Source: a bacterium (GTDB lineage Bacteria; CG2-30-53-67; CG2-30-70-394). From it: a stretch of 43,729 nucleotides of DNA. Below are positions 1 to 43,729 of the stretch, piece by piece. The stretch spans positions 1 through 43,729 of the forward strand of contig JAJRSX010000099.1 of the NCBI GenBank assembly GCA_024278555.1, read 5' to 3'. The notes below the pieces were generated by a model. The model made no database searches. It saw nothing but the letters and a program-made list of their open reading frames with translations, and was not told the origin of the DNA. The position numbers and the translations under genes are program-made. Numbering within the stretch: the first letter of the stretch is position 1; the number at the start of each line of letters is the position of its first letter.

Positions 1-348
1 ACAGATCAGGCAGAGGGTGCTCTCAGGGCACGACTCCTTCTCCTCCTTCTCGCCCTCGGCCTCACCGCGGCCGCACCGACCGTGGCCGACCCCCTGCACT
101 CCTCCGGGGGGGTCGGCCACGGACCCCTATGCGGCGCCTCGTGCCGCAACGGCGACGGCCTCGGCCACGCCACCCCGTCGGCCCTGGAGTATGGCGAACG
201 GGGGGCACACGCCACCGGTGCCACCGATGGCCTGCGCCCGGATCGCTGCCGCATGCCGTGCCGCCATACCCGGTCGTGCTGCTTCCACCGGGTGCGCACC
301 GCCACCGACCGCCCCACCTGCGGCCACTGCGCCGAGCCACCGGCGTAA
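1..348 (+). CDS. possible small secreted cysteine-rich protein, 5' end outside window
   Basis: I do not recognise this protein. The frame starting at base 1 is open to a TAA at 346-348. Its first ~27 codons read like a signal peptide: an Arg-flanked Leu-rich core (about codons 9-19), then an Ala-rich stretch ending near A-P-T-V-A before Asp. The predicted mature part (~88 residues, from about position 82) has nine cysteines, including CGASC, RCRMPC, SCC and TCGHC. Third codon positions are mostly G or C, as in the real genes here. No ATG or GTG precedes the hydrophobic core inside the window, so the true start probably lies upstream; GTG at 82 would drop the signal peptide. There are no CxxCH haem motifs. 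A perfect terminator hairpin lies 130 bp downstream. The overlapping frames in this GC-rich stretch are also open, so coding status is uncertain. Confidence 0.4.
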   Translation, partial: TDQAEGALRARLLLLLLALGLTAAAPTVADPLHSSGGVGHGPLCGASCRNGDGLGHATPSALEYGERGAHATGATDGLRPDRCRMPCRHTRSCCFHRVRTATDRPTCGHCAEPPA

Positions 349-476
349 GGCGGGCGCACCATCCGCCGGACCGGCGGGAGCGTCGAGCCGGCAGATGCCG
401 AGTGCAGCCACATTGCTATAGTTCCTTTGTCTCCTTTTCCCTCGCTCCTCCTCCTCCCCGCGAGGGAAAGAGACCT

Positions 477-513
477 CCCGGGCCGACCTCCAGTCGGCCC
501 GGGATGCTTTCTT
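477..513 (+). terminator. intrinsic terminator-like hairpin
   Basis: CCCGGGCCGAC (477-487) and GTCGGCCCGGG (493-503) form a perfect 11-bp stem around a 5-base loop CTCCA. The T-rich run ATGCTTTCTT follows. This is the best rho-independent terminator shape in the window. It could end the small gene at the left edge, or a short RNA starting near 420. Confidence 0.6.
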
Positions 514-599
514 GAGGGGGGAGAGGGCCGGCCGCTCCGAGGAGCAGCGAAAACAATGACTGGCGAAAAAGTCGATGTTCCCGAGACCTCGAGGGGGTG

Positions 600-735
600 G
601 GAACACGAAAGCAAGAAAAGTTCAAAACACGAAAGAATTCAATCGGTTGTTTTTCGTGCTTTCCCCCTTTCGTGGTTTCGTGTTCCAGCGGTGTGAAGGA
701 CAACGGAACGCTCGGGGCTATTTCCGCTGATCCTC
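600..735. repeat. dispersed repeat, copy 1 (second copy at 34196-34268)
   Basis: Bases 663-735 match 34196-34268 at 71 of 73 positions in the same orientation; the only difference is AAC versus GGC near the middle. This copy also has an inverted pair, GGAACACGAAA (600-610) against TTTCGTGTTCC (676-686), with more CACGAAAG units between them. It would fold into a long hairpin. No gene is associated. Confidence 0.8.
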
Positions 736-916
736 CCCGTGTGCTTCCGTGGACTCCGTGGCGAAGAACCGCCTTCCAGGCATCTGCGTCGCTGCGCGAG
801 GCCCTACCCGGCGGTTATGGCCTACCCCCTCCCCTTTTGTTTGACGAGGGCCGCGCCGACAATCGGCCACCGTCGGCGGTGATCCTCTCCCCCCCCTACC
901 CCGCCGTCGCCCACCC

Positions 917-1378
917 ATGGCCACAACCACGATCCGCGCCGCCACCGCGGCGGACGAGGCGGCGATGCTCGCCCTCGCCACCCCCCACCAGGCGGGCGAC
1001 TTCCTCCTGCCGGTGACCGCCGCGGAGCTGGCGGCGTGGCGCGGTGAGTTCGTGGTGGTGGAGGTGGCCGGGGAGGTGGTGGCGATGGGGCGGCTCAAGC
1101 GGTTCACCGACTCCCTCGCCGAGGTACGCTCCCTGATCGTCCACCCGGACCACCGGGGCAACGAGCTCGGCCGGGCCGTGGTCCGGACACTGCTCGACGC
1201 GGCGCGGCAGCGCGGGATCCGCTACTGCTTCGCCCTCACCGACCGGGTTGACTTCTTTGAGCACCTCGGCTTCCGGGAGATCGACAAGGCGGTCCTGCCG
1301 GTGAAGATCTGGGGAGACTGCCTCGCCTGCCCGAAGCGCGACGCCTGCGACGAGGTCGCCCTGTGGCGCGAGGTGTAG
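917..1378 (+). CDS. argA: GNAT acetyltransferase, short-form N-acetylglutamate synthase-like
   Basis: A 153-residue single-domain GNAT protein, likely transferring acetyl from acetyl-CoA to glutamate as the first step of arginine synthesis, in the cytoplasm. It shows the family pattern IRAATAADEAAM at the N terminus, EVRSLIVHPDHRGNELGR (acetyl-CoA binding, about residues 75-92) and FFEHLGFREIDKAVLP. It ends with the tail WGDCLACPKRDACDEVAL, whose four cysteines are typical of the short ArgA-type enzymes of proteobacteria. The ATG at 917 gives the expected length; the Shine-Dalgarno is weak. Assignment rests on family pattern. Another small-molecule N-acetyltransferase is possible but the C-terminal Cys-rich tail argues for ArgA. 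Confidence 0.75.
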   Translation: MATTTIRAATAADEAAMLALATPHQAGDFLLPVTAAELAAWRGEFVVVEVAGEVVAMGRLKRFTDSLAEVRSLIVHPDHRGNELGRAVVRTLLDAARQRGIRYCFALTDRVDFFEHLGFREIDKAVLPVKIWGDCLACPKRDACDEVALWREV

Positions 1379-1427
1379 GATCCCCCCGCATCGCCGCGGC
1401 CGCACCACTCGACGACGGAAGTGAATC

Positions 1428-2120
1428 GTGACCGACATCGCCCCCCACACCCTGCCCCTGCGGGCGCTCCTGGAGTGGCTCGCCCTCGCCCTCTTTCTGG
1501 CGAGCTGGATCGGCTACGAGCGGTACCACCTCCACCGTACCCGCCGCGCCCCCGCCTCGACCCGCCACGGCTGCCTGCTGACCCGCCAGGCCGGGTGGAT
1601 CGACGCCATCGCGGCACGCGACCAGCCGATCCTCTTCATCCAGACCTTCCGCAACCTCGGACGACAGGCGATCTTCCTCGGCTCCCTCACCCTGCTCGCC
1701 CTCGGCGGCGCCTTCAGCCTCCTCCTCTCCGGCGAGCGGCTGCGTACCCTGTGCCGGATCACCTGCCTCTTCGGCCACCCGTCGCCGCTGCTGGCGCAGC
1801 TCAAGCTCCTCCTCCTGATCGCGGTCCTCGCCCTCGCCTTCCTCCAGTTTGTCTGGGCGATCCGGGCGCTCCTCGCCGCCCACATCTTCACCGACGGCGC
1901 CGCCGCCGAGCGGACGGCGCGGGTCGCCGGCCTCACCCGCTACCTCGCCGACTTCCAGCTCGACTTCCGCCACGGCCTGCGCACCGCCTACTACGCGGTC
2001 TGCCTCCTCATCTGGCCGTTCAGCGTCGAGGCCTTCATCGTCGCCACCCTCGTCCTCACGGTGATGGTGGCGCGCTACGACCTCCACGGGCAGGGGGAAG
2101 AGCCGGGCAACGTGTCGTAG
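1428..2120 (+). CDS. DUF599 family integral membrane protein
   Basis: A 230-residue inner-membrane protein of unknown function. Four hydrophobic segments are visible: about residues 10-28, 75-95, 118-145 and 190-215. The remainder is Arg/His-rich and probably cytoplasmic. The layout, with a Q-T-F-R-N-L segment before TM2 and a conserved-looking F-R-H-G-L-R-T-A-Y-Y stretch before the last helix, matches DUF599. The start is GTG at 1428, preceded by GGAAG. It begins 49 bp after the acetyltransferase, so the two may be cotranscribed. No catalytic motif is seen. Confidence 0.7.
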   Translation: MTDIAPHTLPLRALLEWLALALFLASWIGYERYHLHRTRRAPASTRHGCLLTRQAGWIDAIAARDQPILFIQTFRNLGRQAIFLGSLTLLALGGAFSLLLSGERLRTLCRITCLFGHPSPLLAQLKLLLLIAVLALAFLQFVWAIRALLAAHIFTDGAAAERTARVAGLTRYLADFQLDFRHGLRTAYYAVCLLIWPFSVEAFIVATLVLTVMVARYDLHGQGEEPGNVS

Positions 2121-2462
2121 GAAAGATCGCGGGAGGGGAGAAAGGCCAGGAGGGCCGATCTCGCGCAGAGGCGCCAAGGCGCAGAGGGGGGGGGAGAGAC
2201 CGGGGGGGGCGTCATGGGCGTTTCATGCCGGGTTCGTCTCAGCCTTGAAGGCGGTTCACCACGGGGGGATTAGGGGCAGAGAGGGCGGTGGGTTCACCTC
2301 ACCATCTTCGCAAACGAGTTCTACCGGCAGAAAGTTTGGTCCCCCGCGGGGATCGAGGTGGCCACGAGCCGACGATGATGGATTGCCCGCGCCGCAGATG
2401 ACGCCACCGGGCCGGTGGTGGCACACTCCGCGGCCTCTCACAACCCGTGGTAGGAGTCGGCC
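2121..2462. other. spacer upstream of hisG
   Basis: No gene. Bases 2160-2190 contain the GCGCAGAGGCGCCAAGGCGC-type intergenic repeat seen at several places in the window. A near-palindrome CCACCGG-G-CCGGTGG lies around 2405-2420. TAGGAG at about 2451-2456 acts as the hisG ribosome binding site. No clear sigma-70 promoter could be picked out. Confidence 0.5.
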
Positions 2463-3335
2463 GTGGCCCAGCTCAAGCTCGGGCTTCCCAAGGGGAGCCT
2501 GCAGGACGCAACCATCGATCTGTTTCGCAAGGCGGGGTGGAAGATCCGTGTCCACTCGCGCAACTACTACCCCTCCATCGACGACGGGGAGCTCTCCTGC
2601 GCCCTGGTGCGCGCCCAGGAGATGGCCCGCTACGTGGAGGACTCCACCCTCGACCTCGGCCTCACCGGCCTCGACTGGATCCTCGAGAACCAGTCGGAGG
2701 TGGTGGAGGTCGCCGACCTCGTCTATTCGAAGGCGTCGGCGAAGCCGGCCCGTTGGGTCCTGGCGGTGGCCGGCGACTCCCCCTACCAGACCATCGAGGA
2801 TTTGAAGGGGAAGCGCATCTCAACGGAGCTGCTCAACTTCACCCGCCGCTACTTCGGCGAGCGCAACATCGACGTGGAGGTGGAGTTCTCCTGGGGCGCC
2901 ACCGAGGCGAAGGTGGTGGAGGGGCTGGTGGACGGGATCGTCGAGATCACCGAGACCGGCTCCACCATCAAGGCCCACGGCCTGCGCATCATCCACGAGC
3001 TGCTCACCACCAACACCAAGCTGATCGCCAACAAGCAGGCGTGGGAAGATCCGTGGCGGCGGCAGAAGATCGAGCAGATCGCCCTGCTCCTGAAGGCCGC
3101 CCTGGCGGCGGACGGCATGGTCGGGCTGAAGCTCAACGTCTCCGAGGCGAACCTGGAGGCGGTGGTGGCGCTGCTGCCGAGCCTGCGCGCCCCCACCGTG
3201 TCGCCCCTGTACAAGAGCGACTGGTATTCGGTGGAGGCGATGGCCCAGGAGACCGCCGTGCGTGACCTGGTGCCGAAGCTCCTCGCCGCCGGCGCCGAGG
3301 GGATCGTCGAGTACCCGCTCACCAAGATGGTGTAG
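2463..3335 (+). CDS. hisG: ATP phosphoribosyltransferase, long (HisZ-independent) form
   Basis: Catalyses the first, committed step of histidine synthesis: ATP plus PRPP to phosphoribosyl-ATP, in the cytoplasm. The 290-residue length matches the long form, which has two periplasmic-binding-like lobes and a C-terminal ACT-like regulatory domain (from about residue 215) for histidine feedback. Visible motifs are LKLGLPKGSLQ at the start, DLGLTGLDWI near residue 64, and GIVEITETGSTIKAHGL (about 159-175), the PRPP-binding signature. The start is GTG at 2463, eight bases after an AGGAG site. Other his genes are not nearby. The long form does not need the HisZ partner required by short HisG. Confidence 0.93.
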   Translation: MAQLKLGLPKGSLQDATIDLFRKAGWKIRVHSRNYYPSIDDGELSCALVRAQEMARYVEDSTLDLGLTGLDWILENQSEVVEVADLVYSKASAKPARWVLAVAGDSPYQTIEDLKGKRISTELLNFTRRYFGERNIDVEVEFSWGATEAKVVEGLVDGIVEITETGSTIKAHGLRIIHELLTTNTKLIANKQAWEDPWRRQKIEQIALLLKAALAADGMVGLKLNVSEANLEAVVALLPSLRAPTVSPLYKSDWYSVEAMAQETAVRDLVPKLLAAGAEGIVEYPLTKMV

Positions 3336-3367
3336 CTGCGCCCGGTGCGCGCGGCGATGGGGGATGA

Positions 3368-3500
3368 GGCGCGCGTCGCGCGCCGGGATGAGAGGGAGGT
3401 TGGCCGCTACGCGGCCACATGTCTTGTTTCGTGATGATCTCCATCGGCATCCCATCAACCCGCAGGGCTGACCACCCCTCATCCCTCACCCCCGGCGAGC
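3368..3500. repeat. hairpin and repeat module between hisG and the kinase
   Basis: A perfect GGCGCGCG-T-CGCGCGCC palindrome (3368-3384) sits between two GGGATGAG-like words. It is followed by TGGCCGC-TAC-GCGGCCA (3401-3417). The text after the second hairpin (3418-3470, with CATCGGCATC and ATCA..CCG.AGGGCT words) resembles 20445-20502. The hairpin itself resembles 21953-21969. This is part of the dispersed intergenic repeat set and may also help end hisG transcription. Confidence 0.6.
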
Positions 3501-3516
3501 GCCGCCAGCGAACGCC

Positions 3517-4644
<1,128 letters not shown>

Positions 4645-5481
4645 CCCCCCGGGGCTCAACGCCAAGGGGCTCAACGCAAAGGGGCAAAGACGCCAGGGCG
4701 CAAAGGTGGGGATCGCTGGGGGGGAGGTGTCGAGGGTGATGGGCCGGGGGGCTCGTGCCGAGTGGGGTTCTTAACGCAGAGACGCAGAGAGGCGGGAGAC
4801 GCAGGGGAGACCTGGCCACGGGTTGGGCGTCACCGGTGGTACACCAGAGCTCAGTGCGGGCCAGGAAGGCCAGGGCTCACCACAAAGCCAGTAGGATAGA
4901 AGAGCGGATGCACCGTTCAGGCTTCGGCCTACATCTGTGTCGGGGTTTCCCCGGACGTGGCTCAGTATCCGTATGCCATGCGGTCCATCCGCTCCCCCCT
5001 CGTCGAACCGGACGGGCGGATTTCCCGTAGCCGGCTTTCCTGGGGCCTTCTCATCAACGCTGTCGCAGGCCACCGTCGCGCCACGGGTAGGAGCGGGTTG
5101 CACCCGCGACCCGGGGCCGAAGGCCCCGCCGGCCCGAAGGGCCGGAAATCGGGGGTACAACCCCCTCCTCCCCACCCCAGACCATCCGCTGGAGGGCAAC
5201 GGCGTGCATTACGCGAAACGCCGGACGGCTGCGCCCCTTCCCGAAGTAGACCGACCAACCGCGAAGCCGCCGGTTCGGCGAGATGACCCCACCTTTGCCG
5301 TTCTCTGTGCCCTCTGTGTCTCCGTGGTGAAATGGCCTTCAAGGCCGGCGTCGTGACCACCTGGTGATTCCTTCGATCGTGATGGCTGGATCCCCTTCCC
5401 CCTTGAGCCCTTGCGCTCTTCCGATTGCCCTTCTCCGGTCATGAGCGAAGGGGATCGGCGTATCCTCGAAAGGAGCACGGC
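4645..5481. other. 837-bp repeat field without a gene
   Basis: Contains ACGC.AAG/ACGCAGAG-type repeats at 4656-4702 and 4773-4803. A segment at 4720-4775 has a relative at 33884-33912 and 33985-34005 (shared GGGGGGCTCGTGCCGAGTGG and GGTG.TGGGCCGGGGG). A REP pair occupies 5087-5170, and TCTGTGCCCTCTGTGTCTCC-type repeat lies at 5306-5330. No supported coding sequence was found. AAAGGAG at 5469-5475 serves the next gene. Confidence 0.6.
5087..5170. repeat. REP pair (BIME) with two internal GAA-loop hairpins
   Basis: The head GTAGGAGCGGGTTGCACCCG (from 5087) and the tail near 5149-5169 (inverse form GGAGGGGGTTGTACCCCCGA) are inverted copies of one REP unit. Between them lie GGGGCC-GAA-GGCCCC (5113-5127) and CCGGCCC-GAA-GGGCCGG (5129-5145). 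The head closely resembles the REP units of Pseudomonas (GTAGGAGCGAGCTTGCTCGC type). Confidence 0.8.
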
Positions 5482-5871
5482 ATGAGCAAGACTCCCGGTT
5501 TCTCCGGCCGCATCTTCATCCCGACCGGCGAGCCGGAGGGGCTACGCATCGTCGAGAAGTCCAACCGGACCGGGCAGGGACTGGTATTCCCGCGGGCGCA
5601 ATTCACCGAGGCACGGAGGCGGCCGGAGCTCAAGCGCACCGGCGTCTACCTCCTGTGGGGGCCGGGCGAATCGGGGCAGCTTCCGCGCGTGTATGTCGGC
5701 GAAGGCGACGCCGTGCTGCCCCGCCTCGACCAGCACACCCGGCAAAAGGGTTTCTGGACTCACGCCGCCGCCTTCACGAGCAAGGATCAGAACCTCGACA
5801 AGGCCCATGTGCAGTACCCGGAAGCGCGGCCTTTCCAGGCCGCTGCTCGGGTGACCTCGTGGCGCCGGTGA
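5482..5871 (+). pseudogene. truncated GIY-YIG nuclease-family protein
   Basis: The N-terminal 120 or so residues match the GIY-YIG family that normally carries a C-terminal DUF4357 domain and is about 300 residues long. The core motif appears as RTGVYLLWGPG...PRVYVGEGDAVLPRLDQH, then FW..AAAFTSKDQNLDKAHVQY. The family then continues with LEAR, but here the reading ends in an unrelated tail (from about residue 113) and a TGA at 5869. The rest of the gene is missing. Directly after the break lies the scrap of an IS110 transposase on the opposite strand, so an IS insertion and later deletion is the likely cause. The start ATG at 5482 has a good AAAGGAG site. Function of the intact family is unclear (restriction or defence-like nuclease). 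Confidence 0.7.
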
Positions 5872-5892
5872 CGCCGCAGCTCCCTCCCCGGC

Positions 5893-6060
5893 CACTGCGC
5901 TCTTCCGGTCGCTCACGTCCACTCCGATCGTCCGCGTGGCAGCCTGCTTCATGGTCGCTCTCCTCAGGTTTAGGGGCTCCGAGCCCGCTCCGAGCCCGTG
6001 GTTAGCATTGAGCCAGGTTAGAACCTGAGCTCGCGAGGAGAGCGGCCTGTTCATCCCATC
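5893..6060 (-). mobile_element. remnant of an IS110-family insertion sequence (5' end)
   Basis: On the minus strand, ATG at 5952-5950 starts MKQAATRTIGVDVSDRKSAV, the typical N terminus of IS110-family DEDD recombinases. Similarity stops after about 20 codons (5893), where antisense GIY-YIG sequence begins. GAGGAGAG precedes the ATG. The ~110 bp upstream (5953-6060) is rich in inverted repeats: CTCTCCTC/GAGGAGAG, CAGGT-TCTA-ACCTG, and a doubled GGGCTCGGAGC. Known IS110 elements encode a structured bridge RNA in this position, so this may be a leftover of one. No right end is visible. Confidence 0.65.
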
Positions 6061-6118
6061 TCTGCGTTGCGATCCCACCCGCGCACCCCCGTCGGGTCAC
6101 CACCCGAGACCGCCCGCC

Positions 6119-9100
6119 CTACGCCACACCACCCTCGAGCTCTTCCAGGAGGGCCAGGCCGTCGTGGACGCGGGTGGCGACCTCTTTGCGGTGGTCGTCG
6201 CGGGCCATCAGGTGGAGGGTGTACTCGCCGCGCAGCTCGACCCGCCGGCCATGGCGCTGTTTGAGGGCGAGGACGCGCTCCGGGTCCACGCGGGAGCGGG
6301 CGGAGAAGTGGACGATGAGGCCGTCGTCCGCCAGCTTCACCTCCTCCGCCCGCAGCCGCTGGGCGACGATCCGCGCCTCGGTGGCCAGCAGCAGGGCGCG
6401 CACCTCCTCGGCCGGCCGGCCGTAGCGGTCGACGAGGGCGGCGAAGGCGTCCTCCGCCTCGTCGCGGGTGGCGAGGGCGGCGATCTGCTGGTAGAGGTGG
6501 AGCCGCTCGTGGGGGTCGGGGACGTAGTCCGACGGCAGGTAGGCGGAGCAGTCGAGGGTGATCTTCGGGGAGAAGAGCTCTTCCACCGGTTTGCCCTGGA
6601 GCCTCACCACCGCCTCTTCCACCAGTCGTACGTAGAGGTCGTAGCCGACCGCGGCGATCTTCCCGGCCTGCTGGGCGCCGAGGAGGTTGCCGCCGCCGCG
6701 GATCTCCAGGTCGTGGGCGGCGATCTGGAAGCCGGAGCCGAGGCTGGTGTGCTCGGCGAGCGCCGCGAGCCGCTCTTGGGCCTCCTCGGTCATCTGCCGC
6801 GCCGGCGGGGTGATGAGGTAGCAGTACGCCTGGTGGGTGGAGCGGCCGACCCGGCCACGGAGCTGGTAGAGCTGGGCGAGGCCGAAGGTGTCGGCGCGGT
6901 CGATGATGATGGTGTTCACCCGCGGCAGGTCGATGCCCGACTCGATGATCGTGGTGGTGACGAGGATGTCGTGCTCGCGGTCGCGGAAGGCGGTCATCAC
7001 CCGGGAGAGCTCGTGCTTCTCCATCTGGCCGTGGGCGATCGCCACCCGCGCGTGGGGCGCCAGGCGCGCCACCGCCTCGGCGGCGCGGCCGATGGTCTGT
7101 ACCCGGTTGTGGACCCAGTAGACCTGACCGCCGCGCGCCAGCTCCCGGGCAAGGGCGTCGGCGAGGACGCCGTCGTCGCGGTGCAGGATTCGGGTGGCGA
7201 TCGGTAGCCGCGCCGCGGGCGGGGTGGTGATCACCGAGATGTCCCGCAGGCCGGACATCGCCATGTGGAGGGTACGGGGGATGGGGGTGGCGGTGAGGGT
7301 GAGGCAGTCGGCGCGGGTCTTCAGCTCCTTGAGCCGCTCCTTCTGGCGCACCCCGAACCGCTGCTCTTCGTCGACGATGATCAGGCCGAGGTCGCGGAAG
7401 GCGAGGTCGCGCGACAGGAGCCGGTGGGTACCGATGAGGATGTCGATCCGTCCCTCACGCGCCTCCGCCACCACCTGCTGCTGCTCCTTCGGGGAGAGGA
7501 GCCGCGACAGGTGGCCGATGCGCACCGGCAAGTTTGCGAAGCGGGCGGTGAAGGTGTGGTCGTGCTGCTCGGCGAGGAGGGTGGTGGGGGCCAGGAGGAC
7601 CACCTGCTTGTTGTCGAGGACCGCCCGCGCCGCGGCGCGCATCGCCACCTCGGTCTTGCCGAAGCCGACGTCGCCGCACACCAGCCGGTCCATCGCCTTA
7701 GGCGACGCCATGTCGGCGAGGACCTGGCGGATGGCCTCCTCCTGGTCGGGGGTCTCGTCGAAGGGGAAGGTGGCCTCGAACTCCAGGTACTCGGCGTCGT
7801 CCGCCACCGAGAAGCAAAACCCCTCGCTGGCGGCGCGGGCGGCGTAGAGGTCGACCAGCTCGCGGGCGATGAGCTCCACCCCCTTGCGGGTCTGCGCCTT
7901 GGCCCGCTCCCAGGCGCCGGTGCCGAGCTTGGAGAGGACCGGCGCCCTCCCCTCCTCGCCGATGTAGCGGCTCACCTGGTCGAGCTCGCCGACCGGCACG
8001 AAGAGCTTGTCGCCGCCGGCATACTCGAGCTGCAAGAACTCCTGGGTGATCCCGGCGGCGGTGAGGGTAACCAGGTCGGCGTAGCGGCCGACGCCGTGGC
8101 GGAGGTGGACGATGTAGTCGCCCGCCTTCACCGCCCGCAGGTCGTGGAGGACCTCGTCGACGGTGGTCGGCTTGCGCACCGCCAGATGCTGCCGCTCACC
8201 GGCAAGGTCGACCTCCGCCAGGTAGAGGGGGCCGGCCTCGCCGACCGCGAAGGAGCGGGAGAGCTCGCCGCGGATCAGGTAGAGGCCGGGGGGGAGCTCC
8301 GGGGGCGGCGGCTCCCCCGCCAGCCGTACCATTGCCAGCTCCAGGTCGGCGAAGAGGCGGCTGAGGCGCTCCGCCTGACCCTCGCTGCGCACCGCCAGGA
8401 CGACCGGGCGAGCCTCACACCACCGTTTGAGCTGCGGGGTGAGGATCCGCAGCCGCTCCTTGATCCCCTCGCCGACCAGGACCACCGGGGAGGCGTCCGC
8501 CTCGACCAACTCCACGCCCGGCTCCGCCGGGGTGGCCGGGTCGAGGAGGTAGAGGTGGTCCATCACCTCCATCGTCTCCACCACCTCCTCGTAGTCCATG
8601 TAGGGGGAGGCGATCTCCGCCACGATCGGCCGCTCCTCCGCCGCCCCGGCCTGCCGCTCCGCCACCAGGTCGGAGAACTCCGCCGCATCGGCGGCGAGGC
8701 GCGCCGGGTTGTCGAGACAGCAGAGGGGGTCGGTAGCGAGGTAGTCGAAGAGGGTGTGGTGGCCGTCGTGGAAGAGGGCATAGAGGTGCTCCACCCCCTC
8801 CGGGATGGTGTGGAGGAGCCGCTCGGCCAGGCGCGGGCTGCGCTCCTCCGCCCACGCCGCGGCCGCCACCCGGCGCGCCTCGGTGAGGAGCAGCTCATGG
8901 GTCGGCCCCACCTCCACCTCGTCGAGACCGCCCCGGGAGCGCTGGGTGGCCGGGTCGAAGGGGCGGATCGATTCGATCTCGTCGCCGAACAGCTCGACGC
9001 GCACCGGCCACGGGTGGCGCGGCGAGAAGAGGTCGACAATGCCGCCGCGGTGGGCGACCTCCCCCGGCGCCTCCACAAAGCCGGTCTGGCGGTAGCCCGC

Positions 9101-9580
9101 CTCCAGGAGCCTGCCGAGGAGGAGGTCGACCGGCTGCTCCTCGCCGACCGCGAGGCAAAAGCTCATCTCGTCGAAGGCGCCGACCGGCGGCAGCTTCTGC
9201 ATCAGCGCCCGGGCGGTGGTCACCAGGCAGCACGGGCTACGGGAACGGGCGGCGTGGAGCGCCTCCATGCGCGCCCGGACGATCACCGGATTGAGGCTCG
9301 TCTCCTCGTAGGGAAGGATCTCCCACTGGGGAAAGAGGCGGACCGCCCCCTTGTCCGGCTCCCCGCCGGCGGGAAGGAAGAAGCGCAGGTCGGCGGCCAG
9401 CCCCTCCGCCTCCTCCGGCGTGCGGACCACGCAGACGAGGGAGCGGCCCAGCTCACCGGCGAGCTCGGCGAGGAGCTGGGCGCGGTGGCCGTGGCAGGCG
9501 CCGCGGAGCTGGAGGCGGGCGGGCTGCTGCGCGGCGAGGGCGGCGGCCAGGGGGGAGAGGCCGGTGGTAGTGGGAGCCAT
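6119..9580 (-). CDS. mfd: transcription-repair coupling factor
   Basis: An ATP-dependent DNA translocase that removes RNA polymerase stalled at lesions and recruits UvrA. It is 1153 residues long, normal for the family. Order: UvrB-like N-terminal domains (FLPAGGEPDKGAVRLFPQWE; PYEETSLNPVIV), a CarD-like RNA-polymerase-interacting domain (GDYIVHLRHGVGRYADL), then RecG-like motor domains. Walker A is GDVGFGKTEVAMRAA at about residue 636, the Walker B box DEEQRFGVRQKE at about 737, and motif VI-type QLRGRVGRS. The TRCF C-terminal domain follows, with LEIRGGGNLLGAQQAG before it. I chose the ATG at 9580 (MAPTTTGLSPL) because the 40 residues upstream are Arg/Ser-rich and not family-like; the Shine-Dalgarno is weak. 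The gene ends 167 bp from the IS110 scrap. Confidence 0.95.
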   Translation of the reverse strand: MAPTTTGLSPLAAALAAQQPARLQLRGACHGHRAQLLAELAGELGRSLVCVVRTPEEAEGLAADLRFFLPAGGEPDKGAVRLFPQWEILPYEETSLNPVIVRARMEALHAARSRSPCCLVTTARALMQKLPPVGAFDEMSFCLAVGEEQPVDLLLGRLLEAGYRQTGFVEAPGEVAHRGGIVDLFSPRHPWPVRVELFGDEIESIRPFDPATQRSRGGLDEVEVGPTHELLLTEARRVAAAAWAEERSPRLAERLLHTIPEGVEHLYALFHDGHHTLFDYLATDPLCCLDNPARLAADAAEFSDLVAERQAGAAEERPIVAEIASPYMDYEEVVETMEVMDHLYLLDPATPAEPGVELVEADASPVVLVGEGIKERLRILTPQLKRWCEARPVVLAVRSEGQAERLSRLFADLELAMVRLAGEPPPPELPPGLYLIRGELSRSFAVGEAGPLYLAEVDLAGERQHLAVRKPTTVDEVLHDLRAVKAGDYIVHLRHGVGRYADLVTLTAAGITQEFLQLEYAGGDKLFVPVGELDQVSRYIGEEGRAPVLSKLGTGAWERAKAQTRKGVELIARELVDLYAARAASEGFCFSVADDAEYLEFEATFPFDETPDQEEAIRQVLADMASPKAMDRLVCGDVGFGKTEVAMRAAARAVLDNKQVVLLAPTTLLAEQHDHTFTARFANLPVRIGHLSRLLSPKEQQQVVAEAREGRIDILIGTHRLLSRDLAFRDLGLIIVDEEQRFGVRQKERLKELKTRADCLTLTATPIPRTLHMAMSGLRDISVITTPPAARLPIATRILHRDDGVLADALARELARGGQVYWVHNRVQTIGRAAEAVARLAPHARVAIAHGQMEKHELSRVMTAFRDREHDILVTTTIIESGIDLPRVNTIIIDRADTFGLAQLYQLRGRVGRSTHQAYCYLITPPARQMTEEAQERLAALAEHTSLGSGFQIAAHDLEIRGGGNLLGAQQAGKIAAVGYDLYVRLVEEAVVRLQGKPVEELFSPKITLDCSAYLPSDYVPDPHERLHLYQQIAALATRDEAEDAFAALVDRYGRPAEEVRALLLATEARIVAQRLRAEEVKLADDGLIVHFSARSRVDPERVLALKQRHGRRVELRGEYTLHLMARDDHRKEVATRVHDGLALLEELEGGVA

Positions 9581-9806
9581 GGGGCGCGGGAGGATAGCGC
9601 GGCGACCGGATGCAGACGACCGCCCGCGCCCAACCGACCGGCACCGGTGGCGGCGGCGATGGCCCCCCGGTTCGGAGGCGGACGGCGGGATGGATGACAA
9701 GATCCGTATTCCTTAGATGATGACTTTCCTACGAGGTTCTTTCTTTGCAGAGGCTTGACGACCTCCTCCACGGTCGGTACACACGTTGTCCGAAAGTTAT
9801 CCACAG

Positions 9807-10886
9807 ATGTCTCCCCTCGCCGCCCCGCCCCGCACGCTCACCATCCTCCAGGTGGAGGACTCGGCGGAGAACCGCGCCCTGGTGAGGCGCGTCCTCACCG
9901 CCGCGGGCCACCGGGTGGTGGACGCGGTCGACGGCGACGAGGCCCTGGCGGTGGCGAAGGAGCTCGCCCCCGACCTCATCCTCATGGACCTCCACCTGCC
10001 GGGGATGGACGGCTTCGAGGCGACCGCGCGGCTGAAGTCGGTGGACGCCCTCGCCCAGGTGCCGGTGGTGGCGGTCACCGCCAACGTCCTGAACGGCAAC
10101 CGCGAGCGGTGTCTGCGCGCCGGCTGCGACGGCTACATCAAGAAGCCGATCGACGTTACCACCTTCGCCCAGGAGGTGTGGGCCTACTTCGACGGTAAGC
10201 AGGAGCAGGTGGTGGTGGCGGAGCCGTCGGCGACCTGGAGCGGCGCCGACGGCAGATCGACCGCCGTCGCCGAGGCCGAGCGGAACCTGCCGGTTACCGT
10301 CTTGATGGAGTGGCTCGACCGCCTGGAACGCGCCGCCGCGAACCCCTTCGGCTACCGGCGTGGCCACGGCAGCCGCACCGCGATCTTCGCGGCCAAGGTG
10401 GGGCAGCGGCTCGGGATCGTCGGGCCGGCCCTGGCCACCCTGGTGCGCGGCTGCCGCCTCCACGACATCGGCAAACCGGAGGTCGAGATGCGCTTTCGCG
10501 ACGACGGCAGCTTCCTCTCCAACGAGGCGTGGCAACGGTTCGCCGGCCACCCGCGCGCCGGGGCGGAGCTCCTCGCCTCGGTCCCCGGCCTCAGCGGCGA
10601 GGTGGCGATCATCCACCACCACCACGAGAAGTGGGACGGCACCGGCTACCCCGACGGCCTGCGCGGCGAGGAGATCCCGCGTCTGGCGCAGGTGTGCTCG
10701 GTGGCCGAATCCTTCGACGCCATGGTCACCCGCTCCACCTACCGCCCGCAGCCGATGACCGCGGCGGCGGCGGCGGTGGAGCTGGAGCGGTGCAGCGGCA
10801 GCCAGTTTGCCCCGCGGGTGGCGAGCGCCTTCACCGAGCTCATCAAAGAGGGACGCATCACCGCGCCGCAGCCGCAGGAACGGTAG
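9807..10886 (+). CDS. response regulator with HD-GYP domain (cyclic-di-GMP phosphodiesterase-like)
   Basis: A 359-residue fusion. The receiver domain (about residues 9-130) has phospho-acceptor Asp in LILMDLHLPGMDGFEA, VAVTAN and Lys in GYIKKP. The HD-GYP domain follows, with HDIGK (His219) and HHHHEKWDGTGYPDGL. These domains hydrolyse cyclic di-GMP to pGpG or GMP when phosphorylation switches them on. One oddity: the usual A-D-x-F-D-A element reads AESFDA, an Asp-to-Glu change. ATG 9807 is preferred over an in-frame TTG at 9786; neither has a clear Shine-Dalgarno. The histidine kinase at 3517 is a possible but unproven partner. The TAG stop (10884-10886) lies inside a REP head. Confidence 0.88.
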   Translation: MSPLAAPPRTLTILQVEDSAENRALVRRVLTAAGHRVVDAVDGDEALAVAKELAPDLILMDLHLPGMDGFEATARLKSVDALAQVPVVAVTANVLNGNRERCLRAGCDGYIKKPIDVTTFAQEVWAYFDGKQEQVVVAEPSATWSGADGRSTAVAEAERNLPVTVLMEWLDRLERAAANPFGYRRGHGSRTAIFAAKVGQRLGIVGPALATLVRGCRLHDIGKPEVEMRFRDDGSFLSNEAWQRFAGHPRAGAELLASVPGLSGEVAIIHHHHEKWDGTGYPDGLRGEEIPRLAQVCSVAESFDAMVTRSTYRPQPMTAAAAAVELERCSGSQFAPRVASAFTELIKEGRITAPQPQER

Positions 10887-10991
10887 GAGCGGGCCATACC
10901 CGCGATCCGGCCCCGCCGGCCTGCCGGCCGCGAAACCGGGTAACGGCATCAGGTGGGGATGTGTCGGTCGGGGGCGTGGCCCCCTCCTACC
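10883..10991. repeat. REP pair filling the gap between two convergent genes
   Basis: The head GTAGGAGCGGGCCATACCCG (from 10883) contains the TAG stop of the HD-GYP gene. The inverted tail (about 10968-10991, read on the minus strand as GTAGGAGGGGGCCACGCCCC) contains the TAG stop of hemL. A GCCGGCC-type palindrome lies between. The whole intergenic space is one REP pair, so it probably also acts as a two-way terminator or processing site. Confidence 0.8.
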
Positions 10992-12291
10992 CTTCGCCCT
11001 GCTGCACCTTGCGTACCTCGGCGAAGGCGGCGTTGGCGGCGTTGAGGGTGATCTCCAGACACTCGTCGTCGTGGGCCAGCCCCGGGAAGGCGGCCTCGAA
11101 CTGCGACGGCGGCAGGAAGACGCCGTGGGCGAGCATGGCGTTCCAGAAGCAGGAGAAGGCGGTGGTGTCGCTCTCCTTGGCGTCGTCGTAGTTGGCCACC
11201 GGGCCGGTCTGGAAGAAGGTGGAGAACATCGCCCCCACCCGGTTGGTGTGGGTGATCACCCCGGCGTCGGCGGACGCCTGCATGAAGCCGGTGGCGACCC
11301 GATCGCTGATCTGCTCCAGCTCGTCGTAGGTGCCGGGGCGACGGAGGATATCCAGGGTGGCGATCCCGGCGGCGGTGGCGAGCGGGTTCCCGGAGAGGGT
11401 GCCGGCCTGGTAGACGGGGCCGGCCGGGGCGACCTTCTCCATCAGCTCGCGCTTGCCGCCGTAGGCGCCCACCGGCAGGCCGCCGCCGATCACCTTGCCG
11501 AGGCAGGTGAGGTCGGGGGTGATCGCGTAGCGCTCTTGGGCGCCGCCGTAGGCGACCCGGAAGCCGCTCATCACCTCGTCGAAGATGAGGACGATGCCCG
11601 CCGCATCGCACAGGTCGCGCAACCCCTGGAGGAAGCCCGCCACCGGCGGCACCACCCCCATGTTGCCGGCCACCGGCTCGACGATGATCGCCGCGATCTC
11701 GTCCTTGTGCGCCTCCACCTGGGCGCGTACCGAGTCGATGTCGTTGTAGCGCGCCAGCACGGTGTTGCGGGCGAAGTCCGCCGGCACCCCCGGGCTGTCG
11801 GGCATCCCGAGGGTGGTGACCCCGGAGCCGGCGGCCACCAGGAGGCCGTCGAAGTGGCCGTGGTAGCACCCCTCGAACTTGAGGATCTTGTCACGGCCGG
11901 TATGGGCGCGGGCCAGCCGCAGGGCCGACATGGTTGCCTCGGTCCCCGAGTTCACCAGCCGGACCATCTCGATCGACGGCACCGCCTCGCACACCATCTC
12001 CGCGAGGGTGAGCTCGGCGGCGGTGGGGGCACCGAAGCTGGTGCCGTGGGCGGCGGCGCGACCGATCGCCTCCAGGACCTCCTCGTGGGCGTGGCCGACG
12101 ATCATCGGCCCCCAGGAGCCGATGTAGTCGATGTAGGTGTGGCCATCGACATCGTAGATCCGCGCCCCCTTGGCACGGTCGATGAAGAAGGGCGAACGCC
12201 CCACCGCCGACATGGCGCGCACCGGGGAGTTCACCCCCCCGGGGATGAGCTCGCGGCTCTTCGTGAACAGATCTTCCGAGTGGCTGAACAT
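10987..12291 (-). CDS. hemL: glutamate-1-semialdehyde 2,1-aminomutase
   Basis: A PLP enzyme converting glutamate-1-semialdehyde to 5-aminolevulinate in the C5 route of tetrapyrrole synthesis. The product feeds the large haem demand of the cytochromes in this window. It is 434 residues long, normal. Motifs: [10 protein letters not shown] near the N terminus, [15 protein letters not shown], the PLP-pocket [11 protein letters not shown], and FDEVMSGFR. The Schiff-base Lys266 is in [21 protein letters not shown] 12291 is chosen because GGAAGGAA lies nine bases upstream; a longer frame to 12327 has no ribosome site. It is convergent with the HD-GYP gene. Confidence 0.96.
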
Positions 12292-12791
12292 GGGCGCATT
12301 CCTTCCCGGGATAAGGTTCCGCAACAAAACAACTGTGTCTTCGGACCCGGATTCGGGTCAGGTTCGGCCGCGACGGTTGGGCGAAATCCGCAGGGTAGTT
12401 GCGCTACGGGGAGAATCTTGTGACCGAGAAGCGGCCAAAGTCGGCATCAACACGAGAAGCCAAAACATGCGGTTTTTTTTCCGGAACCTCGAGGGGCCGG
12501 GAGGTTAGGCAGGGGGAGAAAGGGGTGTCAAACCGGCGACGCACCCCCATGATCGTCGGCTCCGATCTCCGCGCCGGGGGCCGGGGGGCTTAAGCATTCG
12601 GTAGATCGAGGAATCCGATCGGCGATGATGGATCCGCGCCGAGGTTTGACCAGCACGAGATCGCACTGTTACCCTCAGGGGCTCCGCGCTATCCGCGTAA
12701 CTTACTTTAGAAACAATAACTTAGCATCGCCTCGCAGCCGGGTCGCCGTCCTCTTCGGGCGGACGAGCCGGTAGAGCGTGAGGAGGCTTAC
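12292..12791. other. divergent hemL/gltB spacer
   Basis: No gene. GACCCG-GATT-CGGGTC hairpin at 12344-12359. The 13-mer GGGTCAGGTTCGG at 12355-12367 recurs at 24641-24653. An A/T-rich patch with eight T (about 12473-12480) lies near the middle. Just before gltB, CCGTCC-TCTTC-GGGCGG can form a leader hairpin, and GAGGAGG is the ribosome site. Confidence 0.5.
12646..12675 (+). promoter_or_regulatory. candidate sigma-70 promoter of gltB
   Basis: TTGACC (12646-12651) and TACCCT (12670-12675) are 18 bases apart, about 115 bp ahead of the gltB start. The -35 matches five of six consensus bases; the -10 is weak (three of six). Read by eye only. Confidence 0.35.
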
Positions 12792-17333
<4,542 letters not shown>

Positions 17334-17617
17334 GCCGGTGCCGCAACCGTTTTGAGAACGAGCCGCGAATGAACGCAAATGGACGCGAATGTCTGTGCGA
17401 CGGAGAGCCACCTCGCACGCCGACCCGGACAATGAGCCCCCCCCCAAGAACGTAGGAGCGGGTTGCACCCGCGATCCGCGGCCGCGACAGGTTCGGCGGG
17501 CCTGGATCGCCGGTACAACCGGCTCCTACCGGCACCCCGTCCCGTCCCCCCCATCCGCAAGACCGCAACCCGCCCTTCATATCCATTCGCCGCGACAAAC
17601 GAAACAACGAGACCCCC
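17334..17617. repeat. gltB-gltD spacer holding a REP pair
   Basis: Bases 17361-17390 carry the GCGAATGAACGCAAATGGAC-type repeat widely seen in bacterial intergenic DNA. The REP pair runs 17452-17530: head GTAGGAGCGGGTTGCACCCG, tail read inversely as GTAGGAGCCGGTTGTACCGG. The rest shows no gene. These repeats separate two subunits of one enzyme. Confidence 0.75.
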
Positions 17618-19035
<1,418 letters not shown>

Positions 19036-19039
<4 letters not shown>

Positions 19040-19204
19040 GAGCGAGGGCCGGGACATCGGCTGGGTCAAGCGCCTTCGGTGGTGGTAGAAGGGGGATCGA
19101 GCCACACCGCAAGCGGCGCAGCCGCCCTGCGCCCCCGGGGTCGGTGGTGCTGCGGAGGCGGCGCCCCGGCGCCCGCCGGGGAAGCTCCGCCCCCCCCTAC
19201 GTCC
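19036..19204. repeat. degenerate REP-like spacer between convergent gltD and thrC
   Basis: Starts GTAGGAGCGAGGGCC, taking in the gltD stop, and ends in CCCCCCTACGTCCCTACAG on the thrC side, where thrC also stops with TAG followed by GG. The middle contains GC-rich imperfect hairpins (about 19115-19190). It is a weaker relative of the REP pair between the HD-GYP gene and hemL. Confidence 0.5.
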
Positions 19205-20281
19205 CTACAGGCCGAGCACCTTGCACACCCCCGCCATGGTGGCGGGCGCCTTGCTCGGCTTCGGGGCGTTGGCGATGGCGGTGTCCGGGTCCTTGAGGCC
19301 GTGGCCGGTGAGGGTGCAGACGATGGTGGTCTCCGACTCCACCCACCCCGCCGCAATCGCCCTTTTCAGCCCCGCGACCGAGGCGGCCGAGGCCGGCTCG
19401 CAGAAGACCCCCTCCAGGGAGGCGATCTTGCCCTGCGCCGCGAGGATCTCCTCGTCGGTGACCATGTCGATGCGGCCGCCCGACTCGTCGCGCGCCGCCT
19501 CGGCGAACTTCCACGACGCCGGGTTGCCGATGCGGATGGCGGTGGCCACGGTCTCCGGCTTCGCCACCGGGTGGCCGAGGACGATGGGGGCGGAACCCGC
19601 CGCCTGGAAGCCCATCATCACCGGCAACCGGTCGATGCGGCCCGCCTCGCGGTACGCCTTGTAGCCCCGCCAGTAGGCGGTGATGTTGCCGGCGTTGCCC
19701 ACCGGCAGGAGGTGGTAGGTGGGCGGCCGACCGCCGAGCTGGTCGCAGACCTCGAAGGCGGCGGACATCTGCCCCTCGATGCGAAAGGGGTTGATCGAGT
19801 TCACCAGGGTGATCGGCTGCTCGTCGGCGAGCCGGCGGACGATGGTCAGGGCCTCGTCGAAGTTGCCGTCGATCTGCACCACCTCGGCGCCGTGGATCAT
19901 CGCCTGGGCGAGCTTTCCGAGGGCGATCTTCCCCTCCGGGATGAGGACCACCGCGCGGATCCCCGCGTGGGCGGCGAAGGCGGCGGCGGAGGCGGAGGTG
20001 TTGCCGGTGGAGGCGCAGATCACCGCCTCCGAGCCCGCCTCGCGCGCCTTGGAGACCGCCATGGTCATGCCGCGATCTTTGAAGGAGCCGGTGGGGTTTG
20101 CACCGTCATACTTCAGGTAGAGCTCAACCTCCGCCCCCAGCCAATCGGCGAGCCTGGGCGCCTCGATCAGCGGCGTGTTGCCCTCCTGGAGGGTGACCAC
20201 CGGGGTCTTCTTGGAGACCGAGAAGAAGTCGCCGTAAGTCTTGATGATACCGGGCCATTTGGAGACGGAGAGGGAGGACAT
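19205..20281 (-). CDS. thrC: threonine synthase
   Basis: A PLP enzyme converting O-phosphohomoserine to threonine, the last step of the pathway. It is 358 residues, the size of the compact (class II) form. The N terminus SKWPGIIKTYGDFFSV and the substrate segment TLQEGNTPLIEAPRL are typical. PLP Lys68 lies in NPTGSFKDRGMTMAVSKA. CASTGNTSASAAAFAA and LPVGNAGNITAYWRG form the phosphate-binding region. It lies downstream of hom on the same strand, 265 bp away, with a REP pair between, and belongs to the alaC-hom-thrC group. Confidence 0.96.
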   Translation of the reverse strand: MSSLSVSKWPGIIKTYGDFFSVSKKTPVVTLQEGNTPLIEAPRLADWLGAEVELYLKYDGANPTGSFKDRGMTMAVSKAREAGSEAVICASTGNTSASAAAFAAHAGIRAVVLIPEGKIALGKLAQAMIHGAEVVQIDGNFDEALTIVRRLADEQPITLVNSINPFRIEGQMSAAFEVCDQLGGRPPTYHLLPVGNAGNITAYWRGYKAYREAGRIDRLPVMMGFQAAGSAPIVLGHPVAKPETVATAIRIGNPASWKFAEAARDESGGRIDMVTDEEILAAQGKIASLEGVFCEPASAASVAGLKRAIAAGWVESETTIVCTLTGHGLKDPDTAIANAPKPSKAPATMAGVCKVLGL

Positions 20282-20298
20282 GGGAACCGTATGTTGGG

Positions 20299-20444
20299 GG
20301 CTCGCTGCGCGAGCCAGGGGTTTAGAAAATGGGCAGGAGGGGGTTGTCCCCCCGATCCGGAGCCTCCGCCACCGGCCGGCCCTTCGGGCCGGGATCGGGG
20401 GTACAACCCCCTCCTACCAGGGGGGGTGCCGGCCTGCGGCCGGC
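20299..20444. repeat. two TGC-loop hairpins flanking the REP pair
   Basis: GGCTCGC-TGC-GCGAGCC (20299-20315) and GCCGGCC-TGC-GGCCGGC (20428-20444) are perfect 7-bp stems with the same loop. The first recurs inverted at 24212-24228. Text after the second (to 20502) is related to 3418-3470. Confidence 0.65.
20333..20418. repeat. REP pair between thrC and hom
   Basis: The head CAGGAGGGGGTTGTCCCCCC (from about 20334) and tail (20393-20418, inverse GGTAGGAGGGGGTTGTACCC) are inverted copies. CCGGCCC-TTC-GGGCCGG lies in the middle. The two thr genes are split by this element, as gltB and gltD are. Confidence 0.8.
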
Positions 20445-20546
20445 GATGATCTCTTCGTGGGTGGTTTTCATCGGCATCACATCAGTCCGAAGGGCTCTCC
20501 CTCCCTCTCTCCCTGCATCCCTGTTCCCCTGGGGCCGAAGGCCACC

Positions 20547-21860
20547 CTACCCCTCCACCCGGACCACCACCGCCGCCCCCTCGGTCACCCCGAGGGATTC
20601 GATCTCCACCAGGGCCGCCCGCACGCTCCCCTCGCGGGCACGGTGGGTGAGAATGACCAGCGGCACGGTCCCCTCGCGGTCGCGGCCGTGCTGGCGCACC
20701 TGGGCGATGGAGATCTGGTGGCTGCCGAGGACGCCGGAGATCCGCGACAAAACGCCGGGGCGGTCCTGCACCTCGAAGCGGAGGTAGTAGCCGGTCTCCA
20801 CCTCCTCCAGGGGCAGGAGCTCCCGCCGCTCCACCACCCGGTGGGCGCACGGGTCGGCGGCCCGTACGTCGCCGCGGGCGAGCGCCGTGGCCACCTCGGC
20901 GATGTCCGCCACCACCGCGCTGGCGGTCGGCATGGCCCCGGCACCGGCACCGTAATAGAGGGTCTCCCCCACCGCGTCGCCCTTCACCACCACCGCGTTG
21001 AAGACGCCGTCCACCTTCGCCAGGAGGTGGCCCTCCGGGAGCATGGTCGGGTGGACCCGCACGTCGATCCTCGGCCCCGCCCGCTTGGCGATGGCGACCA
21101 GCTTCACCACATAACCGAGGCGGCGGGCGAAGTCGGTGTCGATAGAGGCGAGCTTGCTGATCCCCTCCACCGGGATGGCCGCTAAGTCGACCGGGGTGTC
21201 GAAGGCGAGGCGGGCGAGGATCGCCGCCTTGTGGGCGGCGTCGATCCCCTCGATGTCGAAGGTGGGGTCGGCCTCGGCATAGCCCAGCCGGCTCGCCTCC
21301 GCCAGCACCCTCTCGAACGGGGCGCCGGTGGTCGCCATCTCGGTGAGGATGTAGTTGCAGGTGCCGTTGACGATCCCGTAGACCGCCTCGATCCGGTTGG
21401 CGATGAGCCCCTTGGTGAGCGCCTTGATGATCGGAATCCCGCCCCCCACCGCCGCCTCGAAACGCAGGGCCACGCCGTTGGCCGCCGCCAGGCGGGTGAG
21501 CTCGTCGCCGTGGTGGGCGAGGAGCGCCTTGTTGGCGGTGACCACCGACTTGCCCGCGGAGAGCGCCCGCACCACCAGGTCGCGTGCCAGGGTGGTGCCG
21601 CCGATCAGCTCCACCACCACCGCCACATCCGAGTGGTCCACCACCCGCTCCGGATGGGTGGTGAGGAGGCAGGAGGAGAGGTCGACGCCGCGGTCGCGGT
21701 CCGGGTCGAGGTCGGCGGCGGCCACCAGACGCAGGGGGTGGCCGATCCGATCGGCGATCAGCGCCCCGTTGTCCGCCAGGACCCGCGCGGTGCCGGTGCC
21801 GATCGTCCCGAGGCCGAGGATGCCGATGCCGGTGGGGGGGGGAGGGGGGGTGGGAGACAT
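20547..21860 (-). CDS. hom: homoserine dehydrogenase
   Basis: NAD(P)-dependent reduction of aspartate semialdehyde to homoserine, the branch point for threonine and methionine. It is 437 residues, monofunctional and full length. The Rossmann motif is GILGLGTIGTGTARVL. SVVTANKALLAHHG, EAAVGGGIPIIKAL and GIVNGTCNYIL mark the catalytic domain. YAEADPTFDIEGIDAAHKAAILA contains the catalytic Asp/Lys region. A C-terminal ACT domain (from about residue 350, DRPGVLSRISGVLGSHQISI) should give threonine feedback. The Pro-rich N terminus (MSPTPPPPP) and poor ribosome site leave the exact start open. alaC precedes it by 250 bp of repeats. Confidence 0.95.
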   Translation of the reverse strand: MSPTPPPPPTGIGILGLGTIGTGTARVLADNGALIADRIGHPLRLVAAADLDPDRDRGVDLSSCLLTTHPERVVDHSDVAVVVELIGGTTLARDLVVRALSAGKSVVTANKALLAHHGDELTRLAAANGVALRFEAAVGGGIPIIKALTKGLIANRIEAVYGIVNGTCNYILTEMATTGAPFERVLAEASRLGYAEADPTFDIEGIDAAHKAAILARLAFDTPVDLAAIPVEGISKLASIDTDFARRLGYVVKLVAIAKRAGPRIDVRVHPTMLPEGHLLAKVDGVFNAVVVKGDAVGETLYYGAGAGAMPTASAVVADIAEVATALARGDVRAADPCAHRVVERRELLPLEEVETGYYLRFEVQDRPGVLSRISGVLGSHQISIAQVRQHGRDREGTVPLVILTHRAREGSVRAALVEIESLGVTEGAAVVVRVEG

Positions 21861-21950
21861 GGGGGTAGTCGGCTTCGTGCGGGTGGCTGGCGGAGTGGAC
21901 GGTGGGGTCGAGCGAGAGGGGATGGGGGTGGGGAGTGAGGGGGTGAGGGG

Positions 21951-22109
21951 ATGGTTGGCCGCTGCGCGGTCAGCACGTCTTTCGGGAGTGCGGTGTCCCC
22001 TTTCTGCCTTCTACTTTCTACTTTCTACTTTTCCTCCATCGTCATCTCATGCGGCCCGGAGGGCCGTCCAGCCCCCCATCATCCCTCATCCCCCAATCCC
22101 CATCCCCCC
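21951..22109. repeat. composite repeat, inverted relative of 24030-24186
   Basis: Read on the minus strand the order is: ATTGGGGGATGAGGGATGAT words, a GGGCCG-rich spot, GATGAGATGACGATGGAGG, tandem GTAGAAA units (22009-22033), then GGCCGC-type hairpin (TTGGCCGC-TGC-GCGGTCA, 21952-21969). The plus-strand block at 24030-24186 has the same words in the same order. The pair brackets alaC and the hydrogenase scrap in opposite orientation. Confidence 0.65.
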
Positions 22110-23291
22110 TCAAAATATCTTCCTCAGCCCGTGGATCGCCTGCCGGGTGCGGTGCTCGTTCTCCACCAGGGCGAAGCGGACGAAGCCGTCGCCGCCGCGG
22201 CCGAAGCCGAGGCCCGGGGCGACCGCCACCTTGCAGCGGTCGATGAGCATCTCGGAGAAGGCGACCGAGCCCATCTCGCGATACGGCTCGGGGATCTGCG
22301 CCCAGACGAACATCGTCGCCTTTGGCGGCTCCACCTCCCAGCCGATCCGGTTGAGCCCGTCGCACAGGCAATCACGCCGCTCCTCGTACAGCTTGCGGAT
22401 CTTCGGCGGCTCCTCCTCGCACTCGTTCAGGGCGATGATCGAGGCGATCTGGATCGGCTGGAACATGCCGTAGTCGAGGTAGCTCTTGATCCGCGTCAGC
22501 GTCCCCACCATCTCCTTGTTGCCGACGCAGAAGCCGACCCGCCAGCCGGGCATGTTGTACGACTTGGAGAGCGACACGAACTACACCCCCACCTCCTTCG
22601 CCCCGGGGACCTGGAGAAAAGAGGGCGCTTGGTAGCCGTCGAAGCAGAGGTCGGCGTAGGCGAGGTCGTGCATCACCCGGATCTCGTGCTCACGGGCGAA
22701 GGCGACCACCCGCTCGAAGAACTCGAGCTCCACCACCTGGGTGGTGGGGTTCGCCGGGAAGCAGAGCATCATCGTGCGCGGCTTCGGGTCGTGCTGCTCG
22801 TAGACCGCCAAGAGCGACTCGAAGAAGTCCTGCCCCGGCTGCTGCGGCACGTGCGCCACGGTGCCGCCGGCGATGATCACCGCGTAGGCGTGGATCGGAT
22901 AGGTGGGGTCCGGGACCAGGACCGTGTCGCCGGGGCCGACCATCGCCAGGGTGAGGTGGGAGATCCCCTCCTTCGCCCCCATGGTCGCGATCGCCTCCAG
23001 GTTGGGGTCGAGCTCGACCCCATAGCGGCGCCTGTACCAGCGACAGATGGCGCGCCTCAGGTTGGGGATGCCGCGGGAGGCGGAGTACCGGTGGTTGCGC
23101 GGGTTGCGTGCCGCCTCCACCAGCTTGTCGACGATATGCGCCGGGGTCCCCTGGTCCGGGTTGCCCATCCCGAGGTCGATGACGTCCTCGCCGGCGTGGC
23201 GCGCCGCCATCTTCTTCGCGTTGACGCTCGCAAAGACATACGGCGGCAACCGCTCCATACGGGGGGTCTTGAGGATCGGTGTATTCGGCAT
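22110..23291 (-). pseudogene. alaC: alanine/aspartate-type aminotransferase broken by an in-frame amber codon
   Basis: A class I/II PLP aminotransferase of the AlaC (YfdZ) type; intact relatives of ~390-400 residues make alanine from glutamate and pyruvate. The N-terminal part (23291-22584) shows [25 protein letters not shown] and [14 protein letters not shown]. The C-terminal part (22580-22110) continues in the same frame with [15 protein letters not shown]. The codon at 22583-22581 is TAG, where relatives have Glu (GAG) in the V-E-F-x-S/T-L-S-K context. This is residue 237, six residues before the PLP lysine (243). A product ending at the TAG would lack that lysine and be inactive. A single C-to-A change at plus-strand 22583 explains it. 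Sequence error or readthrough are alternatives; everything else is intact. Confidence 0.85.
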
Positions 23292-23485
23292 GGCGGCGCT
23301 CTCTTATTCCCTGGCCCACCGGGGCCCAAAGGGGACGGACAAGATACGGTCCCGCGCCGCGGTTCGGAAGCCTCGGGGATCGACGGCCGAGGCTGCCCTT
23401 CGGAGAAAACCGCGACGGGCGCAAAAGGGGGTGGTGTCACCGGTGGTGAGCCGGAGGACGGTGTGATCCTGGAAGGCAAGATCAG

Positions 23486-23539
23486 CCACGGAATCCACGG
23501 AACGCCACGGAAGGGGTAGGAGCGGGTTGCACCCGCGAT
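23486..23539. repeat. CCACGG repeat followed by a single REP head
   Basis: Short CCACGGAA repeats (23486-23512) run straight into GTAGGAGCGGGTTGCACCCG (from 23516). No inverted tail follows. Instead, hydrogenase coding sequence starts within a few bases. The REP's TAG is an in-frame stop just ahead of the hydrogenase fragment. Confidence 0.75.
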
Positions 23540-23546
23540 CCGCGCC

Positions 23547-24017
23547 GTGGTCCGTACCACCGGCGCCGGCTCTCTCAGCGAGGCATACGACCTGCTTGCC
23601 CCCGAGACCTGGGGCGCGGCGGCCCCCGCCCTCGCCCTGGTGGCGGCGACCATGCTGATCATCTACCTGGTGGAGAAGGCGCGCATCCCGGTAGACGACC
23701 CGACCACCCACCTGGAGCTGACGATGGTCCACGAGGTGATGGTCCTCGACCACTCAGGCGTCGATCGCGCCTTCATCGAGTACGGCGCGGTCCTCAAGCT
23801 GTGGCTCCTCGGCCTCCTGCTGGTGGGGCTGGAGGTGCCGGTGCGTGGCGGGGCCCCGTGGCTCGACGGGGCGGCGATGGTCGCCGGCCTGGCGGGGCTG
23901 GCGGTGGTGGTGGGGATCATCGAGTCGACCATGGCGCGCCTGCGCCTGAACAACGTCCCGGCGCTGATCGTCGGCGGCGGGGTGCTGTCGGCGGTCGCCT
24001 TCGTGGTGGGGATGTGA
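23547..24017 (+). pseudogene. C-terminal half of a group-4 hydrogenase membrane subunit (HyfC/HycD/NuoH-like)
   Basis: About 156 codons match the second half of the complex I subunit-1-like membrane protein that anchors group-4 [NiFe] hydrogenases and formate hydrogenlyases. The signature EKARIPVDDPTTHLELTMVH (about residues 48-67), then EVMVLDHSGVDRAFIEYGA, is unmistakable. About four transmembrane segments remain. The N-terminal half (some 150 residues) is missing and replaced by a REP unit immediately upstream. GTG 23547 is only the first possible start codon. No ribosome site is seen. It is best read as a decayed fragment, in line with the two further scraps at 24236 and 24331. Confidence 0.8.
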
Positions 24018-24029
24018 TGGTTCAGGGGT

Positions 24030-24186
24030 GGGGAATTGGGGGATGGGGGATGAGGGGGGGACAGCCCCGCGGGCGGATGAGATGACGATGGGAGGTATCC
24101 AGGAGAAGTAGAAAGTAGAAGGTAGAAAGTAGAAGGGGGGGAACCTCACTCCAGAAAGAATCGCCGGCCGCAAAGCGGCCATCCAC
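24030..24186. repeat. composite repeat, inverted relative of 21951-22109
   Basis: ATTGGGGGATGGGGGATGAG words, CAGCCCCGCGGGCGGATGAG, ATGACGATGGGAGG, tandem GTAGAAA units (24105-24136), then GGCCGC-AAA-GCGGCC (24166-24180). It fills the place where the middle genes of the hydrogenase operon should be. Confidence 0.65.
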
Positions 24187-24235
24187 CGCTAGCCCCTGAG
24201 CCCCAGTCCCTGGCTCGCGCAGCGAGCCCCCCCCC

Positions 24236-24328
24236 ATGATCAAAACCCTCATTACCCGCGCCCGCCACGGGCGGCGCACCACCACCTTTCCGGCCGAGAA
24301 GCCGGTGCTGCCGGAGCGGTTCCGCGGC
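24236..24328 (+). pseudogene. N-terminal scrap of hydrogenase ferredoxin subunit (HyfH/HycF-like)
   Basis: ATG 24236 begins MIKTLITRARHGRRTTTF followed by PAEKPVLPERFRG. This matches the conserved N terminus of the HycF/HyfH two-[4Fe-4S] ferredoxin subunit (pattern I-K...G..T..YP.E....FRGKP). After FRG (about residue 31) the family should continue into its CxxCxxC cluster motifs. Here the match ends and the next bases belong to another subunit in a different frame. No cluster cysteine remains. Confidence 0.65.
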
Positions 24329-24330
24329 CC

Positions 24331-24507
24331 GCGATCGTCATCGCCTGCGGCGCCTGCGCGATCAGCGGTGGCCCCTTCGCCGGCCACCCGGAGGCCAATG
24401 ACGGCATCGGTGGGCTGCTGTCGGTGGACCTCTACATTCCCGGCTGCCCTCCCCACCCCTACACCCTCCTCGACGGCCTGCTGCGGTTAATCGACCGGCG
24501 CGACTGA
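24331..24507 (+). pseudogene. C-terminal scrap of hydrogenase small-type subunit (HyfI/HycG/NuoB-like)
   Basis: In a frame different from the preceding scrap, 58 codons read AIVIACGACAISGGPFAG, then ~20 residues, SVDLYIPGCPPHPYTLLDGL and a short tail to TGA at 24505. This is the C-terminal end of the NuoB-like [4Fe-4S] subunit, with the cysteine of GACAISGG and that of IPGCPP both present. There is no start codon of its own. A deletion joined the first third of hyfH to the last third of hyfI. Confidence 0.75.
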
Positions 24508-24903
24508 GCGGCACAACGCCACCACGACACCGCATCCGCTCACCGGCCCCTGCGCCGCGCGCGCGCACCCTGGCCGCCGGTCACGACGGCGAACCGGGCG
24601 CCGTTTCGGCCCGCCTCGTAAGAAAAAAATGGTCGACCAGGGGTCAGGTTCGGAAGTAAGTTTTCGGTGTTTTCCCGGTTCGCCTCTCCACGGAGTTCCT
24701 CATTCCCGAGTCGGGCCGCTCCACTCCCCCCCTTCCCCCTCCGTCAATGGCTCAAGTTTTCACCATGGCCGACGATCAGGTGGGTCGCGCTGCGCCGCGC
24801 CGTCCCCATCTCCCTCACCGCACGACCGTGAACCCCCTGTCGATCGCATCGCCCTGGTTGGCGTGGCCGGCAGTCGGCTCCTCGGTCCGGGAAGGAACCC
24901 GCC
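24508..24903. other. spacer upstream of glgC
   Basis: No gene supported. AAAAAAATGGTCGACCAGGG and GGGTCAGGTTCGG (24641-24653) resemble the GGGGTCAGGT words often found next to REP-associated transposase (RAYT) genes and match 12355-12367. GGAAGGAA (about 24890-24897) is the glgC ribosome site. Confidence 0.5.
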
Positions 24904-26175
<1,272 letters not shown>

Positions 26176-26178
<3 letters not shown>

Positions 26179-26201
26179 GGGGCACGCTGCGCGTGCCTCA
26201 G
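26176..26201 (+). terminator. hairpin overlapping the glgC stop
   Basis: GGCACGC-TGC-GCGTGCC (26181-26197) starts three bases after the TGA (26176-26178). The seven-base stem and TGC loop are those of the hairpin family seen at 20299 and 20428. No T run follows, so strict rho-independent termination is doubtful. Confidence 0.4.
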
Positions 26202-26360
26202 AGATTAGGGAGGTAGGGAAAATCGGCATGGAAGGCTGCTAGCGCGGCCAGAGGATGTTGTGTAAGCAGCTTCCACCAGCAAGTCGTCGGCCCGAAGGGC
26301 TGCCCCCCCACCTCGCCACCGCCCCACCTCCATCCCTCCCGACTCCCTCCCCCTGAGCCC

Positions 26361-28505
26361 ATGGACCTCACTGTTTGCCTTCTCTGGCACATGCACCAGC
26401 CCCTCTACCTCGACGAGGAGGCGGGCGAGTCGGTCCTGCCGTGGGTCTTTCTGCACGGGGTGAAGGACTACTACGAGATGGCCCGCCACCTGGAGGCGGT
26501 GGAGGGGATGCGGGCGACGGTGAACTTCGTGCCGTCGCTGCTCGACCAGCTCGACCTCTACGCCCGCCCCGGCATCCCCGCCGACCGCTTCCTCCGCCAC
26601 GTGGCCATGGACCCGGCGCAGATGGACCAGGCGGCGCGCGACTTCCTGCGCAACTTCTTCTTCTCCGCCAACCAGGAGCGGCAGATCCTCCCGTCGCCGC
26701 GCTACGCCGAGCTCTTCCAGCGCGCCCACGGCCGCGGCAGCAACCGGGCGACGCCCCTGTCGCCACAGGACCTCCTCGACCTCCAGGTCTGGTTCCTGCT
26801 GGCCTGGTGTGGCGCCTGGCTGCGCGAGGAGGATCCGCTGGTGGCGAGCCTGCTGGCGCAGGGGCGCGGCTTTTCCAGCGACGAGAAGATGGCCCTGCTG
26901 GCGCGGATGCAAGAGGTGGTCGGCGAGATCGTGCCGCGCTACCGAGCGCTGGCGGAGGCGGGACGGGTAGAGCTCTCCTTTACCCCCTACTACCACCCGA
27001 TCCTGCCGCTGTTGTGCGACACCAACACCGGCCAGGAGTCGAACGCCGCCACCCACCTGCCGCACCACCGGCTGCGCCGGCCGGACGACGCGGTGGCGCA
27101 GGTAGAGCGCGGGCTCACCCGCCACGGCTCCGCCTTCGGCGCTCCACCCGCCGGCTGCTGGCCCGCCGAGGGAGGGCTCTCCCAGCAGGCGGTGGAGATC
27201 CTCGCCGCCGCGGGCAGCCGCTGGGCCGCCGGCGACGAGGCGGTCCTCTTCGCCAGCCTCGGCCGCCCACCCAGGAGTGACGGTGAGGTGGTCCCCGACC
27301 TCTACCGCCTCTACGCCGCGCCGGGACACGCGGCCCCCCTCACCCTCGCCTTCCGCGACCACCACCTCTCCGACCGCATCGGCTTCACCTACAGCCGGTG
27401 GGAGAGCGCGACGGCGGTGGCCGACCTGATCGACCACCTCCACGCCCTGCGCCTGGGGCTGAAAGGCAAGGCGAAGCGGCCGGTGGTCAACCTGATCCTC
27501 GACGGGGAGAACGCCTGGGAGTTCTACCCGGACAACGGCCGCCCCTTCCTCCTCGCCCTCTACCGCGCCCTCGCCGAGACCGACGGGCTGGTCCCGTCCA
27601 CCCTCTCCGGGGCGCTCGACGACGGCTGCGATCGAGCCCCCCTGGAGCGGCTCCACCCGGGCTCGTGGATCCACGGCAACTTCAACATCTGGATCGGCCA
27701 CCCGGAGAAGAACCTCGGGTGGGACTGGGTGGCACGCGCCGCCGCCGCCCTCGACGAGGCGACCGAGGTGGACGAGGCCGCATGCGCCGAGGCGTACGAG
27801 GCGCTCCTGGCCGCCGAGGGGTCGGACTGGTTCTGGTGGTACGGCGACGACCACTACTCCGCCCACGACCATATCTTCGACCACCTCTTCCGCGCCCACC
27901 TGCGCCAGGTCTACCGCGCCCTCGGGAGGCCGGTCCCGGACGGCCTGCACCTGCCCATCGCCCGCATGCGCCGGGCCCAGCTCGAGATGCCGCGCGGCCT
28001 CGTCCACCCGCACCTCGACGGCAGGGGGGTGCGCTACCTCGACTGGCTCTCCGCCGGCCGCCTCGACCTCGCCCGGGCCAGCGCCATGCACCCGGGGGAC
28101 CTCCCGTTCACCGAGCTGCGCTTCGGTTTCGACGAGCGCACCCTCTATCTCCAGCTCGCCGCCCGCGCGCCCCTGGCGGAGCTGTGCGGCGACGACCTCA
28201 CCCTCACCTTCCACCTCGAAGGCGCCGCCGACGGCGCGGCGTGCCGGATCGTCCTCACCGCCCGGCGTGGCGTTACCCCCACCCTCACCCTCGCAGACGG
28301 CGGCGGCTCACGGCAGATCGGCCGCGCGGCCCTCGACGACCTCTTGGAGGTCGCCATCCCCCTCACCCCGCTCCACCTCACCGCGGGCAAGAGCTTTCAC
28401 CTCTCCTTCGGCCTCCCCGATCAGCCCAGACTGCCCCTCGACGGCCCGGTCGAGCTCACCATCCCGGCCGCCGCCGACTACCTGGTGGAGGCGTGGATGG
28501 CCTGA
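26361..28505 (+). CDS. glycoside hydrolase family 57 protein (alpha-amylase/glucanotransferase type)
   Basis: A 714-residue cytoplasmic GH57 enzyme acting on alpha-1,4-glucans, probably on glycogen made through the neighbouring glgC. Region 1 is LLWHMHQPLY at the start. The segment CWPAEGGLSQQAVEILAAAG with W-A-A-G-D-E-A-V-L (about residues 267-298) is the WPSEGS-type motif of this GH57 subgroup. NLILDGENAWEFYPDNGRPF (about 375-394) follows. GSDWFWWYGDDHYS is also characteristic. The C-terminal ~180 residues form a beta-rich accessory domain. No signal peptide. ATG 26361 fits; a shared repeat-like spacer of 180 bp separates it from glgC. The exact activity (amylase, branching, transferase) cannot be told from sequence alone. 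Confidence 0.88.
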   Translation: MDLTVCLLWHMHQPLYLDEEAGESVLPWVFLHGVKDYYEMARHLEAVEGMRATVNFVPSLLDQLDLYARPGIPADRFLRHVAMDPAQMDQAARDFLRNFFFSANQERQILPSPRYAELFQRAHGRGSNRATPLSPQDLLDLQVWFLLAWCGAWLREEDPLVASLLAQGRGFSSDEKMALLARMQEVVGEIVPRYRALAEAGRVELSFTPYYHPILPLLCDTNTGQESNAATHLPHHRLRRPDDAVAQVERGLTRHGSAFGAPPAGCWPAEGGLSQQAVEILAAAGSRWAAGDEAVLFASLGRPPRSDGEVVPDLYRLYAAPGHAAPLTLAFRDHHLSDRIGFTYSRWESATAVADLIDHLHALRLGLKGKAKRPVVNLILDGENAWEFYPDNGRPFLLALYRALAETDGLVPSTLSGALDDGCDRAPLERLHPGSWIHGNFNIWIGHPEKNLGWDWVARAAAALDEATEVDEAACAEAYEALLAAEGSDWFWWYGDDHYSAHDHIFDHLFRAHLRQVYRALGRPVPDGLHLPIARMRRAQLEMPRGLVHPHLDGRGVRYLDWLSAGRLDLARASAMHPGDLPFTELRFGFDERTLYLQLAARAPLAELCGDDLTLTFHLEGAADGAACRIVLTARRGVTPTLTLADGGGSRQIGRAALDDLLEVAIPLTPLHLTAGKSFHLSFGLPDQPRLPLDGPVELTIPAAADYLVEAWMA

Positions 28506-28966
28506 AGAGCAGCAGGCCGAGGGAGGGGGACGATCATGACGGGGATCGCGCCTCCCCCGCGCTCGACCGGTCCAACTGGACCCCGGGCCGTACCGCTCCC
28601 CAGTGGGAGCTGGCGAAAACCGCCTGGTACGCAACACGCCATGTCGCCTGAGATCTAGCGCAAGGCCGCCCCGCACCAGATGTGTGGCCAGCCGGGCATG
28701 TGCCGGCCGGCAAGCAGGGAGCGTGGTGTCCCGCTTCATATCAGGCAACGGCGGGGACGATCTCGGTGGCGCCGAAAGGCCGACCGCACCCCGAGATCCG
28801 CGCCTCGACGAGCGGGCTCATGGAACCAATCGGCGCACAAAAGAACACAAAACAACTTTGGGTTATATCTATTTCACATCCACCGCGTGGAGGTGGACGT
28901 CGCGGCCGACGGGGCGGGACGAAGGCGGAAGCTGCGCACAACTTCATGTTTTTCCTAAGAACAGTG
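28506..28966. other. spacer without a clear gene
   Basis: GC-rich DNA with a short open frame on from the GH57 stop but no ribosome site or family match. An A/T-rich patch at 28845-28880 (GGGTTATATCTATTTCACAT) could hold the promoter of the next gene. No RNA motif recognised. Confidence 0.4.
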
Positions 28967-30228
28967 ATGAACACCTCTGCAAAACGAGCACTCGCCGCCG
29001 CACTGGTAGACGACCTCGTGGTCCAGACCGCGGAGCTCGAGCGCCACCCTACGGACCCAGTTCGGCTGGTCATCAACACCGTCGACGGGCCAGCCGTCAA
29101 CCTCGACCTCACCCCGGTCACGGGTGAGGCCACCTATCCCTCCGCAGCGGTCCACTTTGCCAACGTGAAGGAGATGTGCCACCTCATCTCCGCCTACCTC
29201 GCGGCGCGCAAGTCGACCTACTTCGAGGTAGACGAAGAGAAGGGGGCAAACCAGATCTCCTCTCCGCCCACGCCGCGACCTTCCTTGCCAACGTCGTCGT
29301 CGGTGCGATCACCACGCTCACGGACGAAGAGGCGGCGCAGATCGCCCGCTGGGTCTCCCACCTCGACGTCTACACGGCGGTCAAGGCGGTCGAGTCCCTC
29401 CTCGCCCAGCCGTCCCACCGCGCCCTCTTCAAGATCGCCACGGAACGAGAATGGGATGTCCACTTCGACCATGTAGCGATTCGGGCTGGGTCGGAGGAGC
29501 GCGGCGATGGCCTGCGGGTGGTGAGGCTCCTGTGCCGCGAGCACGGTTACCGCACACCGGAGGTGGAGTCGGAACGGTCGTACCGCCTGAGCACGGGGTG
29601 GAACACCTACTCCCTCTACAAGGTCCTCGCCAACGGCCAGTTGCTACGCGTCTCCGTGGAGGAATCGGCGACCGGCCATCCGACGCAGACCATCCAGCAC
29701 TGGAATCGGCTCTACGGCTTCACCCCTCATCACCTCGCCGTACGGTGCATCCGGTGGGAAGAGGGGGAGCGTGTGGCGGTCCCCCTCGCGGAGGTGATCA
29801 CCGCCATGGCGGCGCACGGGAACCGATGTCTCACCCCCGCCGGTCACTGCACCCAAGGCCTCCTGGAGCAGGTCTTCACCGAGCCAATGCACCTCACCAC
29901 CCTCCCGGATGACGAACGGAGGCGCCTCGCCGCCCTCGGCGACGGGCTGGACACGGCCATCAACAACGGTCCCCTTCTGGAGCTTGTCTCCCGTCGCGAG
30001 ATGGCTCCCGAGCTCGCCGCCCACCTCTTTCCCCTGCGCGGCCTGGCGTACCACCCCACCGATCCGCTGCACTCCGCCCCCATTTACCCCTACTTTCTGC
30101 CAGCGCAGACAGCCCGCATGTTGGCCACCTCCCTGGAGACGTTGGCTCACGCCTCGAAACCGAGCGCCCGTAGCTTGGCCACCTCGTTGCGCCAGTTGGG
30201 GGCGGTGGTGACCCGCAGGTCGAGGTAG
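28967..30228 (+). pseudogene. frameshifted VOC-superfamily (DUF1338-like) metalloprotein
   Basis: Two overlapping frames form one ~420-residue protein. Frame A runs from ATG 28967 (MNTSAKRALAAALVDD) to about 29247. Frame B carries on from about 29248 (DLLSAHAATFLANVVVG) to TGA at 30226. The switch occurs in AAGGGGGCAAA; adding one G restores the frame. Frame B has FDHVAIRAG (His codon 29470), HHLAVRC (29728-29733) and LEQVFTEPM (Glu codon 29876). This is the His-His-Glu metal set expected of vicinal-oxygen-chelate dioxygenases such as HPPD or the DUF1338/2-oxoadipate dioxygenase group. Identity within the superfamily is tentative. The 3' end overlaps convergent era by 82 bp, suggesting its own stop was lost. 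The G run makes a sequencing slip possible. Confidence 0.6.
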
Positions 30229-31166
30229 AGGCGGGTGCCCAGCAGCCGCTCGATGGCGGCGCGGGCGGAGGAGCCGATCGCCTTGAGCTGTCTGCCACCG
30301 GCGCCAATCACCATCCCCTTGTGGCCGTCGCGCTCCACGAGGATGGTGGCGGCCACGAAGGTAAGCCCTCTGGAGCGGGACGCTCCATGTGGCGCGAGGT
30401 TGGGCGAGAGCCCGACCTCCGCGGGGGTTGAAGCCGCCCGGACCTGTGCCGGGCGCGGGGGGCGCGTGGCGTCCCCCGATAGATCAGCGCGTCCCTCGCC
30501 GCGCTCTTCGAGGGCGTCGAGGCGCACCGCGACGCCGTATGGCAGCTCCTCTCGCAGGCGGCGGATCACCTGCTCGCGGATGAGCTCGGAGACGATGAAC
30601 CGTTCCGGCTGGTCGGTGATCATCCCCTCCGGAAAATAGGGCGGCCCCTCGGGCAGGGCCGCGCCGATCGCCTCGGCCAGCTCCGGCACCATCTCACCGG
30701 TCTGGGCGCTCAGGGGGAAGATCTCCGCGAACGGGGCGAGCCCCTTGAAGGCGTCGATCACCGCCAGCACCTTCGGCCGCGCCACCGTGTCGATCTTGTT
30801 GATCAGCAGCCACACCGGCGGGCCGAGACCACGGAGCGCCTCGGCAATGTACTGGTCTCCGCCACCGGGGTGGTCGTCGGGCTCCACCATGAAGAGCAGG
30901 AGGTCCATCTCGGCGAGCCCCTCCAGGGCCGTCCTCACCATGATCCGGTTGAGGGTGTGGGTCGGGCGGTGGATCCCCGGGTTGTCGAGGAAGACCACCT
31001 GAAAGCCCTCGCCGTGGAGGACCCCGGTGATCCGGTTGCGGGTCGTCTGTGGTCGGTTGGCGGTGATCGCCAGCTTCTGTCCCACGAGACGGTTGAGGAG
31101 GGTCGACTTGCCCACGTTGGGGCGCCCGGCGAGGGCGACGAACCCGGAACGGAAGGGGGGAGGCAT
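30147..31166 (-). CDS. era: GTPase Era with a 42-residue in-frame insertion
   Basis: An essential GTPase that binds the 3' end of 16S rRNA during 30S assembly. It is 339 residues, about 40 longer than usual. G1 is GRPNVGKST (residues 14-22), G3 FLDNPGI, G4 NKID and G5 SAQ. The C-terminal KH domain has GMVIGAGGRQLKAIG. Residues 226-267 (between LEERGEG and LTFVAATILVERD) have no place in the family. They are encoded by a 126-bp block of four hairpins (30366-30491). Intact flanks and frame suggest the protein still works with an extra loop at the start of the KH domain. ATG 31166 is chosen by family length; upstream codons to 31358 are not Era-like. Confidence 0.93.
   Translation of the reverse strand: MPPPFRSGFVALAGRPNVGKSTLLNRLVGQKLAITANRPQTTRNRITGVLHGEGFQVVFLDNPGIHRPTHTLNRIMVRTALEGLAEMDLLLFMVEPDDHPGGGDQYIAEALRGLGPPVWLLINKIDTVARPKVLAVIDAFKGLAPFAEIFPLSAQTGEMVPELAEAIGAALPEGPPYFPEGMITDQPERFIVSELIREQVIRRLREELPYGVAVRLDALEERGEGRADLSGDATRPPRPAQVRAASTPAEVGLSPNLAPHGASRSRGLTFVAATILVERDGHKGMVIGAGGRQLKAIGSSARAAIERLLGTRLYLDLRVTTAPNWRNEVAKLRALGFEA
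30366..30491. repeat. in-frame palindromic element inside era
   Basis: Four hairpins in 126 bp, given on the plus strand. GGAGCG-GGA-CGCTCC is at 30372-30386. GAGGTTGGGC-GAGA-GCCCGACCTC is at 30396-30419, with one G-T pair. CGCCCGG-7 bases-CCGGGCG is at 30435-30455. GGGGGCGC-GTG-GCGTCCCCC is at 30458-30477, with a bulge. The length is exactly 42 codons and no stop arises in the era frame. No second copy is seen in this window. Confidence 0.8.
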
Positions 31167-31414
31167 GGTGGAGATGGTAACGGCTGGGGGCGACAGGCAG
31201 TAGCCGGCCGCGATGGGTGGCCGGCGAGCACAGCCCCGTTTCACCCCGAGGGGGCCTACGTGGGACAGACGGCGCTCCGGGCGTTGATTCGGATGCCGTG
31301 GGGGGCTGCCAAGTCTCCCTGTGGCGCCACCCTCCGGTGCAACCAGGAGGCGGGGCAACCATCGAAGAGCCGGCCGGAGTTGCCCGGCCGCGCCCGGTAG
31401 GGCACAACCTCCCC

Positions 31415-32191
31415 ATGGTCGAGGTCGTCCCCATCCCCTGCTTCGAGGACAACTACGCCTACCTCCTCGTGGACCGGGCGGCCGGTGAGACAGCCGTGGT
31501 GGACGCCCCCGAGGCGGAGCCGATCCTCGCGGCCCTGGCGGAACGGTCCCTGCGCCTCACCGCGCTGCTCTGCACCCACCACCACTGGGACCACGTCGGC
31601 GGCAATGAGGCCCTCGCTGCCGCCTTTCCCGGCCTGGATGTCGTGGGGCTGGAGAGCGACGCGGCGCGCATCCCCGGCATCACCCGGACCCTCGACGACG
31701 GCGCGGACGTGGAGGTGGTCGGGCTCCGCGCCACCTGTCTGCACACCCCCGGCCACACGGTGGGTGCGGTCTGCTTCCACGTCGCGGCAAAGGGGTGGCT
31801 GTTCACCGGCGACACCCTCTTCGGCGGCGGCTGCGGCCGCCTCTTCGAGGGGAGCGCCGAACAGATGCAGGCGTCACTGGCGCGCCTCGCCGCCCTCTCC
31901 GGCGACACCAAGGTCTGGTTCGCCCACGAGTACACCGCCGCCAACCTCCGCTTCGCCGCCCGGGTGGAGCCGGACAACCCGGCGCTTCGTGGCCGCTACG
32001 AGCGGGTGCGCCGCCAACGCACCGCAGGCGTTGTGACCTGCCCCTCCACCCTGGCCGAGGAGCGGGCGACCAACCCCTTCCTCCGCTGGCACGAGCCAAC
32101 GGTCATCGACGCCGCCCGCGCCCACGGCGCCACCGGCGACACGCCCACCGAGGTCTTCGCCGCCATCCGGCGGTGGAAGGACACCGCCTGA
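31415..32191 (+). CDS. gloB: hydroxyacylglutathione hydrolase (glyoxalase II)
   Basis: A metallo-beta-lactamase-fold enzyme that splits S-lactoylglutathione to lactate and glutathione in methylglyoxal detoxification. It is 258 residues, normal. The binuclear metal site shows THHHWDHVGG (about residues 52-61), HTPGHTVGAV, and GDTLFGGGCGRLFEG. HEYT and the C-terminal NPFLRW form the glutathione-binding part. ATG 31415 is chosen by the family start MVEVVPIPCFEDNYAYL; an in-frame extension to 31217 is not family-like. It is divergent from era. Confidence 0.95.
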   Translation: MVEVVPIPCFEDNYAYLLVDRAAGETAVVDAPEAEPILAALAERSLRLTALLCTHHHWDHVGGNEALAAAFPGLDVVGLESDAARIPGITRTLDDGADVEVVGLRATCLHTPGHTVGAVCFHVAAKGWLFTGDTLFGGGCGRLFEGSAEQMQASLARLAALSGDTKVWFAHEYTAANLRFAARVEPDNPALRGRYERVRRQRTAGVVTCPSTLAEERATNPFLRWHEPTVIDAARAHGATGDTPTEVFAAIRRWKDTA

Positions 32192-32252
32192 GTCCGAGGC
32201 AGGGGCTGGCCTCGCGCAGAGGCACAGCGGTTCCCCCTCGGCGCCCCGCCCC

Positions 32253-33722
32253 CTACCCCACCCGCTCCACCAGGGGCAGCTCTCCGTCGGTGAAGTCCTC
32301 CCAGGTGGCGGCGAGCATGAGAAGGATCTGCTCGTCCGCGTCGGAGACGTCGGTGCCTGCGGCGGCGCGGGCGCGGACCCGAGCGCGCAGGGTCTTCAGG
32401 GGGGCGTCGCAGTGGAGGATGCGCAGGGGGACGCCGAGCTCCGCGGCGAGGGTAGCCACCGGCTCACGGTACGCCACCCGCAGGTAGGTGGCATCGAGGA
32501 TCGCGGTATAGCCCGCCGCCACCACCGCCCGGGCGTGGTCGAGGAGGGTCTGGTAGGTGAGGGCGCCGAGGGCGTCGCCGTAGAGGTCGAGCGCCGGGTC
32601 GGCGGCGTGGAGCCGCTTGCGCTCCACGTCGGAGCGGATGCGCACCCCGCCCTCGGCCTGGAGCCGCGCCAGGGCGACGGTCGACTTGCCGCTCCCGGGC
32701 AGCCCCACCATAAGGTCGATCCCACCGGTGTGCTCCGCCAGGGTCTCGGCGGCGAGGGCGAGGTAGCGGTCGCGGGTCGCCAGCAGCCCCGCCTGCTCCC
32801 CCTCGGGGACGCCGGGGGCGGCGGCGGTGAGGTGGGCGATCTTCGCCCGCACATGGGCCCGGTAGGCGACGAAGAGGGGGAAGGCGGGCAGCCCGGCGTA
32901 GTCGCCGGTGGTCTCCAGGTAGCGGTTGAGGGAGCGCCACGCCGCCCCGGCCAGCCCCCGGTCGGTGAGGTCCATGAACAGGAAGGCGACATCGGCGAGG
33001 GTGTCGATGGTGCGGAAGTCGTCGTTGAACTCGATGCAGTCGAACGGCAGGGGCCGCCCCTCCCAGAGGCAGATATTCGCCAGGTGGAGGTCGCCGTGGC
33101 ACTCGCGCACGCAGCCGGCGGCGGCGCGCTCGGCGAGGAGCGGCCCCTGGGCGGCGAGGTGGCGGTCGAAGGCGGCGCGCAGGACATCGGCCGCCGGGTC
33201 CGCGGGCAGGGTCTCGAAATTGCCGTTGATCGCCCCGGCGAGACGCTCCGGGTAGGAGCGGGCCATCTCCGGCGAGGCCGGCGCCGCCTTGGCATGCAGG
33301 GCGGCGACGTTGTCCGCGAGCCCATCGAGGACTCCGTCGTCGAGGCGGCCGTCGCGCGCCACCACCCGATCGAGCTGCTCCTCCGGGTCGAACTGGCGCA
33401 TCCGCACCGCCCACTCCACCGCCTCCCCGTCACCGCCGATCCGCCACCCCTCCGGGGTGCGGACCACCGGGACGACGCCGAGGTAGAGCTCCGCCGCCGC
33501 CCGCTGATTCAACCGCACCTCCGCCTCACACGCCGCCTGCCGCTTCGACAGGGTGGTGAAGTCGACGAAGCCATAGTTCACCGGCTTCTTGAGCTTGTAG
33601 GCGTACTCGCCGGTGAGGGCGACCACCGACAGGTGGGTGTGGACCACCTGGATGGCGTCGATGGGGTGCGGATAGGTGGCCGGGTCGGTGAGGGCATCGA
33701 GCCACGGGAGGGCGTCGTCCAT
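32253..33722 (-). CDS. bifunctional aminoglycoside-phosphotransferase-like/P-loop kinase protein
   Basis: A 489-residue two-domain protein. The N-terminal part is a protein-kinase-fold phosphotransferase (APH): YAYKLKKPVNYGFVDF near residue 55, catalytic loop ECHGDLHLANICL near 208 and FDCIEFND with the metal-binding Asp. The C-terminal part is an AAA/zeta-toxin-like P-loop kinase: VGLPGSGKSTVALARL near 340, IRSDVERKRLH, and ILDATYLR. This fusion is widespread in proteobacteria but its substrate is not established; resistance should not be assumed. ATG 33722 gives the usual start MDDALPWLDAL; the longer upstream frame is repeat DNA. Convergent with gloB, 61 bp apart. Confidence 0.85.
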   Translation of the reverse strand: MDDALPWLDALTDPATYPHPIDAIQVVHTHLSVVALTGEYAYKLKKPVNYGFVDFTTLSKRQAACEAEVRLNQRAAAELYLGVVPVVRTPEGWRIGGDGEAVEWAVRMRQFDPEEQLDRVVARDGRLDDGVLDGLADNVAALHAKAAPASPEMARSYPERLAGAINGNFETLPADPAADVLRAAFDRHLAAQGPLLAERAAAGCVRECHGDLHLANICLWEGRPLPFDCIEFNDDFRTIDTLADVAFLFMDLTDRGLAGAAWRSLNRYLETTGDYAGLPAFPLFVAYRAHVRAKIAHLTAAAPGVPEGEQAGLLATRDRYLALAAETLAEHTGGIDLMVGLPGSGKSTVALARLQAEGGVRIRSDVERKRLHAADPALDLYGDALGALTYQTLLDHARAVVAAGYTAILDATYLRVAYREPVATLAAELGVPLRILHCDAPLKTLRARVRARAAAGTDVSDADEQILLMLAATWEDFTDGELPLVERVG

Positions 33723-34432
33723 GGGGTTCTCGCAGGCGGGCGGGGGGAGCGTCGGGCGCCCATGGTCCTCCACGGATACGCGCCGTGCCAAGGTGACGGC
33801 TACACCACGGGCGGCCTCTTTTACCACGGGGGAGACGGGGGGAGGTGGGGAGGGGGAGGCTGCGTCGCCGGTGGTGAGCGGGGGGCTCGTGCCGAGTGGG
33901 GCCTTCAACGCCAAGGCACAAAGGGGGGAACAGCAGTAGAAAATAGAAAGTAGAAAGGGGGAGACTGGGCGGGGGGGGGTCGATGGTGGTGGGCCGGGGG
34001 ATGGCGTGGACCTTGAAGGCCGGGGAACCACGCAAAGACGCCAAGGCGCAAAGAGCTGCGTCTCCCTTTCGCGACACATCTATCCCCCGCCAGCCACGGA
34101 CTGAGGTCGGGAACATCACCCCTCGCCTCCAAGGGCGCCCAGCAAGCCTTTGCGTCTTGGCGGCTGTGCGCGAAATCCGCCTTCCAGCCATGCACCCCCC
34201 TTTCGTGGTTTCGTGTTCCAGCGGTGTGAAGGACGGCGGAACGCTCGGGGCTATTTCCGCTGATCCTCTTCGTGGTTGAACCCGACCCGTGGTGACCACG
34301 ACGGGGCGGCGGCTCGACCGCCGACAGGCAAATCGGTCTCCACCCGTTTGCGAGGCGGCCACGGAGAGGCGCCACCGCTCTCCTGCCCCCCCACGCCCCC
34401 CCCGTGTCCCCCGTGGTGAGCGGTTTGCGGCC
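33723..34432. other. 710-bp repeat field
   Basis: No gene. It contains GGGGGGCTCGTGCCGAGTGG (33890 area; also near 4748), CAACGCCAAGGCACAAAGG (33905-33924) and tandem TAGAAA units (33936-33958). It also holds ACGCAAAGACGCCAAGGCGC (34032 onward), its inverse near 34146-34165, and the 73-bp repeat at 34196-34268. The same word set as in 4645-5481, shuffled. Confidence 0.65.
34196..34268. repeat. dispersed repeat, copy 2 (first copy at 663-735)
   Basis: Matches 663-735 at 71 of 73 positions in the same orientation. The sequence on either side differs, so the repeat boundary is sharp. It contains TTTCGTGGTTTCGTGTTCC and CTCGGGGCTATTTCCGCTGA. Confidence 0.85.
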
Positions 34433-35635
34433 TCAATCGACGCGCCCGCCCCCCCGCCAGCCGAGCGCCCCGAGGGCGAGGAGGGGTGGGGCGGCCACCG
34501 CGAGGGTGGCGGGGTGGAGGCGGCCGGCGAGGTGGCGCGCCGCCAGCGCCGGGACGGCGGGGGCGGAGAAGAGGCGCGCGACCCAGGCGGCGCCGCCGTC
34601 GCGGTAGATCCAATCGGCCAGGCGCCGCCCCCCCATCAGCTCCAGGCCGAGGCGCGAGCGGACGAAGCGGCGGCCGGCGCCACGGAAGGACCAGTCGCCG
34701 CTCGTCGCGGCGCGGGCGATCTCTCCCGCCACCAGACCACCGTGGGCGAGGGCCTGGGCGATCCCCTCGCCGAAGAGCGGGTCGATCCCCGCCGCCTCAC
34801 CGGCGAGGAGGAGCCGCGGCCGGGCCACGAGCGGGCCGCGCGGGAGCTCGCGCTCGTGGAAGCCGCCGAGGCGGCAACCATCAAGGTCGACGCCGCGGGC
34901 GGCGAGGTGGTCGCGGAAGAGGGGCTTCAGGTTGCCCCGCCGGGAGCCCGCGTCACCCCGGTCGTAGAGGCCGCGGTGGAGCCCGACGCCGGTGGGCCGG
35001 GGGCTCGGAAAGTCCCACAGGTAGCCGTGAACACCCGCCTTCATCGGGGTAAAGTCGAGGTAGAGCGTGTTGTCGGAACATCCTGATTTTTCGGGGCTCT
35101 CATCTGTCTCCACATAGAGGAGGCGGGCGCGGTGGCTCGGTGGCGGCCAGCCGAGGAGCTTGCGCACGGTGGAGCCGCCGCCGTCCGCGGCGACCACGCA
35201 GCGGGCGGTGTAGGTGGCGCCATCGGTAGCCACCCGCACGCCCCCCTCCCCTACCTCCACTGCCGTGAGAGCCTCGCCCTCGTGGAGGGTGGCGCCGGCG
35301 GCCGCCGCCTCCTGCGCGAGCCAGTGGTCGAAGGCGGCCCGCTCCACGGTCACCGCCAGCCCCTTCGCCTCCGCGGCCCAACGGCGTGCACCGAGGGCGA
35401 CCTCGACCCGGTGGATGGGCAGGGCCGGGACCCCGAGGGAGAGGCCGAGGCGACGCAAGACCGCGACCCCCTTGCCGGTCACCCCGCCGGCGCACGGCTT
35501 CGGCCGCGGCAGGGTCGCCCGCTCCAGCACGAGGGTCCGCCGCGCCACCACCGGCGCACAGGCCGCCAGGTGCAGCGCCACCGACGCCCCCGCCGGCCCG
35601 GCCCCCACGACGATCACCTCGTAGTCCGGCTCCAT
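34433..35635 (-). CDS. geranylgeranyl reductase family FAD-dependent oxidoreductase
   Basis: A 400-residue flavoprotein of the PHBH fold. The FAD motif is IVVGAGPAGASVALHLA (about 9-25), followed by PRPKPCAGGVTGKGVAVL, the geranylgeranyl-reductase CxxG signature. The second FAD motif is LLLAGEAAGIDPLFGEGIAQAL (about 288-309). Family members saturate isoprenoid chains of quinones, archaeal lipids or chlorophyll; in bacteria of this type the substrate is often unknown. The C-terminal 60 residues are Ala/Leu-rich and may associate with the membrane. Stands alone, upstream of tRNA-Leu on the other strand. Confidence 0.88.
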   Translation of the reverse strand: MEPDYEVIVVGAGPAGASVALHLAACAPVVARRTLVLERATLPRPKPCAGGVTGKGVAVLRRLGLSLGVPALPIHRVEVALGARRWAAEAKGLAVTVERAAFDHWLAQEAAAAGATLHEGEALTAVEVGEGGVRVATDGATYTARCVVAADGGGSTVRKLLGWPPPSHRARLLYVETDESPEKSGCSDNTLYLDFTPMKAGVHGYLWDFPSPRPTGVGLHRGLYDRGDAGSRRGNLKPLFRDHLAARGVDLDGCRLGGFHERELPRGPLVARPRLLLAGEAAGIDPLFGEGIAQALAHGGLVAGEIARAATSGDWSFRGAGRRFVRSRLGLELMGGRRLADWIYRDGGAAWVARLFSAPAVPALAARHLAGRLHPATLAVAAPPLLALGALGWRGGGRVD

Positions 35636-35763
35636 GGGCGGATCGTCGCACCGGCTCGCCTCTCAGACCACACCCCTTCGCCTGCCGTCCGTGGCGAGCG
35701 GCAGCGCCCCTGTCGGCGGCGCCACACGGCTGGGGTACGATCCCGCCGGTCGCGCACTCCACC

Positions 35764-35850
35764 GCCGGGGTGGCGAAACTGGTAGACGCAAGGGACTTAA
35801 AATCCCTCGGCCGTTCGGCCATGCGGGTTCGATTCCCGCCCCCGGCACCA
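35764..35850 (+). tRNA. tRNA-Leu (anticodon TAA)
   Basis: Full cloverleaf of 87 bases including an encoded CCA. The acceptor stem is GCCGGGG/CCCCGGC. The anticodon arm is GGGAC-TTAAAAT-CCC with anticodon TAA. A long variable arm (CGGCCGTTCGGCC) is typical of class II tRNA. The T arm is GCGGG-TTCGATT-CCCGC. Confidence 0.97.
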
Positions 35851-35875
35851 CGGCGTGGTGCGAGAGTGGAGGGGT

Positions 35876-35911
35876 GAGTGGCCGTAGCGGGCTCCGCCGC
35901 CACGGCCACTC
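35876..35911. terminator. hairpin between tRNA-Leu and the ferredoxin gene
   Basis: GAGTGGCCGT (35876-35885) and ACGGCCACTC (35902-35911) form a perfect 10-bp stem. A second small hairpin CGGTG-CTA-CACCG overlaps its end (35911-35923). No T run on either side. It may separate the tRNA from the convergent ferredoxin gene. Confidence 0.45.
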
Positions 35912-35935
35912 GGTGCTACACCGAGAGACGGGAGC

Positions 35936-36169
35936 TCACTCCCCGTCGTCGCCAATGGCCTCGGCGGGGCACTCTTCCATCGCCTCGACGCAGAGGGCGA
36001 TCTCTTCGTTGGTGGTGGGCTGCTTGCGCACGTACGAGTGCTCCCCCTCGTCGTTGCGCCCGAAAAAATCGGCGGCGACCTCGCGACAGCTGTCGCAGTC
36101 GATGCACTCGGAGTCGACGTAGAAACGGCCGGTGGCGTTCTGGGGGTGTCTCTCAGCTACGGTTGCCAT
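35936..36169 (-). CDS. single-cluster [4Fe-4S] ferredoxin
   Basis: A 77-residue small electron carrier in the cytoplasm. Cysteines at 22, 25 and 28 (CIDCDSC) and 67 (ECPAEAI) bind one [4Fe-4S] cluster, as in monocluster ferredoxins; Cys60 could pair in a disulphide. The protein is strongly acidic at its C terminus. ATG 36169 has AGGAGA upstream. A sigma-54 promoter lies about 85 bp upstream on the same strand and a matching one drives the cytochrome operon the other way, so the ferredoxin is likely induced with it. Its redox partner is not known. Confidence 0.9.
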   Translation of the reverse strand: MATVAERHPQNATGRFYVDSECIDCDSCREVAADFFGRNDEGEHSYVRKQPTTNEEIALCVEAMEECPAEAIGDDGE

Positions 36170-36253
36170 GGGGTTCTCCTGCCTCGTGTGGACCCGGGTG
36201 AATGAGGGGTGGCTGGCGGATGCGGGGCCCGTTGCGCTCCGTGGGGGGGCTAT

Positions 36254-36270
36254 AGCAATGGACGTGCCAA
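36254..36270 (-). promoter_or_regulatory. sigma-54 (-24/-12) promoter of the ferredoxin gene
   Basis: On the minus strand TTGGCACG-TCCA-TTGCT matches the consensus YTGGCACG-N4-TTGCW at every defined position. The predicted transcript starts near 36243, leaving a leader of ~75 bases. Confidence 0.8.
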
Positions 36271-36630
36271 TCTCCCTCCGGACGGCGTCGAGCCGCGGGG
36301 AGCGGAGGGCTGGCCGCCACAGCCGGGCCGGGCGAGACGGTGGCCACGGCTCCCTCGGGGGCGCGGCAGACCGTTGCGCGACAAGGGCTCGACTGCGGTG
36401 AGACCGCCATCGGCAACCCCCACGCCGCCCTCCCGGTCTCGGCGCGGGCCACCCTCCGACACCACCACCCCAACCGTGGCGCCGCGACCGCGGAGGGCGA
36501 AGTGATTCTGCTGCACCGCCGTCGGGATTTCCCTGCAACTGGTGCCCCAGGACCACACGGCCGCGGCGACCCATCGGGGCCATCTGCCGACAGGATCACC
36601 GTCTGCATGGGTCGAGAGAGGCAACAGCCG

Positions 36631-36647
36631 GTGGCACGAGGCTTGCT
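36631..36647 (+). promoter_or_regulatory. sigma-54 (-24/-12) promoter of the cytochrome operon
   Basis: GTGGCACG-AGGC-TTGCT matches the consensus except for G at the first (Y) position. The predicted start is near 36659, about 45 bases before ATG 36703. Confidence 0.8.
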
Positions 36648-36702
36648 TACCGTTCGCTCACATCCGTGCGCCCCCCTCCCGCACCCATCTGAGGCTGCAG
36701 AC

Positions 36703-37986
36703 ATGTCTTCACCCCCCGTCCACCTACGCATCATCCTTGTCTCCGCCGCCGTCACCCTCCTCACCGGCTGTGTCGGCTCCGGCTCCGGCAGCGACCCGAA
36801 CAACGCCCCGCCCGAGTTCATCGACACCGGCGTCACCCTCTCCGCCTCGGTGGTGGCACCGGAGGGGTCGGTGGCCCTGTCGACCCGGGCGACCGACCCG
36901 GACGGCGATGAGGTGACCTACGCCTGGTCCGAGGCCGCGGGGGCCGGCACCTTCGAGGCGGACGCCTCGGGTGACGGCTGCACCTGGCACGCGCCAACCG
37001 CCGAGGGGATGTACGAGATCCGGGTCACCGCCAGTGACCCCAGCGGCCACGCGACGGTCATCACCGCCGCGGTCGAGGTGACCGCCAGCCTCCACGTCCC
37101 CTCCGACACCTACCCGACGATCCAGTCGGCCCTCGACACCGCCCAGAGCGGGATGACCGTGGAGGTCGCCGCGGGTACCTACGACGAGGATCTGACCGTC
37201 AAAGAGGCGGTCCACCTGGTGGGCGCGGGTGCGGCCACTACCATCGTCCACGGCACCGGCACTGGCGCGGTCCTCGCCCCCGACTTCTCCCGCGCCCCCG
37301 GGATCACCATTGAGGGGTTCACCTTCGAGGGGGGCTCCACCGGCGTCGATGTCTCCTCCACCCCCGACTTCACCCTGCGTAACTGCGTGGTGCGCGACAA
37401 CAGCGACAGCGGCATCGCCCTCTACTCCGCCCCGGCCCTCATCGAGAACTGCCGGATCACCGGCAATTCCGGCAACGGTATCGACATCCGCTCGTCGGCG
37501 GCGACGGTGCAGGGGTGCGTGGTCGCCGATAACGCAGGCTACGGAGTGGAGATCACCACCTCCGGCGCCACCCTCCGCTTCACCACCATCGCCGACAACG
37601 TCGGGGTGGGGATCCGCATCTACCAGTCGAACGCAGAGGTCAGCGACTCGATCCTCGCCGCCAACGACTTCCTCAACTTCAACGCGGTCAACCTGCTCGG
37701 CGCCACCGGCATCTCCATCTCCAACGCCCGGCCATGGATGAGCGACCTGCTCCTCTTCTACAACGAGCTCAACGTCGACGACACCCAGGTGAACGGCGAG
37801 CGAGTGGCGGTGGACGGCGTCTACGTCACCGGCGACGCCGCCGACCTGACGGGCGATGGCGATCCGCTCCTGGCGGCGGACGGCAGCTACACCCTCGGCG
37901 CGACCTCCCCGGCCCTCACCCTCGCCTCCGACGGCGGCGAGCTCGGCGCCTACGGCGGCGGCTTCACGCCTCCCCTGGCCCCGTAA
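36703..37986 (+). CDS. lipoprotein with Ig-like and right-handed beta-helix domains
   Basis: A 427-residue exported lipoprotein. The signal peptide ends in the lipobox LLTG-Cys23. Residues ~35-130 form a PKD/cadherin-like domain (ATDPDGDEVTYAWSEAAG). From ~132 a parallel beta-helix (NosD/CASH type) begins with YPTIQSALDTAQSGMTVEVAAGTY and coils such as FTLRNCVVRDNSDSGIALYS and ENCRITGNSGNGIDIRS. There is no catalytic motif. It is the first gene after the sigma-54 promoter and is followed within 18 bp by the cytochrome genes. It may be an outer-surface scaffold or glycan-binding part of the electron conduit (inference). GAGG upstream of ATG 36703 is the ribosome site. Confidence 0.85.
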   Translation: MSSPPVHLRIILVSAAVTLLTGCVGSGSGSDPNNAPPEFIDTGVTLSASVVAPEGSVALSTRATDPDGDEVTYAWSEAAGAGTFEADASGDGCTWHAPTAEGMYEIRVTASDPSGHATVITAAVEVTASLHVPSDTYPTIQSALDTAQSGMTVEVAAGTYDEDLTVKEAVHLVGAGAATTIVHGTGTGAVLAPDFSRAPGITIEGFTFEGGSTGVDVSSTPDFTLRNCVVRDNSDSGIALYSAPALIENCRITGNSGNGIDIRSSAATVQGCVVADNAGYGVEITTSGATLRFTTIADNVGVGIRIYQSNAEVSDSILAANDFLNFNAVNLLGATGISISNARPWMSDLLLFYNELNVDDTQVNGERVAVDGVYVTGDAADLTGDGDPLLAADGSYTLGATSPALTLASDGGELGAYGGGFTPPLAP

Positions 37987-38004
37987 GCGGTACCGGAGCG
38001 ATCA

Positions 38005-39018
38005 ATGCGTCTGCCCCTCGAGCTCTCCATCCTCGCCGCGACGGCGATGTTTCTCGTCTTCATCGGCGGGCTGGGGAGCTATTACCGGCGGGTGATTGCT
38101 CAGTACCGGGTGGGGTCGGTGGCCACCAGCGACCTCGACCGGCGACAGGAGCTGATCAACCGGCTCTTCATCGGCCTTCTCCTCTCCCTGGCGATGGCGA
38201 TCACCCTCCTGCTGAGCTGGGAGTACCTCGCCGTCGACCTGTGGCCGCACCTCTCCCTCTCCTGTCTCCTCGGCCTCATCCCCTCCCCCGATCGCATTCA
38301 CCCCCTTCTGCCCGACCGTGGCCTCGGCGAGTGGCTCGGCTACCTCGGCTCCGCCCTCATGGGGATCGCCCTGCTCTACAACAAGGAGTGGGTAAACCGC
38401 CTCATGCGCTCGCGCATCTCGCGCAAGCTGTGGCTCGACTTCCACATCTTCTGCGGCGTCCTCGGGCCGGTCCTCATTACCTTCCACTCCGCCTTTCGTC
38501 TCGGCGGCCTGGTGGCGATCTCCTACTGGGCGATGGCCCTGGTCTTTATCTCGGGGCTGGTGGGCCGCTACATCTACGTGCAGATCCCGCGCGGCCTCGC
38601 CGGCCACGTGCTGGCACGGGAAGAGGTGGAGGGGCGTCTCGCCGCCCTCTCCCGTGACCTCGCCGGCGCCATCGACGGCCGCGCCGTCGCCACCCTGCTG
38701 AAGCTCCAGGAGGTCGAGCTCGCTGAGGGGGGCTGGTGGCGGACCGTGGCCGCCCTGGTCACCACCGACATTCGCGGCTGGTGGCACGAGCAGGTCCTCG
38801 CCATTGAGCTCGTTCACCGCCTCGACCGCGACCGGCGCCGCGCCCTGCTCACCGCGTACCACGAACGGCGGCTGCTCCTGCGGCGATCGCGCAACCTGGT
38901 CCAGACCCGCCGGCTCCTCGCCGGGTGGACGAAGCTGCACCACCCGATGGCCAACGTCATGGTCCTCTTCGCCGTCCTCCATGTGGTGGTGGCCGTCCTC
39001 TTCCGGGTGGAGAACTGA
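38005..39018 (+). CDS. membrane cytochrome b-type protein
   Basis: A 337-residue inner-membrane protein. Helices lie at about residues 8-25, 53-73, 110-125, 140-163, 168-188 and 312-333. Two pairs of His are spaced exactly 14 residues apart: H147/H161 (DFHIFCGVLGPVLITFHSAF) and H312/H326 (LHHPMANVMVLFAVLHVVVAV). This is the classic bis-His pattern for transmembrane haems b. Similar proteins are found next to multiheme cytochromes c, where they hand quinol electrons to the periplasm. A charged loop of ~100 residues (about 200-300) is likely cytoplasmic. Its TGA abuts the GTG start of the next gene, so the genes are translationally coupled. GGAG precedes ATG 38005. Confidence 0.82.
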   Translation: MRLPLELSILAATAMFLVFIGGLGSYYRRVIAQYRVGSVATSDLDRRQELINRLFIGLLLSLAMAITLLLSWEYLAVDLWPHLSLSCLLGLIPSPDRIHPLLPDRGLGEWLGYLGSALMGIALLYNKEWVNRLMRSRISRKLWLDFHIFCGVLGPVLITFHSAFRLGGLVAISYWAMALVFISGLVGRYIYVQIPRGLAGHVLAREEVEGRLAALSRDLAGAIDGRAVATLLKLQEVELAEGGWWRTVAALVTTDIRGWWHEQVLAIELVHRLDRDRRRALLTAYHERRLLLRRSRNLVQTRRLLAGWTKLHHPMANVMVLFAVLHVVVAVLFRVEN

Positions 39019-41391
39019 GTGGTCCGGTGGCCCGCCATCCCCCTCCTCCTCGCCGTGCTGCTCGTTGCCACCATCGCCACGGCGGCCACGGACGAGGCGC
39101 GACCGGAGGCGCGGCGCATCGTGGAGACGCCGCCGGCCACCGTGGTCACCGTGCAGGTGGAAGGCGGCGGCGATACGTCGAGCAAGGTCCACAAGGCGAA
39201 CCGAGTCCTCGGGCTGCTGGCCAACCCGGGTGAGCTCTCCGCGGTCCACGCCACGGCCGACGGCCTGAGCCACTGCGTCGACTGCCACACCCTCGGTGGC
39301 GGGGTGCAGGACGGCAAGTGCCTCGCCTGCCACCCGCCGATCGCCGCCGGGCTCAAAGAAAAGCGCGGTCTCCACGGCCGCACCGACAAGCGGTGCCACA
39401 CCTGCCACACCGAGCACGAAGGGCGAGGAGAGCAGATCACCGACTTCACAGCCGACCATTTCGACCACGAAAAGAGGGCCGGCTATCGCCTTGACGGCGG
39501 CCACCGCGACACCCCCTGCACCGCCTGCCATGGCAGTCGCCACACCGCCTCGGGACGTCCCACCTACCTCGGGCTGAAGCGCGCCTGCGCCGCCTGCCAC
39601 GCGGATCCCCACACCGGCCAGTTCGCCGACCTCACCGCCACCGATACCACCACCGGTGTGTGCGCCAACTGCCACACCGCCGATCGCTGGCGAAGGCTGC
39701 GCTTCGACCACGACGCCACCCGCTTCAAGATCGCCGGCGGCCACAAGGGGCAGGCGTGCGTCGCCTGTCACCGGGGAGGACGGCTGCACGACAACCCGCG
39801 CAACTGCGACGCCTGCCACACCTCTCCCCACGCCGCCCAGTTCGACCCGGTGGTGAAAAAGGCGAACGCGGAGGCCAACCCATGTCGCCTCTGCCACAAG
39901 ACAACCCGTTGGAACGCCCTGCGCTTCGACCACGACAAGACCCGCTTCAAGGTCGAGGGCGCCCACAAAGAGGCGACCTGCCTCCAGTGCCACCGCGACG
40001 GCACCTTCCAGAACAATCCGCGCGCCTGCACCGCCTGCCACGTCAACCGCCACGGCGACCGGTTCAACCAGCGCATCACCGCCACCGCCAAGAGCAAGGA
40101 GCCGGGAGCTGCGTGTCTCGCCTGCCACACCACCGCCACCTGGCGGGTGGCGAAGTTCGACCACGACACGTCCGACTTCAAGCTCACCGGCGCCCACAAA
40201 GAGACGGCGTGCGCCAAGTGCCACCGCGACACCCGCTTCGACGACCGCGACACCGCCTGCCTCGCCTGCCACGCCACCTGGCACGACAACCGGCTGCATC
40301 TCGCCGGTACCGACGAGACGGGCAAAGAGCGCTGCCTCGACTGCCACACCACCACCACCTGGCGGGTGGCGAAGTTCGACCACGACAAGACCGACTTCAA
40401 GCTCACCGGCGCCCACAAGCAGACCCCGTGCACCCAGTGCCACAGCCAGACCACCTTCTCCCGGGAGGAGGTGGCGTGCGGCGACTGCCACCGGGATCCC
40501 CACGACCGCCAGTTCACCCGCCGCAAGGGCAGCCACCCGACCGCAACCGCCTGTCTCGACTGCCACACCACCGAGGCGTGGATGCCGGCCACCTATGACC
40601 ACCAGCGCGAGGGGTACCAGGTCTCCGCCACCCTGCGCGCCCACGTACGCAAGCACGAGAAACAACCCTCCTGCCTCTCCTGCCACGCCCTCGGCCGGTT
40701 CGCCCGCGACCGCTTCACCTGCACCTCCTGCCACCGCAACGGCCACGGTGGACGGCTGAGCGACAACTGCCGCGCCTGCCACCAGATCGACTCGTGGGAG
40801 ATCGACCTCGACCGCCACGCGGAGCTCGATTTCAAGCTCGAGGGGCGCCACCGGGAGCTCACCTGCGACGCCTGCCATACCGACGGCATCGGCTTCGGCC
40901 ACCTCGACCCGAGCTGTGCCGCCTGCCACCAGGACCGCCACGGCGGCAGCTTCGGCGACAGCCAGTCGTGCGCCGACTGCCACTCGCAGGAGGACTGGCA
41001 GGCGGAGATCGGCCTGCGCGACGCGGACGGCTCCAAGGTCTTCTTCGACCACGCCGCCACCGGCTTCCCCCTGGAGGGGGCGCACACCCATGTGGCGTGT
41101 GGCGACTGCCACCTCAACGGCCGGTTCACCGGCAACGACGGCCGCTGCTACACCTGCCACTGGCAGCGATCTCAAGACGACGTCTGGGCGCTACAGATCG
41201 GCACCGAGTGCGGCGACTGCCACACCCCAAGCGGCTGGACCCCGGCGCGCTGGGCCCACACCGAGGCGCCCGCCGACTTTCCGCTGGAGGGGGCCCACGC
41301 CCGCGCCGCGTGCCTCGACTGCCACGCCGGATACCGCGCCCGTGGGACCGGTCGTGACTGCCTCACCTGCCACCAGGGAGATCTGCGATGA
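39019..41391 (+). CDS. giant multiheme cytochrome c with 29 CxxCH motifs
   Basis: A 790-residue secreted cytochrome. The signal peptide (MVRWPAIPLLLAVLLVATIATA) is followed by ~75 residues without haems, then 29 CxxCH motifs counted by eye, about one per 25 residues. A repeat of the form W..(L/A)(R/K)FDHD.T.F.L.GAH....C..CH recurs at least six times (e.g. around 39700, 39930, 40155, 40375, 41045). The FDH and GAH histidines are good candidates for distal haem ligands. The DNA of two repeats (40140-40205 and 40359-40424) is nearly identical. GTG 39019 starts directly after the cytochrome b stop. Periplasmic or extracellular electron wire or storage protein by inference; the receiver is not known. 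Confidence 0.93.
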   Translation: MVRWPAIPLLLAVLLVATIATAATDEARPEARRIVETPPATVVTVQVEGGGDTSSKVHKANRVLGLLANPGELSAVHATADGLSHCVDCHTLGGGVQDGKCLACHPPIAAGLKEKRGLHGRTDKRCHTCHTEHEGRGEQITDFTADHFDHEKRAGYRLDGGHRDTPCTACHGSRHTASGRPTYLGLKRACAACHADPHTGQFADLTATDTTTGVCANCHTADRWRRLRFDHDATRFKIAGGHKGQACVACHRGGRLHDNPRNCDACHTSPHAAQFDPVVKKANAEANPCRLCHKTTRWNALRFDHDKTRFKVEGAHKEATCLQCHRDGTFQNNPRACTACHVNRHGDRFNQRITATAKSKEPGAACLACHTTATWRVAKFDHDTSDFKLTGAHKETACAKCHRDTRFDDRDTACLACHATWHDNRLHLAGTDETGKERCLDCHTTTTWRVAKFDHDKTDFKLTGAHKQTPCTQCHSQTTFSREEVACGDCHRDPHDRQFTRRKGSHPTATACLDCHTTEAWMPATYDHQREGYQVSATLRAHVRKHEKQPSCLSCHALGRFARDRFTCTSCHRNGHGGRLSDNCRACHQIDSWEIDLDRHAELDFKLEGRHRELTCDACHTDGIGFGHLDPSCAACHQDRHGGSFGDSQSCADCHSQEDWQAEIGLRDADGSKVFFDHAATGFPLEGAHTHVACGDCHLNGRFTGNDGRCYTCHWQRSQDDVWALQIGTECGDCHTPSGWTPARWAHTEAPADFPLEGAHARAACLDCHAGYRARGTGRDCLTCHQGDLR

Positions 41392-43729
41392 ACCGCTGCG
41401 CCCTCCTCCTCGCCTGCTGCCTCCTCCTTCCCCACCTCGCCGAGGCGAAGCTCGACCACAAGGCGGCCGGTTTCCCCACCGACTGCACCCTATGCCACGA
41501 CCCGGCGGACGCCGACTGGTCGCACTCGACCTTCATCCACGACACCACCCAGTTCCCCCTGGAAGGCGGCCACCGCGTCCTCGACTGCGAGCAGTGCCAC
41601 ACCACCACCCGGTTTTCCGGCCTCCCCACCGACTGCGCCGGTTGCCACTGGGACCGATCCCACGACGACGCGTGGAAGCTCCAGATCGGCCGCGAGTGCG
41701 GCCGGTGCCACCGGCCCACCGGCTGGCAAAAGGCACGCTGGGACCACAACGACGAGCCTGCCCACTACCCGCTGGTCGGTAAGCACGCCACGGTCGAGTG
41801 CCTCACCTGCCACCGGAGCTACCAGGCGCGCGACACCTCTGCCGCCTGCATGTCGTGCCACCAGCGCGACTACAACCAGACCGACCACGCACAGGTCGGC
41901 CTCTCCACCAACTGCGAGGACTGCCACGACGCAGCCGCACCGGACTGGCGCGCCACCGGCTTCGACGGCCGCGCCTTCGACCACGACGTCACCGGCTTCT
42001 CCCTGCGCGGCCGCCACGCCACCCTCGACTGCCAGACCGCCTGCCACCAAAACGGCTACGTCCGCACCGCCACCGACTGCGTCGACTGCCACCGGTCCGA
42101 CTGGCAGGCGAGCCTCCACGACGCCGCCCACCTGAACCTCCCCACCACCTGTGAGACGTGCCACTCGGAGTCCGGCTGGCAACCGATCGACTGGCGCCAC
42201 GACGACCCGCCCGCCAACTTCCACCTCGACGAGCCGCACGCGGCGGTGGACCGCTGCGCCACCTGCCACACCGGCTCCGTGACCGCCGGTGCGACAGACG
42301 CCTGTGAGAGCTGCCACGCGCAAGATGAGCCCGCGGGCCACTTCGGCGCGCCGTGTGCCGCCTGCCACGAGGCGGGCGACGGCACCTGGCAGATGGGGCG
42401 CTACACCAACTTCGACCACGGCACGACCCAGTTCCCGCTTACCGGGGCTCACCAGACCGTCGACTGCGCCCAGTGCCACCTCGGCCAGTACGCCGGCACC
42501 CCCACCGACTGCTACACCTGCCACTGGCAGCGTTCACAAGACGACCTCTGGCGACTCCAGATCGGCAGCCGGTGCGACCAGTGCCACACGACCTCCGCCT
42601 GGCCGACGAACATCCAGTGGAGCCACACCGATCCGCCCGCGGCCTACGCCCTGGAGGGGCTCCACGCCCAACAGGTGTGCCTCACCTGCCACCCGAACCA
42701 CCAGGCCCAGGGGATCACCGCCGACTGCTACGCCTGCCACCAGGCCGACTACGAGCAGGCGACCAACCCAAACCATGTAACCAGTAGCTTCTCCACCAAC
42801 TGCACCTCGTGCCACCTTGCCGCCGACCCCAACTGGCAGGCGGGAAGCTTCGGCACCGGCTTCGACCACGCCGCCACCGCCTTCCCCCTCACCGGCGCCC
42901 ACCAGACCGTCGACTGCGCCCTCTGCCACCAGAACGGCCAGTACGGCGGCACCCCCACCGACTGCTACACCTGCCACTGGAGCCGCAGCCGGGACGACCT
43001 CTGGCGGCTGCAGATCGGCAGCCAGTGCGACCAGTGCCACGCGACCTCCGGCTGGGCGACGAACGTCCAGTGGCGCCACACCGACCCGCCGGCGAATACC
43101 CCCCTGGTGGGCAGCCACGGCCAGCAGACATGTCTCACCTGCCACCCGAACCACCAGGCCCAGGGCACCGCCGCCACCTGTATCGGCTGCCACCAAGCCA
43201 ACTACGACGCCACGACCAACCCGGACCACCAGACCTCCGGCTTCTCAACCGACTGTGAGGTGTGCCACCGCGCCGCGGGCATCGACTGGCAGGTGGCGGG
43301 TGACTGGCAAGGGGTCGTGGATCACAGCGCCACCGCCTTTCCCCTCACCGGTCTCCACCTGGCGGCCACGTGTGACTCCTGCCACCTGAACGGCCAGTAC
43401 GCCTCCACCCCGACCGACTGCTTCACCTGCCACTCGAGCCGCAGCCAAGACGACGTGTGGGGTCTTCAGATCGGCCAGCCGTGCGGTGATTGCCACGCCA
43501 CCCTCGGCTGGGCGGTGAACGTCCAATGGAGCCACACCGATCCGCCCGCTACCTACGCCCTTGAGGGGCTCCACGGCCAGCAGACATGTCTCACCTGCCA
43601 CCCGAACCACCAGGCCCAGGGGACCGCGAACACCTGCGACGGTTGCCACCACACCGACTACCAGCAGGCCGCCAACCCGAACCACCAGACCTCCGGCTTC
43701 TCCACCGACTGTGCCCTCTGCCACAAGGC
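41388..43729 (+). CDS. giant multiheme cytochrome c, at least 31 haem sites, runs off the right edge
   Basis: Starts at ATG 41388 inside an ATGA overlap with the preceding stop and stays open for 780 codons to the window end. The signal peptide is MNRCALLLACCLLLPHLAEA; a cysteine in it (e.g. C10-C11) leaves a lipoprotein possible but no clear lipobox. There are 30 CxxCH motifs and one CxxxCH (CQTACH, near 42031). The protein is made of six-haem modules starting at 41484, 41913, 42354, 42801, 43254 and 43710. Each has FDH..T.FPL.G.H, then CxxCH sites in a fixed order. Modules 3-5 share GTPTDCYTCHW, LQIG..C.QCH, HTDPPA and CLTCHPNHQAQG. Together with the upstream cytochrome it would supply about 60 haems in one operon. 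Function by inference: long-range or extracellular electron transfer. Confidence 0.92.
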   Translation, partial: MNRCALLLACCLLLPHLAEAKLDHKAAGFPTDCTLCHDPADADWSHSTFIHDTTQFPLEGGHRVLDCEQCHTTTRFSGLPTDCAGCHWDRSHDDAWKLQIGRECGRCHRPTGWQKARWDHNDEPAHYPLVGKHATVECLTCHRSYQARDTSAACMSCHQRDYNQTDHAQVGLSTNCEDCHDAAAPDWRATGFDGRAFDHDVTGFSLRGRHATLDCQTACHQNGYVRTATDCVDCHRSDWQASLHDAAHLNLPTTCETCHSESGWQPIDWRHDDPPANFHLDEPHAAVDRCATCHTGSVTAGATDACESCHAQDEPAGHFGAPCAACHEAGDGTWQMGRYTNFDHGTTQFPLTGAHQTVDCAQCHLGQYAGTPTDCYTCHWQRSQDDLWRLQIGSRCDQCHTTSAWPTNIQWSHTDPPAAYALEGLHAQQVCLTCHPNHQAQGITADCYACHQADYEQATNPNHVTSSFSTNCTSCHLAADPNWQAGSFGTGFDHAATAFPLTGAHQTVDCALCHQNGQYGGTPTDCYTCHWSRSRDDLWRLQIGSQCDQCHATSGWATNVQWRHTDPPANTPLVGSHGQQTCLTCHPNHQAQGTAATCIGCHQANYDATTNPDHQTSGFSTDCEVCHRAAGIDWQVAGDWQGVVDHSATAFPLTGLHLAATCDSCHLNGQYASTPTDCFTCHSSRSQDDVWGLQIGQPCGDCHATLGWAVNVQWSHTDPPATYALEGLHGQQTCLTCHPNHQAQGTANTCDGCHHTDYQQAANPNHQTSGFSTDCALCHK
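42354..43709 (+). repeat. three tandem six-haem modules (~450 bp each)
   Basis: Unit starts at 42354, 42801 and 43254, and a fourth begins at 43710. Unit lengths are 447, 453 and 456 bp, each a whole number of codons. DNA identity between units is high, e.g. the blocks around CACCAGACCGTCGACTGCGC (about 42449 and 42899). Two older, more divergent units precede them (41484 and 41913; 429 and 441 bp). Confidence 0.85.

Follow-up and report, generated by a model that had tools for sequence, protein, structure and literature searches.

Sequence evidence for a probable, divergent PCC3-type electron conduit operon with two giant multihaem cytochromes in a Nitrospirae-labelled bacterium

The window, that is, the whole stretch of 43,729 nucleotides analysed here, is an entire contig (C68) and very probably (about 0.83, judged from sequence) contains the beginning of an operon of seven genes that encodes a trans-envelope electron conduit of PCC3 type. 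The gene order read from the sequence is beta-helix lipoprotein, cytochrome b (cytb), inner cytochrome c (c1), outer cytochrome c (c2), trihaem lipoprotein, beta-barrel of the outer membrane and, last, a protein that contains a cyclic-nucleotide-binding (CNB) domain. The host belongs to a Nitrospirae-labelled lineage and shares its genus with Nitrospirae bacterium CG2_30_70_394. An earlier note on this DNA had proposed that several genes together form a trans-envelope electron conduit, with a cytochrome b in the membrane and two exported giant cytochromes; the present analysis supports this proposal. The features in the window and on the continuing contig C135 (locus L024) are:

36703..37986, + strand: beta-helix lipoprotein, 427 aa, first operon gene; lipobox LLTGC, PKD domain (Pfam E=1e-8), right-handed beta-helix (NosD-like; Pfam E=7.5e-21)
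38005..39018, + strand: cytb, 337 aa, homologue of the PCC3 inner-membrane protein (IMP); two WX3HX13H motifs and SGLVG
38431..38487, + strand: predicted haem-b helix 1, W143..H147..H161 (WX3HX13H), invariant in alignments A1 and A2
38551..38565, + strand: SGXXG motif (SGLVG), residues 183-187; G184 and G187 invariant in A1
38926..38982, + strand: predicted haem-b helix 2, W308..H312..H326 (WX3HX13H)
39019..41391, + strand: c1, 29-haem cytochrome c by CXXCH count, 790 aa, signal peptide
41388..43729, + strand: c2, outer multihaem cytochrome c, truncated where the contig stops, 780 aa in the window
42432..42881, + strand: c2 six-haem repeat unit 1, 150 aa
42882..43337, + strand: c2 six-haem repeat unit 2, 152 aa
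43338..43729, + strand: c2 six-haem repeat unit 3, cut; its last 64 bases are the start of C135
C135, to 1193: rest of c2
C135, 1186-1500: trihaem lipoprotein
C135, 1497-2783: beta-barrel
C135, 2810-4072: CNB/4x[4Fe-4S] protein

The window stops at 43729 inside c2, and its final 64 bases recur without a mismatch at the start of C135 (64-bp exact overlap). The downstream genes of C135, arginyl-tRNA synthetase included, match the synteny of the sister contig from genome G001 of the same genus, in which the operon is contiguous and a porin gene lies 3' of c2. From the overlap and the sister synteny we read the operon of this genome as extending from C68 onto C135. Rightward extension, which the earlier note had recommended, thus located the end of c2, the barrel and the trihaem lipoprotein.

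The coupling of the genes described in that note was confirmed. The lipoprotein stop (37986) and the cytb ATG (38005) are separated by 18 bp, the cytb TGA (39016-39018) directly abuts the c1 GTG at 39019, and c1 and c2 share an ATGA overlap at 41388-41391. In G001 the spacings are conserved and c1 has exactly as many residues and haems, an argument that the genes are real and coupled. The reported inventory of a lipoprotein, a bis-His cytb, a 29-haem c1 and a c2 of at least 31 sites is likewise borne out by CXXCH counts, motifs and Pfam.

The membrane protein links the operon to a published class. PCC3, whose gene set and IMP signature were published by He et al. 2017 (PMC5566968), has an IMP of ~300 aa with two WX3HX13H motifs, SGXXG and five transmembrane helices, a periplasmic multihaem cytochrome (MHC) of ~21 haems, an extracellular MHC with very many haems, and a porin; its MHCs contain repeats and 22-39 residues per haem (PMC5566968). 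The signature of cytb is identical to that published for PCC3/PCC4 IMPs. Its hydropathy profile has five segments over threshold, one of them in an extra N-terminal stretch, and a weaker sixth is likely. The protein is 81% identical to its G001 counterpart and matches the IMPs of gammaproteobacterial clusters of PCC3 layout at a profile-profile E of 7.3e-30; no solved structural relative of it was found. In a tree of 122 cytb sequences the gammaproteobacterial clade (100/100) excludes the window protein, which sits on a long branch, and we therefore use "PCC3-type" rather than PCC3 in the strict sense. Homology to PCC3 was measured throughout against gammaproteobacterial clusters of this layout. 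The assignment of loci L200-L219 to Gammaproteobacteria comes not from names but from the class of one genome, in which RpoB is 81% identical to the E. coli protein.

The inner cytochrome c1 contains 29 CXXCH sites, arranged by their spacing as nine trihaem modules and a final haem pair (27.2 residues per haem). It matches the 21-haem inner cytochromes of the gammaproteobacterial clusters with a profile-profile E of 4.3e-72. An AlphaFold2 model built without haems is confident for the N-terminal part only (pTM 0.32). We place c1 as a presumed periplasmic, inner wire.

The in-window part of c2 contains 30 CXXCH sites and one CXXXCH, 31 in all, and its six-haem repeat units share 72-79% DNA identity with one another. 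Joined to C135 it would carry about 44 CXXCH, a figure to be read with an uncertain repeat number since the join passes through a repeat; the sister c2 has 20 haems. Lysine makes up 0.8% of the sequence, which is rich in T/A/G/S, a composition like that of published extracellular PCC3 cytochromes (Lys-poor, T/A/G/S-rich), and c2 is a putative extracellular wire at the cell surface. There are 26.0 residues per haem in c2, and both haem densities fall in the published 22-39 range. Shuffled proteins of the same composition contain on average 0.3-0.5 CXXCH, with a maximum of 3-4 in 1000, so the haem-site counts of c1 and c2 are not due to chance. Scanning the genome with one invariable DNA pattern for pairs of haem motifs gave no hit.

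The beta-barrel (430 aa) is predicted to have 22 strands (pLDDT 79.7, pTM 0.72), and its best Foldseek matches are known outer-membrane barrels. Against Pfam, the barrels gave no match but a weak generic OMP_b-brl. The barrel of this genome alone reaches only E=0.06 against gammaproteobacterial PCC3 porins, below significance, and the family connects to these porins via Bacteroidota intermediates at E=2.2e-9. The CNB protein has a cyclic-nucleotide-binding domain and 16 Cys, the number needed by four [4Fe-4S] clusters; no export signal was seen, and it is probably cytoplasmic. In genome G040 cytb and the CNB-4x[4Fe-4S] protein form a single fusion, and cytb has an Fe-S flavoprotein nearby in 104 of the 121 related loci. 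None of these conserved Fe-S neighbours showed an export signal. That cytb faces the quinol pool, as put forward in the earlier note, is a guess. On the evidence of gene neighbourhood, the flavoprotein is a putative partner of PCC3-type clusters that earlier lists lack.

Homologous loci retrieved with cytb as the sole query form clusters of the order cytb, MHC (20/21 haems), MHC (variable), barrel. This is the published order of Slit_1446-1449 (IMP, cyt-c_p, cyt-c_e, porin; PMC12016527), which supports the PCC3-type reading. With PCC3 of Sideroxydans lithotrophicus the present operon shares this order from IMP through periplasmic and extracellular MHC to porin, the IMP signature, homologous c1 and cytb, the range of residues per haem and the MHC repeats. 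It differs in having 29 rather than about 20/21 inner haems, a barrel of 430 aa rather than a porin of 580-900 aa, additional beta-helix and trihaem lipoproteins, a CNB/4x[4Fe-4S] protein in place of the Fe-S flavoprotein, and a cytb with the extra N-terminal stretch that branches outside the gammaproteobacterial clade. We thus regard it, by sequence comparison, as a divergent variant of the PCC3-type class, a class that is itself functionally untested (PMC12442390). The earlier description as an undescribed conduit form is for the most part wrong: the gene set and membrane-protein signature are those of PCC3, and what stands is a divergent, differently equipped branch.

The class is widespread, with homologous clusters of fixed gene order in several further phyla; Maribellus luteus, Emticicia oligotrophica and Sideroxydans are among its culturable carriers. 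Those of Bacteroidota, Ignavibacteriota, Calditrichota, Fidelibacterota and others (L090-L168) share homologous cytb, inner MHC and barrel in the same order, but their inner MHC has mostly 20 or 23 haems, the Fe-S flavoprotein adjoins cytb and the beta-helix lipoprotein is missing. PCC4 (He et al. 2017) shares the IMP signature, and an Fe-S protein adjoins the IMP in its subgroup II; membership was rejected, as the periplasmic MHCs of PCC4 are three small ones (4, 5 and 10 haems) and an extracellular MHC is lacking, in contrast to the 29 and about 44 haems of c1 and c2 and the trihaem protein here. MtrCAB/MtoAB resembles the present system in working, with a barrel and periplasmic and outer multihaem cytochromes, but uses a decahaem MtrA, an MtrB-type porin and a CymA-type donor instead of cytb; it was rejected because no barrel gave an MtrB/PioB-type Pfam match.

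Three other explanations were weighed. The earlier note saw a conduit lacking a porin, with the surface beta-helix lipoprotein in its place. The lipoprotein is indeed the first gene, and its 18-bp spacing is kept in the sister genome. However, a barrel gene follows c2 in the same operon on both the sister contig and C135, which refutes the proposal for the contiguous sister operon, and the porin is missing from the window because the contig ends at 43729. The lipoprotein, 75% identical to its G001 orthologue, has no relative among 128 related loci outside the genus and appears to be a genus-level extra of the operon. A porin substitute is therefore extremely improbable, and we reject it as a contig-end artefact.

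It is also very unlikely that c1 or c2 polymerises into an OmcS/OmcE/OmcZ-like filament, with the other genes serving its assembly. Dense haem packing, tandem repeats and very long chains would suit such a nanowire, but a sequence comparison with solved structures, as recommended in the earlier note, revealed no relation to solved nanowire subunits, and this type was rejected. No PDB sequence matched c2 at E<=1e-3. The best match of c1 was the Geobacter dodecahaem GSU1996 (3ov0, E=7.6e-12), a single chain, and the c1 family matched GSU1996, 6r2q, HmcA-type and other multihaem proteins, with no nanowire recognized. GSU1996, the best solved relative of the c1 family, has trihaem c7-type modules in a row as well, though with 12 haems against 29. 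We know of no cytb-barrel operon containing it. Length in the present proteins moreover comes from duplicating modules within a single chain, beside a conserved inner-membrane partner and barrel. Storage of charge by cytochromes of this kind has been proposed (PMC10734462, PMC7399161), but a function chiefly as periplasmic capacitor or as buffer against redox stress, instead of through-conduit, has little probability here: the barrel is conserved, and the two cytochromes differ in composition and follow one another in order. Across related loci the haem counts of the inner wire are nearly constant, mostly 20 or 21, and those of the outer wire range from 10 to 67; this is as expected if the inner wire must span the periplasm, and fits compartment spanning better than storage.

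In the PCC3-type conduit we favour, cytb would exchange electrons with the Fe-S protein in the cytoplasm, with the quinone pool or with both; the electrons would cross the inner membrane via its two predicted b haems and be carried by c1 across the periplasm. The path would then lead through the barrel, where the trihaem lipoprotein may act as adaptor, and reach c2 on the outer face of the cell, with a mineral, a humic substance or a partner cell at its far end. Haem counts of the inner wire shift in steps of three, corresponding to trihaem modules, and since c1 and c2 are built of such c7-like modules, length would change by whole modules. Flow could run either way, as uptake (e.g. from Fe(II)) or export; the absence of RuBisCO from the genome and the presence of three haem-copper oxidases do not discriminate between the two. 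The cytb fusion in G040 and the frequent flavoprotein neighbour support coupling of the Fe-S protein to cytb. More tentatively, and less likely than not, the 4x[4Fe-4S] protein may be cyclic-nucleotide-gated and feed the b haems directly (elsewhere an NAD(P)H-type Fe-S flavoprotein would do so), giving a signal-controlled, quinone-independent wire from cytoplasm to exterior with both segments set in length by trihaem-module count.

PCC3 has so far been named in Proteobacteria, and homologous clusters are now found in several further phyla. The Fe-S partner conserved beside cytb points to an electron donor or acceptor in the cytoplasm, which current quinone-pool models omit. The steps of three imply that wire length could be altered in either direction by entire modules and the effect on electron transfer measured.

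The earlier note's gene set, a lipoprotein, a cytochrome b and two giant cytochromes c, is real, and its haem counts and tight spacings were confirmed. The genes run to the end of contig C68, all of which the window covers (43,729 bases, from a genome of 3.06 Mb in 211 contigs):

36703-37986: beta-helix lipoprotein
38005-39018: bis-His cytochrome b (cytb)
39019-41391: inner multihaem cytochrome c (c1), 29 CXXCH counted
41388 to contig end: outer multihaem cytochrome c (c2), cut, 30 CXXCH and one CXXXCH within 780 aa

The spacings are, in order, 18 bp, an abutting TGA/GTG and an ATGA; shuffled sequences have a mean of less than one CXXCH. A small ferredoxin-like gene (MATVAERHPQNATGRFYVDSECIDCDSC..., 35936-36583, minus strand) is divergent from the operon and is also present in the sister genome.

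The complete operon lies on a single contig in G001 (Nitrospirae bacterium CG2_30_70_394, same genus), where the lipoprotein and cytb are followed by:

c1: 790 aa, 29 haems, equal to window c1
c2: 554 aa, 20 CXXCH
trihaem lipoprotein: 105 aa
barrel protein: 430 aa, C-terminus ...FVQAGMRF
CNB protein: 416 aa, cyclic-nucleotide-binding domain and Fe-S clusters

The first 64 bases of C135, another contig of the window's genome, are identical to the last 64 of the window, and C135 carries the rest of c2 and then the trihaem lipoprotein, barrel and CNB protein genes, matching G001. An arginyl-tRNA synthetase gene, identified by its sequence rather than through a database match, is common to C135 and the sister contig, and operon orthologues of the two genomes are 64-81% identical. 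Given this overlap and the same genes in the sister, the absence of a porin from the window is a contig-end effect; the idea of a porin-less conduit was wrong, as a barrel gene stands in the same operon of G001 and on C135, while the conduit reading itself is supported. The sister barrel, modelled by AlphaFold2 with 22 relatives, is predicted to have 22 strands (mean pLDDT 79.7, pTM 0.72), and a Foldseek search of the PDB gave 285 matches at E<=1e-3, led by outer-membrane barrels (the FimD/PapC pore, the OprD/Occ family, AlgE and OmpF). A profile of the two genus barrels matches barrel genes in related clusters down to E=2e-9; against gammaproteobacterial barrels the pair is not significant directly (E=0.06) and significant via intermediates (E=2.2e-9).

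He et al. 2017 (PMC5566968) defined the porin-cytochrome conduit class PCC3 as a porin, an extracellular and a periplasmic multihaem cytochrome (medians of 34 and 21 haems, 22-39 residues per haem) and an inner-membrane protein of ~300 aa with a double WX3HX13H and SGXXG. The window cytb bears exactly this signature (W143-X3-H-X13-H161, S183GLVG, W308-X3-H-X13-H326), whose W, H and G positions are unchanged in distant relatives and which is complete in 122 of 128 cytb matches. Loci collected through cytb alone were found in 43 of 386 genomes (domain-wide sample) and 57 of 368 (gammaproteobacterial sample), with a recurrent order, cytb - multihaem cytochrome - multihaem cytochrome - barrel, equal to that published for Slit_1446-1449 (PMC12016527). 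Profiles of the genus pair match gammaproteobacterial clusters at E=7.3e-30 (cytb) and E=4.3e-72 (c1). The operon's gene content, order, signatures and homology are established, and it is a variant of the already known PCC3 kind. In a tree of 122 cytb sequences the gammaproteobacterial rows form a clade (support 100/100) that excludes the window cytb, and we therefore term the operon a PCC3-type variant, not strict PCC3. The sole other member of that clade, unlike the window's cytb, comes from G004, which belongs to the same class as the window's genome; the G004 cluster (L013) is possibly a horizontal transfer.

PCC3-type inner cytochromes mostly carry 20 or 21 haems, whereas window c1 has 29, by its spacing pattern three trihaem modules more than the 20-haem form; further Nitrospirota/Nitrospinota loci have 28 and 29. 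Among 101 complete inner proteins, which include one contig twice (L009 and L089) and an outlier with 5, there are 20 haems in 58, 21 in 16 and 23 in 11. Haem numbers change by threes, and inner counts form two residue classes: gammaproteobacterial forms have 18, 21 or 24 (20/20) and others 17, 20, 23 or 29 (74/79); outer cytochromes have 10-67, of the form 3n+1 in 46/68 (13, 16, 19 ... 67), all counts coming from related loci and so not independent. These count classes and a spacing of ~33/16/18 residues point to trihaem c7-like modules in both cytochromes; among solved structures, GSU1996 (3ov0) is the best relative of the inner proteins. Within the genus, c2 has about 44 CXXCH in the window's genome vs 20 in the sister species, a difference of four six-haem tandem units of ~151 aa (72-79% identical to each other in DNA), the repeat number being uncertain because the assembly breaks inside the repeat:

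window 42432-43729 and C135 (L024) 1-1193: c2 region compared
sister contig L009 3982-5646: c2 of the sister

CXXCH-domain insertion/deletion is reported for the larger cytochrome of such clusters in Burkholderiales (PMC7399161).

The beta-helix lipoprotein has no relative among the other loci. An Fe-S flavoprotein of ~440 aa (Pyr_redox, pyridine-nucleotide-disulphide oxidoreductase, plus Fer4/4Fe-4S domains), outside the four genes of the published PCC3 definition, lies near cytb in 104 of 121 loci (L010-L013, L066-L168, L200-L219), mostly within 300 bp and in Gammaproteobacteria on the opposite strand. Among loci with full flanks it is missing only at that of the window's genus, and neither genome of the genus yielded a full-length copy; its place is occupied there by the CNB protein, whose 16 conserved Cys correspond to four [4Fe-4S] clusters. 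A homologue of the CNB protein is fused to cytb in G040:

L012 8509-10491: CNB domain, four [4Fe-4S] and cytb in one 660-aa protein

On plasmids of Glaciecola (pGLAAG01, L088) and Methylophaga (L087), a short cytb relative lies between Fe-S protein and cytochrome c genes; in the former the Fe-S gene is ferredoxin-like and a [NiFe] hydrogenase operon lies just downstream. Emticicia oligotrophica plasmid pEMTOL02 (L086) has a PCC3-type cluster with 23- and 40-haem cytochromes, adjoining a CcsA cytochrome c biogenesis gene.

The window's genome encodes three haem-copper oxidases and, on other contigs (L025-L036), many more multihaem cytochromes (<=13 CXXCH) and an ACIII-like operon; RuBisCO was not found in it. 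DsrL is encoded by the sister, whose sulphur physiology has been termed unclear (PMC7596348). In the proposed route, where flow may be inward or outward, the two b haems of cytb would exchange electrons with a cytoplasmic Fe-S protein, with quinones or with both, c1 would bridge the periplasm, and the barrel and trihaem lipoprotein would connect it to c2 outside. Scaled roughly from decahaem MtrA (~100 Å, as quoted by He et al. 2017, PMC5566968), 29 haems might span about 290 Å, long for a periplasm. The partner proposed by He et al. 2017 (PMC5566968) is the quinone pool; the fused gene of G040 and the Fe-S genes conserved beside cytb favour a cytoplasmic Fe-S protein as a candidate partner.
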